Under the pieces are notes generated by a model. The model saw nothing but the letters and a program-made list of their open reading frames with translations. It made no database searches and was not told the DNA's origin. Shown here in pieces: positions 1 to 64,000 of a stretch of 64,000 nucleotides of DNA (positions are counted from its first letter, which is position 1; every line of letters begins with the position of its first letter). Origin of the DNA: Desulfosporosinus sp. FKB. GTDB lineage: Bacteria > Bacillota > Desulfitobacteriia > Desulfitobacteriales > Desulfitobacteriaceae. The stretch spans positions 365,420 through 429,419 of the forward strand of contig NZ_NADJ01000038.1 of NCBI RefSeq assembly GCF_002196705.1, read 5' to 3'. Both the position numbers and the translations under genes were made by a program.

Positions 1-603
1 TTTGGAGACATCCTTGGTAAAAATCATTGGAGAGATTTCGACCAAGTATGGGTGATTGTTACCCCATTAATGCCAATGCCTTTATACCCACTTCATTGGA
101 GTTACTTGGCTAGGATTCATATCACCGACCAAAACCTTGAGATGTTTGGGACCCTCGGTAAGTATAGCTTTCGAGACCCAATATTCGAGGATACCAAAGT
201 GGGATGTCTAGTGTCAGAAATATATCAAGCAATAAAACGTATTAACCGAGATAATAGTAAGCCATCTCGGTCTTTTCTTGTCCAAAGTGACGAAAGAGTC
301 GTCGAAGGAGTAATACGGCAATTCCCCGGAATAAAGATTGGAGAGCCTATTAATTTGGACGATGTCGAGTACAAAGAAGGAAAAAAGTCTAACAAGATTC
401 CCCGGCCCATTCAACTAGCAAACCTTCTTAGAGATTTGGATCCCGGAACCTACACTAAAAAGTATTTATATGATCGTCTAGGGTGGCCCCCTCACAATAA
501 GCTTGGAAGATACTTTACCGATCCAAAAATAAAGGAACTGGAAGCAATTGGTCTGATAAAAATACTGACCCGTAAGGTAGAAGTGTATGATAAAGCAGCT
601 TAA
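1..603 (+). CDS. C-terminal part of an uncharacterised protein (5' end outside window)
   Basis: The reading frame is open from base 1, so the start lies upstream of the window and only about the last 200 residues are seen. It begins FGDILGKNHWRDFDQVWV. The last 65 residues are helical and basic with hydrophobic spacing that would fit a winged-helix-like fold. I do not recognise the family; the opening segment has the look of the end of a helicase or primase-like domain, but that is a guess. It is followed by a sigma-like gene and the tRNA-derived repeat, so it is probably cargo of a second integrated element. Confidence 0.6.
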   Translation, partial: FGDILGKNHWRDFDQVWVIVTPLMPMPLYPLHWSYLARIHITDQNLEMFGTLGKYSFRDPIFEDTKVGCLVSEIYQAIKRINRDNSKPSRSFLVQSDERVVEGVIRQFPGIKIGEPINLDDVEYKEGKKSNKIPRPIQLANLLRDLDPGTYTKKYLYDRLGWPPHNKLGRYFTDPKIKELEAIGLIKILTRKVEVYDKAA

Positions 604-957
604 TGCCAAAGTCGTCATTTCTCTATATATACTGTTAATAGAGTTTTGTCGACTTCAAAGACATAGGGATAGTTATGTAACGTAATAAATAGCTACCCTC
701 CACTTTACCTTTAGGTAGTAAATATCTTTACCAACTTTACTGTTTAACTTGCTCGAACGAAGTGAAGAGCATCTTCGAAACGAAGTGAAGAAGATCACTA
801 CTCTAATTTAGAGGGTGTCTTCTACTTTTATTTTAGCCTCTTCTGTCGTTAAAATGACCTGTGACCTGACTTAGTTCTATCCCGTATATCTTATTATCTC
901 CTTTACAAACTCGTTCTTAAGGACGGGTTTTACTTTTTTAAAAGGGAGGAATATTAA
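604..957. other. intergenic stretch with two adjacent stem-loops
   Basis: No gene seen. At 751-770 and 771-795 two consecutive stem-loops share an almost identical loop (GAACGAAGTGAA and GAAACGAAGTGAA). An A/T-rich leader with the RBS GGGAGG at about 943-948 precedes the TTG start at 958. Confidence 0.4.
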
Positions 958-1641
958 TTGACTATAGTTCAATCGGAACGACTGTGGATTGAAGCACATG
1001 AATCAAATACTTGGAAAGAAATTGAATATGACCGTGAAGTCAGGCTAAGTCATTATAACAGTGGAAAAAGGTCTGTTACAGAATCTCTCGAAAAAGTTCT
1101 TATGGGTGGTGATGACTGGCAGCTATACGAAATATTACGACTCCCCTTAAAGAAAAAGGCTAAAAGCTACGAGAATAGGTGGGAAAACTACAGAATTTCC
1201 CAACACGATTTTGAGTCAGCTTTTTGGGAAGAAACGTGGAAAGTAATTGAGAATCGTAAATGGACAGGTGCTAACGGAAAATTCCTGTTGTACGAGACGT
1301 TATGCATTTCTTGGGACAGGGCTGCTATAGACGTAATAAGATTTGCAACTAGAAAGAAACGAGAAAATAATGCCCGTGCCCTACCTCTTCACGATAGTTT
1401 CGAAGAGTATCATCCCGACACGAGAATTGATGTTGAAGCCGAAGTTATCAACAGACTCACGATCGAGGAAATATTGTCCGTTCAAGGATTAACATCTGAG
1501 GAAAAACAACTACTAGAGATTATCAGGTGGGATCCTGAAGGCTCGTTGAGAGAACTCGGAACACGGATAAATTGCAGCAAAGATAAAATTAGCAGAACAT
1601 TAGCCCGAATCCGAAAGAAAATTAACACAGATTTACTGTAA
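958..1641 (+). CDS. sigma-70-like / ECF-type regulator with C-terminal HTH
   Basis: 227 residues from a TTG start, chosen because GGGAGG lies 9 bases upstream. The last 60 residues (LTSEEKQLLEI ... SKDKISRTLARIRKKI) have the layout of a sigma region 4 or LuxR-type helix-turn-helix, and the middle (FESAFWEETWKVIE, then DRAAIDVIRFATRKKRE) resembles a diverged sigma region 2. It would direct RNA polymerase to element promoters; that role is inferred. It ends 150 bases before the tRNA-Trp repeat, so it sits at the right end of the left-hand accessory DNA. Confidence 0.55.
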   Translation: MTIVQSERLWIEAHESNTWKEIEYDREVRLSHYNSGKRSVTESLEKVLMGGDDWQLYEILRLPLKKKAKSYENRWENYRISQHDFESAFWEETWKVIENRKWTGANGKFLLYETLCISWDRAAIDVIRFATRKKRENNARALPLHDSFEEYHPDTRIDVEAEVINRLTIEEILSVQGLTSEEKQLLEIIRWDPEGSLRELGTRINCSKDKISRTLARIRKKINTDLL

Positions 1642-1792
1642 GGGTTACGTAGAAAAACCTTGAATGTTCTTGCTAATAACGTGTTAATCGAATAAAATAA
1701 CAAATAGGAGCAAACCGTCCTATCGACGGCTCAAAAACAGTCTCAAACCCTTATGTGGCAAGGATTACAGGAATTTACAATTTCTGATGGGT

Positions 1793-1836
1793 CTCCAAAA
1801 CCGTCAGTGAGGGTTCGACTCCTTCATCCCCTGCCA
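1793..1836 (+). repeat. left attachment site, 3' half of tRNA-Trp
   Basis: The 44 bases begin with an anticodon loop CTCCAAA (anticodon CCA), then a T arm (stem GAGGG/CCTTC, loop TTCGACT), a 3' acceptor strand ATCCCCT, G and CCA. The 5' half (expected acceptor AGGGGAT) is absent upstream. Identical to 17932-17975, with flanks unrelated on both sides. Confidence 0.85.
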
Positions 1837-1848
1837 AATGAAAAGTGA

Positions 1849-1882
1849 GACACCGCAAGGATTTGCGGTGTTTTTTGTTTTA
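1849..1882 (+). terminator. terminator after left tRNA fragment
   Basis: CACCGCAA and TTGCGGTG pair around a short loop and are followed by a T-rich run. It is placed as a tRNA terminator would be. Confidence 0.75.
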
Positions 1883-1899
1883 TGCATTGACTGTATAAT

Positions 1900-1932
1900 T
1901 TGGAGTTTGGGGACTATTTGGGGACTAAAGAT
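1900..1932 (+). repeat. 12-bp direct repeats near left end (possible integrase arm sites)
   Basis: The unit TTTGGGGACTAT occurs in tandem and ends in AAAGAT. The same unit is repeated four times at 17772-17820, also ending AAAGAT. Arm-type integrase binding sites are an inference from position and repetition. Confidence 0.5.
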
Positions 1933-1998
1933 ACGCTAAGTTACCATACCTTACGCCTAAGAACATCAAAACCAGTCTTTTTAAGTAGACTAGAATTA

Positions 1999-3393
1999 CT
2001 AAGATTTTAGAATGTCCAAGAATTCTTTTCGGTATTTAGAATTTAATAAGTTATTAAATCCCCCTAAATCCTTATGGGCAATCAAACTTTGCTTAATATC
2101 AGCAAAATCAATTTCTATAATTTGTCGTATTACCTCCATTTCTTTTTTAATATCTTTTTCCTCATTTCTTCTATCTAGTGCGATTGCTAGTTCTATGCCT
2201 GCAAGGTAATCGTATATGTTTTCTTCAAATATTTTATTTAAAAAATAAATTCTATTTCCTCCATCTTTAAAATATTTACGTTCTAAGCCTACATAAAGTT
2301 TATAAGCTGGCACCAACTTATTTTCTTCAAATTCATTTGTTTTACCAATATTCAAAGCTATGTCAAGATAACTTTTGATTTTATCATAAAAAGGCAGGTC
2401 TATATCAGATGCAAATTGAAAATATATAGTAGCTAATTTAATGTACATGTCAAATCTGAATTCTGCCGATTTAATCGAAGGATTCTTTTCCAATAAGCTA
2501 ATTATCTTTTCGTAATTAGATCTAAGATCATAAATTCCAAATCTATCTTTTTGCTCTATTTCAAATGCCTGATTATAAATGGTATCAATTTCTAATTCAA
2601 TTGTTTTAACATTTAATTGTGATAACTTATTATTGAGATCTTCACTTAATAATATATCACTTCTAGAATGTACTGAACTACTTTCAACCATTTTTACATG
2701 CTCTTCTACTAATGTATTTTTCAATGTACAAGCTTCAATAAAATACTTTCCAAGTATTGTAGGGGTAACAACAGAAAACTTTTGTCCGCCTCCAATTGAA
2801 AGCGTTGGTGTAACGCATCCCAATCTAGATAGATTTGCCAGAGCCAATAAAACTTCCTCATTTTTAAGTTCTGTTTGTCTTTCACTAAAATCATTTACAA
2901 CAGTTGCTTTTTCTGGCAAACATGTTGTATTAACACCCCCATGCTGAATTTCTTCAAAAGGGAGACTATATATTTTTTCAAGGATTTTTGCTTCAAAAGG
3001 TGTTAACCTTTCCAAAATATCAATGTAGCTTCTCGTTAATTCAATTTTGTTTTCATTACTAACCGAATTCACAAGAAGCTTAGCCCATAAATCTTGTAAA
3101 TAGTCATTCTCTTCAAGAGTAGCTGCTTGTAAAAGCGGAACAGCAAATTTTAGTTCTAATGGCTTATCAGGTTTATCCATTCCAGTACTTTTCATAAATT
3201 CTTCGGCTCTTTTCATCAATCGCATTTGTCTTTCCCATCTTGTGTACTTCAACTTATCTTCGAAAATTCCCATTCCCTGTTCTAATGAACCTGATATATA
3301 TTTTGAAATGAAATGACCAAAATTTTGGGCTATATCTATTGCTTTACCTGTTGTTTTCGCAACTTCTTCCACCGTTTTTAAATCGTCAGTCAT
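1999..3393 (-). CDS. Abi-alpha (DUF4393)-like protein with long helical C-terminal extension
   Basis: 464 residues from the ATG at 3393, preceded by GGGGGAT. Residues 1-150 match the Abi-alpha/DUF4393 pattern: a helical region with an amphipathic stretch (IDIAQNFGHFISKYISGS), then ERQMRLMKRAEEF and ENDYLQDLWAKLLVNS. Abi-alpha proteins are linked to abortive infection against phage. Residues from about 230 onward are all helical with TPR-like spacing and no recognised domain. It is the first gene inside the left end, transcribed toward the attachment site, a usual position for defence cargo. Family fit is good; the defence role is inferred. Confidence 0.65.
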   Translation of the reverse strand: MTDDLKTVEEVAKTTGKAIDIAQNFGHFISKYISGSLEQGMGIFEDKLKYTRWERQMRLMKRAEEFMKSTGMDKPDKPLELKFAVPLLQAATLEENDYLQDLWAKLLVNSVSNENKIELTRSYIDILERLTPFEAKILEKIYSLPFEEIQHGGVNTTCLPEKATVVNDFSERQTELKNEEVLLALANLSRLGCVTPTLSIGGGQKFSVVTPTILGKYFIEACTLKNTLVEEHVKMVESSSVHSRSDILLSEDLNNKLSQLNVKTIELEIDTIYNQAFEIEQKDRFGIYDLRSNYEKIISLLEKNPSIKSAEFRFDMYIKLATIYFQFASDIDLPFYDKIKSYLDIALNIGKTNEFEENKLVPAYKLYVGLERKYFKDGGNRIYFLNKIFEENIYDYLAGIELAIALDRRNEEKDIKKEMEVIRQIIEIDFADIKQSLIAHKDLGGFNNLLNSKYRKEFLDILKS

Positions 3394-3519
3394 TCTTAAT
3401 ATCCCCCAATCCCAGTATACTTGCCAGTACATCCTAATTATCGCGTATCGGTCTCGCAAAGTAAGGGAAATTATGTCGAAATAATGCACGCAAAAGAAGA
3501 GAGGCACGTACGCCCTCCC

Positions 3520-3825
3520 TCATTTTAATCCTAAATCATTTTTTAAGGTAAGCCATATATTTTTATAAGTTTGCTTTGGGTTCGTTCCTTTTGGCAGGGG
3601 ATCGCGCCCTTTTTTAAATCCGGCAATGATGGGCATTTTCTTTTTAGGCTTATAGTTTGGGTTTTCCAGATGCTTTCTCTTTTCTTTCGCATCATCAATG
3701 ATCTTTTTAGTAATCGTGTTCGTGATTTTCCCAGCTTGTCGGGAAGATGTTGCTACTGGGGAAAGAACAAGGGAACCAGCTAGAATAACCATCATAACCT
3801 TAATCAGTGGATTTACAACCGGCAT
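3520..3825 (-). CDS. small exported or membrane-anchored protein, unknown function
   Basis: 101 residues from ATG with GAGGAGCG upstream. Residues 6-28 form a hydrophobic segment (LIKVMMVILAGSLVLSPVA) that could be a signal peptide or anchor; the rest is strongly basic with proline-lysine stretches (NPNYKPKKKMP). It overlaps the 3' end of the Replic_Relax gene by 13 bases, so it belongs to that operon. A link to DNA transfer is possible from context only. Confidence 0.55.
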   Translation of the reverse strand: MPVVNPLIKVMMVILAGSLVLSPVATSSRQAGKITNTITKKIIDDAKEKRKHLENPNYKPKKKMPIIAGFKKGRDPLPKGTNPKQTYKNIWLTLKNDLGLK

Positions 3826-4502
3826 AAGTTATCGCTCCTCTCTTCTTTAATGGCAGATAAAAGATGAACTTCAAACTTAACCTTTGTATTGGCATTGGCT
3901 ATAAACTCCTTGATCTGTTGAGCACGCCTAACACTATCTGTTACCACAATGATTTTAGGGAACCGCTGAGGGTTATTTAGTCTCTTTAGTAAAGGTGATC
4001 CCGGAATACCTTCGCGATTATATAGTGATACATACTTTTCAACCTTATCGAACCTATTTCGGTTTAATCCTGTTTCAAACTCAATACAGAACCAACGAAT
4101 TTCACCTGTAATTGAGATTTTTACTGAACATAGAGCGTCAGCTTGAAGAATATCGCCAAACTCTTTTAACTGCTCAAGTTCGAAGGTAAGGAGATTTTCT
4201 CCGTATTGTCGTTTCATCCATACATAGCACCATGTTACCCCTAATGCATGCGGCACATGATCGGGAAGTTTCTTTCTATAATAAATGGTGGCAGTGTCCA
4301 AGGATAATCTAGTCTTCTTGACCAGTCTCTTATCTACAAGGATTTTCATTCTGGCCTGACACTTTCTTAAACCAGAAGGAAACCTGAAGAACAATTCTGC
4401 AATTTGATTTGTATCCATGACCTTACAAAAGGTAATGGTGTCTAAAATAGCTTGGTCACGTATTAATCCTTTCTGTATGTTCGTCATTACTGGCAAACTC
4501 AT
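3813..4502 (-). CDS. replication-relaxation (Replic_Relax) family protein
   Basis: 229 residues. The N-terminal third is a winged-helix-like region (ILDTITFCKVMDTNQIAELF, then RKCQARMKILVDKRLVKKTR) and the rest a compact alpha/beta domain with the conserved stretch WFCIEFETGLNR. This matches Replic_Relax proteins, found on plasmids and integrative elements and linked to relaxation or replication of the element. The gene starts inside the shifted 3' extension of the FtsK-like gene, so the two are translationally close. Confidence 0.65.
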   Translation of the reverse strand: MSLPVMTNIQKGLIRDQAILDTITFCKVMDTNQIAELFFRFPSGLRKCQARMKILVDKRLVKKTRLSLDTATIYYRKKLPDHVPHALGVTWCYVWMKRQYGENLLTFELEQLKEFGDILQADALCSVKISITGEIRWFCIEFETGLNRNRFDKVEKYVSLYNREGIPGSPLLKRLNNPQRFPKIIVVTDSVRRAQQIKEFIANANTKVKFEVHLLSAIKEERSDNLCRL

Positions 4503-5588
4503 ACACCCCTTTCGGGACCCGCTCGGAAAGCAGTTTCTGGGCTTCTCGTGCGTTTAAGAACATGGCCTGGGCTACTGGTCTAGGTCATTATTCCAAACGC
4601 CCCTGCCCTTAATTTTAGGCAGCTCTGCGCCTCTTGTATTTCCCGATCCAAGTACAATCTGACTGTCTGCTTGATCCCTTACGTGAAAGCACATTGCCCC
4701 TGACAATTGACTGCGAACGTCTGTAAAACCGTCCCATATTTTCGCCCCTGGCTTTTGAGTGGCAAGAATCATACTTATACCGGATACCCTTGAAAGCACC
4801 GACAAGTCACCAATGGCCTGAAATGCTACTTTACTCCTAATCTGCGTTAACTCATCAGCAATAAGGACGAGATAAGGCAAGTCATCGTGGTTCTCGCAAT
4901 ACTCCGCGAAGTTCTGCGCTCCGGCTTCTCGAAGAATACCCTGTCGCCGGTGCATTTCTTCGACGTGAAATCGAAGTAATTCTTCGGCCTCAGAGTCATT
5001 AAGGGCAAGGTTTACCCACGGACTAAAGCGCGGAAAGTCAACACCTTTGCGCTCCACTACCGATACCTTAATACCTTTAAGAAGGAAGGCAACCATCAGA
5101 ACCAGAAGAAAAGAAGTTTTCCCAAAACCAGTTTGTCCGCCCACCATCATATGAGGTAATGAATAAAGGTCCTCAACGAGTGTCTTGCCGTCCGGAGTAA
5201 CACCAACCGGGAAAGGAGCGATCATATCGGGATAAAGGGCAGGATCGAAATTGAATTTGATTTCTTTAGGAAATTCTCCCTTAAAGGTTTTGAGAATTAA
5301 TCTCCTGCCCTTGACCTCTATCTCCACAATAGAATTAAGATAACTTTCGAAGTAATGCCGATTAGCCTCGAAGTCAGTCCGATCCACGCCAGCAGGAAGA
5401 GCAAATACATAATCTATGCCGGAATCTGTTTTATGTTCCTTTATGAGAATTGGTCTTTGCTCTTCCTTATTCTGCAAGTGCGTTGCAGTGATAACGTCCA
5501 TAATGTTATTTTTCTTGAATTGCCTAATTCCCCAGCTAATCAAAGAAGCTGCAATACCTATGATGTCGGGATTAACGACACCAGGCAT
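4456..5588 (-). pseudogene. FtsK/SpoIIIE-like DNA translocase with a frameshift near its end
   Basis: The main frame gives 338 residues (4572-5588). Walker A GGQTGFGKTS is at residues 150-159, Walker B LVLIADE near 243, and ATQKP follows; this is the motor of FtsK/TcpA-type coupling proteins that pump DNA during element transfer. An N-terminal hydrophobic stretch (IIGIAASLISWGI) may be an anchor. After GRGVWNNDLDQ a stop occurs, but another frame continues as VAQAMFLNAREAQKLLSER and on to 4456, as expected for the family C terminus. Either a mutation, a sequencing error, or a programmed shift; the rest looks intact. Confidence 0.65.
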
Positions 5589-5599
5589 ATCATCACTCC

Positions 5600-5926
5600 T
5601 TAGTTAAAAATATTAGATAATCCGTTCTTAGCTCGTTCAATCTCACCCATTAAAGCTAAGGCGTCATTAAATCCCAGTTTGTAGCATGATTTTTGAAGTT
5701 CAGCAAGTTGTTCTCCGTGGATAGCATCAGTGCTAGCGAAATACCAAAATAACTCTTTCCACCGTTTTTTACCAAGACGCTGTTTTATCTTGCGGTCTAA
5801 GGTATTTTGCTTTTCAAAATGCCTTTCGTAGTTACCGGATGTGTAATAATCGCATAACCTTGGACGTTCATCGAATAGGATTGCGATACATTCTGTAAGG
5901 CTTAATGAATCATTGCTAAATGACAT
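5600..5926 (-). CDS. small acidic/basic helical protein, paralogue of two neighbours
   Basis: 108 residues, ATG with GGAGGAATAGCA upstream. The C terminus (LQKSCYKLGFNDALALMGEI) shares the pattern YxxGFxDAxxLM with the genes at 6178 and 6504. No known domain; similar short proteins occur in phage and element replication modules. It lies 4 bases after an excisionase-like gene, so it is co-transcribed with it. Confidence 0.55.
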   Translation of the reverse strand: MSFSNDSLSLTECIAILFDERPRLCDYYTSGNYERHFEKQNTLDRKIKQRLGKKRWKELFWYFASTDAIHGEQLAELQKSCYKLGFNDALALMGEIERAKNGLSNIFN

Positions 5927-5930
5927 TGTG

Positions 5931-6146
5931 CTATTCCTCCGTTAACAGTTTAACGCCTGCATATTCATACAACTTTGCTCTTGAAATGTAGTAAGTCCAC
6001 TTGGAACTCATCTTTACTGCTGATCCAAAAGGCAAAATCCCGGTTTGCAAACCAACCCTTATAAATTGTTGGCACTTTCCCAAAAACTCAGCGGCCTCAC
6101 GAACCGAAACGTTTTTGCTTTCAGAGCCATCGTTAGGTTTTTTCAT
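5931..6146 (-). CDS. excisionase-like helix-turn-helix protein
   Basis: 71 residues. VSVREAAEFLGKCQQFIRVGLQTGILPFG is split here as a MerR/Xis-type helix-turn-helix (VSVREAAEFLG, then QFIRVGLQTG) followed by a wing with WTYYISRAKLYEY. Such proteins bend DNA for excision or act as small repressors. It lies in the element's replication and transfer operon rather than beside the integrase. Confidence 0.6.
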   Translation of the reverse strand: MKKPNDGSESKNVSVREAAEFLGKCQQFIRVGLQTGILPFGSAVKMSSKWTYYISRAKLYEYAGVKLLTEE

Positions 6147-6177
6147 CTGATAATCCCTTTTTCTTCCATATTAATTG

Positions 6178-6447
6178 TTAAGCTGTTTTTGGCATTACTT
6201 CTTCTGAAAATTCAAAAGCATCACTAAATCCCATCTTATAGCCTGTTTCCTCGCAAATACCCAATAATTCTGATCCTACTCTATCCAAGTCAAGGAGAAG
6301 TTGAACTACATCTTCTGGTAACAACTTTGCAATTTCATCGATAAGTTTGCAATACTCACCCCTTTTGACACCGAACTCATCAGGGTAAATATCTGGTGCT
6401 GAAGCTTCTTCCATTCTGGTATGGTACAAAATTCCGATTAAATCCAT
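6178..6447 (-). CDS. small helical protein, paralogue family member
   Basis: 89 residues. The C terminus ICEETGYKMGFSDAFEFSEE matches the GYxxGFxDA motif of the genes at 5600 and 6504, and the middle (LLPEDVVQLLLDLDRV) is a helix typical of DUF6809-like proteins. Function unknown. RBS GGAGATGAGGG precedes the start. Confidence 0.55.
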   Translation of the reverse strand: MDLIGILYHTRMEEASAPDIYPDEFGVKRGEYCKLIDEIAKLLPEDVVQLLLDLDRVGSELLGICEETGYKMGFSDAFEFSEEVMPKTA

Positions 6448-6503
6448 TGGTTTCCCTCATCTCCTTAAATTTATTTTTTGTTATTCCAAATCACCGACGA
6501 TTT

Positions 6504-6791
6504 TTAGGCACCTCTTCTAAAATCAAATGTTTCAACCTTGGTAAGGCCCAACTCATTAAACGTCATAGCTGCCATCAAATCGCTTATTCCATCTCTATAA
6601 CCTGCGCTAAAGCAGATATCTTCCATGGTGAAAAAAGCATCCTCAATTAGGCCTAAAGTTTTAGGGGATAACTCTATGATTTCCTTTAAAGCGTTCCTAA
6701 CCCATTCCCTAGCCTCTTGATACTCTTTAGTACATATAAATTTTTCATGTCGATTGCTAATAAGTTCTTCGAGATTGCTGTCGGTATCCAC
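6504..6791 (-). CDS. small helical protein, paralogue family member
   Basis: 95 residues. EIIELSPKTLGLIEDAFFTM followed by GYRDGISDLMAAMTF repeats the layout of the 6178 and 5600 products: a helix, then GYxxGxSDxM. This is the most upstream gene of the minus-strand operon running to 3520. Function unknown. Confidence 0.5.
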   Translation of the reverse strand: MDTDSNLEELISNRHEKFICTKEYQEAREWVRNALKEIIELSPKTLGLIEDAFFTMEDICFSAGYRDGISDLMAAMTFNELGLTKVETFDFRRGA

Positions 6792-6933
6792 CAGTGAATT
6801 ATTAGATGCAGAAAAATCCTTTACCTCACTTCAAAGCCTTAATTGCAAATCGAATTGCAACCCTTTCGATTCTAAATAATCCTTTATAAAAATTTAAATT
6901 TGTAGATTCCAGGGGGTTGCACCCTGGCTTACA

Positions 6934-6966
6934 AAAGATTGGTAGTGAACCAATCTTTTTGTTTTT
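6934..6966 (+). terminator. hairpin terminator
   Basis: AAAGATTGG and CCAATCTTT pair around TAGTGAA, followed by a T-rich run. It stands between the operon start and the DnaA-box cluster. Confidence 0.6.
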
Positions 6967-7000
6967 ATATAGATCAACAAGAACATTTCGCCGTCGGGGT

Positions 7001-7075
7001 TGTGGTGAGTGTGGATAAGCTCTTTTAAGGAATACCCATAATTGCTTATCCACGGAACGGCACTATCCACAACCC
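7001..7075. other. DnaA-box cluster with inverted repeat, possible element origin
   Basis: An exact DnaA box in reverse orientation (TGTGGATAA) is at 7010-7018; TTATCCACG at 7046-7054 and CTATCCACA at 7063-7071 each differ by one base. GTGGATAAGC (7011-7020) and GCTTATCCAC (7044-7053) form a perfect 10-bp inverted repeat. An A/T-rich stretch follows at 7125-7150. Lies just upstream of the Replic_Relax operon. Use as an origin is inferred. Confidence 0.5.
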
Positions 7076-7181
7076 TTAACCCTTAAGAAAGATAAGCCGA
7101 CCGGGAATAAATCATTTACACGCTCTTTCAATTAAATATATCCTTAAATACGTTGGCGGCGCGGCGGAATGGAGAATAACA

Positions 7182-8027
7182 ATGTCTGGATTTTTTACTT
7201 ATGAAGAGAGACTGAATCTGCAGAAGTACCTGAAAGAAAGTCATTCATTTAAAGAAATCGGCCGTAGGTTGTACAAGAATTCAACAACTATTTCCAGAGA
7301 AGTCCGCAAACATCTCTCTGAAGTTGCCACCGGTTATCCAGGATTTCCTTACAATGCATGCAAGAATCGGTTCAACTGCAGAAGGAAAGGGATCTGCGGT
7401 AAGGAATGCACAAGGTCCTCAACCGTCTATTGTAAGCTATGCCCAAAGTGTAATGCCAACTGTGAAGATTTTATCGAGGAAATCTGTACTGCTAGATTTC
7501 GTGTACCCTATGTCTGCAATGGCTGCGAACAGATTGGCAAATGTACCTTGCTGAAAAGTATATATGATGCGGAGCATGCTCATCTCAAAGCTCATAGAAC
7601 CATATCGGAATCAAGGAGTGGCCTGTGTGTTTGCGAAGAGGAGATTGCCAGGCTGAATGCCATCATCAGTCCACTGGTAAAGCAAGGACAATCCATCCAT
7701 CAGATTTATGTAACCCATCAAGATAAGCTTATGTGCAGTGAGAAAACCATCTATAACTACATTGACGCCTGTCTTCTTGATGTACGTAACATCGATTTGC
7801 CGAGGAAAGTGAAGTTCCGTGAACGCTATAAAAAACCAGAATTCAAAGTGGACAAAGGATGTCGGATTGGTCGAAACTATGAAGCGTTCCAAGCTTTCCT
7901 AGAAAAGAATCCGGATACAGCTATTGTGCAGATGGACTCTGTCATAGGCACAAAAGGCGGCAAATGTCTGCTAACGATCCACTTTGTAGATACCAGCTTA
8001 CAAAATGGCATCTCGCCTTTCAATTAA
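7182..8027 (+). pseudogene. IS30-family transposase, C-terminally truncated
   Basis: The N-terminal HTH (FFTYEERLNLQKYLKES, FKEIGRRLYKNSTTISREV) and the cysteine-rich middle (CKLCPKCNANC) are typical of IS30 transposases. The catalytic core starts with TAIVQMDSVIGTKGGKCL, the first D of the DDE triad, and breaks off after HFVDTSLQ; the last seven residues come from unrelated DNA. The second D and the E are missing, so it cannot act. No terminal inverted repeats were found. Confidence 0.75.
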
Positions 8028-8239
8028 GTAGCTATAAACCGTTTCAAAAAATGCTCCTAGATAAGGGATTAAAGAAACAACAAGTTATGGTTGACGCTGG
8101 GATTTCAAACGCAACCATGGCAAAATTAAATACTAATGCTTATGTGTCATTAGAAATCATTGATAAGTTGTGCTTTGCTTTAGATTGCCAACCTGGTGAT
8201 CTTCTAGAATACGCTACTTCTTTTAGTGCCCTACTTTGA
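8028..8239 (+). pseudogene. XRE-family (YozG-like) HTH regulator, 5' end lost
   Basis: The frame reads SYKPFQKMLLDKGLKKQQ then ISNATMAKLNTNAY and IIDKLCFALDCQPGDLLEY, a complete Cro/C1 HTH. Its expected start just before SYKPFQ is replaced by the truncated transposase at about 8005-8030. An internal ATG at 8051 could still give a short product without the first helix. The junction suggests that a deletion joined the two genes. Confidence 0.55.
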
Positions 8240-8608
8240 TTTCTGGATCTCGCTGATTTCTTGGTGTCCAATTACCTTCAATTGTTCGTTTTAGCGTACT
8301 AGTCAACGAACGACTTAACGTATGATTTACTGTCTGTACAGCGTTCATTCGTTTTTAGGACAAAGTACAAGCCTTTATTAAGGCGAATAATTTTCTATTT
8401 AACTGAGCCTTTCTATTGGCTTAGTTTTTCTTTATATTTATTTTACAAATTTTGTAATATGTGAATTTCGATATAACTAGGCCCTTTATTATAAATGCTA
8501 GAGGTTATTAATAAATTAACGATAAGTCGAATAACCATTATAAATGTCGAAAAGCAGGATAACGAATATATCCATAGAAAACTTAGAATCAATAAAGGAG
8601 TGATTCGA
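8240..8608. other. intergenic stretch, no gene seen
   Basis: A/T-rich. It holds a short palindrome-like region around 8285-8345 and a weak pairing TAGGCTCAG-like stretch near 8400-8428, and ends with AAAGGAGTG, the RBS of the next gene. Confidence 0.3.
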
Positions 8609-9307
8609 ATGAGTAAGATCCCTGGTTTTAGATCCGGTAAGACGTGGAAGAAGGTTATTGCAACAATCGTGTACCTATTCATTGGTTTAATCGTGGGTTT
8701 AACCGTGTATGGCATGATAATAAATAGTTCCTATCCTACAACAACGCCTGTAACGGAGAGCGACCAAATGGATCCTATAATAGTTGCTTTAATTATGTTG
8801 ATCATCTCCTTCTCATTACTTGGCTTCGTAATAAAAGGGGCCAGAAAACGAAAAGCAAGAGGAGTACTCAAATCCTTATTTAGCATGAGATTTGTTAAAG
8901 GGATTCCTGATCTTAGAGAAGGGCAATACGTAACCATTCATCTTTATAAGGATAAAATTACTCTAAGCGATAAACAAATAATTCCACTCGGTAGGATTAA
9001 AAAAGCTGTCGTATTCACGCAAGCAGAAGTTGAATATAAGGAAAAAGATGTAATTGGCAGAGCAGCTTTAGGCGAGTTATTAGATGGTTCACTAGGTGCA
9101 GTCGTTGGGGGCATGAGCGGAATTGGATATAAAAAGATAGAAAAAACATTGTTATTTTTATCTATTGTATACACTGATAAGAATGGCTATGATAGCCAGT
9201 TGGTATTTTTAGGTAAAAACAGTATATTCCTAAATGGATTTGCAAAAAAACTTAACGAAATGGTCGGAGCAATACCTACGAAAATTACTGGGCCTTATGA
9301 AATTTAA
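8609..9307 (+). CDS. membrane protein with two TM segments and a PH-like domain, unknown
   Basis: 232 residues; the ATG at 8609 is preceded by AAAGGAGTG. Two membrane segments (about 16-38 and 52-72) are followed by a basic KGARKRKARG turn and a soluble beta-rich domain. It has a glycine-rich patch (LGAVVGGMSGIG) between strands. The layout recalls bacterial PH-like membrane proteins. Function unknown. The frame stays open after the stop for another 76 codons. Confidence 0.6.
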   Translation: MSKIPGFRSGKTWKKVIATIVYLFIGLIVGLTVYGMIINSSYPTTTPVTESDQMDPIIVALIMLIISFSLLGFVIKGARKRKARGVLKSLFSMRFVKGIPDLREGQYVTIHLYKDKITLSDKQIIPLGRIKKAVVFTQAEVEYKEKDVIGRAALGELLDGSLGAVVGGMSGIGYKKIEKTLLFLSIVYTDKNGYDSQLVFLGKNSIFLNGFAKKLNEMVGAIPTKITGPYEI

Positions 9308-9535
9308 CTCCTGCAAAAGGATGATCCCATAAATGATAACATCTTCCCCACTTACTCCTTTCTCTCTATAATCATACTCCCTAACCCGAGCATTATCCTT
9401 CTCTACTTTATTCTTAAAGTCACCATTAAGAATAAAGTTCAAGAGGCTACATGGGGAATAGGCGATTTAGTCCGGCAAATTGAAAAATCACTCATAGAAC
9501 TTAACATGCGTAGAACTAAAAAGGAGAGCGATTAA
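9308..9535 (+). pseudogene. open frame after the stop of the preceding gene, no start codon
   Basis: Directly after the TAA at 9305-9307 the same frame is open to the TAA at 9533-9535 and reads a hydrophobic segment followed by ATWGIGDLVRQIEKSLIELN and a terminal TKKESD. There is no ATG, GTG or TTG with an RBS. It may be a fragment of another gene or a former C-terminal extension. Confidence 0.3.
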
Positions 9536-9547
9536 GCTCTCTTTTTC
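9519..9547 (+). terminator. hairpin terminator overlapping an ORF end
   Basis: AAAGGAGAGC and GCTCTCTTT pair around GATTAA, then T-rich sequence. The same hairpin, also after codons for TKKESD, recurs at 21070-21098. Confidence 0.6.
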
Positions 9548-10092
9548 ATGTGGGGATAAGAAGGCTCTCACCGTTGCTGATGAGAGCGGTAATAAGCGGG
9601 GAGATAATAAAATTATTATGTCCATGGGTAAAGTCTATTATGTAACCTTATGTTGCCCTTTTCAATTAATTAACAAAAAAGAACTCTCATCACCGGTGAA
9701 GATGAGAGTAAAAAGAGGTTTAACGGATGCCATAGAGAGGAAAAGGTGTTATCAACAAGAGTATCACTGCCTTAATATTATTTCCATAGAATAATTGTAT
9801 GTTATCGATATATCTTTATTATATCAAAAGAACCGTAAAAAATCCCACCGTTACCGATGGGATCTAAGCAGGACGATAAATCTTCGTGAGATTATTATAT
9901 CCATGGTTAGGAGAATTATGCTACATTTTCCAAAGCATCCACTTGCATATATTCAGTTCGTATTTTAGCTCAAAGCCCCTAAATCGTTACACACCTCGCT
10001 AATTGCAATTATTTGGCAAGACATCTCTCTTTGCTAAGAACAAAGGTTTTGATAAAATCAGAACATACATTCTAGATAGGAGAGGAATCTAA
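9548..10092. repeat. intergenic array of three different hairpins
   Basis: No gene. Hairpins with CTCTCA/TGAGAG stems lie at about 9563-9588 and 9682-9710, and ATCCCACC/GATGGGAT at about 9842-9866. Two of them are followed by similar strings (ATTATTATGTCCATGG near 9613 and ATTATTATATCCATGG near 9890). The RBS TAGGAGAGG at 10077 belongs to the next gene. Confidence 0.45.
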
Positions 10093-10341
10093 ATGAAGGT
10101 AGTTATGGCCCCCATAGAGATGATTGCTTGGTTCGATATCCCAGGGACGCCACGCCCTATTCGCTTTCGACATGATGGAAATGTAGTAAAGGTTGAGATG
10201 ATTAATAGAATATCTGAGGAAAAACTTGCCGGAAACCGCATGAAAATTTATGAGTGCCAAAGCGAGTACCACGGACAAGTGAAGCGTTTTGAGCTTAAAT
10301 ATGAATTGAATACGTGTAGATGGTTTTTGTGGAAGGTTTGA
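10093..10341 (+). CDS. conserved hypothetical protein, 82 residues
   Basis: ATG with TAGGAGAGG 9 bases upstream. Reads MKVVMAPIEMIAWFDIPG, then PIRFRHDG and a C-terminal FELKYELNTCRWFLWKV; a compact beta-rich protein. I recall similar short proteins in Clostridia, with no known function. It is a single gene, read in the direction opposite to the DUF2971 gene that follows. Confidence 0.6.
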   Translation: MKVVMAPIEMIAWFDIPGTPRPIRFRHDGNVVKVEMINRISEEKLAGNRMKIYECQSEYHGQVKRFELKYELNTCRWFLWKV

Positions 10342-10503
10342 AGCCAAACATCAAAGATCATTCCCGTCTTACGATAGGAGTTCAAGATATTAAATAAGGT
10401 ATAATCCAATTGCATGAAAGCTAATGATTTTTTACTTTTTAGTATCGTAATGGAACATCTGATTTTTTTATTAACAGTTTATTATTATCTTTACATTCAG
10501 GGT

Positions 10504-11470
10504 TTAATGAAACTTATACCCTTGACTTTTCAAAAATTGGCCTAGTCCCTTCGCTGCGATATCCAGACTATTCTTAGGCCCAATAGTTATTGAATCAATA
10601 GGTAGTCCTTTGATATCATTGCTTTCCTCAAAGACCACTTCGATATATGGAATAAACACGCCTTTGAATTGTCTGTGCTTTCTGACATTTAGTTTGCGGT
10701 TTATCAAAAATAATTCTATATTCCTCATCTTGAGAAAATACTGGATTCTTAAATAACTTAATCTGATTTAATAAGATATGTATTGCGGAACCAAATGCAT
10801 TATTGTAATGACAGATAAGATTATTCAAACATTGTTTATCTATTTTTTCAGAATTACGAAATGAATAAAACATATTAGAAATATGCTCGAGAAAGTTGAA
10901 TATATCTATAATTGTATTTTTTTGCATTTTGTTATCATATATAACTTTCCCTGGATACATTTCGATTGATTCATGTTCGCCTTTTCTTGGAATATAGTAT
11001 TTTTCTATCAAACCATCTTCACTTATTTTATTACCAGTTACGTAGACTTTCATATCCCACGTTCTACTAAATATCTTATTAAGGCTAAAGCCAATGTTAT
11101 ACCCTTCATGTCTTGAATAATTTCCCCATAAATTAATTGAATCGCTATTTTCAGAAGTACTAAATATATAACTTCTCGCTAGATACAACTTAAATTTTCT
11201 ATTTATTACGATTAATAGTTTTTTGTTTAAATATTCGTATTCATATTTTTCAAATACTTGTTTAATAAGGTTGATGCCATACATGTATTCAGTTTTATCA
11301 TTTAAAAAATCACTTTTAGTAACCCATAATGTCTTATTTCTAATAATGTTCTCTAGTGCTATAGCACTAGTATAATGAAATACGTTGCCCTTCATATAAT
11401 TTTCAAGGTTAATATATTTCATTCTCCATTTATCAAATTTCAAACTTAATTTGACCCAAGCATCTTCCAT
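10504..11470 (-). pseudogene. DUF2971 family protein with a frameshift at a T run
   Basis: The main frame (10628-11470) has the DUF2971 hallmarks: FHYTSAIALENIIRNKTLWV, FLNDKTEYMYG, FSTSENSDSINLWGNYS and YNIGFSL. After DEEYRIIF the frame is lost, but the next frame continues as LINRKLNVRKHRQFKGVF and ends properly at 10504. The break lies in an ATTATTTTTG run, so one T too many or too few would explain it. DUF2971 genes are often found in accessory and defence regions; the biochemical role is unknown. Confidence 0.65.
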
Positions 11471-11574
11471 GGTATCCTCCTTATTAAAATCTGAACTTCT
11501 TTTCTGAAGATTATTATGCCATTGGCCTTAATTATCTCGTATCTGTAATATAGGGGAAACTTGTTCTTACAAAA

Positions 11575-11610
11575 AGGAAAAGGCCCTCATCATAAATATA
11601 AGGGGGCCTC
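11575..11610. terminator. hairpin between cargo operon and DUF2971 gene
   Basis: AGGCCC and GGGCCT close a hairpin of about 35 bases. It separates the cargo operon at 11661-13910 from the downstream DUF2971 gene. Confidence 0.45.
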
Positions 11611-11660
11611 AATGCATTCTAATAAATTCTATCGAGCCAAGAGAAGCAATCATCAAAAAC

Positions 11661-12656
11661 TTATGCAAGTATATCCTTAACGGTCATGTCTAAAGGTAAC
11701 TGGAGAGGTGGCATTACTTTTCGGAGAATCTTAATGCCAGTACCCTTTATAAAATCTAGTCTGTGTTGCATATTCCACTGACCCGTTTTTCTATGATCAT
11801 TATAGGTGTCAATAATTCCTGGAATAATTATTGTATAAATTAGTATACAAATCCTCGCAAATCTACTTTTGTCAGTATGATTACCCCAGAAATTGCCCAT
11901 ATACTCTGTGTCAGATACCTGGATATTACCGGAACGACTAATCCTAAAAGATACGTGTTCAGTCTGTTTGCGAATTGAAACATTAAGCGAATCAAGAGGA
12001 TCATTTCCAAAAATATATGCTAAAGTCCCTAACAACTCCGATATTCTTTGGCCTTCTCCAGTAATTGTGTGCGTATTACTAACTGCATAACCCATATATC
12101 CATAAATTCCAATAATATCAAAATTCCTATTCATTTTTCCGCTAAACTGTGCAAATCTATATAAAAGCCAATACAGTAAATCATCTTCTACTTTAAACTC
12201 CACGGCGTCCGATATCTCGCCCCAATAATCTGGTAACAATAATTCATCCTTTAATCTTGCAATAGTATCTTCCTTCTTTGTAAAAAATGCAGCATATACA
12301 CATCCTTGAAACTCAAAAAATAATATATCAGCCTTAGCTATATTAACTCGTTCTTCTTTTGATTTAAGTACTTTACCATTTTCTCCTTCATTTTCGAACC
12401 ACGAGGTTCTACGACGAAGCCTTTCACTTTCAGCGTGTGTAAAGAGAAAACTTACTTTTTGACCTTCTTTTGATAACTGAGCCGTATTGATGCGATCTGG
12501 TATATTCAAGATATTTATAGAACGTAGTAAGAGGTCCTCGATTGGCCATTCCGGATCATCTACAGTTTCATTTAATACGCCTTGATTTTGTATTACATTT
12601 ACAACCTCTTGTATCGTAGATACGCCAGTAATTTTCTTTACATTTGCAGTGATCAT
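11661..12656 (-). CDS. cargo operon gene C, unknown 331-residue soluble protein
   Basis: ATG preceded by GAGGAAAG. No membrane segment. The N-terminal 45 residues look like a small helical module (VSTIQEVVNVIQNQG), followed by a longer alpha/beta region with many aromatic residues (LLYWLLYRFAQFSGKMNRNF). I do not recognise the family. It follows gene B by 12 bases, so it is co-transcribed with it. It could be the sensor or effector of an uncharacterised system. Confidence 0.6.
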   Translation of the reverse strand: MITANVKKITGVSTIQEVVNVIQNQGVLNETVDDPEWPIEDLLLRSINILNIPDRINTAQLSKEGQKVSFLFTHAESERLRRRTSWFENEGENGKVLKSKEERVNIAKADILFFEFQGCVYAAFFTKKEDTIARLKDELLLPDYWGEISDAVEFKVEDDLLYWLLYRFAQFSGKMNRNFDIIGIYGYMGYAVSNTHTITGEGQRISELLGTLAYIFGNDPLDSLNVSIRKQTEHVSFRISRSGNIQVSDTEYMGNFWGNHTDKSRFARICILIYTIIIPGIIDTYNDHRKTGQWNMQHRLDFIKGTGIKILRKVMPPLQLPLDMTVKDILA

Positions 12657-12668
12657 AGCTTTCCTCCT

Positions 12669-13379
12669 CTAGGATTGCAAAACAAGTTCATGATTGGTTT
12701 GAGTGAATTTTAAAGTTCTTTTAAGTAACCACTTTTTGAACTTTGATCCTTCTACCTTGATGCTTATGTTTAAAAATCCAGAAGTAGTATTAGTATGTAT
12801 TGAAACAATAGCAAGCACTATTTCTATACTTCCCTTTGGCCAATGGGCAAGTTTTAAAAGATCTATATTCATAATTCCTTGTTCAAAAGCAACATAATTC
12901 TGAATATTATTAATCCCATCAATTTCTACCTGAAGCCAAGTAGATAGCCAGTCTATTTGAAGAATTATTGAACTAAAATATCTGGAGATAAGTGTACTAA
13001 AAAGAAACTGATTATAAAATTGCACATTCACTGTAACTTTAACCCTCTTCGGTGATCCTTGGGGGATATCTATTGTCGTAAATGTCTCTTTCGTGTTTTG
13101 AAGATTTGTAAAAATAACGCCTAACGATAAGCTTTTAATTGCTTGTATACTTGCGTATATCTTAGCAATCAACCAATCGATAAATCGCAAAAAATATGTA
13201 GACGCCGCTGTGAAAAGCACTATATCCAAAGGCCTGACCTCATTGGCAGAAAGCTTGTACACTTTAGCCACATAATTAGCAATAGAAAATTCCGGTTTAC
13301 CCCACAGAATTATTACCCATGCAAATACCGGAATTAAAGGTTGAAGAAAGTTATAGATCTTTGATTTTCTCATATACAC
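12669..13379 (-). CDS. cargo operon gene B, membrane protein of unknown family
   Basis: 236 residues. Two hydrophobic segments lie near residues 12-27 (LQPLIPVFAWVIILWG) and 53-70 (IVLFTAASTYFLRFIDWL); the remaining 150 residues are a soluble beta-rich domain. No motif recognised. It lies 9 bases after gene A and 12 before gene C. A membrane-anchored partner of two soluble proteins is the arrangement of several defence systems, but no family match supports this. Confidence 0.6.
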   Translation of the reverse strand: MYMRKSKIYNFLQPLIPVFAWVIILWGKPEFSIANYVAKVYKLSANEVRPLDIVLFTAASTYFLRFIDWLIAKIYASIQAIKSLSLGVIFTNLQNTKETFTTIDIPQGSPKRVKVTVNVQFYNQFLFSTLISRYFSSIILQIDWLSTWLQVEIDGINNIQNYVAFEQGIMNIDLLKLAHWPKGSIEIVLAIVSIHTNTTSGFLNISIKVEGSKFKKWLLKRTLKFTQTNHELVLQS

Positions 13380-13388
13380 CTCAAAACA

Positions 13389-13910
13389 TTACCCAACCGC
13401 GTAACTAAGCAAGTCGTCGGATTTTTGTAATGTTTCAACACCATTATTTACATAAAGAATACCACTATCCCATAAAGATAACTCTACCGGATTCTCACCA
13501 GCAGTTTCATACCAAGAAACGTTTTTAATAAACGTGTAGTTATTCTGAATAATATCTTTAACAGTAATAAGGAGAGATTGTTGCCCGCTTATCATTAAGC
13601 CTTCCAATTCATTTTTATCATCCACATCAATTTCCATTGTAAATTCAATTTTTGTTATCTTTCGACTAGAAACCAATGCGTTTTCTAGTAATTTTAGGAA
13701 TTTAGGCACAGTAAGAATAATAGGATTTAACCCAACTTTATAAGCTTTTTCAGTCACGTATTTGAGTTCGTTTTGGTTAAAGTCAAAGCCAATACCTACT
13801 ACATTATTAAGATTCTCAAAATAATATAAGGTATCATTAAGAAATTCGGTTTCAAAACTTTGCTTAGACATTTTTAAGTTGTCAAATTGATATAACTTAA
13901 CCTGTAGCAC
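13389..13910 (-). CDS. cargo operon gene A, unknown 173-residue soluble protein
   Basis: The GTG at 13910 is chosen because GAGGAGGTGG lies 6 bases upstream; a longer frame to 13961 has no RBS. An alpha/beta protein beginning LQVKLYQFDNLKMSKQSF with a strand-rich middle (ITKIEFTMEIDVDD) and a C-terminal WDSGILYVNNGVETL. No family recognised. First gene of a tight three-gene operon. Confidence 0.6.
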   Translation of the reverse strand: MLQVKLYQFDNLKMSKQSFETEFLNDTLYYFENLNNVVGIGFDFNQNELKYVTEKAYKVGLNPIILTVPKFLKLLENALVSSRKITKIEFTMEIDVDDKNELEGLMISGQQSLLITVKDIIQNNYTFIKNVSWYETAGENPVELSLWDSGILYVNNGVETLQKSDDLLSYAVG

Positions 13911-14256
13911 AGTTATCCACCTCCTCTCGTAATGCTTTAACATAGAACAAAGTATTGACAAAACAACGATATTATGTCTAAAAAGGCGTGTAATAATGCT
14001 AGGTGTTAATTAACAGATAATTAAACCGTAAAAAGCCTCCAAACCATTTTCTGAAGAGCGCTAAAAAGAATAGCTTCATTACCTTAAAAAATAGCATAAA
14101 AAACGCAAACAATCCCTCCCCCGAACTAAGCGAGGGAGGGATTCGCCATTTAAGCATGTAGAAAATTAAAGGCGCTAACCCTTAGTATTTATTTAATTGA
14201 ATACTATTAATAATCTGGGTACATTATAATCTTATTACCTATAATTGGAGGACATT
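13911..14256. other. intergenic stretch between divergent genes
   Basis: Divergent promoter region for the cargo operon (minus) and the cytochrome gene (plus). TATAAT at about 14226 could be the cytochrome -10 element. The palindromic terminator at 14111-14143 lies inside. Confidence 0.35.
14111..14143. terminator. perfect 10-bp hairpin
   Basis: AATCCCTCCC and GGGAGGGATT flank a 13-base loop. Confidence 0.55.
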
Positions 14257-14724
14257 GTGAAGAAACCCTTAATACTTACACTTGTATTTCTCATTACAGC
14301 ATATGCTGTATTTCGTGGCGCTTACTGGGTTGCCACCTTACCTGCGTCATGTACAATTTGTCATGAAGCTGAACCCTACTACGAAGCTTGGAAAGAGTCG
14401 CCCCACAAAAATGTTCCTTGTATGTACTGCCATGAAAAAAGAGGTCCATTCGGTAAGATAGAAAATGTGTTAACTCGTGGCTTTAGGGGCATCGGGCTCC
14501 AATTAACTGGCGAGTTTGGTTCTATTAAGCCAGGATACGAAGCCCTTTTTATAAACAACTGTATTACTTGTCATATTGATAAAATAAGAGACTATAAAGA
14601 AGCCCCTCTAATGCCTAATGACCACATTAAAATACTAAAAAGTGATACGTCGTGTAATAATTGCCACCGTGATACGGGGCATAAATCAGGATTAGGAGTA
14701 AATGATGTTTTTAAAAATAGATAA
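14257..14724 (+). CDS. NapC/NrfH-type membrane-anchored tetraheme cytochrome c
   Basis: 155 residues from GTG at 14257, preceded by TTGGAGGAC; an ATG at 14245 sits inside that RBS. Residues 5-25 form a single N-terminal anchor. Four CxxCH haem sites follow: CTICH, CMYCH, CITCH and CNNCH. Proteins of this size oxidise menaquinol and pass electrons to a periplasmic or outer-face reductase such as NrfA. No partner reductase is nearby, and the gene is alone in a mobile element, which is unusual. Confidence 0.85.
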   Translation: MKKPLILTLVFLITAYAVFRGAYWVATLPASCTICHEAEPYYEAWKESPHKNVPCMYCHEKRGPFGKIENVLTRGFRGIGLQLTGEFGSIKPGYEALFINNCITCHIDKIRDYKEAPLMPNDHIKILKSDTSCNNCHRDTGHKSGLGVNDVFKNR

Positions 14725-14775
14725 TGAATTAATTGACTATATAAAAGAGTTTTTGGTAGATACATAGAAACGCAA

Positions 14776-14807
14776 AAAATCCCACCTCCAATTAAGAAAG
14801 TGGGATT
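14776..14807. terminator. terminator after the cytochrome gene
   Basis: AAATCCCAC and GTGGGATTT pair, 50 bases after the stop codon. Confidence 0.55.
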
Positions 14808-14811
14808 TCGT

Positions 14812-14850
14812 CATGCGCAGCGTCCGGCAACGCTGTCTATTTTATTGTGC
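14812..14850 (+). repeat. 39-bp dispersed repeat with an AGCGT hairpin, copy 1
   Basis: Starts CATGCGCAGCGTCCGGCAAC and contains AGCGT/ACGCT around CCGGCA. Two mismatches to the copy at 27204-27242. In both places it directly follows a GTGGG-type hairpin. Confidence 0.6.
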
Positions 14851-14994
14851 AGATTGTTGAGTTTGTGCTTGTGGATCTGGCAAGGTCTAATGGTTGCATA
14901 GATTTTTGTTTTCAATCGACATCTTTTTCCATAATATCCAGCATCCTTAGAAGTATAATCGTACTTAGGATGATAAGGAGGAATGAGGAGTTAA

Positions 14995-15639
14995 ATGTTG
15001 GGAAACTTGTTTCGGTTTATTTCAAAAGGAAAAGCGTCTTCTCAAATTACAAAAGTTAAGTCAGATTCAGCTGCGATTTATAACGGAATAAGAAAAGAGT
15101 TAGACTCAAAGAATAAACATTTAGCTTATATCGTAGAGAGAATTAGAAGTCTTAAGTGGCCCTTCGATTTTTCGGATGACTTAATTGTTAGCATTGCTAA
15201 CGAGTCCCTTAAGGGTAGGCGATCTAATGATATAGCGAATGACATTTCGAAATTTTTCGAGAATATTACGGTGGCAAATGCTAAAGTTTTAGTAAGTACT
15301 GTTTCGAGTATACAGTCAGCCCAAATAACAAGGCTAAGGGCAGAGAATTTGGGAATCAAGGCCTATACATGGAGAAGTTCAGAGGATAGTAGGGTAAGAA
15401 GCAGTCACAAACACATGGACGGCGTGATAGTTTTTTGGACCGATCCGCCATCTCCCGAAGAATTAGTGGGCGAGAAATCTATTGGCTATTATCATGCGGG
15501 CGAATGTGTTGGGTGTAGATGCTATGCTGAGCCATTGGTAGATATAAAATACATAAAAAAATCGTCGCTTAAAGTTTACTATAATGGCAAAATCACGAGG
15601 ATATCTAAAGCTCAGTTTAAGGAGTTGTTTCTCAAGTAG
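14995..15639 (+). CDS. orphan phage Mu F / SPP1 gp7-like (MuF) domain protein
   Basis: 214 residues, ATG with GAGGAG upstream. The N-terminal half is helical. The C-terminal half has the MuF pattern: AYTWRSSEDSRVRSSHKHMD, then a W-rich strand, YYHAGECVGCRCYAEP. In phages this domain sits on the portal-proximal minor head protein. Here no other head gene is present, so this is a stand-alone copy. Similar orphans may act as cargo or delivery domains. Confidence 0.65.
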   Translation: MLGNLFRFISKGKASSQITKVKSDSAAIYNGIRKELDSKNKHLAYIVERIRSLKWPFDFSDDLIVSIANESLKGRRSNDIANDISKFFENITVANAKVLVSTVSSIQSAQITRLRAENLGIKAYTWRSSEDSRVRSSHKHMDGVIVFWTDPPSPEELVGEKSIGYYHAGECVGCRCYAEPLVDIKYIKKSSLKVYYNGKITRISKAQFKELFLK

Positions 15640-15666
15640 CTTAGGACCGAGAAAGGATGATTCCGT

Positions 15667-16569
15667 TTGAATAAAAATTTAGTAAACTGTAAGACCTGCG
15701 GTAAAGAAATCGGTGAAAACGTTAAAAAATGTATTCATTGTGGAACAGATCAAAGAAATTTCTTTCTGAGATATAAAATAATAACCCTTTTTATTATAGT
15801 GTGTGCGATCGGCGCTATTGGTCGAACGGGTGTTGCAGAAACTAATAAACCAACATCAGCTCAAGTTACCCCAGCTGCCAAAGTTAATCCAGTGACTTCA
15901 ACCGCCACAACAGAGGTATCCGAAAAACCAATCCAGGTTACAGCCAAACAATTAGAACAAGAATACGATGATAATCAGTTTGCCGCAGATGGAAAGTATA
16001 AAGGTAAACTGCTTGAAGTAACGGGCGTACCTATAGCTATTGACAGAGATTTTAGCAATAATCCATATATAAATCTTTCAGCAAATGGTAACGGCTTCAC
16101 TACAGTATGGTGCAGTTTTTCCCAAGAGGATGCATCATCTTTAGCAAAGGTTAATAAGAATCACGAAGTAACTGTTCAGGGTATATGTGACGGTATAGAC
16201 AGCAATATTAATCTAGAAAAATGCAAAGTAATAACGGTTTCTAGTGAGCCAATACCAGAAAATAATAACAAAAGTTTGCTTTATGATAGCCAAAACAAGA
16301 ATAATGAACCGGATCAGAACACTCCTATAACAGGAGTACAGGCAATACAAATAGTTAAGCAGATAGTTAAAAAAGATATGCTCTATCAGAATGACCACGA
16401 AGAAAATGTGAATGGAATAGACTGTTATGTTATTCATGTCTATGAAGTAGTTAATGATGGAGGCGGAGCAGCGCATACTGCAACTGCCGGATGGTATGCT
16501 GTGCAGAAAAATGACGGAAAAGTTTATGATAATATCCTTGATCCTAATCACTTACATCCACTTAATTAA
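15667..16569 (+). CDS. zinc-ribbon membrane protein with an OB-fold (tRNA_anti-like) domain
   Basis: 300 residues from TTG; GAAAGGATGA lies upstream. An N-terminal zinc ribbon (CKTCG ... CIHCG) is followed by a TM segment near 38-55, then a linker rich in T, A and P. Residues 98-185 resemble the tRNA_anti-like OB-fold domain (QLEQEYDDNQFAADGKYKG, then LEVTGVPIAI). A third region reads HTATAGWYAVQKNDGKVYDN. Probably anchored with the OB fold outside. Function unknown. Confidence 0.6.
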   Translation: MNKNLVNCKTCGKEIGENVKKCIHCGTDQRNFFLRYKIITLFIIVCAIGAIGRTGVAETNKPTSAQVTPAAKVNPVTSTATTEVSEKPIQVTAKQLEQEYDDNQFAADGKYKGKLLEVTGVPIAIDRDFSNNPYINLSANGNGFTTVWCSFSQEDASSLAKVNKNHEVTVQGICDGIDSNINLEKCKVITVSSEPIPENNNKSLLYDSQNKNNEPDQNTPITGVQAIQIVKQIVKKDMLYQNDHEENVNGIDCYVIHVYEVVNDGGGAAHTATAGWYAVQKNDGKVYDNILDPNHLHPLN

Positions 16570-16577
16570 CTAAACAA

Positions 16578-16611
16578 GGCCCCAGCAATTACGCTGAGGC
16601 CGTTTCTTTTA
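16578..16611. terminator. terminator between convergent genes
   Basis: GGCCCCAGC and GCTGAGGCC pair around AATTAC, followed by GTTTCTTTT. Confidence 0.65.
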
Positions 16612-16860
16612 CTCACTAGGAATTGTATCGGACTGCTCGGATATAATGAGCGTCACTGGAACATCCATAAAGAACATGCAGCCACCGGGTATCCCATCTT
16701 TAGCTTTATTCTCTAAAGAATTTACATCCACCCTAAATCTGATTTTCTCAATGCCATCAATGCCAGTAATGAAGATAAGCTTAAAATCTCTGTTCTCCAC
16801 CGGCACTGAGAAAACCAAGTCATACCGACTAAACATTTCACCCTCTTCTGTTTTAGTCAT
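16609..16860 (-). CDS. hypothetical protein, 83 residues
   Basis: Opens with MTKTEEGEMFSRYDLVFSVP and is rich in beta strands. No clear RBS sits right before the ATG. It adjoins the truncated start of the integrase remnant, so it may itself be cut or fused at that boundary. Confidence 0.35.
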   Translation of the reverse strand: MTKTEEGEMFSRYDLVFSVPVENRDFKLIFITGIDGIEKIRFRVDVNSLENKAKDGIPGGCMFFMDVPVTLIISEQSDTIPSE

Positions 16861-16882
16861 GGTAATTGGAAAATAGGTTTCC

Positions 16883-17692
16883 TTGCCATTGTTTAAAAAA
16901 GAAGTAGGCCAGCTCTCTAGCCAAAGTATTAAACATCATCATAGGGCGATAAGTGCTATATTGTCTTATGCCGTGCGAGAACAGTGCATCCTAAATAATC
17001 CCGCCTCTCGCATTAAGGTAAAAGTTGAGAAAAAGGAAATATCCTATTTTGAGGAAGGCACACTAGAATACATGCTCTCCCTTCTTGATGACGAACCGCA
17101 CAAATTTTAGACTGTTATTTATCTGGCAGCATACTCCGGGAGCCGCTTAGGTGAAGTTGTGGGTTTAGAATGGTCTGACGTTGATTTCGATAATAATCTT
17201 TTGCGAATATGTAGAGCATCACAATATTTGCCTGGTAAAGGTACTTTTACTAAATCCCCTAAAAATGATAGCAGCCAAAGAATTATTGCTATGCCACCGT
17301 TAGTTATGGATTTACTAAAAGAATACAAGGCATGGCAAAATGAAGAACGTTTAAAATGCGGGGATCAATGGGAGGATCATGACCGCCTCTTTACCCAATG
17401 GAATGGCAAGCCTATTTTCCCTTCTACGCCAACGATATGGTTTAAAGATTTCCGTCGAAAACATAACCTACCAGACGTTAAATTTCACGGTCTGAGGCAC
17501 ACAAACGCCTCTCTATTGATCGGTCATGGTGTAGATGTACAAACAGTCGCTAAGAGACTTGGTCACACAAAAGCGACCACAACAACGAGCGTATATAGTC
17601 ACTTTTTAAGGAAACCTGACACAGAGGCGGCGGATAAACTGCAAAACCTATTTGGCAGTGACAAGAAAAAGAAAGCCGATTCAGCAAAATAA
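16883..17692 (+). pseudogene. tyrosine integrase, N-terminally truncated with an in-frame TAG
   Basis: The core-binding part (SSQSIKHHHRAISAILSYAV) and catalytic domain are in one frame, broken by TAG at 17108-17110 right after DEPHKF. The catalytic residues survive: R in AYSGSRLGEVVGLEW, HGLRHTNA, LGHTKA and Y in TTSVYSHFL. About the first 60 to 80 residues, the arm-binding domain, are missing. It belongs to the tRNA-targeting phage-type integrase group. Probably inactive. It lies 240 bases from the right attachment site, as expected for the element's own integrase. Confidence 0.85.
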
Positions 17693-17713
17693 ATAGAAAC
17701 ATAAACCGACTTT

Positions 17714-17752
17714 AAAAAAAGCGTCTGAACTTTAATTTCAGGCGCTTTTTTA
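17714..17752. terminator. terminator after the integrase remnant
   Basis: AGCGTCTGAA and TTCAGGCGCT pair with one mismatch around CTTTAATT, followed by a T run. Confidence 0.65.
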
Positions 17753-17771
17753 CCGATAAATTCAGGGACTT

Positions 17772-17820
17772 CTTGGGGACTATTTGGGGACTATTTGGGG
17801 ACTATTTGGGGACTAAAGAT
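17772..17820 (+). repeat. four 12-bp direct repeats near the right end
   Basis: TTTGGGGACTAT is repeated in tandem (first copy begins TCTTGGGG), ending AAAGAT. Counterpart of 1900-1932 at the left end; possible integrase arm sites. Confidence 0.5.
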
Positions 17821-17931
17821 ATTAAAAGTCCCCCAAAAAAGCAAAAAGTTATGATAAACAGAAATGAAAAAACCTAGACGTATCAATTGTTTCATTAACT
17901 TACGACAATATACAAAACGAGAAATACCAGA

Positions 17932-17975
17932 CTCCAAAACCGTCAGTGAGGGTTCGACTCCTTCATCCCCTGCCA
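17932..17975 (+). repeat. right attachment site, 3' half of tRNA-Trp
   Basis: Identical over 44 bases to 1793-1836. Upstream sequence again has no tRNA 5' half. The sequence after it (GCATGT) differs from that at the left copy. Confidence 0.85.
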
Positions 17976-18312
17976 GCATGTATCAAGGGTTTTAGCCCTT
18001 TTTATTTTTGCCATTTTTGAGGCTTGGACAGATTTACATTTTCGCGATATATTATGAAAAAAGGTCAAGTCAACTGAAGAGTTAACTTGACCTTTTCTAT
18101 TTTAATAAAATGAAGTCTAATTTAAAAAATAATGATTTTGAATTGATGCATAAGTTGAAATGTATTAACTAAAAGAACCCTCCCTATTCGGTGAGAGCTC
18201 GTAATCGACGTCTTGTAATCGTGGGAGTTAGGGCGTTTTTCCTTTAGATTAGTTTATAGGGCTTATATAGTTTTCTTGCTGGGCACCCGATCTAAGGAGA
18301 ATTTATCTTCCA
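17976..18312. other. intergenic stretch right of the element
   Basis: Begins with a tRNA-type terminator at 17985-18009 (AAGGG/CCCTT, then T run). A second pairing, AAGGTCAAGT/ACTTGACCTT, occurs at about 18061-18095. No gene seen. Confidence 0.45.
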
Positions 18313-18900
18313 TCAAATCAGCCGCTTGCCTGTCTTTACTTTGTTTTTACGTTTGCTTGATTCAATCTTTGGCGGCTTTAAAAATATGCCCTTTTCGGGT
18401 ATAAATTGACTTGCTTGCCTTATTTCAATTGTCTTATTCTTGAAATCTATATCCTGCCATTCTAGACCCATAATCTCACCTAAACATGCCCCAGTAGTCA
18501 AAGCAATCATAATTGCTGCCTGGTGCCTTAAGTCTTCTTTTTCAAGGGCTTTGAGCATGGCTGCTACCTGATCAAGGTCATAACACTTAGCCTTCTTCCC
18601 CTCGACCTTCGGAGCATCTACATGATGTGCTGGGTTATCACCCTTAAATACGCTCTTTAATAGCCTTTTCAAAAATAGCCGATATAACCTATAATGTAGA
18701 ATTCTACAAGGTCCAATAGCTGAATTTTTTCTAGTTTCTTGTCTCCCAACTGAGGCAATACTCTGGTATCTCAATTTTTCGTTAGACTTCGCGCGGCTAC
18801 CTTTTGTTATCCAACCAAACCGTGGCGATTGCATGATTTTAATAATCGCCTCGCTCGCCTGGTCTTTATTGTTAATTTGATCTTTCGCTGTCACGCTCAT
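18313..18900 (-). pseudogene. second tyrosine integrase remnant, C-terminally truncated
   Basis: 195 residues remain of a normal 380 or so. The core-binding region and the start of the catalytic domain are clear (HQAAIMIALTTGACLGEIMG, then LEWQDIDFKNKTIEIRQASQF). The first catalytic arginine, expected at TTGARLGE, is cysteine here, and everything after PPKIESSKR (second R, H and Y) is missing. It points opposite to the first integrase. It probably marks an older insertion. Confidence 0.75.
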
Positions 18901-19007
18901 GTGTTTTTCGCCTCACTTTCGCTAAATATTTACAGGAATATTCCTTTTTTGCGTCGAAGTTGGTAGTTGTTAGACATACCAATCAATACAGGAAGGAGAT
19001 GAAATCA

Positions 19008-19265
19008 ATGAGTAATCCTTTGATAGGCGGCAATCTGTCCGATCCAATTGAGCAAGATGAAAAAGGAAAACATGTTTATAAACAGGATTGTCATAATATC
19101 AATATCTGCAAATCCTATGGGGAAATCAGCTTTGCATGTTTAGTAGGGGCTAACGCGAATACTAGGTGCTCATTAGGGGAAAAGATGCGGATAAGAGTAT
19201 TGAATGACTCTAACCCAAACGCTACTTACAAACCCAAGAAACCGAAACCTGAGAAACCAGATTAA
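19008..19265 (+). CDS. hypothetical protein with four cysteines, 85 residues
   Basis: The ATG at 19008 follows GGAAGGAGATG. Sequence has DCHNINICKSYGEISFACLV and CSLGEKM, with a lysine-proline tail (KPKKPKPEKPD). Possibly metal-binding. It overlaps the stop of a convergent pseudogene by 4 bases. No family recognised. Confidence 0.45.
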   Translation: MSNPLIGGNLSDPIEQDEKGKHVYKQDCHNINICKSYGEISFACLVGANANTRCSLGEKMRIRVLNDSNPNATYKPKKPKPEKPD

Positions 19266-19486
19266 GCCGTAAATCTAGACTGCATGATAATAAGTTCAGC
19301 ACTTTTCAATATCGAGATTGCTTCGTTGACGGTAAGTTGTTCTTGGCAGAGACCGCTTACAAAATTTGAAGTGATCTCTTCTTTTATCTTGTTTGTATCC
19401 TGCAGAATCCTCATACGGTTTTAAGGGGTATCCTTCGAAGTGAATTTTTCATCCATATCTCGAATTGTTTCATGCCATTTTTCCAT
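19262..19486 (-). pseudogene. small helical protein interrupted by TAA
   Basis: A good start (GGAGGCGAGAGAG then ATG at 19486) gives MEKWHETIRDMDEKFTSKD and then TAA; the same frame resumes as NRMRILQDTNKIKEEI and runs to 19262. Without the stop the product would be 74 residues. Unknown function; part of the phage-like patch. Confidence 0.45.
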
Positions 19487-19526
19487 CTCTCTCGCCTCCT
19501 CTCAATACCAACGTTTTCACAAAGTA

Positions 19527-20203
19527 TCATGGAGTCCAGCTCTCAATAAACCGAAATGCCTTCGAAAGATCGGACCTTTTCAGATCCCGGTAGCTCGGTA
19601 CGCCAAACTGACGCTTGAGAGCTGAATAGATTTTGGAAAATAATGATCGATCCCCAAACTTTCTAATCCTTGCTTTGACCGCCCCCTGAAGCTGTGCTTG
19701 CTCCCTGGCAGTAGTGTGATCTCAACACGGACCTTTTGATCAAGAGTTGTAAGCGCGAATTCATGCTTCACTAAAACTTCTTGGCTTTTGGTCTGGGCCT
19801 CCTTTACGGCATTGAGTTCGCGCTCTTGTTTGGCCAGGAGTTCGACACTTCTCAGGAGTGCTTCGGCCGGAGTGAGTTGGGCTGAGTAGGAGCCGGTTTT
19901 GCGAATGGCCGGGATCACATCGTGAGTGATCCAGCGTTTGAATGCTTTGGCTTCTGGTTTGCGGCTGCCGAGGATGAGCGAATAGATGCCAGTTTCGTTG
20001 ACTCCGTTAGTAATTTGTTGTCTCCCAAGTGAATCGGTGACCTCGATTAAATCTAGCTCATCCTTTTTGAGTCGTTTTACGGCATCAGTAGGATTTGAAA
20101 TTTCAAGTATGCTGCAAAAATCAGCTGCGCAATAATATGGTTCGCCATTTTTAATAAACATTCTGAGTCGTTTTCTCTCGTAAGAAAATTGAGTCGGTAA
20201 CAT
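19527..20203 (-). pseudogene. Bro-N phage antirepressor with ORF6C-type C terminus, frameshifted
   Basis: Residues 1-110 are a Bro-N domain (GEPYYCAADFCSILEI, TGIYSLILGSRKPEAKAF, WITHDVIPAIRKTGSY). The linker is a coiled coil. After VEITLLP the frame changes; the correct C terminus reads on in another frame as REQAQLQGAVKARIRKFG and SYRDLKRSDLSKAFRF and stops at 19527. Phage antirepressors switch lysis and lysogeny. The shift is near GCCAGGGAGC. Confidence 0.75.
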
Positions 20204-20248
20204 GTAGACCCCCTAACTAACTTTTTTACAATATTTAGCTAATATAAT

Positions 20249-20467
20249 TTAGCTAACCCTTTTCCCTGCGTTTTTAGAAAACCTCCTTACATACCCGACA
20301 TTAATTTGCTTGGGTTTATCCTCCGGACCGGTCCCAATTTTATCTTCGGGAAATCGCCAAGACTTACCGATTTTAATGCCTCCATAATTTTTAGGTCCAT
20401 TGTGGTAAATTGTTGACTTTCCAATGTTACGTATTTTTGCAACTTCAGAAAGCGTATAATATCGCAT
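20249..20467 (-). CDS. small helix-turn-helix protein (MerR/excisionase type)
   Basis: 72 residues, GAGGG upstream of ATG. YYTLSEVAKIRNIGKSTIY is a HTH and GGIKIGKSWRFPED a wing typical of excisionase-like DNA binding domains. The tail is basic (VRRFSKNAGKRVS). Belongs with the antirepressor in the decayed phage region. Confidence 0.6.
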   Translation of the reverse strand: MRYYTLSEVAKIRNIGKSTIYHNGPKNYGGIKIGKSWRFPEDKIGTGPEDKPKQINVGYVRRFSKNAGKRVS

Positions 20468-20484
20468 TTCTATTCCCTCGCTTT

Positions 20485-20667
20485 TTAAACAGCAATATCT
20501 TCTTTATAAAAAAGATATTCAATATCAAATTGCGGGGATATCATACGCTTTATTTTCCGAGCATCTTCCCACGAGATCTTGGAGGTTCCGGCGAGATAGC
20601 TTCTCATTGTCCTTTCGCTAACATCAATGATGCCCGCAAGATCCTTAGTTGTTATGCCATCTCTTTT
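20485..20667 (-). pseudogene. XRE-type HTH fragment
   Basis: The frame reads DGITTKDLAGIIDVSERTMR and SYLAGTSKISWEDARKIKRM and ends at 20485, a clear Cro/C1 HTH. A TAA stands just before it and no start codon is available, so its first part is lost. Confidence 0.5.
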
Positions 20668-20759
20668 TATTTGTTTGAATTAAAAGCAATGGATTTCTTG
20701 CTAAAAATGCAGGGAATATTATTTAATTATAGAACCCCTTCTCAATTGGAGGTTGGTAA

Positions 20760-21056
20760 ATGGGTTTTCGTTTCGTAAAAGTGTCAAAATGGGACCTTTC
20801 CGGCTTAACTTCAGTAAAAGAGGCGTTGGAGTCAGTGCCGGCGTTAAAGGTGCCCGAGTTGGAATAGGCCTCGTGGATTCAAACTACCCTTTCTGTTCCT
20901 GGTACCGGAATATCGTATGTTTCGGAGAGTAATTGGACAGAAGGGATTCTAACCAAGCAGGTATTGGTAAGAAGCAATTTTCGTGGTTTTAGTTCTCCTT
21001 CTAGATTTATTTTCTTCCCGATGGCGATCATTTACTGGTTTATTAGGGAACATTGA
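20760..21056 (+). pseudogene. DUF4236 protein broken by two frameshifts
   Basis: GGAGG then ATG gives MGFRFVKVSKW; a second frame continues GPFRLNFSKRGVGVSAGVKG and ARVGIGL; a third continues TTLSVPGTGISYVSESN and ends at 21056 with a hydrophobic tail. Placed together these are the DUF4236 pattern (GFRFRK, INFSKSGVGVS, TTLSIPGTGISY). At least two indels. Function of the family unknown. Confidence 0.7.
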
Positions 21057-21069
21057 ATATAAGGCTACC

Positions 21070-21098
21070 AAAAAGGAGAGCGATTAAGGCTCTCTTTA
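21070..21098 (+). terminator. hairpin terminator, second copy of the TKKESD-type hairpin
   Basis: AAAGGAGAGC ... GGCTCTCTTT, nearly the same as 9519-9547. Confidence 0.55.
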
Positions 21099-21272
21099 CT
21101 TTTGCCCTTCAACCCTTGATTTCAATACTTTGTAGTATTCATTCAAAACCACATCAAGCATCTGGCTTGCCGTAACAACTTCCTGATCCGTGAGGCCTTT
21201 CCCTTCTTTAAGTTTTACCATGCTACGCCGCAGTTCTTCGATCTGTTTCATAATTTCTTCAAGTTCGCGCAT
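21096..21272 (-). CDS. Spo0E-like aspartyl-phosphate phosphatase
   Basis: 58 residues. The ATG at 21272 is preferred because GGGAGGT lies 6 bases upstream; a longer start at 21287 lies within that RBS. Two helices, with the family signature SQMLDVVLNEYYKVL. Spo0E proteins dephosphorylate Spo0A~P and delay sporulation. Length and motif fit well. Stand-alone gene next to the phage-like patch. Confidence 0.8.
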   Translation of the reverse strand: MRELEEIMKQIEELRRSMVKLKEGKGLTDQEVVTASQMLDVVLNEYYKVLKSRVEGQK

Positions 21273-21556
21273 ACTTTGACCTCCCATTTATATTTATATG
21301 GGAATAGTATGTACAAAAATAGAAAAATTCCCCTCGCCGCGGATGAGGAATTCATGTGTGGATATAGCATAAGAATTAACTAAGATATTCTAATGCAGTA
21401 TTCTCTAGATATGTTACATCTTTCGCCAAAGCTCCTTAAAATCACACTTTAGGGCCAACCTTCATAGTATAGATTAGAAAACAACATTATCGATATCTCT
21501 CTTTATTAATTCTTATAGGCCTTAATGGCCAAATATCTTAAGAGGAGAGATTATTT

Positions 21557-21829
21557 ATGGCTGGACTTGGTTTTCCCGGTGTACCATTTGGAGTGCCGCC
21601 TTTTGGACGCCCACCTATTACTAGAATACTTTTTGACACTCTTCCAATTGGAGCCCGTGTTGTCCTTGGAACTGACTCAAGTCAATGGGTTGGAAACTTT
21701 GGTGGAGTAATTGATGGTGTTGTATTCTTGACTAATGCTCGTTTATTCTCAAATATAGGAAACCCAATTGATGGCATACAACCTGTAGTTCGAATCCCCA
21801 TAATAAATGTTACTTTTGTGAGCTATTAA
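21557..21829 (+). CDS. hypothetical 90-residue protein, proline/glycine-rich start
   Basis: ATG with AGAGGAGAG upstream. MAGLGFPGVPFGVPPFGRPP is followed by a beta-rich region (IGARVVLGTDSSQWVGNFGG, VVFLTNARLF). It looks like a small SH3- or Sm-like barrel with a flexible start; spore or coat-type short proteins have such ends, but this is a guess. A strong terminator follows. Confidence 0.55.
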   Translation: MAGLGFPGVPFGVPPFGRPPITRILFDTLPIGARVVLGTDSSQWVGNFGGVIDGVVFLTNARLFSNIGNPIDGIQPVVRIPIINVTFVSY

Positions 21830-21836
21830 ACAAATT

Positions 21837-21866
21837 GGCCCTCGAGTGATAGACTCGAGGGCCTTT
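21837..21866. terminator. terminator
   Basis: GGCCCTCGAG and CTCGAGGGCC pair around TGATAGA, then TTTAC. Confidence 0.7.
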
Positions 21867-22033
21867 ACATCTTCCACAGCATCCAATTGCTGGTCATAAT
21901 CCAGGATCATGCATCGAATAAGCGCTTTGAGCGCCCAATCCCACTCACCACAACATGTTTGTGTTGTATAGGATTCATCGACATTTTGAAAGCTAATCCC
22001 TTCTTATTGCGCATAATGACTCTACTGCGTAGG

Positions 22034-22076
22034 AAAAGACCTGCTTGGTTTTTATACCAAGTACAGGTCTTTCCAT
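22034..22076. terminator. strong hairpin
   Basis: AAGACCTGCTTGG and CCAAGTACAGGTCTT pair with a small bulge around TTTTTATA. Confidence 0.6.
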
Positions 22077-22138
22077 AAATATGATCAGAAGTAAGTGTAA
22101 TAAAGTTATGCTCAAACCCCTATCAAAGTTTTTCGCCA

Positions 22139-22663
22139 TTATATAATAAATGAATACATTAACTCTCTTGCAATTTCTGATGTTTTTGGATATTGTCTTA
22201 CCCCATCGTCCTTCACTAAGGTTAATCCAATTTTATCCATAACTTTACATGAGGCAGCGTTCCTAAAATCGCAATGTGCCACTAAATTAAAAACTTTTAG
22301 TTCATTTACTGCAAAGTCCTTTACTGCCATAGCCGCCTCAGTTGCATAACCATTACCCCAATATTTTTTATTAATTATCCAGCCTAATTCGGCATAAGTT
22401 CGCTGTTCATTCAAATAAACAGAAACAGCACCAATTTGTTTTTCTTTAAGAGTTATGGCAAATTCATAAAATTTCAACTTGTCTTTCTGCCACTCATTTG
22501 TGACACGCGTTAAAAAATGCGATGTTTCTTCTATTGTATCATTTGGCAAATGTATCATATATTTAGTGTTTTCAACATCTGATGCATATTCATGAACAGT
22601 GTCTAGATCTTCAATATCTAATGGTCGTAAAACTAACCTTTCAGTTTTTAGTACAAAAGACAT
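22139..22663 (-). CDS. GNAT acetyltransferase, RimJ/RimL type
   Basis: 174 residues from the ATG at 22663 with AAAGGAGATAG upstream. Starts KTERLVLRPLDIED, as RimJ/RimL proteins do, with acetyl-CoA loop YWGNGYATEAAMAVKDF and NAASCKVMDKIGL. It transfers an acetyl group to an amine, perhaps a protein N terminus; substrate cannot be told from sequence. Single gene. Confidence 0.8.
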   Translation of the reverse strand: MSFVLKTERLVLRPLDIEDLDTVHEYASDVENTKYMIHLPNDTIEETSHFLTRVTNEWQKDKLKFYEFAITLKEKQIGAVSVYLNEQRTYAELGWIINKKYWGNGYATEAAMAVKDFAVNELKVFNLVAHCDFRNAASCKVMDKIGLTLVKDDGVRQYPKTSEIARELMYSFII

Positions 22664-23017
22664 TTCTATCTCCTTTGTTAGTAAAAAAACTTTATTACAG
22701 GAACGATAACTTAACATTACCATGAATCAGTTTAAATAGTAACCAAAGGATTAAGTCTCATAATAGGTCCTTAGCGAAAGTCATTTATGATACAATCTTA
22801 CCAGAACAAATTCCAGGGCATAAAAATAGTTTATTTCTTCAATTTTCATGATATAATTTACCTATACATATACGTTTTTTTCAGGCTTCCGTTGACGCGG
22901 GGGCTTCTTTTTTTGTGTGATTATGAAGAAAATAGGCTGTCCAATGGTTGACGCAACAGGCAAAGCAGTTGAAGAAACTGCAAGTAATGTTATTAAGATA
23001 TAAAGAGAGGATGGTAT
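22664..23017. other. intergenic stretch with a hairpin and a 26-codon frame
   Basis: At about 22879-22906 a degenerate CTTCCG/CGGGGG hairpin precedes a T run. A frame of 26 codons at 22923-23003 begins KKIGCPMVDATGKAVE and has no RBS; it may be a fragment. Confidence 0.3.
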
Positions 23018-23170
23018 ATGATGGAGGACAATAAAAGATTTGTGATATCGATTTTACTTATCACTATGATTATCATTTTTGTCGTTATAGATAAGGGAAT
23101 AGTAATCGCATCTACCACAGCGGTAGGTATATTAAATTATTGGTTCAAGTCCAACTACCGAAATCGTTGA
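23018..23170 (+). CDS. small membrane protein, 50 residues
   Basis: ATG with AGAGAGG upstream. One long hydrophobic segment (FVISILLITMIIIFVVI) after a short charged start, then a second weaker segment and a basic tail (FKSNYRNR). Resembles small holin-like or phage-borne membrane peptides; no family assigned. A hairpin at 23258-23294 follows. Confidence 0.45.
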   Translation: MMEDNKRFVISILLITMIIIFVVIDKGIVIASTTAVGILNYWFKSNYRNR

Positions 23171-23257
23171 ACTTTTCGCATTTTAGGTCTTTAGCGAACC
23201 AAAGTTACTTAGCTTGTCTAATATTAAATCCGATAATTCAGATTATGTAAGGAATTT

Positions 23258-23294
23258 GACGGATAGTATCAGCAGAAGCCGATATTATCCGTCA
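23258..23294. terminator. hairpin
   Basis: GACGGATAGTATC pairs with GATATTATCCGTC (one mismatch) around a 10-base loop. Confidence 0.6.
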
Positions 23295-23367
23295 TTGTTA
23301 TATACAACTATGCCATGTTTCCCATAAAAAACACCCTCAATGAAAGTGTTTTGTACAATAGCTAAAG

Positions 23368-23733
23368 TTACATGTTTTCTACAAATTGTATACTGACGCC
23401 ATTGGGGTCTTTAACATAGAAAAATTTTATATGAGGATTAGGTTGAAAAGGTCCACTATCTACTTCCAGTCCTTTTTCTTTTATAAATTTAATCATTTCA
23501 TCAACTGAATTAACTTCAAAACCTAAAGAAATACCCTCAATATTATCATTCTTTACTTTATAGCTTGGACCGCAAATAAGTTCAACTTTTGTTTCTCCGT
23601 CACCTAAAAAGGAAATCTCGACTCCTGGCTTTACAGTAAATCGTCTGCTAATCGAAAGCTCTACAATTTCTTGATAAAACTTTAACGATTCCTCCATATT
23701 CTGAACCGCAATTGTGCACCAGCAAAATTTCAT
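23368..23733 (-). CDS. VOC-superfamily (glyoxalase/bleomycin-resistance-like) protein
   Basis: 121 residues. Typical paired beta-alpha-beta modules: CWCTIAVQNMEESLKFYQEI at the start and IKFFYVKDPNGVSIQFVENM at the end. Family members are metal-dependent isomerases, dioxygenases or resistance binding proteins; the substrate is unknown. The same-strand SDR gene lies 112 bases upstream. Confidence 0.8.
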   Translation of the reverse strand: MKFCWCTIAVQNMEESLKFYQEIVELSISRRFTVKPGVEISFLGDGETKVELICGPSYKVKNDNIEGISLGFEVNSVDEMIKFIKEKGLEVDSGPFQPNPHIKFFYVKDPNGVSIQFVENM

Positions 23734-23845
23734 AATTCCACTCCTTACAGCTTATCTCATTTAATTTAACCACTATATTCCATTTCCAGTGCTATAACAA
23801 TTCTTAAAAAACCAAACTCTAGGCTAACAATGACGGAAACAGTTT

Positions 23846-24619
23846 TTAGTTTGTTGTAAGACCTCCGTCAACTGGAAAAATCCCTCCCGTAATCCATTTT
23901 GCCTGTTCTGATGCAAGAAAAACTGCCATATCTGCTATGTCTTTCGGCTCCCCGATTGTTTGCAACGGATAAATGGAGGTAATCATTGCGTTGAAACGGT
24001 CTTTTGCTTCATTATCGAGCCGTTCCGTATTACTCTCAACTTGAGGCGTAGCAACAGTACCGGGTGCAATCGCATTAACCCGAACGCCCTGCGGGCCTAA
24101 TTCAAATGCAAGGGCTTTGGTGAGAGATTCTATAGCCCCTTTTGTCATGGAATATGCTGTCGATGGTCTATCCGGCAGCATCCTTTTGGAAAAATAAGAT
24201 GAAATATTAATCACATTTCCCTGAGAATCAATTAGATCATCTAGGAAAGCTTGCGTCAGTAAATAAGGAGCTTTCACATTCAAATTTAGGTGATAATCCA
24301 ATTCCTGGATATCCGTATTCGAAAAAGGGATAAACCGTGCGATGCCAGCATTGTTTACAATAATGTTTATTTTTATGTTTTTTGTACGAACCTGTTCGAC
24401 TATCTCAGAGATAGAGTCTTTGTTACTAATATCCGCTGCAAGAGTGTGAACAGTTACATCATATTGTTTTAATAAATTTTCCTTATGACCCAATTTTTCT
24501 TTATCTCTTCCAATAAGAATCAGATTTGCTCCTTGCTCGGCAAAAGCTGTAGCAGTTGCAAAACCAATTCCATCACTTCCTCCTGTTATAATAGCTGTTT
24601 TGTTGATTAACAAATTCAT
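23846..24619 (-). CDS. short-chain dehydrogenase/reductase (SDR)
   Basis: 257 residues, a usual SDR length. Cofactor loop TGGSDGIG near residue 12, NNAG near 89, catalytic S in INISSYFS, Y and K in AYSMTKGA, and the C-terminal WITGGIFPVDGG. It oxidises or reduces an unknown substrate with NAD(P)H. It is downstream of a Crp/Fnr regulator on the same strand, which may control it. Confidence 0.9.
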   Translation of the reverse strand: MNLLINKTAIITGGSDGIGFATATAFAEQGANLILIGRDKEKLGHKENLLKQYDVTVHTLAADISNKDSISEIVEQVRTKNIKINIIVNNAGIARFIPFSNTDIQELDYHLNLNVKAPYLLTQAFLDDLIDSQGNVINISSYFSKRMLPDRPSTAYSMTKGAIESLTKALAFELGPQGVRVNAIAPGTVATPQVESNTERLDNEAKDRFNAMITSIYPLQTIGEPKDIADMAVFLASEQAKWITGGIFPVDGGLTTN

Positions 24620-24693
24620 ACTATCTACCTCCTGAATTTAACAAAAATTTTCTTCTTCAGTAGGTAGTATAAAATATGGATAAAAAACTCTCA

Positions 24694-25305
24694 TTAACAT
24701 AGGTTAAAATCAATAGATTTTTTTATTCTTGATAGGGTAACATTGGTAACGCCAAGATACGAAGCCAGATGGTAATCAGGTATTCTTCCGACAAGGTCGG
24801 AATATTCAGTGCAGAAATGTCTAAACCTCTCTGTCGCCGAATTTATAAGAAATTCATATTCTCTGCGGAACTTATCCTCAACAAATAATTCAACGTAAGG
24901 TAAAGCAAACTTTTCCCAATAGCCATTACGAGTTAACCAGGAATAAAAAGATGAAAAATCGCAAACTGAGACTGTAACAGTTTCTAAAGCAGATATGTTG
25001 AAGAGACTATTATTTTTACGGGCTGAAGGAGCAATCGGCCATAACAATTGGTTCTCCCAGAAGAAACCCTTATTATAATCCTGCCCTTCTAAATTCGTAT
25101 AAAAAAGTCTAATAATACCTTTATGGATAAAGAAAACTTTATCCCATTTCTCCCCGGCTTTGACGAGCATTTCGTTGTGACTATATTCCCTTTTAACAAA
25201 TAACCCCGAAAGTTCGATTAAATCCTTTTCATCAATACTGATATTACTATAGAAAATTTTTTCTTTTAATAATTCTCCCAAAGCTTTTTTTTCATATTCT
25301 ATCAA
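24694..25305 (-). CDS. Crp/Fnr-family transcriptional regulator
   Basis: 203 residues from TTG at 25305, which overlaps the stop of the HicB-like gene (TTTGA); an ATG at 25335 would add 10 residues. Cyclic-nucleotide-type sensing domain (YSHNEMLVKAGEKWDKVFFI, GIIRLFYTN) and a C-terminal HTH (DYHLASYLGVTNVTLSRIKK). No cysteine cluster for an iron-sulphur centre, so it is of the Crp or PrfA-like type. Likely regulates the adjacent SDR gene; that is inferred from position. Confidence 0.8.
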   Translation of the reverse strand: MIEYEKKALGELLKEKIFYSNISIDEKDLIELSGLFVKREYSHNEMLVKAGEKWDKVFFIHKGIIRLFYTNLEGQDYNKGFFWENQLLWPIAPSARKNNSLFNISALETVTVSVCDFSSFYSWLTRNGYWEKFALPYVELFVEDKFRREYEFLINSATERFRHFCTEYSDLVGRIPDYHLASYLGVTNVTLSRIKKSIDFNLC

Positions 25306-25484
25306 ATTATTCCCCCCATTCTCTCCATGCCCCATAAATGCAACCCCAAAGCTTCTGCCACCATACTCTGAGCATGTTGAAAATTAACTCCCGAAGAAAT
25401 ACACCCAGGCAAATCAGGAAAAAATATACCAAATGTTCCATCGGTTGATGACTCAAGCACCGCAAAGTAAGTTACTTTTCGCAA
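25302..25484 (-). CDS. HicB-like antitoxin N-terminal domain, short, without HicA
   Basis: 60 residues from TTG at 25484, with AAGGAGGG 7 bases upstream. RKVTYFAVLESSTDGTFG, then FPDLPGCISSG and AQSMVAEALGLHLWGM match HicB. Normal HicB proteins continue past LHLEGM with a DGxPIPxP tail and a DNA-binding domain, which are missing. No HicA toxin gene is near. It is read through a 1 to 4 base overlap into the Crp/Fnr gene. Confidence 0.65.
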   Translation of the reverse strand: MRKVTYFAVLESSTDGTFGIFFPDLPGCISSGVNFQHAQSMVAEALGLHLWGMERMGGII

Positions 25485-25509
25485 GTTCATCCCTCCTTTC
25501 ATTAAATTA

Positions 25510-25524
25510 TACGTATAATACGTA
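25510..25524. promoter_or_regulatory. palindrome upstream of the hicB-like gene, possible operator
   Basis: TACGTATAATACGTA is a perfect palindrome with 7-base arms around one A. On the minus strand TTGACG and TATAAT are close by, so it would overlap a promoter. Confidence 0.45.
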
Positions 25525-25995
25525 CGTCAATAGTTTAACCCTCAAGCCTCGGCTAAAGAATACCTTGTCCTCGCACTAGCAGAAATACGCTCGCGATGAT
25601 TTTCAAAAACGAAGGCATTGCAAATTCCTCCCTAACCCGTGATTAAGATGTTTTCAATTCATCTCATTTATGCATCTCAGCACATTTATCTACAATAAGC
25701 TCTTTTTGCATGATTCGCCACACTGATACTTGATATAAACCTCCCTAATATTTGAGTGCCAATCGGAATGTCTGGCGGAGCAGCTATGGTGTACCATTCT
25801 TTTGTGTAAACGTTGTGGTTTGTTACCATCAGTTCGTAAAGGCACAGTACCGTCAATCCTTATCTCTGTGGCTATGGGTTTGTCTATGTTCAGGTGATTT
25901 CTTGTATAGTCGGGGGGGTGGAGAATGTACTACAAAATGAAATGAATTAATAAAATGATATTGAAGATAAGAATTAAATTAAGGAGGTGGAAAAG
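25525..25995. other. intergenic stretch, small peptide candidate
   Basis: On the minus strand at 25553-25618 a 21-codon frame (MPSFLKIIASVFLLVRGQGI plus one L) follows GGGAGGAA with good spacing and would be a hydrophobic peptide. The plus-strand frame at 25752-25940 has no RBS and odd composition. Otherwise nothing seen. Confidence 0.3.
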
Positions 25996-26136
25996 ATGAC
26001 ACAGCTTTTACAGACGATCCAACACACGACACCATTGACGCAGAGTTTTATAGGGATGGTTATAATTTTTGTTGTAATGAGTACAGCAATGGTACTTGCG
26101 TATAAGTTCAAGTTACTAAGGGGAATAGGCGAATGA
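25996..26136 (+). CDS. small membrane protein, 46 residues
   Basis: AAGGAGGTGG precedes ATG by 5 bases. A polar start (MTQLLQTIQHTTPLTQS), one TM segment (FIGMVIIFVVMSTAMVLAY) and a basic end. Probably real because of the strong RBS; no family recognised. Confidence 0.5.
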   Translation: MTQLLQTIQHTTPLTQSFIGMVIIFVVMSTAMVLAYKFKLLRGIGE

Positions 26137-26273
26137 GTAGCGGATAAATTCACCCTGGGGCTTGTATATTTTACAACATAAACAAAATGGCTGTTGTTAC
26201 GATTACCGCAGTTAATAAGGTCTTCTGTATTACAAATCGTACATACTTTCTCGCCTTCCTTCGGTTCCTCCAC
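26137..26273 (-). CDS. possible small zinc-finger-like protein, 3' end unclear
   Basis: From GTG at 26273: MEEPKEGEKVCTICNTEDL then CGNRNNSHFVYVVKY. The first 40 residues look gene-like, but the frame then runs antisense through the small membrane gene to 25974, so the true end is uncertain. Confidence 0.25.
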
Positions 26274-26538
26274 CTCGTATACCTCTGATAATGATTAAGT
26301 ACGCTTTCTTGATATAACCCAAAAACTCAAAAACGTAAATCTTAAATTCGGAATTCTCTGCCTATTAGCTCGATTCATTTCTTCTAAAGTCTTGGAGGGT
26401 CTATCATCTTGGGCTTGTCACTCGAAGTATATTGAACATTGATAGACGTCTGGAGTATTTCATACGTAATAAATCTATTCTTTATTGAAATTTATGTATA
26501 TCATTTTATCTCCGTGATTATACTAACCCAAAGAGGAG
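26274..26538. other. intergenic stretch, no gene seen
   Basis: A/T-rich. Ends with AGAGGAG, RBS of the short frame at 26549. Confidence 0.25.
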
Positions 26539-26548
26539 ATGATCTTGT

Positions 26549-26638
26549 ATGAAACTAAATATAAGAACGATGAAACAAATAAAACGGCAATCCAGAACAA
26601 TAGTAAAAGCCTTAAGGAGAATAGTTTCTTTACCTTAA
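26549..26638 (+). CDS. possible 29-residue basic peptide
   Basis: MKLNIRTMKQIKRQSRTIVK and nine more residues, 10 bases after AGAGGAG. A second frame from ATG at 26539 gives a 34-residue polar peptide but starts inside the RBS. A terminator at 26652-26686 follows either. Confidence 0.25.
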   Translation: MKLNIRTMKQIKRQSRTIVKALRRIVSLP

Positions 26639-26651
26639 AGTAACGCAAAAA

Positions 26652-26686
26652 AGCCCACCTCTTATTAAGAAGTGGGCTTTTTCTTT
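26652..26686. terminator. terminator
   Basis: AGCCCACCTCTT and AAGAAGTGGGCT pair, then TTTTTC. Confidence 0.7.
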
Positions 26687-26771
26687 CTTCTTTGAGAAAG
26701 TTTATCAACAGCCACCATAAAAATCCATATTTAAAACGTAGAACTATATAGATACTCTTTAGACTTTGCGA

Positions 26772-26791
26772 AGCCTCCGGACGCGGAGGCT
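26772..26791. repeat. CCTCCG hairpin with GACG loop, copy 1
   Basis: AGCCTCCG, loop GACG, CGGAGGCT. The same stem and loop recur in reverse orientation at 29965-29984. Confidence 0.55.
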
Positions 26792-26954
26792 CCTTTATGG
26801 CACTGGGCATTTTGACCATAATCCAAGTTCTGATCTTTCTCATTCTTATTCCCATGTAGATTCAGGATCTTGCGACTTAGGCGGCTTTGGGGGAGGATGC
26901 TTTGGCGGCGGAGGTAGATAAAAAAAAGGCCCCTCTTTAGGAGGGGTATATAGA

Positions 26955-27072
26955 GGTATATGGGTATATGGGTATATGGGTGTATGGGTGTATGGGTGTA
27001 TGGGTGTATGGGTGTATGGGTGTATGGGTGTATGGGTGTATGGGTGTATGGGTAAATGGTAAATGGTAAATG
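26955..27072 (+). repeat. 8-bp tandem repeat TGGGTGTA
   Basis: About eight perfect TGGGTGTA units in a row, flanked by variant units TGGGTATA on the left and TGGGTAAA and ATGGTAA on the right. On the minus strand this would encode a repeating HPYTHTPI peptide in two frames; I take it as a simple repeat prone to slippage. Confidence 0.85.
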
Positions 27073-27203
27073 GGTATATGGCCGTATTGACATTTGTAAT
27101 AATAATACTTACTGATTGAAAAGACAAATCACATCTTTTAAAGTTTAGTATAAGAAATACTTATACTAGAAAGCTCACTCCGATCAAGGAAGTGGGCTTT
27201 CTT

Positions 27204-27242
27204 CATGCGCAGCGTCCGGCAACGCTGTTTATTTTATCGTGC
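27204..27242 (+). repeat. 39-bp dispersed repeat with AGCGT hairpin, copy 2
   Basis: Two mismatches to 14812-14850, and likewise right after a GTGGGCTTT half-hairpin. Confidence 0.6.
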
Positions 27243-27334
27243 TGGCGCTTGGAATTTTTTATGGTTTTTGCCAATAGTCAACCTTAATTGTGTTATACTA
27301 ACAAATAACTAATTTCACTTAGGAGGTAATAAAC

Positions 27335-28498
27335 GTGTCTGGCATAACGTTTAAAAGAAGTCTATTAGCTGCGATTACTGTCCTATTTTGGTTTGCTCAA
27401 TATGTCTACATACCATTCCTTACACCCTACCTGCTATCTCTTTCGATATCGGCAACCATTGTGGGAGTTATTGTCGGGGCATACGGAGTCACCCAACTGC
27501 TTTTAAGGATTCCATTAGGAATTATTACTGATATTATCGGGAATCACAAAATTTTTATCATTATAGGTGCTTTCTTAGCCGGTACTTCTTCTATCATGAT
27601 AATACTTTTTGGTTCACCTATTATGCTGTTTGTGGCTAATGCCCTATCGGGAGTTGCTTCGTCAACATGGATTTCTTTTACCTTGCTTTATTCTTCATAC
27701 TATGACAAATCCGAAAGTACGAAAGCAATTGGCCTTATCACTTCCCTTATGAACGTCGGTATTTTAGCCGCGTTTTTACTCGGTGGAGTTTTTGAACAAT
27801 TGGGCATACGCTCACTGTTTATCTTAAGTTTTGTATTCGGAATGACCGGCTTCATTCTCTCATTCTTTATCAAATCTGAGACTGCAGGCCGAACAAATGT
27901 CACTGCCGCCAGTCTTATCAAAGTAATGAAGAATAAGAAACTCTTAATAGTCTCTCTTTTGGGCGGTTTTGTTTGGTTTTTAATGTTTGGAACTGTGTAC
28001 TCCTTTACAACGAGTACTGCAAAAGAGCTCGGTGCAACAGGCCTCCAACTTGGTGCTATTTATGTTTTATTTAGCATTATGAATATTATAGGCGCCTACT
28101 TCGTCAGTACAAAGGCTTCGAGTAAGCTTGGCGAAAAAAACAATATAACGTTAGGCTTTGTTTTACTTGCTGCATATTGTGCCGGAATAGCCGTCGCCCC
28201 TGAGCCTATCTGGTTCTTCCCGCTCCAAATGATCGGCGGGTTTGGCGCGGGCATCCTTACGGCGATTCTTATGGCCATAGCTGTAAGAGGCTTTGATGCA
28301 GATAAGAAATCCACAGCCATGGGTTTTTATCAATCGATATATTCACTCGGTATCACATTTGGACCAATAGTCATGGGCATTTTGATCGATCATTCATCCA
28401 AAGTCTTCTCATTTTCTGTCATGGCTATAATTGCCTTAGCCTGTTCAGTTTTCGTGTTGGCGATGTATAAGCTTAGTCCTCTATTTAAAGAAGCTTAA
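27335..28498 (+). CDS. MFS transporter
   Basis: 387 residues, GTG start with TTAGGAGG upstream. About 12 membrane segments, with the MFS loop motif GAYGVTQLLLRIPLGIITD around residues 50-70 and a GNHKIFI turn. An inner-membrane exporter or importer driven by an ion gradient; the substrate is unknown. Single gene followed by hairpins. Confidence 0.85.
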   Translation: MSGITFKRSLLAAITVLFWFAQYVYIPFLTPYLLSLSISATIVGVIVGAYGVTQLLLRIPLGIITDIIGNHKIFIIIGAFLAGTSSIMIILFGSPIMLFVANALSGVASSTWISFTLLYSSYYDKSESTKAIGLITSLMNVGILAAFLLGGVFEQLGIRSLFILSFVFGMTGFILSFFIKSETAGRTNVTAASLIKVMKNKKLLIVSLLGGFVWFLMFGTVYSFTTSTAKELGATGLQLGAIYVLFSIMNIIGAYFVSTKASSKLGEKNNITLGFVLLAAYCAGIAVAPEPIWFFPLQMIGGFGAGILTAILMAIAVRGFDADKKSTAMGFYQSIYSLGITFGPIVMGILIDHSSKVFSFSVMAIIALACSVFVLAMYKLSPLFKEA

Positions 28499-28951
28499 CG
28501 GAGGGTTCCCACCTATCCCCTGCCTTCACTCATGATAGTGAAAAATAAACATCCAAAAGTTAATACTTAATAATACTATAAAAAGAACTCCCATTGGTTA
28601 GGATGGGAGTCTAGTGAGGTTAAAGTGAATGCCAATACACCTTAACTAATAAAAGGCTATCATCTTTCAAGTGTCTTGTCGATAGAAATTATATATGTTA
28701 ATGATAAATTATATTTATTAAGATACCATTGTTTTGACAACAAACAAACTTATAGTTTTGTCAATCTCCTAGAATAATCTTTGCAAAAGGGCGCTTCTCA
28801 TTTTCATGATAAGCGCCCTTTTGAATTCAGGAATCACCCTTTTTAGAATCCACACAAAGATTTTAACTTAGAGCATGTAAGAATTTTGCCGAATAAGGCC
28901 GTCTGAAATAAAAGACTTGTTGAAAAGACAATTTTCAACCTTTGGCGTCTC
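28499..28951. repeat. intergenic stretch with a structured hairpin repeat and a terminator
   Basis: AACTCCCAT/ATGGGAGT at about 28579-28601 is followed by GAGGTTAAAGTGAATGCCAA. Similar hairpin-plus-tail units occur at 9676 and 29800. A perfect 12-base terminator (AAAAGGGCGCTT/AAGCGCCCTTTT) is at 28785-28822. Confidence 0.5.
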
Positions 28952-29161
28952 TCATCGAACAGCCTGAAACTTAGTTCTGCACTTGGGGCATTCCGTCATC
29001 TCACTGAAATAATCCCAGATTGAGTGACACATTTTACACTCTTTTATAAAAGGAACAAATGGAGCTCTATTCTCCGATATGTTATTCTCGATTTGATCTG
29101 GTTCTCCAGAATATTGTTTCCTGGAATTTTCAACTTCAGACTTGCCAACAGCAATAGACAC
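28952..29161 (-). CDS. small zinc-ribbon protein
   Basis: 69 residues from a GTG. The C terminus CKMCHSIWDYFSEMTECPKC is a CxxC-x13-CxxC zinc ribbon followed by RTKFQAVR. The N-terminal 40 residues are polar. Function unknown. Confidence 0.5.
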   Translation of the reverse strand: MSIAVGKSEVENSRKQYSGEPDQIENNISENRAPFVPFIKECKMCHSIWDYFSEMTECPKCRTKFQAVR

Positions 29162-29362
29162 AAGACAACGTCCTTTCCTCCATAATCGAATATTATTATA
29201 GATAATTATAAGAAAATGTCGACAACTCCGTCAATTAAGAAACCCCCTCGCAATTCGCACTATATTTCACTTATTTGAAGGAAATTATCTGTTTTCGGGA
29301 AGAAATTGCTCCCCTTCATTCAAAAGGTAGTTCAGACTCGATTTAAGACTAGAAGAAGTTAA

Positions 29363-29635
29363 TTATTGTAAAATAAATAGTTTATGTTCTTCGAGAACAG
29401 ATTCTAATTCAAGCATATACATACTTGTAACTTCTCTATTATCAGTACTCAGTTCCGCTAGTTCATTGAAGCTTATTTCATTCTGGCACTTTAATAACGT
29501 ACGCAGTATTCCTCGGCTGGCTAAGGGGATCATCCAAAAGGTATTGGGATGTTGTAGCGTTTCAAACCAAGATTCAATTTTAATTCTATTGGCAAATATT
29601 TTGGCAAGAATTCCATTTTCCCTCGAATCAGACAT
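29363..29635 (-). CDS. hypothetical 90-residue helical protein
   Basis: ATG with GGAGGTTTG upstream. Helical throughout, with RGILRTLLKCQNEISFNELA, LSTDNREVTSMYM and ending EEHKLFIL; could be a small winged-helix-like regulator. No family recognised. Confidence 0.45.
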   Translation of the reverse strand: MSDSRENGILAKIFANRIKIESWFETLQHPNTFWMIPLASRGILRTLLKCQNEISFNELAELSTDNREVTSMYMLELESVLEEHKLFILQ

Positions 29636-30188
29636 TTTTCAAACCTCCTCCTTGTTGATTATATTGCAAGTAAGGATTTTCACAAAAAATACATATTAAC
29701 AATATATTCAACATAAAAACACATAAACCTTCTAAACTCTGAAATTAGCTTCCGATAATTCACCTTGATTTAACTACAATATGAATTTTATTTACAAAAA
29801 GACTCTCATCATTTAATGACGAGAGTTGACGGAGGGTAAATCAAACGCCAGTAAACATTATGCCCAAGGGCTTGGGCAAATACCTTCAAATGTTTGCCAA
29901 ATGCCACCCTATCCTGAGTTTATTATGACATAAGGAATATCAAAAGGAACCCAAACAAAAAACAAACCTCCGCGTCCGGAGGTTAAAGCGCAATGCCCCA
30001 TTGTATATCCCGCTAAAAGATTCTGAGGGACACGGTTTAAGAAATCTTCTTCATTCTAAAAAAATCGTGAAACTAAGGAACATGAGGCATAAATATTTTT
30101 CTTACGACATATTATACTATATATTTACATATTTGTGTTAAAAAGTATCTTGGTAATTTATTACATTGAATGTTTGCATAGAAACTCA
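29636..30188. repeat. intergenic stretch with two hairpin repeats
   Basis: ACTCTCATC...GACGAGAGT (about 29804-29826) followed by GGAGGGTAAATCAAACGCCA resembles units at 9676 and 28577. The CCTCCG/GACG-type hairpin is at 29965-29984. No gene seen. Confidence 0.45.
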
Positions 30189-31382
30189 CTAATTACTTTT
30201 TGGTTCCGTTTTTAGCAAATCCGTCGTATTAAAGGAGTTAGTCGCATTAACTTCCGGGATTTGAATTTCTATCGGAGAGTTTATTCCGGAAATATTAGAA
30301 TTATAATTAAGGGTCATTTCCAAACTACCTTTTGGGGTATTTGAAGCCGATGATTTTTTGTCAACGGTACTCATAATTTGATTCAATTGATTTAAATTAA
30401 TTTTAAGATTAATGGTTCCACTCTCTTTTATTAAATAACCATTATCAATATAATATTTTAGATCAATCCCTTTATCCCCTAAAAGAGTGACATTCTTCAA
30501 TTGATCCATTTGAGTATTAAACATTGTCAAGAATTCAGTTTTATTTGCATTGAATTGTTCAAAAGCCTGATTAAAGGCACTGATGCTTTTTTCCTTGTCC
30601 GGTGCTTGACTCATTTGCAACGTGGAATTAACCAAATCTTTCACAAAATCCATAGCTTCTTTATCTTTTGTAAAATTATTAACGGTATAACGGATTAAAT
30701 CTTTAAATTGCTTATCATTAAGTCTAATTTCATAGCATCGGACTAACTTATTGCCCTCATCAGTTGATATTAATTCAGTTGAATTAGTGACGGTGTTCAA
30801 TTCCGGGTTAAATCGACTTGCATAACTTTTTAAAAAGTTAATTTCCTTTTCTTGAAATGTTTTACTGAATTCTAAAAGTTGCTTTAGGCTATCATTATCC
30901 AAACCAGAATCTTTCGAATCCAAAGGGTTAATGACTAAGTAATCTTTACTCGCAAACTGTTGAGGCAAAGAGCTTTTGGCAACTAAAGGAAGTTGTATAA
31001 TTTCCTTAATTGATGGGGTATCCCCCGTCAAATCCGAGTCTACCCAAACGGGGACATTAATTTTCATTCCCGGAGTAACTACGTCCATCATAACTTTGCT
31101 CTTACCGACTGTTTTCTGATCATTATATGTAGATTCTACATCAAAATTGAGCGAAGCATTATTTAACAACGTAGCAACAGAATCGATTTGTTGTTGATCC
31201 TGAGGATCAAACCCCTGGCCACTGACGTGAAAATTCATCGTTGTTTGAATATGTGATGAATTAATCGTTTGCATGTTCAAGGCAGCGTTAAAAATTTCCT
31301 GTTCATTACTGCTGCAACCTGTTAAGACCAGAAGCAACATCGCAGCTAAAGCAAACCAGATTACTATTTTTCTCCTCTTCAT
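30189..31382 (-). CDS. lipoprotein of unknown function
   Basis: 397 residues, GGGAGG upstream. Lipobox signal peptide LLLVLTGCSSNEQEIFNAAL, cysteine at about 23. The mature part repeats a beta pattern and asparagine/serine-rich stretches, similar in look to LppX-like or YceI-like lipid-binding lipoproteins (NFHVSG, SLNFDVEST, KINVPVWVDSD). Probably anchored on the outside of the membrane. No catalytic motif seen. Confidence 0.7.
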   Translation of the reverse strand: MKRRKIVIWFALAAMLLLVLTGCSSNEQEIFNAALNMQTINSSHIQTTMNFHVSGQGFDPQDQQQIDSVATLLNNASLNFDVESTYNDQKTVGKSKVMMDVVTPGMKINVPVWVDSDLTGDTPSIKEIIQLPLVAKSSLPQQFASKDYLVINPLDSKDSGLDNDSLKQLLEFSKTFQEKEINFLKSYASRFNPELNTVTNSTELISTDEGNKLVRCYEIRLNDKQFKDLIRYTVNNFTKDKEAMDFVKDLVNSTLQMSQAPDKEKSISAFNQAFEQFNANKTEFLTMFNTQMDQLKNVTLLGDKGIDLKYYIDNGYLIKESGTINLKINLNQLNQIMSTVDKKSSASNTPKGSLEMTLNYNSNISGINSPIEIQIPEVNATNSFNTTDLLKTEPKSN

Positions 31383-32026
31383 TCATTTCCTCCCTCTCTA
31401 CTATCTTAATAGGAACTATATTATATTATAATATACTTCATCCTACATTGTATATCGGTAAATTAGAGATTAATTTTCAGGTTTAAATTATTTTGCTTTT
31501 TTAGGTAAAAATAAGCAGAGGCTATTGCTTTGCGAACGTTCATTGCTCTAGCATCCCCTGCTTTCGGCGAAAGTGTCCACAGGACACTTTCGTCACCGAA
31601 GACCTGATGTTCAGCTTTAGCTGAACGAGTTCACTCCGTAACCGAAAAACTTCTCAAGATTGTAAATAAGAAGCCACATGTAAGCAAGGTAATAATTAAT
31701 TTCATAATCAGCATCTCTTTCAATTAGTTGATATAGGTAAGTCACCCTTGCTTATAAGATTAAACTAGAATTCTTATGATTCCATGAACATTATATTAAT
31801 AATATATTAAATTTTTGCAGGCATTCTATTTCTTGATGAATCACCCCTAAAACAGAAGTCACGGAGTTTGAATATCTTTTTCCGAATAAATTAATGGCAT
31901 TATGTTTAAGATACTTTAGTCCTGGAGAATACATTAATTTTTTCAGGAAGTAATCACATCAACATTTATTATGCCAACTCAGGAAATACTGTATAGGGAA
32001 TCAGCAAACTACAAGGAGGGTTCATA
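31383..32026. other. long intergenic stretch with hairpins
   Basis: A perfect 11-base hairpin CGAAAGTGTCC/GGACACTTTCG at 31568-31592 and the TTCAGC repeat at 31609-31640 lie here. RBS AAGGAGGG at 32013-32020 serves the next gene. Confidence 0.4.
31609..31640 (+). repeat. TTCAGC hairpin repeat, copy 1
   Basis: GTTCAGCTTTAGCTGAAC then GAGTTCACTC. A near-copy is at 45561-45592 and a partial inverted one at 43448-43464. Confidence 0.5.
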
Positions 32027-32182
32027 ATGAGTAAAGATAAAGCCAGAAGAGAAGAATTAGCCGCAAAATATCCCGAAGCGGAACAACATTTTCAAAATAT
32101 CAAGCAAGAAATGTATGAGCCTCAAATCGAGAGATTAGGAGAAACAAAAAAGGAACAAAAGCAACGTACTGAGGGTAATTGA
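32027..32182 (+). CDS. small charged protein, 51 residues
   Basis: ATG at 32027 with AAGGAGGG upstream. MSKDKARREELAAKYPEAEQ followed by a helical, strongly charged sequence. Short, charged; no family recognised. A terminator at 32207-32244 follows. Confidence 0.6.
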   Translation: MSKDKARREELAAKYPEAEQHFQNIKQEMYEPQIERLGETKKEQKQRTEGN

Positions 32183-32206
32183 GGTATTTCCTTTAAGCAC
32201 CATGAG

Positions 32207-32244
32207 AAGGACTGATATTCAGAGAGGTATCAGTCCTTCTTTCC
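32207..32244. terminator. bidirectional terminator
   Basis: AAGGACTGATA and TATCAGTCCTT pair around 10 bases, then T-rich; lies between convergent genes. Confidence 0.7.
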
Positions 32245-32264
32245 CGTTCCATCTTTTAGAGGTA

Positions 32265-34286
32265 CTAATGGTTATGGGCCACCTTAAGCTGATTTACGAT
32301 GGTTTCGCTAATTCTATCCGGAACCTCTTCATACTGTAGAAATTTAAGTGTAAATGACCCTCTTCCTTGAGTAAGAGCCCTTAAATCAATTGCATAACGC
32401 ATCATTTCAGCCTGAGGCACGTGAGCCTTGATGACTTGATATTTTCCGCAGGTCTCCATCCCTAATACTTTTCCCCGTTTCGTATTAAAATCTCCGATGA
32501 CATCACCCATGAAGATTTCAGGTACTTTAACTTCAACTTCCACCACCGGCTCAAGCAACGTTGGTTTTGCCAATTCGACTCCCTTACGAAAGGCAATTAT
32601 GGCGGCCAGTTTAAAGGCCATTTCCGACGAATCAACGGAGTGATAAGACCCATCACAGAGAGTGACCTTTATATCGGTCACAGGATATCCAACCATAGCC
32701 CCTTCGGTCATGGCTTCCCGAATTCCTTTTTCCACTGCTGGGATGTACTGTTTAGGGACTGACCCTCCGAATATCTCCTCCGAAAATTCAAAATCTTTAC
32801 CATCTAAAGGTTCCAGATTAATCCAGACATGACCATATTGTCCATGCCCGCCTGTTTGTTTTTTATGCTTCCCTTCAACTTTCACAGCTTTACGAATCGT
32901 TTCACGATATGGAACTCGCGGAACTTTGATAGCTACAGCAACTCCAAACTTGCGAGCTAATTTTTCCTGGAGAATATCAAGGTGCATTTCACCTAAACCA
33001 ATTAACAATAATTCTTTTGTTTCTATGTTTTTGCTAAGTTTGATGGTAGGGTCTTCTTCGGCTAATCTTGCTAAAGAATTACCTAGTTTATCTTCGTCGC
33101 CCTTGCTCTTTGGCTCAATGGCCATCGATAAGGTTGGAATTGGAAAATCTATATCCTCTAATTGGAGCGGATGTTCTTTAGTGCATAAGGTATCCCCTGT
33201 TTTTACACTTTGCAATTTGGCGGCAACTGCTATATCTCCCGCTGGAACAGATGCAATGGGTTCCTGGGTTTTGCCTCTCAAATATAAGGGTTGACCAATT
33301 TTTTCTTCAACATCTCGATTAACATTATAGACCATGGATTCTGAGGAAAAAGCACCTCCATATACTCGAAAAAAAGACATCTTTCCAACATAGGGATCAG
33401 CAAGGGTTTTAAAAACTAAAGCAGCTTTTTGTGGTAAAACCTCGGGTGAAGGAACTAAATTGACAAAGAAATTGAGAAGATTTTTAACGCCGATATTTTT
33501 AAACGCTGAGCCGCAAAGTACAGGGATCACGAGATTTTGCTTCAATGCTAAACGTAAAGCCGTTTGCAAATCCTGACACGTTAACGATTCTCCATCGAGA
33601 TATTTCGTCAGGATTTCATCATCAGCTTCGGCAACCGCTTCTGTCAGCTGTTCTTGTAGGAGGTTTAATTCATCTTGATAGTTTTCAGGGACTTCCTGCA
33701 CCACATACTTGCCGCTTCCGTTTGTCTCAAAATTGTACATCTTATTTTCGATAATATCGATTACTCCATGAAAATCCGCTTCAAGTCCAACTGGAATTTG
33801 TAAGGGAGCAAAGCGGGCATCTGGGTATACGTCTTTCAGTTGATCAATAATTTTATTAAAATTGGCATTCTCACGATCCAGTTTGTTAATAAATATAACT
33901 CTCGGCAGCTTCTTTTCTTCCATAAGTTCCATAGTAATTTCAGCCTGTACTTCCAGACCTGATACACCATTGAGAACAATAACCCCGCACTCTGCAACTC
34001 TCAGGGCACTTATGACTTCCCCAAAGAAATCCGAATATCCTGGAGTATCGAGAACATTGACCTTAACTCCTTGCCATTCAATAGGAATAAGACTCGTACT
34101 AATCGACACTTTGTGTTTAATTTCTTCTGGCAAAAAATCCGAGACTGTGTTTCCTTCAGTGATTTTGCCGATTCGGTTGATCACACCCGAGTTGAAGAGA
34201 AAAGCTTCCGACAGAGAAGTCTTTCCCACTCCACCATGGCCGACCAGACAGATATTACGAAGATTTTTCGTGTCATAGTTCTTCAA
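32265..34286 (-). CDS. elongation factor G-like GTPase (EF-G2 type)
   Basis: 673 residues with the EF-G domain order: GTPase domain (G1 GHGGVGKTSL, G3 DTPGYSDF, G4 NKLDR), domain II (about 290-380), and domains III-V ending GSFTLKFLQYEEVPDR. The G1 and G4 variants are those of the EF-G-like paralogue group rather than canonical FusA (GHIDAGKTT, NKMDR). This group may act in translation or ribosome release under stress; the role is not settled. Single gene. Confidence 0.9.
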   Translation of the reverse strand: MKNYDTKNLRNICLVGHGGVGKTSLSEAFLFNSGVINRIGKITEGNTVSDFLPEEIKHKVSISTSLIPIEWQGVKVNVLDTPGYSDFFGEVISALRVAECGVIVLNGVSGLEVQAEITMELMEEKKLPRVIFINKLDRENANFNKIIDQLKDVYPDARFAPLQIPVGLEADFHGVIDIIENKMYNFETNGSGKYVVQEVPENYQDELNLLQEQLTEAVAEADDEILTKYLDGESLTCQDLQTALRLALKQNLVIPVLCGSAFKNIGVKNLLNFFVNLVPSPEVLPQKAALVFKTLADPYVGKMSFFRVYGGAFSSESMVYNVNRDVEEKIGQPLYLRGKTQEPIASVPAGDIAVAAKLQSVKTGDTLCTKEHPLQLEDIDFPIPTLSMAIEPKSKGDEDKLGNSLARLAEEDPTIKLSKNIETKELLLIGLGEMHLDILQEKLARKFGVAVAIKVPRVPYRETIRKAVKVEGKHKKQTGGHGQYGHVWINLEPLDGKDFEFSEEIFGGSVPKQYIPAVEKGIREAMTEGAMVGYPVTDIKVTLCDGSYHSVDSSEMAFKLAAIIAFRKGVELAKPTLLEPVVEVEVKVPEIFMGDVIGDFNTKRGKVLGMETCGKYQVIKAHVPQAEMMRYAIDLRALTQGRGSFTLKFLQYEEVPDRISETIVNQLKVAHNH

Positions 34287-34427
34287 GACGATCCCTCCTA
34301 GTATGTTATTAAGAAAAGGTCTTAGCCTTTTACTTGCAACAGTAATTGGGAGCTTTGATTAAAGTCTGAAGATAATAGTTTTGATTAGTTTATTGAGCCG
34401 AGCAGGTCAAGTATTCTCATTATAAAA

Positions 34428-35591
34428 TTATTTCTTTTCGTAGGTACCCTTTACGATGGGCTTTTTATTCCTTACCATATAGTTTCCTTTGGCCCAGACA
34501 TCTCGAACCTGTAAAGACTCATCGAGAACTACCAGGTCAGCATCATAACCTACTCGTATCATGCCTTTATTTTTGAGAGACAGGACTCCGGCCACGTTAG
34601 ATGTTATGGTACTCAAAGCCTTTTCTAAGGCTACTCCATGATGATGTACGGCTTCTCGAACATCACGCCATAAAACTTCGACAGAGCCAACACCCATGCC
34701 AACTAAAACACCCTCTTCGTTATATTCGGGCATACTTCCATTTCCATCCGAAGTTACGGTAATTCGTTCATTGAGAAGATCGCGTTGTGCTAACATTGAA
34801 AGGACAGCCGGCACCTGAAGTTCAGCGGGAAAATCATCACACCCTGCCGTTAAATCAATGTGTCCTCCTGCCTGCAAGAACTGAATTCCCTGTTCTATCA
34901 AGGAATGAGTACGATTAATATGAGTTGGCATAAATTGAGTAATAGGAATCTCAGTTTGTTCAAGAATCTTCCATATATAATCGAGTCCACGCTTCCCCTC
35001 CCCAAGATGGAGATGAACGACGCCGGCTTTTCCCCCGAGCATTCCACCGACTCGAGCTTCTGAAGCTAAACGTTCAAGCTCGGCAATTTGAGGTTGAGCA
35101 GAACGGTGATCTGAAATTGCGATTTCTCCTGCACCGATTACTTTTTCAATCAGGGCCAAGTCTTGCTGCAGCGTTGGCAAAAGTGTTCTTACTGGTACTT
35201 GATAGGCACCGCTGTAGATAAAGGTGCTTATTCCCTCATCTTCCAGAGCATAGGCCTTCGTGAGGAGCTCTGGAATTGAGCGAGAAACCGAATCTGTCCC
35301 TAAGCAGCCGACAACGGTGGTTGTTCCGCTTAGAGTGAGCTGAGACAGTTGAATTTCTGGAGTTCTGGAAGCCGGACCCGCTTCCCCTCCGCCGCCGCAG
35401 ATATGGACATGAGCATCTATAAAACCAGGAGTTAAGATCAAGCCATGAAGATCAATCTCTTCTCCCTCGACAAAGTCAGGTAAATGCAGATCCCTCCCGA
35501 TAACTGCAATACTCGAACCAACAATGAGTACATCTGTTTCTTCAATATATTTCGGACTATATATCTTTGCGTTCTTGAGCAGTTGCCACAT
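34428..35591 (-). CDS. iadA: isoaspartyl dipeptidase
   Basis: 387 residues. Amidohydrolase fold with metal ligands in GFIDAHVHICGGGGE, VVHLHLGEGKRG and MPTHINRT, and TSDGNGSMP as the catalytic Asp loop. IadA cleaves beta-aspartyl dipeptides from damaged or turned-over proteins. Length matches the family. Single gene between EF-G2 and the divergent flippase gene. Confidence 0.85.
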   Translation of the reverse strand: MWQLLKNAKIYSPKYIEETDVLIVGSSIAVIGRDLHLPDFVEGEEIDLHGLILTPGFIDAHVHICGGGGEAGPASRTPEIQLSQLTLSGTTTVVGCLGTDSVSRSIPELLTKAYALEDEGISTFIYSGAYQVPVRTLLPTLQQDLALIEKVIGAGEIAISDHRSAQPQIAELERLASEARVGGMLGGKAGVVHLHLGEGKRGLDYIWKILEQTEIPITQFMPTHINRTHSLIEQGIQFLQAGGHIDLTAGCDDFPAELQVPAVLSMLAQRDLLNERITVTSDGNGSMPEYNEEGVLVGMGVGSVEVLWRDVREAVHHHGVALEKALSTITSNVAGVLSLKNKGMIRVGYDADLVVLDESLQVRDVWAKGNYMVRNKKPIVKGTYEKK

Positions 35592-35779
35592 TATGATTCC
35601 TCCCTTGAGGTAGAATGCCCCATTTTAAGAACCATATTCCTCCATGGAAAACTTTTCTCTATACAACAGTAAAATCCTTTTGATTTTCACAGCTCAGTAA
35701 AATATTTCTTAAGCATTTCCTTATTTCCCTGCGCATATGGTTAGAAGTAACGATATTGCCATAGTTGTGGAGGATAAAA

Positions 35780-37315
35780 ATGCCAAGAAGGACCTTTGTC
35801 TACGGTGCGACGATTCTCTTAGGCGCTAATTTATTGAACCGCGTATTAGGCTTTACTTATCAATATTTAATCATGGCCCATATAGGTGGAGAAGCCTACG
35901 GACTCTTTAATATGGTCTTTCCACTATATATGCTGGCTCTGGTTTTTACGACAGCCGGAATTCCCCTTGCCATTGCCAAAATGGTCGCCGAAGAGGTTTC
36001 CTTAGGAAGAGCTTATCAAGCTCGTTCTATCTTTCGCCTTGCCTTTTGGCTTCTTACAGTTTCGGGGGCATTAGTTTCATCAGGCCTCTATTTCCTGACA
36101 CCCTACATCGCGCACAGACTTTTTCCTGATCCCAGAGTCCTGACGATTTTTCAGATTTGTACACCCGCTATCTTCATAGTTTCTATCTCCTCAGTCTTTC
36201 GAGGTTATTTTCAAGGCTTACAAAACATGGTTCCTACAGCAGTAAGCCAAATTTGTGAACAAATTGTCCGCGTTGGTGTAGGCTATACAACAGCCATTTA
36301 CCTTCTCAAAGCCGGTGTTGAATGGGCCGCGGCGGGATTAGCCTTCGGTATGCTGGCCGGAGAAGCCGTAGGCCTTTTTGTAATTATCATCCATTACCTT
36401 AGGTCTCGAATACCCTTAGAAAAAAGTCCGGCCTCCCAGCCTTCTACGGGCTATATTTTAAGGCAATTATGGCATCTCGCTTCTCCAGTCACCATCGGAA
36501 GATTATTTTCTACCGGACTGTCCGCTTTAGATGCGATGCTTATCCCCCAACGTTTGCACGCTGCCGGTTACAGTGCTCGGGAAGCAACTACTTTGTTCGG
36601 ACAATTAGGGGGCTCTGCCTTTACCTTGCTTACCTTTCCCAGCGTCTTTACCTTTGCCTTAGCAACGTCACTAGTTCCATCTATTTCTGAAGCAGCAGCT
36701 CAACATCAGTTCCATATTGTCCGTGCTCGAAGCGTTGAAGCAATTCGTTTAACAATCTTGATTGGTATTCCCTGTCTGATCACTCTCTTTTATTTTTCCC
36801 GCCCACTTACGGCATTTTTTAAAAGTCCTGAAATCTCCCCAATTTTGCGAATCTTAGCATTAGGTGGTATTTTTTCCTACATTCAACAAACAACGACAGG
36901 GATTCTGCAAGGGCTCGGAAAAGTTCAACTTCCGGTTCTTCATTCAATTATTGCAGCCATGCTGCGGATCCCCATTTTGATCTACCTTACCGGCCTTCCT
37001 CAATGGGGTCTACGCGGAACCGCCTGGGCTTATGTAATTGGTTTTATTATTATGGCTGTTTTGAACCTTCTAGCTATCTCACGAAGCAGCGGCATGCCTA
37101 TTGACCTTCAGCGTTTTCTCCTCCAACCCTTTAGCGGAGGTATCACCATGATTCTTGCTTTTAGCCTCTTAGACCCTATCCTAGGCGGAAACTTAGTAGG
37201 CTATAGTTTGGAATTTTCCTGTGGAGTTTTGCTTTACGGTATAGTTCTGGTTCTCAATGGCGGCATAACCTTCTCAGATTTAAGACGACTGCCTTGGCTC
37301 GGGAAATTTTTATAG
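35780..37315 (+). CDS. SpoVB-like MATE/MOP flippase
   Basis: 511 residues from the ATG at 35780, 6 bases after GGAGG; a longer frame to 35765 starts inside that RBS. About 14 membrane segments. N terminus RTFVYGATILLGANLLNRVLG and FRGYFQGLQNMVPTAVSQI are typical of the SpoVB/YtgP group that flips polysaccharide or peptidoglycan precursors. It may act in spore cortex formation. Convergent with the next small gene. Confidence 0.85.
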   Translation: MPRRTFVYGATILLGANLLNRVLGFTYQYLIMAHIGGEAYGLFNMVFPLYMLALVFTTAGIPLAIAKMVAEEVSLGRAYQARSIFRLAFWLLTVSGALVSSGLYFLTPYIAHRLFPDPRVLTIFQICTPAIFIVSISSVFRGYFQGLQNMVPTAVSQICEQIVRVGVGYTTAIYLLKAGVEWAAAGLAFGMLAGEAVGLFVIIIHYLRSRIPLEKSPASQPSTGYILRQLWHLASPVTIGRLFSTGLSALDAMLIPQRLHAAGYSAREATTLFGQLGGSAFTLLTFPSVFTFALATSLVPSISEAAAQHQFHIVRARSVEAIRLTILIGIPCLITLFYFSRPLTAFFKSPEISPILRILALGGIFSYIQQTTTGILQGLGKVQLPVLHSIIAAMLRIPILIYLTGLPQWGLRGTAWAYVIGFIIMAVLNLLAISRSSGMPIDLQRFLLQPFSGGITMILAFSLLDPILGGNLVGYSLEFSCGVLLYGIVLVLNGGITFSDLRRLPWLGKFL

Positions 37316-37325
37316 CCTTAAAAAA

Positions 37326-37583
37326 TCATCTCCACCAACGACTAAATTGTTCTCCCCATTGCCAATACGATAACAAAAGCAAAATACCAATAAAAAGAAC
37401 AATCAGAAACTTATATATAAAATACACTTTTATTACTTTTAATATCACTAACAATGCGCCTAAAAAAATAGGGACAACTAATAGTTTAATTACAGAGCTT
37501 GAACGTTCTTTATTTCTGAAACTTGGGAACGATAGAAGCAAAGCAAAAATAATAACGTAAACTATAAAAGATCCAAATATCAT
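37326..37583 (-). CDS. small membrane protein, unknown
   Basis: 85 residues from ATG at 37583 with GGAAGGAAG upstream; the longer start at 37622 lacks an RBS. Two or three TM segments: VYVIIFALLLSFP, VVPIFLGALLVILKVIKVY, FLIVLFIGILLLLSYW. Function unknown. Confidence 0.55.
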   Translation of the reverse strand: MIFGSFIVYVIIFALLLSFPSFRNKERSSSVIKLLVVPIFLGALLVILKVIKVYFIYKFLIVLFIGILLLLSYWQWGEQFSRWWR

Positions 37584-37700
37584 GAAACTTCCTTCCTTAA
37601 CAAAAAGAAATAAGATATCCAATTTTTTAGCACTATAAAGCTTGAAAAAATGTAAATACTATCATTGTACGGATAAAGATAAGAGGGAGGAGATTTATAT

Positions 37701-37922
37701 ATGAGTCGTCGCAATAGAAACGCCGGTATTTTACCGCAGCCGGTTTTAGAACAATTCAAATGGGAAGTCGCTGAGGAATTAGGTCTTAGTTCTAAGATTC
37801 AAACCCAAGGCTGGGAAAACATGACCTCCCGAGAATGTGGGCATGTTGGCGGCAGAATCGGCGGAAGTATGGTAAAGACAATGATCCGACGAGCAAAAGA
37901 ATCTCTGAATACTCCCGTCTAA
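37701..37922 (+). CDS. alpha/beta-type small acid-soluble spore protein (SASP)
   Basis: 73 residues, AGGGAGGAG upstream. KWEVAEELGLSS and GHVGGRIGGSMVKTMI are the two SASP motifs. These proteins coat spore DNA and protect it from UV and chemicals. Normally transcribed by sigma G in the forespore; no clear sigma G promoter was identified here. Confidence 0.9.
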   Translation: MSRRNRNAGILPQPVLEQFKWEVAEELGLSSKIQTQGWENMTSRECGHVGGRIGGSMVKTMIRRAKESLNTPV

Positions 37923-37937
37923 ACCGTATTCTGCAAT

Positions 37938-37972
37938 AAAGGAGTACAGAAATTTCTGTACTCCTTTATTTC
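37938..37972. terminator. bidirectional terminator between SASP and surE
   Basis: AAAGGAGTACAGAAA and TTTCTGTACTCCTTT form a near-perfect palindrome, overlapping the end of surE. Confidence 0.8.
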
Positions 37973-38721
37973 TTAGCCAATACTTCAGTCCAAAACGACA
38001 AACTCGCATAATCCGTTAAATCACTATGAACCGGAGTGATGGAAATAAAATCCTCCTGAATTGCCCGTAAATCCGTATCGCTTTCATTATCTGGAGTCAT
38101 AGTCCCACTTTGCCAATAATAAAGCCTTCCTCTGGGATCAGTTCGTTGTTCAAAAATATTTTCATAAACTGCTTTACCTAATCTTGTTACTTTCAGCCCC
38201 TGCCACTCATGGCGAGGTTTTCCGGGAAGATTTAAATTAATCAATCCCTTATGATTCAACTTGAGAAAAAGATTCAAATTCTCAGCGAGATAGGCTGCCG
38301 CGGGTTCAAAATCCTGATATTCAAAGCTGGCTAAAGACACAGCGATAGAGGGAATGCCCAACAAAACTCCTTCCATAGCTGCGGAAACTGTTCCGGAATA
38401 AAAAATATCCGTCCCTAAATTAGGACCTTGATTAATCCCAGAAATCAAAAGATCAGGTTTAGGAATAAGTTCACCTTGAATTGCAAGTTTTACACAATCG
38501 GATGGAGTTCCGCTTATAGCAAATCCTTTAAAGGATTCTTTCAGCAGATGTTCGGTCACAAATAAAGGATTAAATAACGTAATGGAGTGACCCGTTGCTG
38601 AGCGCTGACCATCCGGTGCTACAATGCTGACGTCATATCCGTTATGATTGGCAAGAACCTCGTAGAGCGTTTGAATTCCTGGAGCGAAATAACCGTCATC
38701 ATTAGTCAATAAAATATGCAT
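37966..38721 (-). CDS. surE: 5'/3'-nucleotidase SurE
   Basis: 251 residues. LLTNDDGYFAPGI holds the metal-binding Asp pair; SATGHSITL and SGINQGPNLGTDIFYSGTV complete the active site. SurE removes phosphate from nucleoside monophosphates. Last gene of the operon beginning at queD, 13 bases after the DUF4264 gene. Confidence 0.92.
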   Translation of the reverse strand: MHILLTNDDGYFAPGIQTLYEVLANHNGYDVSIVAPDGQRSATGHSITLFNPLFVTEHLLKESFKGFAISGTPSDCVKLAIQGELIPKPDLLISGINQGPNLGTDIFYSGTVSAAMEGVLLGIPSIAVSLASFEYQDFEPAAAYLAENLNLFLKLNHKGLINLNLPGKPRHEWQGLKVTRLGKAVYENIFEQRTDPRGRLYYWQSGTMTPDNESDTDLRAIQEDFISITPVHSDLTDYASLSFWTEVLAKK

Positions 38722-38734
38722 ATCTTCCCTCCTA

Positions 38735-38932
38735 TTACTCTACTTCATAAATCGACACAACCATTTTATCCTCTTTTTTGGTTAACCCAAACATTAGTCG
38801 ATAATCTTTCAAGTTTTTATTGAGAAAATCAACCACTTTATAAAGTTCTCGATTAGGGCTAACCTTCTGTGTCGCAATAAGTTCGAGTTTTCCCGGCCGC
38901 TCCGGTATAGGAGAAGTAGGTCTCTCATCCAT
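38735..38932 (-). CDS. DUF4264 (YpmA-like) protein
   Basis: 65 residues. KLELIATQKVSPNRELYKVV, then FLNKNLKDYRLMFGL and VVSIYEV match the YpmA family of short Firmicute proteins. Function unknown. Between folE and surE. Confidence 0.75.
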   Translation of the reverse strand: MDERPTSPIPERPGKLELIATQKVSPNRELYKVVDFLNKNLKDYRLMFGLTKKEDKMVVSIYEVE

Positions 38933-38946
38933 AGGATACCTCTTTC

Positions 38947-39519
38947 TTAGTTTTTATGACCTTGAATTAAGGAAAAAGCCTCTGATCTCGTTATAGGATT
39001 CGTTTTAAAAATTCCCCGGACAGCAGAAGTAAGCGTTCTTGAACCTGCCTTTTTTACCCCCCGCATGGTCATACACATATGCTCAGCTTCAATAACAACA
39101 AGCACCCCTAAAGGTGAGAGTTCAGCCATAATTGCATCAGCAACCTGGGATGTCAAGCGTTCCTGAAGTTGAGGTCTGCGGGCAAAGCCCTCTACGACCC
39201 GAGCGAATTTCGACAAACCGGTGATTTTCCCTTTCCTGGGAATATAAGCAACATGAGCTTTCCCATAAAAAGGAACAAGATGATGTTCACACATGGAATA
39301 GACTGGGATATCCTTAACAATCACCATTTCTTCATGTTCTTCTGAAAACTGTACTTTCAAATGTCTGCTGGGGTCTTCATGCAGACCTGCAAATACCTCG
39401 GCGTACATCCTGGCAACACGCTTTGGTGTGTCTTGAAGTCCTTCTCTTTTAGGATCCTCCCCTATTGCTTCTAAAATCATATATACAGCCTGCTCAATTT
39501 TTTCTAAATCCATCCCCAT
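38947..39519 (-). CDS. folE: GTP cyclohydrolase I
   Basis: 190 residues from the ATG at 39519, 8 bases after AAAGGAG; the long frame from 39603 overlaps queE. Zinc and substrate residues are in [20 protein letters not shown] and [13 protein letters not shown]. It turns GTP into dihydroneopterin triphosphate, the first step of both folate and preQ0 synthesis. Here among queD, queC and queE, so the preQ0 branch is likely its main role. Confidence 0.93.
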
Positions 39520-39556
39520 AATCATTTCTCCTTTACACGATGATCCCTCACTATTC

Positions 39557-40288
39557 CTATAACTGCCCCATAAAGACATGGGTTTGAGGAATAACTCGGA
39601 CATTCATAAGCTTTTCTAAAAAGAATCCCTGCCAATCTAAAAGCTGGCCGGGTTTGGGACTCTCGCAACCGTTGACTTTGGTGACGGGCTGTAAAATAGT
39701 CAGCAATGACGGTTTGACGCCCGCAATTAAATCCCGAGCCTTTTGAAGATCCTCTAATTTGCTTTTCTCAGTCACAACAATTTTAAGAAATACCTCTTTG
39801 GCGAGACTTTTACGCAGGAAATCTTCGTGAGCATCCCAAAAGACCTCTTCTCCGAAAGGTAACTTGATATCCATACTGATAATATCAACAAGTGACAATA
39901 TTTTGAGAAGTTGGGACGGTAGTGTTCCGTTGGTTTCCAGATAAATCGGAAGATTCTTCTTCTTGATTAAGGGTAGAAACGACGAAAGTTCATCAGCCCA
40001 AAGAAGAGGTTCTCCGCCAGTGATGCTTAGGGAATGATGGAGAGAAAAATCGTAAGACTGAAGCAACTCTACTAGTTCGAAAATATCAATAGGATTTTTG
40101 AACTCACGAAAACTTCGCGAACCTGGGGTGGGTTCCATACGAAAATGTTTCGGTACTATAGTCTCTGTATCACAATATGGACATTTTAAATTGCAGCGAG
40201 GAAACCTTAAGAAAATTTGACGTGTTCCGACGTACGGTCCTTCTCCTTGAATCGATGAAAAGATTTCAGTTACCGGTATCTTAAGCAT
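39557..40288 (-). CDS. queE: 7-carboxy-7-deazaguanine synthase
   Basis: 243 residues from ATG at 40288, overlapping the DUF366 stop (TGATG). Radical-SAM cluster motif [21 protein letters not shown], and the N-terminal [14 protein letters not shown] of QueE. It ring-contracts 6-carboxytetrahydropterin to CDG. All key motifs present. Confidence 0.93.
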
Positions 40289-40845
40289 CACATAACCCCT
40301 CGAACTTTACAGCGGGCATGGCGCATGGACAAGACCTCAGCACAATAACGTTTGGCAACGTTTTCACCGAATTCAAAAACATTTTGGACTTGAAGATCAT
40401 TTAAGCCAGTCGTCGGAATAGGAGTATTATGGTTGGAAACGTTTAAGCCGCAGTGGATAAGCGTAGAAACTGGCGAAAGGGTTGCAATACTTACTGAAAG
40501 CTTTCGGTCTCCATTATAGATGTCATCTCCAGTTCGCCTCAGAGTAGTCGCCCCTAATTTTTCCAGTTCTTCTTTAATAGTTGCTATTAGTAAGCGCTGC
40601 CGAATAATCGTCTTTTCTAAATCCATTTCAAAATGTTCAACGATAAAATGCAGCATGTCCTCACTATATATCCAATCTTGTGCTGCTACATCTTCCATGT
40701 CCACCATCTCATTTTGTTCAACGCGGCATGCTCCTCGAAATACACACATACTATCCCCCATTAAACCAAAGTTTTTGTAGGTAAACAGGGATTGAAGCTG
40801 ACTCCCATCATAGTTGAGAGGATTATGATGAATATGATATTTCAA
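40288..40845 (-). CDS. DUF366 family protein in the preQ0 operon
   Basis: 185 residues, matching DUF366 with SMCVFRGACRVEQNEMVDME, RLLIATIKEELEKLG and SVSIATLSPVSTLIHCGLNV. The stop overlaps the queE start by one base, so the two are likely translated together. Family function not known to me; operon position suggests a part in 7-deazaguanine metabolism. Confidence 0.8.
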   Translation of the reverse strand: MKYHIHHNPLNYDGSQLQSLFTYKNFGLMGDSMCVFRGACRVEQNEMVDMEDVAAQDWIYSEDMLHFIVEHFEMDLEKTIIRQRLLIATIKEELEKLGATTLRRTGDDIYNGDRKLSVSIATLSPVSTLIHCGLNVSNHNTPIPTTGLNDLQVQNVFEFGENVAKRYCAEVLSMRHARCKVRGVM

Positions 40846-40869
40846 GACTATTCCCTCTTTTCGCGGCCT

Positions 40870-41589
40870 TTAATTCGCTTTAAAATTTAAAAATAAAGGA
40901 GTGTCAAACAGTTTATTAACCAAAGCCTGAGCCTCGTTTGAGATTAAAGCTCGTTTCATTCTCAAACAACTCTCGCAATGTCCACAAAGTCGCTGTCCAT
41001 TTTCATAACAGCTCCAAACCTTTTCAAATGGAATATTGAGTCTTAAGCCTTCTCGGACAATTTCTGATTTTGATAACGCTGCAGTAGGGCTTGCAACCGT
41101 CACCGTATTTTGGGTTGAGTATTTAAAGCAATCATTCATTGCGTTCATGAATCCTAAAGAATTATCCGGAAATGTTGCCGCCTCTTCGCGATTGAAACCC
41201 GTAATCAGGGTTACCGCTTCACCCATATTTTCGGCAAATACGGCGGCAATGTTCATAAACAAGCCATTTCGATTAGGTACCCAAACCTGATGAGCACTTT
41301 TAAGAGCCTCTTTTTCAATATTATCAAGTTGATCAAACTCAAGTTGGGGCAGATCTGTTGTACGATTAACCAAGGCAGTATGAGTCTGCTCTTGAAGAAA
41401 AGGCAAAGCAATAATTTCATGGTGGATATTATAATGATCGGCAATCTCACGAGATGCAGAGATTTCCTTCTCCTTTGCCCGTTGACCATAATCAAACGTT
41501 ATGGCTAAATCCAGGGTTGCTTTCTCGAGAAATAGGGCCATAGCCACTGTTGAATCTAAACCGCCCGATAGTAAAACGATACCGGCCAA
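40870..41589 (-). CDS. queC: 7-cyano-7-deazaguanine (preQ0) synthase
   Basis: 239 residues. PP-loop VLLSGGLDSTVAMALF, and the zinc site CGHCESCLRMKRAL near the end. QueC uses ATP and ammonia to turn CDG into preQ0. Three bases after queD. Confidence 0.93.
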   Translation of the reverse strand: MAGIVLLSGGLDSTVAMALFLEKATLDLAITFDYGQRAKEKEISASREIADHYNIHHEIIALPFLQEQTHTALVNRTTDLPQLEFDQLDNIEKEALKSAHQVWVPNRNGLFMNIAAVFAENMGEAVTLITGFNREEAATFPDNSLGFMNAMNDCFKYSTQNTVTVASPTAALSKSEIVREGLRLNIPFEKVWSCYENGQRLCGHCESCLRMKRALISNEAQALVNKLFDTPLFLNFKAN

Positions 41590-41592
41590 AAG

Positions 41593-41970
41593 TCAGTCCT
41601 CCTTATAAATTGCCCAGGCATCTGGAGCTTCGAAAACTTTCACCCATACTAAGTGATTTTCACCTAGTACTAAATTCTGCTTAAATTCACAGAATAGAAA
41701 TTGGGCTATCAGCTCTGCCGTAGGATTGACTCCTTCGGGCCCAAACGCCGGCAAATCATTAAGCAGGCTGTGATCTAACAAATCAAGAGTCTTTCTAATC
41801 GCCTGTTTTACTTCACTAAAATCTACCAACATTCCTAAATTGTCTAATTGCCTGCCTTCGATGCAAACGACAACATTCCAACGATGCCCATGCAAATTGG
41901 AACACTTGCCATTGTAATTGCGGATAAAATGGGCGGCATCAAAATGCGCCTGAACACATACCTGAAACAT
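41593..41970 (-). CDS. queD: 6-carboxytetrahydropterin synthase
   Basis: 125 residues from ATG at 41970 with ATAAGGAG upstream; the longer frame has no RBS. Zinc-binding H in AHFDAAHFIRNYNGKCSNLH and GHRWNVVV, with the catalytic Cys in NGKCSNLHGH. First gene of the preQ0 operon. Confidence 0.9.
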   Translation of the reverse strand: MFQVCVQAHFDAAHFIRNYNGKCSNLHGHRWNVVVCIEGRQLDNLGMLVDFSEVKQAIRKTLDLLDHSLLNDLPAFGPEGVNPTAELIAQFLFCEFKQNLVLGENHLVWVKVFEAPDAWAIYKED

Positions 41971-42046
41971 AGTTAACTCCTTATTTGAGATAATAATATC
42001 TATATTAACATTTTTAGTTACAAAAGAAAAATGAAACTTAGACAAA

Positions 42047-42071
42047 AGAAGAAGGGTTTTCCCTTCTTCTT
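42047..42071. terminator. terminator of the TPR gene
   Basis: AGAAGAAGGG and CCCTTCTTCT pair around TTTT, overlapping the stop of the TPR gene; on the minus strand TTTTGTC follows. Confidence 0.7.
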
Positions 42072-43236
42072 AGGCTAATTTCAGTGCTTTATTATAGCAA
42101 TCAATGGCTGTATCGTACTGATTCATTTGATCGTAGACATTTCCCAGTAAAGCCCATCCCGCCGAATGATCGGGGTCTATTTCTATAAGTTTATTTAGAG
42201 ATTCTATACACTCCTGCCAATTACCTTTACGAGTAAGACAGACACTAAGGTTATAAAGAATCAACGGGTGATCGGGGCTTAACTCCAAGGCCTTTTGATA
42301 GTATTCTGCCGCCCTTCTTGATCTTCCTTGCTGAACAAGGGTAAAGGCCAGGTTGTTGAGTAAAATTGGATCTTGGGGATAAATTTTTATAGCCCGATCC
42401 AGGAGGTTTAATGCTTCCTGAGTTCGCCCCTGATTTTGATAGACTGCAGCAAGATTACTTAAAGAATCATAATGATCCGGTTCATACTTAAGGGTGAATT
42501 TGTAATATTGGATTCCCTTTTTTATCTGACCGGTTTGAATATAACAATAGGCTAATCTTGCTGCTAAATCAGGCGTTCCGCCATAGCGAAGGGCCCGATC
42601 AAAACTAAAGCAAGCATCGGCCAATTGCTCCAATTTCAAGTGCATTTCTCCCTTTTCTTCCCAGTATCGAGATTCACGCGGTACCAATTGACAACACCCT
42701 TGAAAACAGCGCAAGGCTTCTTGATATTCTTCATGATAAGCATAAATAATCCCCAGACGATAATAGGTTTCTGCATTTTTAGGTTCTGCCCGACAGGAAT
42801 TATCAAGAGCCTTAACTCCCTCCTGCCAATTTCCTTGTTCCAAATGACAATCTGCAAGGATCTCCCAGAACCTTGCGTTTTGCGGTTTTAATTTAAGCGC
42901 TTCCTCAATAGTATTTTTCGCTTGGAGAATGAGACCTTGTCCAAGATAACATTGTGCTAAGAGACCGCATATCATTCCAGATTCATCATTGTCCTTTTGC
43001 TCCAAGGATTCCAAATAATCCCTTGCTTCTTGAAATGCCTGAACTTCAATTAAATGTTCGACTTCACCGAGTCGAAACTTACCTTTGCCTTGCTTCAATA
43101 AATCTACCCATTCCTGGATAGCTACATCCGTTTTTCCCAGCCAAAAGTGCCATTTTGCTTGCAAAGAATTCCACAGATATGTTTTCCTGAGAGATGGCCT
43201 TTTTTGTTTGACGTTTGAGACCAAAGGTACACCCAT
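42070..43236 (-). CDS. tetratricopeptide-repeat protein
   Basis: 388 residues with about nine TPRs of 34 residues, such as AETYYRLGIIYAYHEEYQEA and SAGWALLGNVYDQMNQYDTA. No signal peptide or other domain. TPR proteins serve as protein-binding scaffolds; partner unknown. Followed by a terminator, so it is separate from the que operon. Confidence 0.85.
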   Translation of the reverse strand: MGVPLVSNVKQKRPSLRKTYLWNSLQAKWHFWLGKTDVAIQEWVDLLKQGKGKFRLGEVEHLIEVQAFQEARDYLESLEQKDNDESGMICGLLAQCYLGQGLILQAKNTIEEALKLKPQNARFWEILADCHLEQGNWQEGVKALDNSCRAEPKNAETYYRLGIIYAYHEEYQEALRCFQGCCQLVPRESRYWEEKGEMHLKLEQLADACFSFDRALRYGGTPDLAARLAYCYIQTGQIKKGIQYYKFTLKYEPDHYDSLSNLAAVYQNQGRTQEALNLLDRAIKIYPQDPILLNNLAFTLVQQGRSRRAAEYYQKALELSPDHPLILYNLSVCLTRKGNWQECIESLNKLIEIDPDHSAGWALLGNVYDQMNQYDTAIDCYNKALKLA

Positions 43237-43598
43237 TGTCTCAGCCCCTTTTTTTACTTATTTTTCCATTATTTCATTCTCCTTTTTTTCTTTTAATCCT
43301 TCTGCCACACTCGGGAATCGAACGCCAAAAGCCTTGGATATACGCGATTATTCATTAAACTAGGTATGTTTTTCCTTTGCTCTCGTCAGATTATTATAAT
43401 TGCTCCTTTATTTATGTCATAATAAGTATTTATTCCTATAAATCAGCAGTGAACTCGTTCAGCTAAGAAACTTCGTTCTGACAGCAAAAAAAACTCAGCG
43501 AATTGCCGAGTTTTTGTAAACAGAGGTTATATCTTTAATGTTCTATCAGTGAAAAAGATTAGACTTATAATTTCGATTTTAATGCAAAGGCGGCGCAT
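43237..43598. other. intergenic stretch
   Basis: Holds a partial inverted copy of the TTCAGC repeat at 43448-43464 and a hairpin AACTC/GAGTT at about 43489-43513. No gene seen. Confidence 0.35.
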
Positions 43599-44048
43599 TC
43601 ATTGCGCCCCTTCGCATTTAGAACAATAGCCATAAAATTTTAAATCGTGGTCGGAAACTTTAAAATGATTTCGTTTCATAATGACAGCTTCTAAAGACTC
43701 TAATAAATCATCATCAAATTCCGAAACATTTCCACAGCGTAAGCAGATAAGGTGATGGTGATGATGATGTTCATCCTTACGACTAAATTCATAACGAGTT
43801 CGGCCATCTCCAAAATCGTTCTTAATAAGAACTCCAATTTCCGCCAATATATCTAGAGTCCGATAAACGGTAGCAAGACCTATCTCCGGATTTTCGTTTT
43901 TAACGAGCATATATACTTCTTCGGCGCTTAAATGCCGATCCACATGTTCCACAAACATGTGGAGAATCGTCTGTCGTTGAGGAGTTACTTTATAGGAGTG
44001 ATTACGCAGCAAGTTGCAGATATTCTCAAACGTTCTAAAATTCTCCAT
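43599..44048 (-). CDS. Fur-family metal/peroxide regulator
   Basis: 149 residues from ATG at 44048, after GGAGGGGGGG. Winged helix (SYKVTPQRQTILHMF, LATVYRTLDIL), a histidine-rich metal loop (DEHHHHHHLICLRCG) and a C-terminal CSKC. Two CxxC pairs fit the structural zinc site. Could be Fur, PerR or a zinc sensor; sequence does not settle it. Confidence 0.85.
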   Translation of the reverse strand: MENFRTFENICNLLRNHSYKVTPQRQTILHMFVEHVDRHLSAEEVYMLVKNENPEIGLATVYRTLDILAEIGVLIKNDFGDGRTRYEFSRKDEHHHHHHLICLRCGNVSEFDDDLLESLEAVIMKRNHFKVSDHDLKFYGYCSKCEGAQ

Positions 44049-44119
44049 CAATGCCCCCCCTCCATATATTTCCTATTATAAGACATTATTTTCACTTTGC
44101 AAAGTGATTTTAAGAAATA

Positions 44120-45394
44120 TTAACGAGTAAAGACTTCGTAAATTGCGAACTTCAGATAGTCTGTTTCCTCACTTCCTAATAGAACCGGATGATCTTTACC
44201 GGCACGGCGAAATTCTACTAAGCGCAAGATTTTATGGGCATCTGCTGCAGCTTCCTGCAACATTTTTTGAAAGCGTGCAGCACTTAAGTGGTATGAGCAG
44301 GATGCGGTTATTAAAACACCGCCATCTCGAACTAACTTCATCCCTTGAAGATTTATCTCCTTATAGCCCCGCAGCGCTCCTTCCAAAGCTTGACGGCTTT
44401 TAGCAAAGGCCGGAGGATCTAAAATGACGACATCCCAAGTTTTCTTATCGTTCACTTGTTTTCTTAAAAAATCAAAAGCATTTTCGGCAACAAATTGAGT
44501 ACGATGAAGGAATCCATTAAGCAAAGCATTTCTGTTGGCCATTTCAATAGCTTTCTCTGAGATATCAACACAAGTAACCTTTTTAGCCCCATACAGACAG
44601 GCATGCAACATAAATGATCCTGTATGGGAAAAGCAATCTAAGACCTCAGCACCATCCCAAAACGGATTTTTAATTTCTTTTCCCTTTTTATCTCGAGGAC
44701 ATCCATCAGGATCCTGATAAATCCCATGACTCGCTCCCCATCCAGTCATAATAGGCTTTAAGGAAGCTCGATTTTCACGTTGGTCAAAGAAATACCCTGT
44801 TTTCTGTCCTTCAGCTACATCGACCATGATCTTTAACCCATTTTCCTGGAGGATTATTTGGGTATCAAAAGGAGTGTCCACGAAGCCAACTCTCTCTTCC
44901 AGGCCTTCCAAACGCCGAACAGAAACATCACTTCGTTCATAAATCCCCCGCGGATTGAAAATTCTCTTTAAAGCCTGAACAATCCATTGTCGCCGGACTT
45001 CCATGCCAAGGGCAAGAATTTGAACTACAAGAACATCTTCATATTTATCAATAATTAGACCAGGCAAGAAATCCGCTTCACCATGGACGATCCGGCAGGA
45101 GGTTATATTAGATAATAACCATTGCCGCCGCTTCCAAGCATTTTGAATTTTATCTAAAAAATAGTCTTCATCAATGGGTTTTTCCGAATAGGATATCACT
45201 CGCAGAATTAGCTGCGACACGGGGTTATAAAATCCTTGGGCCAAGAAATGTCCGTCGTGGTTTAAAATATGTACAATATCCCCTCCCGAGGGATTCCCTT
45301 CGATTCTGCCAATTTCTCCGGGATAGATCCACGGATGCCCTTGTTCAAGCCTTCTTTTGCGATTTTTTATTAGAAACACTCTTGGTATAGACAT
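44120..45394 (-). CDS. class I rRNA large-subunit methyltransferase (RlmI/RlmK-like, COG1092)
   Basis: 424 residues. N-terminal PUA domain (KNRKRRLEQGHPWIYPGEIG), SAM-binding loop EVLDCFSHTGSFMLHACLYG and catalytic DVVILDPPAFAKSRQALEG. It methylates a cytosine of 23S rRNA in known members. About 30 residues rich in polar turns (YQDPDGCPRDKKGKEI) are inserted before the SAM loop, making it slightly longer than usual. Confidence 0.85.
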   Translation of the reverse strand: MSIPRVFLIKNRKRRLEQGHPWIYPGEIGRIEGNPSGGDIVHILNHDGHFLAQGFYNPVSQLILRVISYSEKPIDEDYFLDKIQNAWKRRQWLLSNITSCRIVHGEADFLPGLIIDKYEDVLVVQILALGMEVRRQWIVQALKRIFNPRGIYERSDVSVRRLEGLEERVGFVDTPFDTQIILQENGLKIMVDVAEGQKTGYFFDQRENRASLKPIMTGWGASHGIYQDPDGCPRDKKGKEIKNPFWDGAEVLDCFSHTGSFMLHACLYGAKKVTCVDISEKAIEMANRNALLNGFLHRTQFVAENAFDFLRKQVNDKKTWDVVILDPPAFAKSRQALEGALRGYKEINLQGMKLVRDGGVLITASCSYHLSAARFQKMLQEAAADAHKILRLVEFRRAGKDHPVLLGSEETDYLKFAIYEVFTR

Positions 45395-45560
45395 AAAAGA
45401 TCCTCGCTTTCAAAAACGTAAAGATTCATATCTTTAAAATATACCGTGAAATCAAAAGAAAGGAAAGCTTCCATTTCCCTTTCTTTCAAAGTTTCAGACA
45501 ATATCGCTTCATTTCATGTTAAAAAGCCATCCTTGTTGGATGGCTTTCTAATAAACGGTT

Positions 45561-45592
45561 GTTCAGCTTTACCTGAACGAGTTCACTCTGTT
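45561..45592 (+). repeat. TTCAGC hairpin repeat, copy 2
   Basis: GTTCAGCTTTACCTGAAC then GAGTTCACTC; one mismatch in the stem compared with 31609-31640. Abuts the end of the YkuS-like gene. Confidence 0.5.
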
Positions 45593-45830
45593 AGGAAAAA
45601 CGATCCCTAAGAACCTCAACGACTTCTTCCGCGCTCCGACCAGAGGCATTAATAACCGGCAATTTCACTGGCCAATCCGGTGATAAATTATTAGTTCCAT
45701 CACCCTTAACGACAACTGCCTGTATATTATACAATGCCTTTCCTTCTAAAGGAGCGGTTTTAAAGCCCGAAGCATGTAATGCTTGCACTACATTGGTGAG
45801 TCCATCTTCTACAGCAATCATTTTATACAT
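45591..45830 (-). CDS. UPF0180 (YkuS-like) protein
   Basis: 79 residues with IAVEDGLTNVVQALHASGF and PVINASGRSAEEVVEVLRDR, the UPF0180 pattern. Small Firmicute protein of unknown role. RBS GAGAGGGTG upstream. Confidence 0.75.
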   Translation of the reverse strand: MYKMIAVEDGLTNVVQALHASGFKTAPLEGKALYNIQAVVVKGDGTNNLSPDWPVKLPVINASGRSAEEVVEVLRDRFS

Positions 45831-45904
45831 TTATTTTTTCACCCTCTCCTCGAATTAAACTTAGTTTTCCACCGATAAATGATCTTATCCCGAGAGAAAT
45901 TTCC

Positions 45905-48202
45905 TTAAAAAGAATAGTTTTCTTTAAATAAACGCAGATAATCCACCGATAATCGTTCATCATTTATTTGCAGCTGGGGCTCCGAACAGGGAAAGATTCC
46001 TTGGATTGAACATGTTAGCAATCCCGAAGTTTCTACGCTTAAATGAATGCTGTTCCTCTGAGGCGGGGTTCTTTGTAAGAGCAGGGAATACTTGCCCGTT
46101 GGCTGCCGAAATCCTACCAATTGTATTTGTTTAGACAATTTAGACATGGGAAGAAATTCATCCGTTTTAACTTCGAAAGGATGATCACTTTCCAATTCTA
46201 GTTCTACCAAATAAGGCTCTTGAAGATAATTCAATTTTATGTTTAAACTCAAAAGTCTTTGGGCATTTAGATTTTTTTCCTCAACTGTCGCCGCCACACT
46301 TAAAGGAGCTTTCTCATTGAGCAGAGGTACCTCGACGCTTTTTCCTTCTTTGACGCCTAGATCCTTCACTAATTGACTCGGTAAACGTTCATCTGAATAT
46401 ATATGAATTTTCCCCTCCTGCCTTCCGAGCCATTCTTCTTGAACCGTAACTTGCTGCGGGTACTTCTCGTTGAAGGAGGGGACAAAACCTAAACAAAGCA
46501 CCAGCAGACTAATTCCGATCAAGGCCGGCATTTTTACATAGGCCAAAATTTTCCGAACAAGAGCGGAGCTCTTCAGGGCAACATGACAACAGGCAAGCAA
46601 AAAGGGAACTAAAAGTAAGGCATATGTTACAAGAAAAATGACAGGGTATTTACTGATGGCTTCATTAAAACTCAACCACTGATCAGAATTCAGAAGCTCA
46701 TAATGGATTGAATATAGGAAATAGGGACCTATTAGTACGAACAAGATATTGGAAAAAAAGTACTGAATGTCTAGACAAAAGAGCCAGAAAACAAAAGGAA
46801 AGGCGAGATCAATGCGTATAAGAGCTAAGGTTAGACTCAAAATCAAGAGCGGAAATCCAGCTGTCAGCCAATAGAGGTTTGCATCCCGGGTCATTGGCAG
46901 CTTTTTTAGCCAACCGGCAAGAAACATTATCAGGCTGACAGAAATCCCCACACGGGCAATGAGGTATACTTCCGGATGAGCGTAATATACCTTTTGGGTA
47001 TGTTTTAAGCTTTGCCAGAGGATTTCTCCAATTCCACCAGCTCCCACGATGATCATACTTAGAAGCATAATGATGCCAATACTTATAAAAACATTCTTCC
47101 AGGGTATTTTATCCTTGCGTTTTTTCAGGTAATTAAAATAGATAATAACTGTTAAAAGCAAAACAAGAATAATAAATCCTCTCAACGCAAAACTGGGCAG
47201 TACAAAAACATTACCGCCAATCTGAAACGAAAGATACAGCTCATCCCAGGTCTGAGGTCCAAGTTTGTCTAGTTTCATGTTATTCACTAACAAATGAACA
47301 AAGTTGCCAACAGTTTGCATAGTTTCCAGAGAAACATGATCCAGCCGATCTTCTGGTCTATGGAAATATCCTTCCGGCCTTCCGTAGATCCCCAAGCCCA
47401 AGGCAGGAATACCCTGATCTAAAAAAGAGCTGAAATCACTTGAACCACCCTGCGAATTGTCCCGGGTCATAACGGTAAAATCCCGGCTGAGATGAAAGGG
47501 AATATGGCTCTCTTTAGCCAAGGCAGAAACTTGTTTAAGCAGCTCCGGCGGGGCAGATTTATTGCCTGCAACATCAATCTCCAAAGGAGTTCCGACCATA
47601 TCAACATTGATCATCCATTGTACAGCTGATAAATCAGCTTGTGAGATGTAATAATTCGAACCAACAAGTCCGTTTTCTTCCGCGCCAAAAAAAACCAGTT
47701 GATAGGTTTTTTGATGAGGTTCCTTGCTTAAGACTCGTGCAAGTTCAAGCAATACTCCTACCCCTGAACCATTATCTACAGCTCCGGGTACATTCATTGC
47801 TGCCGTATCATAATGGGCTCCGAGAACAACCGTATCTGGAAGTGTCCCAGGCAGCTCAGCGATGATATTTTGACTATTTATCAATTCAACACGTTTTTGA
47901 GGGTCGTTGAGGGATGGATTGCGAAGGATCACTTTACTAAATGGCTGTTCACGAACTTTCCAGCCATTTTGGCTTAAAACATAAGCGATATACTGAGCTG
48001 CCTTTATCTCTCCTTTGCTCCCGGCTGGGCGAGGACCAATCTTATCCGTAAGATATTTGACATAATCAAAGGCTGAAGCTGCAGAGAAGCTTAAACCTGA
48101 TCCTTGAGCAGGCAAAACAGCTTCAGCCTTACTGTTCACACACCCTAGAATTACCAAAACGCTAAAAATCGTCATCACGATAATAGTCCAACGAGTTTTC
48201 AT
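45905..48202 (-). CDS. M28-family peptidase lipoprotein with C-terminal membrane domain
   Basis: 765 residues from the ATG at 48202. A lipobox signal peptide (VLVILGCVNSKAEA) puts it outside the membrane. Residues about 45-330 are an M28 aminopeptidase: zinc ligands in VVLGAHYDTAAMNVPGAVDN, FFGAEENGLVGSNYY and NVDMVG. About eight membrane segments follow, then a soluble end. Upstream in-frame sequence to 48475 lacks an RBS and overlaps the divergent gene. Probably degrades peptides at the cell surface. Confidence 0.8.
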   Translation of the reverse strand: MKTRWTIIVMTIFSVLVILGCVNSKAEAVLPAQGSGLSFSAASAFDYVKYLTDKIGPRPAGSKGEIKAAQYIAYVLSQNGWKVREQPFSKVILRNPSLNDPQKRVELINSQNIIAELPGTLPDTVVLGAHYDTAAMNVPGAVDNGSGVGVLLELARVLSKEPHQKTYQLVFFGAEENGLVGSNYYISQADLSAVQWMINVDMVGTPLEIDVAGNKSAPPELLKQVSALAKESHIPFHLSRDFTVMTRDNSQGGSSDFSSFLDQGIPALGLGIYGRPEGYFHRPEDRLDHVSLETMQTVGNFVHLLVNNMKLDKLGPQTWDELYLSFQIGGNVFVLPSFALRGFIILVLLLTVIIYFNYLKKRKDKIPWKNVFISIGIIMLLSMIIVGAGGIGEILWQSLKHTQKVYYAHPEVYLIARVGISVSLIMFLAGWLKKLPMTRDANLYWLTAGFPLLILSLTLALIRIDLAFPFVFWLFCLDIQYFFSNILFVLIGPYFLYSIHYELLNSDQWLSFNEAISKYPVIFLVTYALLLVPFLLACCHVALKSSALVRKILAYVKMPALIGISLLVLCLGFVPSFNEKYPQQVTVQEEWLGRQEGKIHIYSDERLPSQLVKDLGVKEGKSVEVPLLNEKAPLSVAATVEEKNLNAQRLLSLNIKLNYLQEPYLVELELESDHPFEVKTDEFLPMSKLSKQIQLVGFRQPTGKYSLLLQRTPPQRNSIHLSVETSGLLTCSIQGIFPCSEPQLQINDERLSVDYLRLFKENYSF

Positions 48203-48356
48203 CACCCTCATAACCCCATGCCCTTTCAAAGCTTTAAACTCACCCTGCCCAATTCTTATGAAAAACTTCTTGAGGTTATGCCTTTCCAATCTTTTAACCT
48301 TTTGGACACATATGTTATAATGTAGACAAATTTTGACCTTGGGAGAAATAAATATT

Positions 48357-49379
48357 ATGCCTAAGCGACATATCCCCTTAGTTACAATAGTTATTCTTTT
48401 ATTCTGTCTTCTGTTTTTAAGTGGCTGTACCATGAAAGTTCCTAAGATTTTTGCTAAGAAGGCCCCTACTTCCAATCTTTCTGCCGGAGCACTTTTGATT
48501 GATCAAGAGGCCATCTATCAACGCACCATTACTCTGATTCAATCAGCACAATCCTCAATTTACGTAGAACAAGCCGAGTTTGACGACCCTCAACTCATCA
48601 ATCTTTTGCTGTCTAAGTCCCATTCAGGTATCGAAGTTCATATCCTCTTAGACCAATGGCAAAAACAAAATTGGGCTACTCTCGACCAGTTAAAAAATCA
48701 AAATGTATCGATTCAGTATTATCCTGCTCAGAAAGGACAAAGTGACCATACTAAGTGGTTAATTGTTGACCAAAACAAAGCTTTAGTTTACGGACCATCC
48801 TGGACAAGTGAAGGATTCAAAGCTCATGATTTAGCTGTGGAGCTTTCCGGAAGTTCTGCCTTGAAAATCGCAGCTCTCTTTTCCAAAGATTGGGAATTCA
48901 CCACAACCTTCCCTTTAGATGTACCAAAAACAACGACTCTTAATAACGATAATATTACATTGGCTGTCAACGCTAACGTCAAGCAACAACTACTGGAGTA
49001 TATATCCAGCAGTACAAAATCCATCTGGATTGAAAACACAGAAATCACTGAACCAGATATCGTTCAAGCCTTACTTGATGCTGCAGGAAAAGGCCGAGAT
49101 ATCCGCATTATCTTAGACTCCACTGTTGCCGGCAAAACACCGGTAACTCTGGAAAAATTAAAAGCAGGCGGCATATTCATACGTTATTTTCCTAAGCAGT
49201 CACCTCTCGGACTTCATCTGGCAATTTTTGACCAGAACTCCTTTCTGGCAAGCGGCTCCGAATGGACACGTTATAACTTTGTTGCAGATCACGAGTTTTC
49301 TATTACAGTCCCCTCTCCTACTGCAACCTCAAAATTGGACCAGATGTTTCAAGAGGATTGGAAGAAAAGCTCACCTTAA
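48357..49379 (+). CDS. phospholipase D-like lipoprotein with one degenerate HKD motif
   Basis: 340 residues, ATG at 48357 after TGGGAGAAA. Lipobox LLFLSGCTMKVPK. First HKD motif intact (SDHTKWLIVDQNK, about residues 125-138); the second reads GLHLAIFDQNSF, where the expected H-x-K has lost its lysine. Members are phosphodiesterases or nucleases. With only one full motif, activity would need a dimer or be lost. Divergent from the M28 peptidase. Confidence 0.75.
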   Translation: MPKRHIPLVTIVILLFCLLFLSGCTMKVPKIFAKKAPTSNLSAGALLIDQEAIYQRTITLIQSAQSSIYVEQAEFDDPQLINLLLSKSHSGIEVHILLDQWQKQNWATLDQLKNQNVSIQYYPAQKGQSDHTKWLIVDQNKALVYGPSWTSEGFKAHDLAVELSGSSALKIAALFSKDWEFTTTFPLDVPKTTTLNNDNITLAVNANVKQQLLEYISSSTKSIWIENTEITEPDIVQALLDAAGKGRDIRIILDSTVAGKTPVTLEKLKAGGIFIRYFPKQSPLGLHLAIFDQNSFLASGSEWTRYNFVADHEFSITVPSPTATSKLDQMFQEDWKKSSP

Positions 49380-49392
49380 GCAAAGATCCCGG

Positions 49393-49445
49393 ATTCATAT
49401 AAAAACCACCCAAAGCATTTTGCCTTGGGTGGTTTTTATATGAAT
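49393..49445. terminator. long bidirectional terminator
   Basis: A 22-base arm (begins ATTCATATAAAAACCACCCA) pairs with its inverse around AGCATTTTGCC; between convergent genes. Confidence 0.85.
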
Positions 49446-49452
49446 CAAGGAT

Positions 49453-50082
49453 TTAAGATCTTTGGTCAATTTTTTCTAAGTGCTGACAATCTCCGACCAA
49501 CTCCGGTTTCCATCCATTACCGTCAACTTCAAAAATATTGAGGGCAGTATTATTCTGCCAAGGAGTTTTGGCCCAATCATGAATCTCAAAACCTAAAGCT
49601 TTAGTTACTAATAGTTTCAGGGTTAGCCCATGGGTTACCACACAAATAGTCTCTCCTGGATGGTTGGCAAGAATCTTTTGTACAAAATCCCAGGAGCGTA
49701 ATAGTACCATTTCCATATTTTCACCGCCGGGAGTCGTGACTAAATGCGGAGATGAATCCCATATTTTAAATAAATCCGGATATGCTTTCCGTAATTCTCC
49801 CCAAATATGCCCTTCCCAATCGCCAAAGGAAAATTCTCGCAAGGCAGGATTGACGATCAGTTGATCCAATCCGATTTCTCGCCGAATCTCTTCAGCAGTT
49901 CCACGAGCCCTAGGAGCGTCACTGGAATATATATATTGAATCCCCTCGTCTTTAAGCCTATTAGCCAAAGATTGAGCCTGAAGCAGCCCAGTTTCGGTAA
50001 GAGGGGAATCCAGACGCCCTTGTACACGCCCTTCAGTATTCCACAAGGTTTGGCCATGACGAGTCAAAATTATCCTTGTCAT
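49453..50082 (-). CDS. histidine phosphatase (phosphoglycerate mutase-like)
   Basis: 209 residues. Catalytic RHG in ILTRHGQTLWN, ALREFSFGDWEGH, and the second histidine in CVVTHGLTLKLLV. Family members act on small phosphorylated metabolites, for example phosphoglycerate or cobalamin precursors; substrate uncertain. Lies just downstream of the 6S RNA on the same strand. Confidence 0.85.
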   Translation of the reverse strand: MTRIILTRHGQTLWNTEGRVQGRLDSPLTETGLLQAQSLANRLKDEGIQYIYSSDAPRARGTAEEIRREIGLDQLIVNPALREFSFGDWEGHIWGELRKAYPDLFKIWDSSPHLVTTPGGENMEMVLLRSWDFVQKILANHPGETICVVTHGLTLKLLVTKALGFEIHDWAKTPWQNNTALNIFEVDGNGWKPELVGDCQHLEKIDQRS

Positions 50083-50198
50083 TCGTACACCTCTTATAAA
50101 AGAAACTTATCCGGCACAAAGCAGCTGATAGAAAAAGATCGCCTTGTTTCGCGGATATTCAACAGTGTGTATAAATTAGATCTTCTGATAATACAACA

Positions 50199-50403
50199 AG
50201 GGTAGGAAATTCTCCCTACCCTCCCCGACTTGCCGTAAGATTTCAGGTTTCTGACCCCGCTTTCGCAGGTGGGCACCTAGTCCATGCTTTCCAACTTCCC
50301 TGTTTCAAAAAGAAAGGGCTTGCTGTAGTTACATGGCATTTAGTTCCCGTGTCATTAATAGGATCAAAACCATGAAGATCTCTACGCACAAGTCAGGCTA
50401 TGT
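50199..50403 (-). ncRNA. ssrS: probable 6S RNA
   Basis: The minus strand between 50403 and 50221 folds as a long rod. Closing stem CCTGACTTG pairs with CAAGTCGGG; GTAGAGAT with ATCTTAC; GGTTT and GATCC with GGGTC and AAACC; an internal bubble and a terminal hairpin (CCCT/AGGG) follow. A terminator hairpin GGGTAGG/CCTACCC is at 50199-50220. The size of about 185 bases and this layout are those of 6S RNA, which binds sigma-70 RNA polymerase. TATAAT lies just upstream of the 5' end. Confidence 0.7.
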
Positions 50404-50453
50404 TTTTATTATATCACCATAATTCAAAAAAATCTCTAGCAAATGCTTGGAAA

Positions 50454-50903
50454 TTATCGTTTTCGCAGTTTATCCTCAATTTCCGCCATTCGATCCTGCA
50501 ATAAAGCAATGGACATCTCTTGATTACGTACGCGGCGACGAAGATGATCGACGAGTTGAAGAAGTTCCTGGAGATTTTCGTTAATGGTATCATTATTTTG
50601 TTGTTCGTCGTCAGTAGGATTTTCATCGTTCTCTTTTTCACTAGACGAAGGTTCTATACCGTCAACTGTTTGGGTTGCTAGTAGGTAACGAAACCGAGCG
50701 TATCTGGAATTTCTTCCGGGCTGAACGTCGAGTACCCCATCTTCTGCCAATGCTTGAATAGCTCGTTTTAAGGTGACACTTGCTGCTCCCGTTTCTCTCT
50801 GAATATCTGAATATGCTAATTCAAAATCTTGTCCTTGATACATATTAGAAATCTTCTCAAAAAAATCGACAAATTTCCGATGAGTTTTTTCCTTTAATCT
50901 CAA
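50454..50903 (-). CDS. winged-helix DNA-binding protein with C-terminal coiled coil
   Basis: 149 residues from TTG at 50903 (GGAAGG upstream); a GTG at 50927 would add 8 residues but has no RBS. Residues 5-70 form a winged helix (YSDIQRETGAASVTLKRAIQ, GVLDVQPGRNSRYARF). A polar linker leads to a coiled coil near 105-145 (LLQLVDHLRRRVRNQEMSIA). No family name recognised. Upstream of the 6S RNA gene. Confidence 0.6.
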   Translation of the reverse strand: MRLKEKTHRKFVDFFEKISNMYQGQDFELAYSDIQRETGAASVTLKRAIQALAEDGVLDVQPGRNSRYARFRYLLATQTVDGIEPSSSEKENDENPTDDEQQNNDTINENLQELLQLVDHLRRRVRNQEMSIALLQDRMAEIEDKLRKR

Positions 50904-51191
50904 AGCTAGTCCATCCTTCCACAACACTAATTAAAACACTGAAGAATAATTAATATTATAGCAAATTTTAAACAAAAATCCATACTAAGGATTACTTTTA
51001 ACATGAAGTTTGAAATACAATTTTAAAATAATCTTCTTATCTCCATAAAGTTTTTGAATTACTCCATCTACTAAACTAAAAGTATGTTCTCCGGCTGGTT
51101 CCTCGCAAATATATTTTTATCTTTATCGGAAGGTGTTGTCATACTCTTAGGAAAAGAGGCATAGGTAGTTAACAATTAAAGGAGGGATACC

Positions 51192-51563
51192 ATGACAAAA
51201 TCCTTTCAGTTAACGATGATTTTAAAAGGAATTCTTTTAGCAACCGGGTCAGCCTTATTGTTATCGGTAGTTTTCGGAATCGTTCTTTCCTACACATCCG
51301 TTCCAGAATCAGACTTGTTCCTCAATATTATCTTTGGCTTTAGTGTTTTTGCAGCATCCTTTATTACTGCACATCAAGCAGGCACTAAAGGTTTATACTA
51401 CGGGCTTGCCATCGGATTGGGCTTTTCACTCGTCGTTCTTATTCTATCGGCCGTTTTGTGGTCGGATGCGCCTTCATGGCTCAGGATGGGTGAAAAGGCC
51501 GTTATTGCTCTTGTATCCGGTGGAATAGGCGGAATTATTGGAGTACTTTTCCCTAACACTTAG
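51192..51563 (+). CDS. TIGR04086-family membrane protein
   Basis: 123 residues, AAAGGAGGG upstream. Four TM segments with the glycine-rich GLYYGLAIGLGFS and VSGGIGGIIGVLFP endings of this family. Found in many spore-forming Firmicutes; function unknown. Followed by a 24-base-stem terminator. Confidence 0.75.
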   Translation: MTKSFQLTMILKGILLATGSALLLSVVFGIVLSYTSVPESDLFLNIIFGFSVFAASFITAHQAGTKGLYYGLAIGLGFSLVVLILSAVLWSDAPSWLRMGEKAVIALVSGGIGGIIGVLFPNT

Positions 51564-51593
51564 AACAATTGAACTTGAACTCATCAAACAACG

Positions 51594-51647
51594 ATAAATA
51601 GAAATTAGAGGGAAATCCCTAAAGATTTCCCTCTAATTTCTATTTAT
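51594..51647. terminator. terminator with a perfect 24-base stem
   Basis: The left arm begins ATAAATAGAAATTAGAGG and pairs over 24 bases with the right arm around CCTAAA. Confidence 0.85.
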
Positions 51648-51762
51648 ATTAAAAATTTCCTGCAATAAAATATCACTATATCTATTTATGTGTTCATAAC
51701 TCTTTTCATTTGATCCCCTAAGTTATACAATATCCTCAAAGCAATCGAAAGGGGAATAATCT

Positions 51763-52203
51763 ATGTGTATTGAAAAAACTCCCTGGGAACAAGTGATCGA
51801 TTTTCACGGCCATACCTGTCCGGAAATAGCCTTAGGTTACCGGGTTGCCCAAATTGCTATGCGCGAATTAGGTATTAAACCAACACCCAGCGCTGAGCTT
51901 ATGGTGACAGCCCATACCCATTCTTGTGCTTTAGACGCCTTTCAAATATTAAATCATGCAACCTTCGGCCGAGGAGCACTAAAGGTCGATGAGAATAAAC
52001 AGCACAAATACCTCTTTGCATATTCGGGCACCTCTGTGCGTGTGGCCATAACCATACTCCCGGAAATTCTTGAGCATTTGGTTATACCGGAAAATTTAGC
52101 CACCCGCCGCGAAATACAAAATGCAACTTTAGAAGCAATCCAGTTTATTCTCAGTTCTGAAGAAACCATGTTTTGCACAATTCAAAAAGACGAACATCAG
52201 TAA
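51763..52203 (+). CDS. FmdE-family protein
   Basis: 146 residues, AAAGGGGAA upstream. Metal-binding start DFHGHTCPEIALGYRVAQIA and CALDAFQILNHATFGRGAL match FmdE, first described beside formylmethanofuran dehydrogenase but common in Firmicutes with no such enzyme. Probably a metal or metallocofactor-binding protein. The C-terminal zinc ribbon of longer members is absent. Confidence 0.8.
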   Translation: MCIEKTPWEQVIDFHGHTCPEIALGYRVAQIAMRELGIKPTPSAELMVTAHTHSCALDAFQILNHATFGRGALKVDENKQHKYLFAYSGTSVRVAITILPEILEHLVIPENLATRREIQNATLEAIQFILSSEETMFCTIQKDEHQ

Positions 52204-52248
52204 AGCATGTTCACAAGGATTGGGGACTAAGAAGAATGATAACCTTCC

Positions 52249-53058
52249 TTAAATCAAATCCTCGGGAGTATTATTTATGTCCTTATGTTGACGATCTTTC
52301 CAGATTCTCCACACCAACAAACATAAGGCGATAATGACAGCTACCGAGCTGCTCCATTGTGCCGCTGTCCAATGGAACAAGAACCTTGGGCTGTCACCTC
52401 TTAGCCCTTCGAGGAAAAACCTTGAGGTGTTATAGAAGACTAAATAAAGCAGGAAAATCGTCCCTGAGGGCCATTTCTTTAGCTTGAGGATGACGAGGAT
52501 TGCAAAGATAATAATGTCGGCTTGTCCTTCCCATACTTCGGCTGGCCAAAGAGGTTGGTTGCCAAAAGTATCCCGGGCAATTGTCCCTACCGGATAGAGG
52601 ATGCCAAAGTTTCCTCCTGTTGGACCCCCGAAAGCATCACCATTCATTAGATTAGCGTCTCTGCCTATTGATTGAGCAAGCATCAAGCCAGGAGCAATTA
52701 AATCGGCAAGATCCCAGAAGGGAAGTTTTTTACGCCAGACATATAGTCCTCCTCCTAATAAGGCCCCGACGACTCCGCCTTGGATAGAAAGTCCTCCATG
52801 CCAGATAGCAATAATTTCACCAGGATATTTGCTATAGTAAGACCAATCGAAAAAAAACACCTGCCAAATCCTTGCACCCAGCAACCCGCAAAGAAGTAAT
52901 ATAGGCGCCAAATCAAGCATGGTCTCCATATATTCTTCTCGTTTGTCAGCTTTGGCAAAGTATAAAGTGACTCCTACTCCCAGAACAAAGGCTAACGCAA
53001 AAAGCGTGCCATAAGCACGTATTGGGAAATTTCCAATAAAAAACCAAAACTGATGCAT
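52249..53058 (-). CDS. lgt: prolipoprotein diacylglyceryl transferase
   Basis: 269 residues from ATG at 53058, after GTGGAGG. Seven TM segments, conserved HGGLSIQGGVVGALLGG and the GRDANLMNGDAFGG loop. Lgt adds diacylglycerol to the lipobox cysteine of lipoproteins, several of which are in this window. Start NFPIRAYG is typical. Confidence 0.93.
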   Translation of the reverse strand: MHQFWFFIGNFPIRAYGTLFALAFVLGVGVTLYFAKADKREEYMETMLDLAPILLLCGLLGARIWQVFFFDWSYYSKYPGEIIAIWHGGLSIQGGVVGALLGGGLYVWRKKLPFWDLADLIAPGLMLAQSIGRDANLMNGDAFGGPTGGNFGILYPVGTIARDTFGNQPLWPAEVWEGQADIIIFAILVILKLKKWPSGTIFLLYLVFYNTSRFFLEGLRGDSPRFLFHWTAAQWSSSVAVIIALCLLVWRIWKDRQHKDINNTPEDLI

Positions 53059-53196
53059 TAATTTTTCCTCCACTCAAACTATATCTGCCTGTTTTTTCAA
53101 GTTTCCAGTATTATAGCCAAACTTCCTTTGATTATATCCAACTATATCCAAAATTGCAATTCAGACTACGCCTAGAGCACGATAGTACAAAAAATA

Positions 53197-53231
53197 ATGA
53201 CAGATCCGATGCTATGTCCATCGGATCTGTC
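53197..53231. terminator. terminator
   Basis: TGACAGATCCGAT and ATCGGATCTGTCA pair perfectly around GCTATGTCC. Confidence 0.8.
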
Positions 53232-53236
53232 ATGTT

Positions 53237-53437
53237 TTATAAAGTATTCAGTTTAGAAAAGAAACGATTATGCCGGTCCGAATCAGGAATAGAAGCCTCT
53301 CGTTCATTTTTTCCCAAAGGTTTTTGAACTGCTTGGAAATAGGTTGAATGTTTCCTTTTACCAGTTAAAGCATCTGAATAAACAGTAACTACTAAGATAG
53401 CGACAGCAATAAGAGCTACTAACCATTGAAAGAGCAT
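53237..53437 (-). CDS. small single-pass membrane protein
   Basis: 66 residues; GGAGGTG upstream. TM at residues 3-22 (FQWLVALIAVAILVVTVY), then a basic, polar tail. Follows the FtsA-like gene on the same strand. No family recognised. Confidence 0.5.
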   Translation of the reverse strand: MLFQWLVALIAVAILVVTVYSDALTGKRKHSTYFQAVQKPLGKNEREASIPDSDRHNRFFSKLNTL

Positions 53438-53514
53438 TATTTACACCTCCATCACCATTTTATGGCCTCTGGAAAGAATGTCAAGTGTTCTTTTGCTCAA
53501 TCTTTTACCAATCG

Positions 53515-55632
53515 TTACTCGAAACTAGCCGACACGCGATCTCCGGGATGGAGGGCCGTCGTAAATTCGGCCTCCTGCCCGTTTACACATAATTTTAGAG
53601 AAGCCCCTTTCGGCATCTCATCCGGGAACTTAACGTAAGGCAATAGATCTGAAAGAATCGGCATCTTTTTATAACCGTTAACTCTTAAATCCATTCCGTC
53701 TTCGAGTAACTCGTTATCTGAGACGGGTTTTCCATGAAATAAGATTTCAACAACTTGGGAAGGGTATTCAAATTCTTGACCATTAATCGTAAAAATCAGC
53801 GGCTTTGGTTGGAGACTCAATTCGCCAACCGTTTTCTGTTCCTGACGAACCTCGATAGAATCTCCATCTCGGATCGGGCAGATTTCCTCAATAAGACAAC
53901 CATTAACCAGTAACTGCCGTTCCAAAACAATTTTCAGCACTTCCCCATTAGCTTTAATGGTTAAGGTTACAGGTGCTAAAATTGGCTCTTTAAACAGAGT
54001 TTTCTTTTGCTCTAATAAATTTTGCAGATTATCATTTGAAATATAGGTTAACTTATAGCCGTCTTGAATTTTATCGTCAATGTTTAACACCTGATTATTT
54101 AAATAAACCCGGGGCAAAAAGTCTTCCCGCCTGCCATTCCAGAAAATCCATTTCTTTTCAAAGGGAGGCAGAATTTCACCGGTGGTCACCTCAGCATCTT
54201 TGCCGGGGAGGCCGGGCATGAACTCAATATGGTCTCCGCTGTTCAACGTCTGATCAAATCGGCCCGGTCGTGAGTTAACCGTCAATTGGGCCGGCCGCCC
54301 CATAGTTCCCTTGATTATCCGTACTTCTTGATTCCATTCAAAGGTTAGGGCAGCCCCCGGTTTCCCGACAAAGGAACGAGGAGATATTCCCGCAGCAAGC
54401 AGAGCCTCGGCTACCGTTGTCAATTGCACCTCAAAAATTGGTATCGGTATGTTGTTGACAATTACTGTGTAATACTGAAGTCCGGTTCCTTCAAGTGCGG
54501 ATATACCAATCCCTATAGGAGTTATACTCTCCGGCCCCTTAAGACCTTTTTCCCCTTGAACGTCCTCTAAACGTTCGCGAATTTGAATTCCAACGCGTTT
54601 TGGGGAAATTCCTAAAACTTCTGCTAACATTTTGGGGAGCATCGGCGTTAGACTTCCTCCGCCAATAAGAATAATCCCTTGAGGGACCTTTTCATTTAGT
54701 TTTGTGATTTCCTTGGCTATATTTTGGGTCAGTTTACTGACGACAGGTTCAATCACCGTTAGTACTTCTTCCTTAGAAACAGTTACCTTGTTACCGAGAA
54801 AATCTGCAAATTTTAATCGAGACTTAGTACTTAGCTCCCTCTTGATCTTTTCACCCACTTTAAAATCAAGGAGATAATGCTCACAAATGGCTTCTGTGAC
54901 CTCGTCCCCAGCCATCGGCACCATGCCATAAGCAAAAAAAGATCCTTCCTGAGTCAGGGCGATATCTGCTGTCCCCGCCCCCACATCAACAAGCGCCAGG
55001 TTCAGGCGCCGCATATTCTGAGGGATTGCTGCCTGCCCTGCTGCAATAGGTTCTAAAGTTAAGCTCATCATTTCTAAACCAACTCGGCCCAGAACCGATA
55101 CTAAACCATCGACAACGGTTCTGGGCAAAAACGTGGCGATCACTTTAACTTTGGCCTTTTTTCCCCGCTGCCCGATGAGATTGGAAATCTCTTCTTCTTC
55201 GTTCCAGCAGGCAATAGTGCTATATCCAACACAATGATATTGATCTGAGTTATGTTCACTGGTTGATATTAATTGATGCAAAGCTTGATGGACTGCTTCT
55301 AATTCCAAAGCCAAGATCGTTTCTTGTTCCCACCGCACAGGCAGCAATTCCCGACGTTCGGCGCTGGCAATTTCTGTACGCAGGGCCCTGCCGGCTGCGG
55401 CAACAGCAACTTGTTTAAGGCTTACATCCAACGTTTTCTCCAGAGTCTCTTTAACAGTGCTGACGGCTCGTGCCACTTCATTAACATCATGAACTTGCCC
55501 GTCATACATAGCACGCTGGCGATGTTCAATACAGGCACTTGCCAGAATTTCATACCCTTGATCTTGGATTTTAGTCATCACTAACCCCATAACCATTCGA
55601 GTTCCAATATCCAAGGCAAAAATAGGTTCCAT
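53515..55632 (-). CDS. FtsA/PilM-like actin-fold ATPase with repeated beta-rich tail
   Basis: 705 residues. Residues 1-390 carry the actin-fold motifs: FALDIGTRMVMGLVM, LALVDVGAGTADIAL and IILIGGGSLTPML, as in FtsA, PilM and EutJ-like proteins. The rest, about 310 residues, repeats a short unit at least five times: N or NG, 8-11 residues, then GD or GY (NSRPGRFDQTLNSGDHIEF, NGCLIEEICPIRDGDSIEV, NGQEAEFTTALHPGDRV). This looks like a chain of beta-grasp modules. Probably a membrane-associated assembly protein; role unknown. Confidence 0.75.
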   Translation of the reverse strand: MEPIFALDIGTRMVMGLVMTKIQDQGYEILASACIEHRQRAMYDGQVHDVNEVARAVSTVKETLEKTLDVSLKQVAVAAAGRALRTEIASAERRELLPVRWEQETILALELEAVHQALHQLISTSEHNSDQYHCVGYSTIACWNEEEEISNLIGQRGKKAKVKVIATFLPRTVVDGLVSVLGRVGLEMMSLTLEPIAAGQAAIPQNMRRLNLALVDVGAGTADIALTQEGSFFAYGMVPMAGDEVTEAICEHYLLDFKVGEKIKRELSTKSRLKFADFLGNKVTVSKEEVLTVIEPVVSKLTQNIAKEITKLNEKVPQGIILIGGGSLTPMLPKMLAEVLGISPKRVGIQIRERLEDVQGEKGLKGPESITPIGIGISALEGTGLQYYTVIVNNIPIPIFEVQLTTVAEALLAAGISPRSFVGKPGAALTFEWNQEVRIIKGTMGRPAQLTVNSRPGRFDQTLNSGDHIEFMPGLPGKDAEVTTGEILPPFEKKWIFWNGRREDFLPRVYLNNQVLNIDDKIQDGYKLTYISNDNLQNLLEQKKTLFKEPILAPVTLTIKANGEVLKIVLERQLLVNGCLIEEICPIRDGDSIEVRQEQKTVGELSLQPKPLIFTINGQEFEYPSQVVEILFHGKPVSDNELLEDGMDLRVNGYKKMPILSDLLPYVKFPDEMPKGASLKLCVNGQEAEFTTALHPGDRVSASFE

Positions 55633-55774
55633 GGTTTCACCTCTTTTGGAATAAATTCGACTTTAATTGGTAAAATCCTTCTAAAAATAGACACAAAGAA
55701 ACCCTCATATACCTCGAACAAGTACAAGAGAGTTTATCGAGCGTTAAGATTTACGTACAGATTCACCTTAGCAT

Positions 55775-57187
55775 TTACGTTAAGATATACCGTTCGCTGC
55801 CATAGGCCTCGATGGCTGATTTTTTAGCTTCATAGCCGGGGCGTCCCATTAAACCATAAGTACCATTTTTGCCTTCCTCTACCCCTGGTTGATCAAAGGC
55901 ATTGATGTTGAGCAGTTCACCCATATAGGCAGCTTCCCATTCCAGAAGAAGAAGTAATTGCCCAATATTATAGGGAGTTAAGGCAGAAAGGATAATTTTC
56001 AAATGTTGCCGACCCGCCAAGGTTAAGGCATATTCGGTAGCTTTTTGCTCAGCAAATAAAAGCTCCTCTAAGGTTTTCCCTCCTAAAAACCGAATATCTT
56101 CCGGTAAGGTTAAATCCATAGGTATTTTTTGAGTTTCTTGGAATTTTTCCAGATTTAAGAAGGTAATAACCTTATCATCCGGTCCCTCAGTATATAATTG
56201 AATCTGAGAGTGTTGATCCGTTACTCCCAGGGCCTTTACCGGTGTCTGCCCCAAAGTAACCTCCTTCCCTAACCGATCATAACGTTTGCCTAAACTCTCT
56301 GCCCATAACTGAGCATACCAATCAGCCATTGTTTTCAAGCCGTCCACATAGGGCATAAACACTGAGATATTTTTTCCTTTTTGCCAGGACAAATATGACA
56401 GGGCTGTCTTCAATTGGGCAGGATTAGCAAATGCTCCCTTTGTTTCCCTAATTCGTCGGTCCATCTCTGCAGCCCCTGCTAAAAGTTGTTCGACGTCGAT
56501 TCCGCAGATCGCCGCCGCCAAAAGACCAACTGGGGTCAGTTCAGAAAATCTTCCTCCAATACCTGAAGGAATGACAAAACGTTTAAATCCTTCCTTAAGG
56601 GCTATAGGCAAAAGGTTGCCTTTTTGTTGGTCTGTAGTAACAACGAGATGATCAGCATAACTTTCTCCGCAGGAACGACGCAAGTAATCTCGAACAATGA
56701 GGAATTGAGCCATGGTTTCTGAGGTATTTCCTGATTTGGAAATAACATTGTAGAGAGTTTTTTGCGGATCAAGAATTTGATCTAGCTCTCGAAAACGAAC
56801 CGGATCAATATTATCCAAGACATAAAATCGAGGCCGGCCAGACCGCTTTTCCGGTGTCAATTCGTTGTAGTAATAATGATTTAAGGCTTGCTGGACCGCT
56901 AAAGGGCCAAGCGCTGACCCTCCTATGCCCAAGACAACAAAGTTCTCGAATCGAGAGGCAGCTTGATCAGCATAATCACAAAGTTCAGGAACCTGGCTAA
57001 GCATTACCGGCAAAAGAAGAGAAAAATCCAAGTTTCCCGATTCCCTCCGGGCATGCAAGGAATTTTGAGCCTCGTCCAATTTTGCTTGCAATCCTTGTAA
57101 ATCTTCTTTGGAAAAACCTTTAGGATTTTGAGACGAATACATCATTCCTGTGTAATCGATGCAAAGTTTGGATGTTTCATTAGCCAT
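55775..57187 (-). CDS. pgi: glucose-6-phosphate isomerase
   Basis: 470 residues. Substrate loops GIGGSALGPLAVQQAL, ISKSGNTSETMAQF and GIGGRFSELTPVGLL; the catalytic Glu and Lys/His are in this region and in DQHSQIQLYTEGPDDKV. Converts glucose 6-phosphate and fructose 6-phosphate. 66 bases after pfkA, same operon. Confidence 0.93.
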   Translation of the reverse strand: MANETSKLCIDYTGMMYSSQNPKGFSKEDLQGLQAKLDEAQNSLHARRESGNLDFSLLLPVMLSQVPELCDYADQAASRFENFVVLGIGGSALGPLAVQQALNHYYYNELTPEKRSGRPRFYVLDNIDPVRFRELDQILDPQKTLYNVISKSGNTSETMAQFLIVRDYLRRSCGESYADHLVVTTDQQKGNLLPIALKEGFKRFVIPSGIGGRFSELTPVGLLAAAICGIDVEQLLAGAAEMDRRIRETKGAFANPAQLKTALSYLSWQKGKNISVFMPYVDGLKTMADWYAQLWAESLGKRYDRLGKEVTLGQTPVKALGVTDQHSQIQLYTEGPDDKVITFLNLEKFQETQKIPMDLTLPEDIRFLGGKTLEELLFAEQKATEYALTLAGRQHLKIILSALTPYNIGQLLLLLEWEAAYMGELLNINAFDQPGVEEGKNGTYGLMGRPGYEAKKSAIEAYGSERYILT

Positions 57188-57253
57188 TGCAAAACCTCAT
57201 CTCCACAAATAATTTATCCAAGCGACTCGTAGACTCCCACTTCTACCCATCCG

Positions 57254-58225
57254 TCAAATTGACAACTCATTAGCCAGATCATAAAGTTCGCGATTTAGAG
57301 GGCGACGAGGGCCATAAGCATCATCAAGAGGCCGGGATACTACAGCTTGATTAATGTAAGCTGTCATACGATTCGTTTCATTGGCCATGAGAATTTCAAC
57401 GGCCTTCCCTCCCATTGCTGCAGCAATCACGGCATCAAGAGCACTGGGATTTCCTCCGCGCTGCAAGTGCCCAAGAACTGTAATCCGGGTTTCAAAGCCT
57501 GAGCGGGTATGCAATTCTTCTCCGATTTTGTAGGCGCTTCCTACGCCTTCCGAAACAAGGATAATACTATGATTCTTACCCCGTTGATGACTTCTGAGTA
57601 ATTTGTTGCTGATTTCATCCAAATCATAGGGAATCTCCGGTACCAGAATCGACTCTGCGCCACAAGCCAGACCCGCCTGGAGGGCAATATTCCCGCAGTT
57701 TCGTCCCATAACCTCAACAATAAATGTCCGGTCATGAGATGACGCCGTATCACGAATTTTGCTTACAGCATCAACGACTGTATTCACTGCAGTATCAAAG
57801 CCAATGGTTAGATCTGTTCCGGCAATATCATTGTCAATGGTGCCCGGAATCCCAACTACCTTGACTCCTTGAGCTACAAGGGTTTGGGCACCTCGAAAAG
57901 ACCCATCTCCCCCTATTACAACGAGGGCATCAATCTTTCGTTCCTGCAATTGAGCTAAGGCCTTCTGTTGTCCGGCTGGAGTCTTCATTTCCTCCGAGCG
58001 GGCAGTTTTCAGGACTGTTCCTCCCCGTAGAACGATATCCGCTACGGAACCGATACTCATTTCCTGGATTTCGCCGTGAATGAGTCCCTCATACCCTCGA
58101 TGAATACCAAAAATCATTAGTCCGTGGAAAATACCTTTACGAACAACTGCTCGAACAGCAGCATTCATTCCGGGGGCATCCCCTCCGCTTGTAAGCACCC
58201 CAATTCTCTGAATCGACCCTGACAT
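57254..58225 (-). CDS. pfkA: 6-phosphofructokinase
   Basis: 323 residues from ATG at 58225, with CAAAGGAGTGATCC upstream inside the end of the DnaA-like gene; a longer start at 58243 is in that RBS. GVLTSGGDAPGMNAAVRA, VIGGDGSFRGAQTL, GTIDNDIAGTDLTIGFDTA and PFK signature RGGNPSALDA are intact. ATP-dependent, allosteric type. The gene is probably translationally coupled to the DnaA-like gene. Confidence 0.93.
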   Translation of the reverse strand: MSGSIQRIGVLTSGGDAPGMNAAVRAVVRKGIFHGLMIFGIHRGYEGLIHGEIQEMSIGSVADIVLRGGTVLKTARSEEMKTPAGQQKALAQLQERKIDALVVIGGDGSFRGAQTLVAQGVKVVGIPGTIDNDIAGTDLTIGFDTAVNTVVDAVSKIRDTASSHDRTFIVEVMGRNCGNIALQAGLACGAESILVPEIPYDLDEISNKLLRSHQRGKNHSIILVSEGVGSAYKIGEELHTRSGFETRITVLGHLQRGGNPSALDAVIAAAMGGKAVEILMANETNRMTAYINQAVVSRPLDDAYGPRRPLNRELYDLANELSI

Positions 58226-58229
58226 AGGA

Positions 58230-59207
58230 TCACTCCTTCGCAATATCTTTAAACTTATTTTTTATTTCTTGATAGCGGTTAAATAATTCCTGATCCTCAA
58301 GCAACTTTTCTTCCATTTTCTTATAGGCCGTAATAATGGTAGAATGCCGCCGCTTAAAATATGAAGCGATGGCTGGATATGAGAGCTTGCAAAGGGTTCG
58401 CATCGCATAAATTGCTAATTGCCTGGCCTCGTTGACAGAAGACTTCTGAGTTGAGCTAATAATTTCCTCAAGAGTAAAACCCATGACTTGAGCCGTTGCC
58501 CACAGGATGTTTATTGGGCTTATCTCTTGACTCTGTTTCCTGACCTCCTCTTGCCAATAGGATAGAAAGCATTGCTTACTAAGTTCATCGTTATGATATT
58601 CCGCATATTCCAAAAACCTATGAAGGACTTTTTGCGCCTCGGTGAGACCTTCTGTTCGCTGGGCAATCATTTCTGGAATTACGGGATCCATTGAAAGCAA
58701 TAAGCGATGTGAGTATTCTTCCACAAAACCTTCCACCTCATAGCCCTGAGGCTTATTGATGGGGATGACAATTCCGCTTAGTAAACGCGACGTCAAACGG
58801 TCTCCTAAAAAGTTCAGATTCAGCATATCAGTTTCCAAAACCGCTACCATCTTACCTCCTCTTTGAACGATGTTTTCATAAGTAAAAAGAATTTCTTCAA
58901 TCGTCTGCTTTTTTCCGGCTAAACATTGCAAATCGTCCAAAAGCAGCAAGGATGCAGCGCGATAGTATTGGCGAAACCGGGGGAGCTTACTTTCCTGTGC
59001 AGCAAAAGCATATTGACGGGAAAAGGATGTAGAATCGATTAAAATACTCCCCTCTTTTTTCCTGTTTTGATTAAGGAAATTTAAAAGGGAAGACTTGCCA
59101 ACACCCGGCGGCCCGTAAATAAGCGTCATGCTTGGCGCAGTTTCGAGTTCGTAATGCTTCATGAAACGCCACGCCTTTATATTAAAATCGCTTAAAAACC
59201 AGTTCAA
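58230..59207 (-). CDS. DnaA paralogue lacking domains I-II, in an operon with glycolysis genes
   Basis: 325 residues, TTG start with AGGAGAGG upstream. A DnaA-type AAA+ domain: Walker A YGPPGVGKSS at 32-40, Walker B LLLLDDLQCLAGKK at 87-100, arginine finger near DRLTSRLLSG at 136-145. Residues 228-325 are a DnaA domain IV with KSSVNEARQLAIYAMRTLC, but the recognition helix reads KRRHSTI where DnaA has GRDHTT, so D is replaced by R. The N-terminal DnaB-binding domain is missing. Role not known; could regulate rather than start replication. Confidence 0.8.
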   Translation of the reverse strand: MNWFLSDFNIKAWRFMKHYELETAPSMTLIYGPPGVGKSSLLNFLNQNRKKEGSILIDSTSFSRQYAFAAQESKLPRFRQYYRAASLLLLDDLQCLAGKKQTIEEILFTYENIVQRGGKMVAVLETDMLNLNFLGDRLTSRLLSGIVIPINKPQGYEVEGFVEEYSHRLLLSMDPVIPEMIAQRTEGLTEAQKVLHRFLEYAEYHNDELSKQCFLSYWQEEVRKQSQEISPINILWATAQVMGFTLEEIISSTQKSSVNEARQLAIYAMRTLCKLSYPAIASYFKRRHSTIITAYKKMEEKLLEDQELFNRYQEIKNKFKDIAKE

Positions 59208-59285
59208 GCGATCCTCTCCTTTTTTATCATCGATATTAAAATGTCATTGTTAGCCTATGCTGGAAATTCAATGTCCATTCCCAAG

Positions 59286-60185
59286 TTATTTAGGGTCTAG
59301 CCTTTGAAGGGAAAGGTAACGATAACACTCTTCGGCTATATATGATAGTGATTTATTACGGCGGGTTAAAAGATAAAAACCACGTTCCAGACTCAAATCC
59401 TTGACAGATAATTCAACCAAACCTGATTTTTCGCCTTGTTCAATGGCATGCCTTGATAAAAATGAATAGCCCAATCCAGATCGAACAGAGTTTTTAACGC
59501 CTTCCGTGCTGCCAACTTCCAGAACGATATTGAAATCATGCAAATCAAAACCGTGTTTAGCGAGAGCCTCTTCAAAAGCACGGCGATGTCCAGATCCATT
59601 CTCTCTGATCACCATTGGATAAGATTTGAGTGTTTGAAGATCAGTGCTCTTCTTTGAATGTAACGGATGATCCCTGGAAACAAGTATGACCAGTTCATCT
59701 TTAAGCCAATATTCAGACGTTAATTTTTCAGTATCGAAGACCGCGCCTACAACAGCAAAGTCTACCTCGTGGTTTAAAACTTTCTCAGCGATCTCCAGAC
59801 TATCTCCAATCGTTAATTTAAAGGTTATATCAGGATAGGACCTGCGGAAATTTGCTAAGTACGTTGGCAGTAAATATTCACCTGGGACATTAGAAGCTCC
59901 GATATGTAGTTTCCCACTCATAATTCGTTCGGAATTTCCAATTTCTTCTATCAATTCTGTCCAAGATTCCAGCATATGTTTTGAATGGCGATAAAATAGT
60001 TCTCCCTCTTGAGTTAGGACAAAGCCTTTCCCTTTGCGATTGATGAGTTTGACACCGCCTAATTTCTCTTCGAGGGCTCGCATTTGATTCGAAACAGCAG
60101 GCTGACTAATCTCTAATTTCCGAGCAACAACCGTGAAGCTCTCCTCTTCAACCACTTGAACAAATAAACGCATTAGATCGAACAT
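59286..60185 (-). CDS. LysR-family transcriptional regulator
   Basis: 299 residues, AGGAGATAG upstream. N-terminal HTH (FTVVARKLEISQPAVSNQMR) and a periplasmic-binding-like effector domain (GASNVPGEYLLPTYLANFR). The region GASNVPGEYLLP is like that of CysB/CysL and selenium-associated LysR proteins, so sulfur or selenium control is possible. Upstream of the DnaA-like gene on the same strand. Confidence 0.85.
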   Translation of the reverse strand: MFDLMRLFVQVVEEESFTVVARKLEISQPAVSNQMRALEEKLGGVKLINRKGKGFVLTQEGELFYRHSKHMLESWTELIEEIGNSERIMSGKLHIGASNVPGEYLLPTYLANFRRSYPDITFKLTIGDSLEIAEKVLNHEVDFAVVGAVFDTEKLTSEYWLKDELVILVSRDHPLHSKKSTDLQTLKSYPMVIRENGSGHRRAFEEALAKHGFDLHDFNIVLEVGSTEGVKNSVRSGLGYSFLSRHAIEQGEKSGLVELSVKDLSLERGFYLLTRRNKSLSYIAEECYRYLSLQRLDPK

Positions 60186-60225
60186 AACTATCTCCTCTTA
60201 GAGGGAAAAAGAGGGCATAGCCCTC

Positions 60226-60747
60226 CTATTCCGCGTTATTGGTCACTTTCTTCATTCGTTGGTCTTCAAGAGGTTTATCGGCACGGTCTCTTGACACATT
60301 AACAATTCGGTCAACTTCCTCAAGGCCCTCAACAACCTTTCCAAAAGAAGCGTATTGTCCGTCTAAATGACTTGAGGTCTTGACCACAATGAAGAACTGG
60401 GAACTGGCTGAATTAGGATTGGCAGTTCGAGCCATGGATATAACACCACGTTCATGCTTTAAATCATTCCTAAATCCATTGCCCGTAAACTCCCCTCGAA
60501 TTGTCTGTTTGCTTCCGCCCATGCCTGTGCCATTGGGGTCTCCGCCTTGAATCATAAACCCGGGAATAACTCTATGGAAAATAAGGCCATCATAAAATCC
60601 TTGCGCTACAAGAGTTATAAAGTTCTTGACCGTTTCCGGTGCTATTTCCGGAAATAGTTCAATCTTAATAGTATTACCGTTTTCCATTTCAATAGTAACC
60701 ATCGGATTTTTAGTTTGTTCTAAATCTTGTGTACTTTCATTTGCCAC
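60226..60747 (-). CDS. cyclophilin-type peptidyl-prolyl isomerase
   Basis: 173 residues, GTG start with AAAGGAGG upstream. FHRVIPGFMIQGGDPNGTGM, FFIVVKTSSHLDGQYASFGK and the catalytic R are present. No signal peptide, so cytoplasmic. Speeds proline isomerisation in protein folding. Confidence 0.9.
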   Translation of the reverse strand: MANESTQDLEQTKNPMVTIEMENGNTIKIELFPEIAPETVKNFITLVAQGFYDGLIFHRVIPGFMIQGGDPNGTGMGGSKQTIRGEFTGNGFRNDLKHERGVISMARTANPNSASSQFFIVVKTSSHLDGQYASFGKVVEGLEEVDRIVNVSRDRADKPLEDQRMKKVTNNAE

Positions 60748-60843
60748 GAGAGCAGCCTCCTTTATGTTTATCCTTTAAATTATACCACTTGAGTTAATTT
60801 TAGCCTAATCCTCAAAGAAATAACCTCGGGGGAGCGATAAAAA

Positions 60844-60909
60844 TTGACATTTCTAAGATCATATATTACACTCCTTATTGAAACAATATTACATTAAGGA
60901 GTGTGTCCC
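60844..60909 (+). promoter_or_regulatory. inverted repeat and promoter region of the metal transporter
   Basis: TTGACA at 60844-60849 and TACACT at 60867-60872 are spaced by 17 bases. A perfect 10-base inverted repeat, ACACTCCTTA (60868-60877) and TAAGGAGTGT (60895-60904), covers the -10 and the RBS. It could be a Fur/Zur-type operator or an mRNA hairpin. Confidence 0.5.
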
Positions 60910-61815
60910 ATGTCTCCCAAACCTATCTACGTCTTTTGGACTATCGTACTTGTTTCTTTATTACTAGTCAGTGGCTGCAGTACACAGGCTCCAGCGGTTT
61001 CGACCCAGCCTAAAACGGTGGTTACTAGTATCTCTCCTATTGCGGATCTTATCAAACAGGTGGCGGGCGATAAAGTTAACGTCATTAATTTAGTGCCTGC
61101 CGGGAGCGATCCTCATGAATTCGAGCCTAAACCCTCAGACGTTCGGCAAGTTGCTGCTTCCAGCATCTTCTTCGCTAATGGTCTAGGTGAAGAAGTGTAT
61201 TTAAATAAAGTGATTTCCAATGCCGGTAATCCCAACCTCCGTACAGTTGTGCTGTCAAATGGCCTAACCATATTAGGCAAAGATCAGGGAGGAGAAGGCA
61301 ATCCCCATCTCTGGCTCGATGTGCAAAATGCCAAACAGTATGTTGAAACAATTCGTGATCAATTATCTCAGACTTATCCGGAAGATAAGCAGTACTTTAC
61401 TCAAAACGCTGCAGCGTATCTTACGAAATTGACGGAGCTTGATCAATGGATTCGCTCCCAAGTTTCCAGTCTTCCGCCAGAATCACGAAAGATGGTCGTC
61501 TTGCACGATGCCTGGAGTTATTATGCCAAACAATACGGCTTAACTTTCGTTCAGCCTTTACTGCATACCGGCGAAGCCGAACCCTCGGCTAAAGAGTACG
61601 CTGATTTAATCCAACTTATCCATGCACAAAAGATTCATGCCGTATTCAGCGAAGCAGGTTTTAATCCGAAGTTAGCGCAACAGTTAGCCTCAGAAACTGG
61701 TGTGAAATTTATCGACAATCTTCATGATGATACCTTAGGGGATACCCCGGACTCTAATTCCTATATTGCGATGATGAAAACGAATACCACAGTCATCGTT
61801 TCTGCTTTAAAATAA
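60910..61815 (+). CDS. znuA: zinc/manganese ABC transporter substrate-binding lipoprotein
   Basis: 301 residues from ATG at 60910, 8 bases after AAGGAG; a GTG at 60901 is inside that RBS. Lipobox LLLVSGCSTQ. Metal ligands lie at H in SDPHEFEPKPSDV, H in NPHLWLDVQNAK, H in VVLHDAWSYYAK and D in HDDTLGDTPD. A cluster A-I protein; zinc or manganese cannot be told apart by sequence. Confidence 0.85.
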   Translation: MSPKPIYVFWTIVLVSLLLVSGCSTQAPAVSTQPKTVVTSISPIADLIKQVAGDKVNVINLVPAGSDPHEFEPKPSDVRQVAASSIFFANGLGEEVYLNKVISNAGNPNLRTVVLSNGLTILGKDQGGEGNPHLWLDVQNAKQYVETIRDQLSQTYPEDKQYFTQNAAAYLTKLTELDQWIRSQVSSLPPESRKMVVLHDAWSYYAKQYGLTFVQPLLHTGEAEPSAKEYADLIQLIHAQKIHAVFSEAGFNPKLAQQLASETGVKFIDNLHDDTLGDTPDSNSYIAMMKTNTTVIVSALK

Positions 61816-61837
61816 CGTAGAGAGTAGGCCTAAAACC

Positions 61838-62641
61838 ATGTCTGATAGTTTTGTCATAGAATTTGATCACTTTAGCCTCAAGTACGGCGATCGGCAAGTC
61901 CTTAAGGATATTCATCTGCGCATCCCTAAAGGATCCTGTATCGGAATCATTGGGCCTAACGGATCTGGAAAAACGTCTCTTATCCGCAGTATCGTTGGCC
62001 TCAACAAACCTTATCAGGGAGCAGTCCGCGTCTTTGGCGAACGACCTCAGCGCTCCTGGCGCCGCCGGCACCAAATCGGATATGTACCCCAGCTCAAATC
62101 CATCAACAAAGAATTCCCTATTTCCGTCTATGAAGTAGTCATGTTAGGCCGTGTCGGACGTCTCGGGCCTTTACATTTTCCCAGAAAAGGAGACCATCAA
62201 GTTGTTCAGGAATCCCTCAAACGCGTTAAAATGTTGGAAATTGCTGATCGTCCAATTGGCCAGCTCTCGGGGGGGCAACAACAACGAGTATTTATAGCCC
62301 GTGCTCTGGCCCAAGAATCAAAACTTTTGCTATTAGACGAACCTGCAACAGGACTCGATATTCCAACCCAGCAAAGTATTTACGAACTGCTCGAACAGCT
62401 TCACGAAGATGGAATAACAACCCTAACCACCACTCATGATCTCTTAGCTTTGGATTTTCACCACTTTGGCCGAATTCTTTGCTTAAATGAGCAAGTTATT
62501 GCCTTCGGACCACCTGAAAAAGTCCTGACACCAGCAATATTAACCCAAACATTTTCTGGACTTCCTTGGCCCCATCAACTCGTCGATGAGGATTCTCGTC
62601 TTTCGATTAAGGAGGATTCTATTTCATGCACTTGCTCTTAG
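61838..62641 (+). CDS. znuC: metal ABC transporter ATP-binding protein
   Basis: 267 residues. Walker [10 protein letters not shown], signature LSGGQQQR, Walker [13 protein letters not shown] and the H-loop THD are intact. Ends in a short cysteine tail (CTCS). Overlaps the permease start by 16 bases. Confidence 0.9.
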
Positions 62642-63483
62642 ACCCCCTTCATTATGCTTTTATGCAAAACGCTTTTATTGGGACTGTGGCAATTGGTATA
62701 TTATGTGCAGTCATCGGAAGTTTTGTTGTCTTACTGCGTCTAGCTTTCATTGGCGAAGGATTAGCCCACGGCTCTCTTGCAGGCTTGGCCATAGGTTACC
62801 TTCTAAATTGGGATCTCTACCTTGCTGCCAATTTTTATACGGTTGGTCTGGCGCTGCTCATCGGATTTGTCCATGCAAAAGCTAAGGTCACGCTAGATAC
62901 AGCCATCGGCATTATTTTCTCAACCTCAATGGCTTTAGGAATTGCTTTAATTAGCAGTATGAAATTTTACACAACGGATCTTACAGGATATCTCTTTGGT
63001 TCTGTTTTGGCCATCACGCCTTTTGACTTAAGAATAATATTAGGGGCATCCGTTCTTATCCTGTTAATTATAATTCTATTCTTTAAAGAATTTGTCTTCT
63101 ATGCCTTTGACCCGGAAATGGCTGAAGTTGCAGGCTTATCGCGAGGGATCCTTCATTATTCGATGCTCATCATGATCGCAATTACTGTCGTCATTGCCTC
63201 GCAGACTGTAGGGATTATATTGGTTACTGCCCTCTTAATCATTCCTGCTGCCTCAGCACAACAATGGACTCATTCCTTAAAAACACTCCTTCTGTTTGCT
63301 ATTATCTTTGGTCTAACCAGTGCCGTAATTGGCCTTTATATTTCTTACTACTTCAACGTTGCCTCGGGTGCAAGTATTGCCTTAACTGCTGCAGTAGTTT
63401 TCTTAGTTAGTCTTATTTTTTCAAGGGAACGCCAACCGCTTAGGCGAAGCTTTGGGCTAAAAGAAACTATAAAGAAACTATGA
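62626..63483 (+). CDS. znuB: metal ABC transporter permease
   Basis: 285 residues with about eight TM segments; GSFVVLLRLAFIGEGLAHGS and TVGIILVTALLIIPAASAQQ are typical of ZnuB/MntB-type permeases. Together with the two upstream genes it imports a divalent metal. Confidence 0.88.
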   Translation: MHLLLDPLHYAFMQNAFIGTVAIGILCAVIGSFVVLLRLAFIGEGLAHGSLAGLAIGYLLNWDLYLAANFYTVGLALLIGFVHAKAKVTLDTAIGIIFSTSMALGIALISSMKFYTTDLTGYLFGSVLAITPFDLRIILGASVLILLIIILFFKEFVFYAFDPEMAEVAGLSRGILHYSMLIMIAITVVIASQTVGIILVTALLIIPAASAQQWTHSLKTLLLFAIIFGLTSAVIGLYISYYFNVASGASIALTAAVVFLVSLIFSRERQPLRRSFGLKETIKKL

Positions 63484-63550
63484 TACTGTCTTCGCATTTA
63501 TTGGTCACTGGCGATAGCGGCAGCTTGGTTGCCCATATGCTGAGGAAAAT

Positions 63551-63569
63551 GTGTAACCAAAGGTTATAC
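63551..63569. promoter_or_regulatory. imperfect inverted repeat before the Fur-family gene
   Basis: GTGTAACC, AAA, GGTTATAC: one mismatch in 8-base arms. Possible autoregulatory operator. Confidence 0.35.
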
Positions 63570-63624
63570 GTTACGACAGTAAAAAAATAAGCGGCCTTAA
63601 CCGCCCGAAATAGGAGATAACGAT

Positions 63625-64000
63625 ATGAACTATGAAGAAATTCTTCAATATATCCAGCAACAAGGATATCGCCTTACATCAGCTCGTAAGCACATTGTAG
63701 AAGTTCTTTGTCACAATTCCGATTATCTGGGAGCCTATGACATTCATCACATTCTAGAACAGAACGACAATCACATTGCAGTCGTTTCTATCTATCGTGT
63801 TTTGGAACTGTTGAACAGTATCGGTTTGCTGGAAAAAGAGGAATTTGGAAGCGGCGGAGAACGGTATTGTCTAAAAAACGCCGCTGAACAACATGGACAT
63901 CAGCTTATTTGTACCAAATGCGGCCAAAGTAAAGAGTTAGGTGACTGTCCCATTAGGCATCTTGCTCAAACTATTGAGGCTCAAAGTGGTTACCGTATTC
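63625..64000 (+). CDS. Fur-family regulator (probable Zur), cut by window end
   Basis: ATG with AGGAGATAACG upstream; the window ends after about 125 residues, so the end is missing. HTH (GYRLTSARKHIVEVL, AVVSIYRVLELL) and the metal loop HGHQLICTKCGQSKELGDC are visible. Its place directly after the metal transporter suggests it controls uptake of the same metal. Confidence 0.8.
   Translation, partial: MNYEEILQYIQQQGYRLTSARKHIVEVLCHNSDYLGAYDIHHILEQNDNHIAVVSIYRVLELLNSIGLLEKEEFGSGGERYCLKNAAEQHGHQLICTKCGQSKELGDCPIRHLAQTIEAQSGYRI

Follow-up and report, generated by a model that had tools for sequence, protein, structure and literature searches.

A shortened, fast-evolving DnaA paralogue, made up of domains III and IV, is encoded immediately upstream of pfkA in Desulfosporosinus sp. 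FKB. The gene lies in a window of 64,000 nucleotides (the whole stretch of DNA that was analysed; contig NZ_NADJ01000038.1), and its orthologues were found in 70 of 71 genomes from two families of one order, spread over 20 genera. The protein is predicted to bind ATP, not to hydrolyse it, and to act mainly through AAA+ contacts on DnaA, in a dose that would follow the pfkA unit; we put the chance of this reading close to even, and somewhat below it. A search of open-licence papers returned no description of these proteins, which apparently form an undescribed DnaA-derived family.

The DnaA-like gene and its product

The features of the operon and of the DnaA-like gene are listed in Table 1. 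The TTG start of the gene is preceded by a good Shine-Dalgarno sequence (AGGAGAGG). Pfam matched Bac_DnaA (PF00308) at residues 28-148 (E=1.9e-15) and Bac_DnaA_C at residues 233-297 (E=1e-15). The NCBIfam DnaA model (TIGR00362) scored 159.4 bits, far under its equivalog cut-off of 343.9, and 70-175 bits with the other orthologues. Domains I and II are absent: the orthologues match over 320 aa in open frames of about 320-370 aa, which end just before domain III. There is thus no room for a domain I, and the first-pass annotation was right to exclude helicase loading through it.

Table 1. Features of the pfkA operon and of the DnaA-like gene (positions in the window).
Feature	Position	Strand	Basis or remark
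DnaA-derived AAA+ protein gene	58230..59207	-	intact ORF, 325 aa; domain III about 1-226, domain IV about 229-318
Walker A motif GPPGVGKS of the DnaA-like protein	59091..59114	-	ATP binding; GxxGxGK invariant in aligned orthologues
Altered DnaA signature/recognition helix KRRHSTI of the DnaA-like protein	58335..58355	-	DnaA has GGRDHTT
End of the DnaA-like gene, AAG GAG TGA, doubling as the pfkA Shine-Dalgarno	58230..58238	-	direct sequence reading
pfkA, 6-phosphofructokinase, 323 aa from ATG	57254..58225	-	PF00365, E=2e-111
pgi, glucose-6-phosphate isomerase	55775..57187	-	named by knowledge of the family
FtsA/MreB/PilM-type protein, 705 aa; last gene of the conserved block	53515..55632	-	
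Strong terminator-like hairpin 3' of the FtsA-like gene	53197..53233	-	consensus match only

An AlphaFold model of the protein (29 orthologues as input; mean pLDDT 92.9) comprised an AAA+ domain with the initiator-specific helices, the lid and a DnaA-type HTH domain. Its best structural matches were DnaA of B. subtilis, A. aeolicus and T. maritima, and domain IV (residues 229-323 of the model) was superposed on the M. tuberculosis DnaA-DBD with a Z of 17.1 and an rmsd of 1.6 over 95 residues. The main DnaA of the strain (453 aa, with GGRDHTT) is encoded elsewhere, as had been supposed, on another contig and adjoining the sliding-clamp gene dnaN.

Distribution, phylogeny and selection

The orthologue was present in 45 of 46 genomes (9 of 9 genera) of the window's family and in 25 of 25 genomes (11 genera) of the second; we take these families to be the Desulfitobacteriaceae and the family of Dehalobacter and Syntrophobotulus. 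The sole genome without it (G034) is likely to have an assembly gap, because pfkA of the same type is missing there as well. In Desulfosporosinus acididurans the protein is 89% identical and the gene order unchanged. Among the matches listed, ordinary DnaA only was found in the third family of the order (3 genomes), in another family of the class (9 genomes) and, outside the two families, in a set of 398 phylum genomes with a completeness of at least 90%, the frames of this last set being of at least 433 aa. Very distant relatives, with matches too weak to be among those listed, may still occur there.

A tree was built from 25 paralogues and 15 main DnaA proteins. The paralogues formed one group apart from DnaA (support 100/100), with branches much longer than those of DnaA; the earlier claim of a DnaA paralogue is borne out. 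Compared with D. acididurans the gene had a dN/dS of 0.19, and compared with the next species 0.17; this indicates purifying selection and therefore a working gene. Over the range of values (about 0.1-0.28) both domains were under purifying selection, and the gene evolves faster than pfkA (dN/dS 0.06). The original observation is confirmed and is stronger than first put: the wide occurrence of orthologues, the dN/dS and the model place it well outside chance.

A mobile or phage origin was considered and rejected, as the phage matches were at most 28% identical and the gene is core in its order. The phage matches listed are brief, unannotated records, and their similarity does not exceed what any DnaA would show.

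Organization of the pfkA operon

The ATG of pfkA (58225-58223) lies 4 bases past the TGA of the DnaA-like gene, and its AAGGAG falls inside the last codons of that gene (GCG AAG GAG TGA). A Shine-Dalgarno sequence within the preceding gene, followed by a 4-base gap, is the usual layout for translational coupling, and the two genes are presumed to be coupled in this way. The hairpin beyond the FtsA-like gene is the probable end of the operon. It has a perfect 15-bp stem with T-rich flanks on both strands and, lying between lgt and the FtsA-like gene, would likely terminate transcription in both directions. A promoter scan was at chance level (16 found, 13.2 expected).

Of the proteins of the genome, the 705-aa one matches FtsA best, and none reaches the FtsA equivalog cut-off; it may substitute for FtsA. 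Other families of the class have its gene too, at a distance from pfkA.

Gene order was compared in 64 genomes (45 of the window's family and 19 of the second). On the same strand and within 133 bp, pfkA lies downstream in 53 of them, many with an overlap of 4-20 bp, the distances being approximate since they were taken from the alignment start. One extra same-strand gene intervenes in 4 genomes, a large gene in 2 and an opposite-strand gene in 1; the remaining genomes have contig ends, are unresolved or have no pfkA nearby. At L073 and L112 no pfkA was found within 3.5-5 kb of the paralogue. The first-pass annotation had staked its reading on two points, the lack of a domain I upstream in homologues and the conservation of the operon in relatives; no such domain was found, and the operon is strongly conserved.

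At L040 (7456-8703 (+)), L041, L046 and L047, in two genera, a gene of 412-415 aa stands between the paralogue and pfkA, which are still on the same strand; judged by eye, it seems to carry PRC-barrel, MgtE-N and CBS domains. The upstream neighbours (named by eye) differ between the families: ppiB and lysR in the first, and genes for glutamine synthetase, DedA and a TPR protein in the second. In several genera pgi is missing from the block, and pfkA and the FtsA-like gene are retained. In a sister family of the class, pfkA follows an accA-like gene and precedes the pyruvate kinase gene, and the FtsA-like gene is elsewhere; a DnaA-like gene beside the FtsA-like gene was looked for in sister families and not found. 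The block of dnaA-like gene, pfkA and FtsA-like gene is thus particular to the two families.

One draft genome carries a third DnaA-like gene (L117, 5349-7280 (-), G066:C42), a frame in which BspA-like leucine-rich repeats are fused to DnaA domains III-IV with GGRDHST intact. This is either a real fusion or an assembly artefact.

Conserved and lost residues

Residues were scored in 44 paralogues of the first family and 19 of the second, for comparison with 15 main DnaA proteins. The residue groups were fixed by known roles in E. coli DnaA and were not picked from the data. The E. coli numbering was placed on the paralogues by motif, giving presumed equivalents, and the sensor 1 and Walker B positions are our own assignments from general knowledge of AAA+ motifs. 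The other roles were as reported for E. coli DnaA (PMC5742627): R285 and R227 serve DnaA-DnaA contact, R334 serves hydrolysis and is dispensable for forming the initiation complex, and V211 and R245 are the ssDNA positions, in the hydrophobic and the basic motif.

The ATP-binding positions were those of DnaA in 372 of 372 cells (100%). Conservation of the protomer-contact positions (R227, K243, R281, the Arg finger R285 and L290) was 78% in the first family and 86% in the second, and the counterpart of R227 is invariant. The background, taken from the columns invariant in DnaA, was 30% and 24%, respectively. Sensor 1, sensor 2 (R334) and the second Walker B acid were kept in 16% and 5%, and the ssDNA positions (V211, R245) in 3% and 8%, V211 being nearly always replaced by Ala. 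The DnaA-box contact positions were kept in 49% of cases in the first family and in 23%, which is background, in the second.

The recognition helix was altered as first described, the GGRDHTT signature of DnaA being aligned with -KRRHST: D433 is absent from all 44 first-family sequences, one G of the GG pair is deleted and T435 is changed. The alteration is less complete than had been implied, as R407 is kept in 44 of 44 sequences, H434 in 43 of 44 and a basic residue at 432 in 44 of 44, with the counterpart of R432 itself retained by the window's family. Most relatives have R399, for which the window's clade has Gln. With R407, R432 and H434 kept but the other three positions changed, a different or relaxed DNA specificity of the protein is likely.

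Domain IV and DNA binding

In two members of the second family, L111 (6178-6792 (-), from a complete genome) and L167 (2191-2802 (-)), domain IV is missing (proteins of 204 and 203 aa), and the ATP site and the pfkA neighbour are in place despite the loss. These two genes are natural test cases for the contribution of domain IV. Some second-family members gave no Pfam match to the domain; in a structure model of one member of that family a helical domain IV was still folded. Judged from these sequences, DNA binding is not the conserved core of the paralogue family. A new DNA specificity, to which the first-pass annotation gave emphasis, is probably not the main point, given the background-level helix of the second family and the two genomes that dispense with the domain.

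In the first family domain IV is basic (mean net charge +4.8) and under selection, and its retention there suggests that DNA binding matters in the window's family. The protein might then be an ATP-sensing transcription factor, with the changed domain IV on an operator or operators of its own, and perhaps control the pfkA-pgi operon or other metabolic genes. The HTH fold, R407, H434, the basic residue at 432, the positive charge of the first-family domain and the selection on it agree with such a regulator, as does the fact that DnaA itself acts as a transcription factor (PMC4207641). We nevertheless consider it unlikely. The recognition positions of the second family do not rise above background, L111 and L167 still precede pfkA without the domain, and DnaA boxes were not enriched upstream of the paralogue genes (1 in 67 kb); within the window they were at chance level, with none near the DnaA-like gene.

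Proposed role

In the reading that places the protein on DnaA, we infer that the paralogue binds ATP and does not hydrolyse it, and that, by way of the conserved protomer interface of its AAA+ domain, it would insert into assemblies of the real DnaA or cap them. The kept and lost residues together describe a subunit able to take up ATP, to remain in the ATP state and to enter a head-to-tail assembly of the DnaA type, and presumably unable to grip single-stranded DNA in the manner of DnaA. It would take no part in helicase recruitment or origin opening, because domain I and the hydrophobic ssDNA-contact residue are missing. Most simply, such a subunit would modulate replication initiation, probably as a brake. 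A metabolic role would follow from its amount, which would track upper-glycolysis expression because the gene presumably forms a translationally coupled unit with pfkA (and often with pgi and the FtsA-like gene).

The census is consistent with this, the ATP and interface positions being kept and the hydrolysis and ssDNA positions lost. So are the single clade that coexists with normal DnaA, the selection on both domains, the disappearance of domain IV from two genomes that retain the ATP site and the pfkA linkage, and the closeness of pfkA though the upstream neighbours differ between the families. In B. subtilis, glycolysis and DnaA-dependent replication are already genetically linked (PMC1866360, PMC4207641).

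Several points weigh against action on DnaA. Residues of the interface have a further part in stabilising the AAA+ fold, or could let the paralogue assemble with itself, and the kept, basic and selected domain IV of the first family suggests that DNA binding matters there. With YabA already present in 70 of 74 genomes of the order, a place for one more regulator of DnaA is not evident. A stable gene order is by itself no proof of a functional tie to PfkA, and L073 and L112 have no pfkA nearby; the link between glycolysis and replication suggested by the first-pass annotation is plausible, its basis being gene order only.

The protein could also have abandoned replication and act on PfkA, or on how the products of the operon are translated or assembled, for example by partnering PfkA or the FtsA-like protein in an ATP-dependent way. 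The linkage to pfkA is more constant than domain IV, the pfkA Shine-Dalgarno sequence is embedded in the gene, and the loss of the ssDNA and hydrolysis residues fits; assembly among paralogue subunits would explain the kept interface too. A PfkA partner as such, however, needs none of the DnaA-type interface residues, among them the Arg finger and the AID-1 Arg, which are far above background, and we hold this account to be rather improbable. That the gene is a vertically inherited operon fossil, of weak or minor function and beside pfkA for historical reasons, would suit its fast evolution, its long branches and the way domain IV has eroded in the second family, and is very improbable given its dN/dS, the invariant ATP site of the aligned orthologues and its retention in all but one genome.

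Relation to known systems

The paralogue shares with DnaA (TIGR00362; 8btg, 1l8q) the fold of domains III and IV, the ATP site, the protomer-interface residues and an AAA+ domain III with Walker A/B and the box VII Arg finger. It differs in the lack of domains I-II, sensor 1, sensor 2, the ssDNA contact and part of the DnaA-box contacts; its score is less than half the family cut-off, and it is neither the sole initiator nor near dnaN. Domain I of DnaA makes the contacts with the helicase and with DnaD/SirA.

Hda/HdaA (TIGR03420; 3bos, 5x06) is also a DnaA-derived AAA+ protein without domains I-II (structure match, Z 18), and the paralogue may work like Hda, since it could contact ATP-DnaA through its Arg finger. 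In contrast to Hda, it scores 32.3 bits against a cut-off of 194.8 (relatives at most 48.6) and by inspection starts at domain III (MxWFxSxFN...), with no N-terminal extension for a clamp-binding motif. It also has a domain IV, which only L111 and L167 lack among the orthologues, and occurs, linked to pfkA, in an order of Gram-positive-type anaerobes. As it fails several of the defining features tested for each family, it was placed in neither.

YabA (PF06156), a modulator of DnaA in low-GC Gram-positives, is an unrelated protein. Its occurrence in the same genomes rules out replacement by the paralogue, which is thus an addition to YabA.

Metabolic control of replication through PykA in B. 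subtilis shares the link to glycolysis, and glycolytic mutations act there on replication (PMC10427196, PMC1866360). In those accounts glycolytic enzymes act on DnaE/DnaC/DnaG, whereas in the present case a paralogue of DnaA is encoded together with pfkA. Nutrient control of initiation in B. subtilis needs DnaA and oriC (PMC4207641), and a DnaA paralogue does not appear in the available portions of the three accounts (PMC4207641, PMC1866360, PMC10427196). A bolder form of the action on DnaA would be an order-wide, ATP-bound and non-hydrolysing dummy subunit, made from one translationally coupled unit with PfkA, that poisons or caps filaments of DnaA. Glycolytic gene expression would then set initiation directly, and the protein would be a counterpart of Hda evolved independently from DnaA outside Proteobacteria. 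We offer this form tentatively and judge it somewhat unlikely.

The way in which bacteria match replication initiation to their nutrition has long been in question. For B. subtilis a part is played both by glycolytic genes and by DnaA at oriC, with the connector still to be identified (PMC4207641, PMC10427196). A DnaA paralogue that has remained beside pfkA across an order, with its interface kept and its catalytic and DNA-opening parts lost, is a concrete and testable candidate for such a connector. Its hosts include sulfate reducers and organohalide respirers, the growth control of which is of practical interest.

Follow-up and report, generated by a model that had tools for sequence, protein, structure and literature searches.

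The window, a stretch of 64,000 nucleotides from Desulfosporosinus sp. FKB, ends in the genes of an ABC importer and a Fur-family regulator, all on the forward strand and preceded by a promoter whose -35/-10 pair (TTGACA-17 nt-TACACT) scores 10/12 and is of the sigma-70 type (Table 1). The regulator gene runs past the end of the window, and its full length is found on locus L147. Upstream of the promoter lies a cyclophilin gene, which is divergent. The predicted transcription start, inferred from the -10 element, falls seven bases after it and inside a 23-bp dyad, which starts two bases beyond the predicted -10. Elsewhere in the window there is a 6S RNA at 50218-50402 on the reverse strand (Rfam RF00013, 69.3 bits).

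Table 1. Features of the znuA promoter and operon, in window coordinates.
Feature	Position	Strand	Evidence
-35 element TTGACA	60844..60849	+	TTGACA or TTGACT in 16/16 orthologs
-10 element TACACT	60867..60872	+	TAnACT in 15/16 orthologs, TAAAAT in one
Left arm ACACTCCTTA	60868..60877	+	perfect 10-bp pairing with right arm in 2/16 orthologs, G000 (this genome) and G025
Proposed operator, 23-bp dyad TTATTGAAACAATATTACATTAA	60875..60897	.	centre 60886; 20-23/23 match to TTATTGAAAYANTRTTTCAATAA in 16/16 orthologs
7-1-7 core TGAAACA-A-TATTACA within dyad	60879..60893	.	predicted transcription start at left edge
Right arm TAAGGAGTGT with RBS AAGGAG 60896-60901	60895..60904	+	
znuA-like metal-binding lipoprotein, ABC importer	60910..61815	+	Pfam ZnuA PF01297 E=1.5e-82
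znuC-like ATPase	61838..62641	+	Pfam ABC_tran E=3.7e-33
znuB-like permease	62626..63483	+	Pfam ABC-3 E=3e-75
Fur-family regulator, proposed repressor, 152 aa, runs past window end	63625..64000	+	Pfam FUR E=1.6e-23 on in-window part

The original prediction described a perfect inverted repeat over the promoter and ribosome binding site (RBS) of the metal transporter, and that description holds. The 10-base arms ACACTCCTTA and TAAGGAGTGT are complementary at 10/10 positions across a 17-base spacer, the left arm takes in the last five bases of the -10 element, and the right arm contains the RBS, eight bases before the ATG at 60910. When extended, the arms reach 16 nt (88%) around a loop of 5 nt, and they share their centre, 60886, with the 23-bp dyad. 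Searched with a fixed spacer of 17 and at most 3 mismatches, the arm pattern has one match in the window against 0 expected; with spacers of 5-30, its single match in the 5.12-Mb genome is the exact one, so the repeat is unique. Perfect inverted repeats of at least 10 bp (loop 3-40) occur by chance in 0.3% of 20,000 random 66-mers with the composition of the intergenic region. The whole window has 22 of them against 3.4 expected, about a six-fold excess (the largest count in 50 first-order Markov sequences is 9), and some of the 22 may be terminators. Such repeats are thus rare at any single given promoter and common across the window, and with a window so rich in them rarity alone does not settle function.

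For the comparison across genomes, the closest znuA orthologs were first taken among 60 relatives, and then 16 strong matches (E<=1e-70) among 82 genomes of the class; for each, we took the best pattern match in the 330 bases upstream of znuA and then the best promoter before that match. The operon is present also in Desulfosporosinus sp. PR, in Paradesulfitobacterium ferrireducens and in metagenome-assembled genomes. All 16 orthologous promoters combine a 17-nt spacer with the -35 element TTGACA (10 genomes) or TTGACT (6), and in all 16 a 23-bp dyad with consensus TTATTGAAAyAnTrTTTCAATAA has its centre 14-17 nt beyond the last base of the -10. Its core, with consensus TGAAAyA-n-TrTTTCA, is an odd repeat of two heptamers (7-1-7), and all 16 promoters match the longer pattern at 20-23 of 23 positions. 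The pattern TTATTGAAAYANTRTTTCAATAA was built from 12 of the 16 sites, and only the remaining four (G061, G062, G063 and G067) are independent tests, with 22, 21, 22 and 22 of 23 positions matching. The 23-mer is identical in this genome (G000), G014 and G008. Counted from the centre, columns -10, -9, -7 to -3, -1, 3, 6 and 9 to 12 are invariant in the 16 genomes. Symmetry is less strict: the dyad of this genome is imperfect (8/11 core pairs), core pairing averages 8.75/11 over the 16 orthologs and is weak at offsets 2 and 4 (7/16 and 6/16 genomes), and the outer part averages 4.25/7. When core halves are paired with the partners of other genomes instead of their own, the mean is 8.80 instead of 8.75 of 11, which is conservation without covariation. 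For the outer arms, own partners give 4.25 and those of other genomes 3.71 of 7, and 1.4% of 5000 shuffles reach the own-partner value when kinship is ignored.

By these alignments, the conserved element is the 23-bp dyad that lies between the arms and partly under them, not the arms themselves. The match between the outer arms is largely due to the near complementarity of the -10 (..ACT) and the RBS (..GGAGT), with the dyad wedged between them; the outer pairing comes mostly from these two elements, and a small remainder is possibly real. It is unlikely, in our judgement, that the operator extends over the entire 37-bp palindrome with its outer arms, bound for instance by two overlapping dimers, with arms that add contacts in some lineages. 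The slight excess of own-partner outer pairing would fit such an operator, as would the perfect CAGC/GCTG extension in G066, where neither side is an RBS and the box is a perfect 31-bp palindrome, and the CTCC/GGAG pairs in G000, G014, G025 and G063. In E. coli, two Zur dimers occupy a single znuABC site, according to the part of a review available to us (PMC6103462). However, the pairing excess is small and leaves kinship aside, and pairing at the outer offsets 13, 17 and 18 is seen in no more than 7, 4 and 8 of the 16 genomes, respectively.

The original prediction offered the repeat either as a zinc-responsive operator or as a hairpin that hides the RBS. The hairpin would need a transcript beginning upstream of the left arm, in which ACACUCCUUA pairs with UAAGGAGUGU. 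An RNA taken from 60862 does fold at -15.1 kcal/mol (z -4.2), which none of 200 shuffles equals, and RNAs taken from 20 bases before the centre form some stem in 12/12 promoters tried (-6.0 to -17.1 kcal/mol). However, the predicted start lies 7-10 nt before the centre, inside the box, so that at most 2 left-arm bases would be in the mRNA (at most 1 in the 12 promoters folded) and none in this genome, where the left arm would be outside the message; nor is read-through expected from the upstream gene, which is divergent. In G066 and G067 the RBS is at least 38 bases downstream of the dyad centre, apart from the box and outside the stem. The perfect arms are present in only 2 of the 16 orthologs, and no Rfam family reaches its gathering score at the site. 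We therefore regard an RBS-hiding hairpin as highly improbable. The operator half of the prediction stands as regards conservation, which is complete (16/16) for the dyad, but not as regards the arms, for which the same 2/16 applies.

The 152-aa protein encoded at 63625, which had been named as the one to assay for binding, is the best candidate binder of the dyad, by linkage. Its orthologs (46-100% identity, aligned from the first or second residue to residue 138 or beyond) are in 16 of the 82 genomes, the same 16 that have the transporter. Among the other genomes of the class, matches at E<=1e-20 include nothing above 38% identity except a 48% fragment (residues 57-142) in G035, and at the locus of that fragment we find no importer genes. 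One TAG was counted in 3 of the 16 regulator matches; in the two inspected, G005 and G032, this codon ends the gene. The regulator gene is downstream of znuB in all 12 loci read, and the coordinates of the remaining four are consistent with this order; the distance between the znuB and fur matches is below 50 bases in most loci read, which suggests that znuA, znuC, znuB and fur are on one transcript; in the window the gap is 141 bases. Operator and regulator could also have been co-inherited with no interaction between them.

A PF01475 domain and matches to PDB sequences of Fur, Zur and PerR place the protein in the Fur family, as does its predicted fold. The 50 Foldseek matches listed are all Fur-family, with TM-scores of 0.43-0.60; the model used, of the G025 ortholog, is weak (pLDDT 78.9, pTM 0.59). 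Fur proteins hold a structural zinc by two Cys pairs (CxxC), and both pairs are present here (C96, C99, C136 and C139, 11 aligned orthologs), the last Cys being absent only in L064, at a contig end. The sensory site of Zur proteins includes a His-x-His whose two His stand at -5 and -3 relative to the first Cys of the CxxC. That motif is absent from the present regulators, which have Gly, Ala or Thr and then Gln at these places in 11/11 aligned orthologs and Ser and Gln in G032. Instead, His residues are found at -6 and -4, as H-[GAT]-H-Q in the 11 orthologs and H-S-H-Q in G032, in an alignment that could be off by one residue here, where the model has pLDDT below 50 (residues 87-90). The predicted model is too uncertain at that region to give a sensor geometry, which we discarded. 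As the regulator lacks the His-x-His of its known relatives, its metal may not be zinc.

The importer genes bear on the same question. Among the NCBIfam matches listed for them (for znuC, the best 25 of 189), none reaches its curated cut-off; the znuA protein scores 215.1 bits with the zinc model AztC and 214.8 with the manganese model Deinococcus MntC, both below cut-off. With matches below cut-off and scores so nearly equal, this library does not fix the importer subtype. In all 16 znuA orthologs the aligned ligand places are occupied by three His and one Asp, residues that we take to be the metal ligands. The Asp is the second of two neighbouring residues, the first of which is Asp as well in 12 of 16. 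At the third ligand place, the four printed alignments have His in two relatives of unstated metal and Glu in two manganese-binding ones. Zinc-binding ZnuA proteins carry a His-rich insert; one is found before the second ligand His in 4 of the 16 genomes, all of one genus (5-9 His against 1). Zinc is a plausible metal for the operon, and the term zinc-responsive, as originally applied to the repeat, is plausible to the same degree.

This genome has a second importer operon, on contig C31:167000-173500 (locus L146), in which a Zur-like gene is followed by znuC-, znuB- and znuA-like genes. An MntR-like gene, named by eye, is near it. The C31 operon is preceded by an exact TAAATCGTAATGATTACGATTTA, and allowing up to 3 mismatches yields no other such site in this genome. 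At the znuA promoter of the window there is no Bacillus-type Zur box TCGTAATnATTACGA, whose sole genome site is on another operon. At least two other Fur-family proteins are encoded in this genome, one of them at 43602-44030. With candidate genes of both kinds present, the dyad might be bound by another regulator, the Zur-like protein of the C31 operon or the Fur-family protein at 43602-44030. We give this little credence: the Zur-like operon has its own exact TAAATCGTAATnATTACGATTTA, once in the genome and unlike the dyad, this box (up to 3 mismatches) is in only 2 of the 16 dyad-bearing genomes, and Fur-family proteins with 28-38% identity to the 152-aa regulator are in many genomes without the operon. 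A single Zur box, located on another operon, together with its presence in 2/16 genomes, indicates that the dyad cannot simply be equated with the Zur box in these bacteria. Our preferred binder, the regulator encoded at 63625, has 29% identity with the Zur-like C31 protein, in which four consecutive His precede the CxxC, and has no such run.

A search with the strict 23-mer (up to 3 mismatches) suggests, from site counts, that the dyad has one main target, the znuA promoter. In 12 of the 16 operon-bearing genomes the znuA box is the only match; the other four have 5 further matches per strand, to be compared with 6 per strand for the reversed pattern in all 16. Ten genomes without the operon have 4 matches, against 2 for the reversed pattern. 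A degenerate 21-mer is too loose to define a genome-wide regulon: allowing up to 3 mismatches, it matches 48 times forward and 54 times reverse, where the reversed pattern matches 30 and 44 times. We also rejected a ComFB-like gene (named by eye) as a second target. Its palindrome, CCTTATTATTGA/TCAATAATAAGG, lies directly before the RBS at L166:1501-1523 (C6:50749-50771 of this genome) and is also present in G014; by eye, the dyad is not conserved in the upstream stretches of ten further genus members inspected out of 22 matching genomes. Eleven other genomes of the genus (L016, L017, L018, L020, L021, L023, L024, L025, L027, L029 and L030) have a znuA of 32-34% identity, and by eye these paralogs have a different dyad-like promoter element, of the ATGCAAATG...TTGCA kind. 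A dyad pattern taken from distant znuA paralog promoters was discarded, with 6 forward and 0 reverse matches in this genome, all at 3 mismatches, and a control of 3/3.

Taken at the level of sequence, the conserved promoter-plus-dyad and the linked regulator gene make it probable that the dyad is the operator of the Fur-family metalloregulator encoded at 63625, which would autoregulate znuA-znuC-znuB-fur. We infer that the metal-loaded regulator, most likely carrying zinc, would bind the dyad as one dimer or as two overlapping dimers. The dyad covers the predicted transcription start, and the bound regulator would block RNA polymerase there. When the metal is scarce, the repressor would leave and the four genes would be transcribed; with fur inside the operon, the regulator would also limit its own expression.

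The PerR box, TTATAATnATTATAA, shares with the present dyad an odd, A+T-rich palindrome, but its half-site is unlike. The same is true of the E. coli FUR box GATAATGATNATCATTATC, as given in the part of PMC545781 available to us. In contrast to these boxes, the only clear target of the present dyad is one ABC importer promoter. A further likeness is to the Bacillus-type Zur with its box TAAATCGTAATnATTACGATTTA, which in the available portions of PMC6103462 and PMC545781 is also a Fur-family protein with an odd 7-1-7 palindrome at the promoter of a ZnuABC-kind importer; its half-site is TCGTAAT, against TGAAAyA here. Zur-recognised sequences vary among species, as the accessible text of the review states (PMC6103462), and in two Desulfovibrio genomes the znuABC-zur operons have a palindrome of their own, in the portion available of Rodionov et al. 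2004 (PMC545781). The box of that znuABC-zur_D system, ATGCAACnnnGTTGCAT (PMC545781), differs from the present dyad in palindrome and lineage, in a comparison that sets boxes and not proteins side by side. The present operon is one more case of this kind, in which znuABC and a regulator have a private palindrome. Among the titles and beginnings of abstracts covered, no paper describes the box or the regulator.

A more specific reading, which we hold only tentatively and find rather doubtful, is that the regulator is a separate Fur branch with a rearranged metal site and the operator TGAAAyAnTrTTTCA, forming a private single-target importer circuit beside the Bacillus-type Zur and without cross-talk. 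If so, this genome would have two insulated zinc switches, perhaps for different metal levels or for a different metal. On our main reading, the circuit of regulator and box would be a switch of a fairly ordinary kind that recognises a sequence of its own. The finding puts forward an operator and a repressor that can be tested for a metal importer found in Desulfosporosinus and its relatives, and would extend the known range of Fur-family boxes by one half-site. It also illustrates how a conspicuous inverted repeat at a promoter can arise, with an operator squeezed between a -10 element and an RBS that are complementary to each other.
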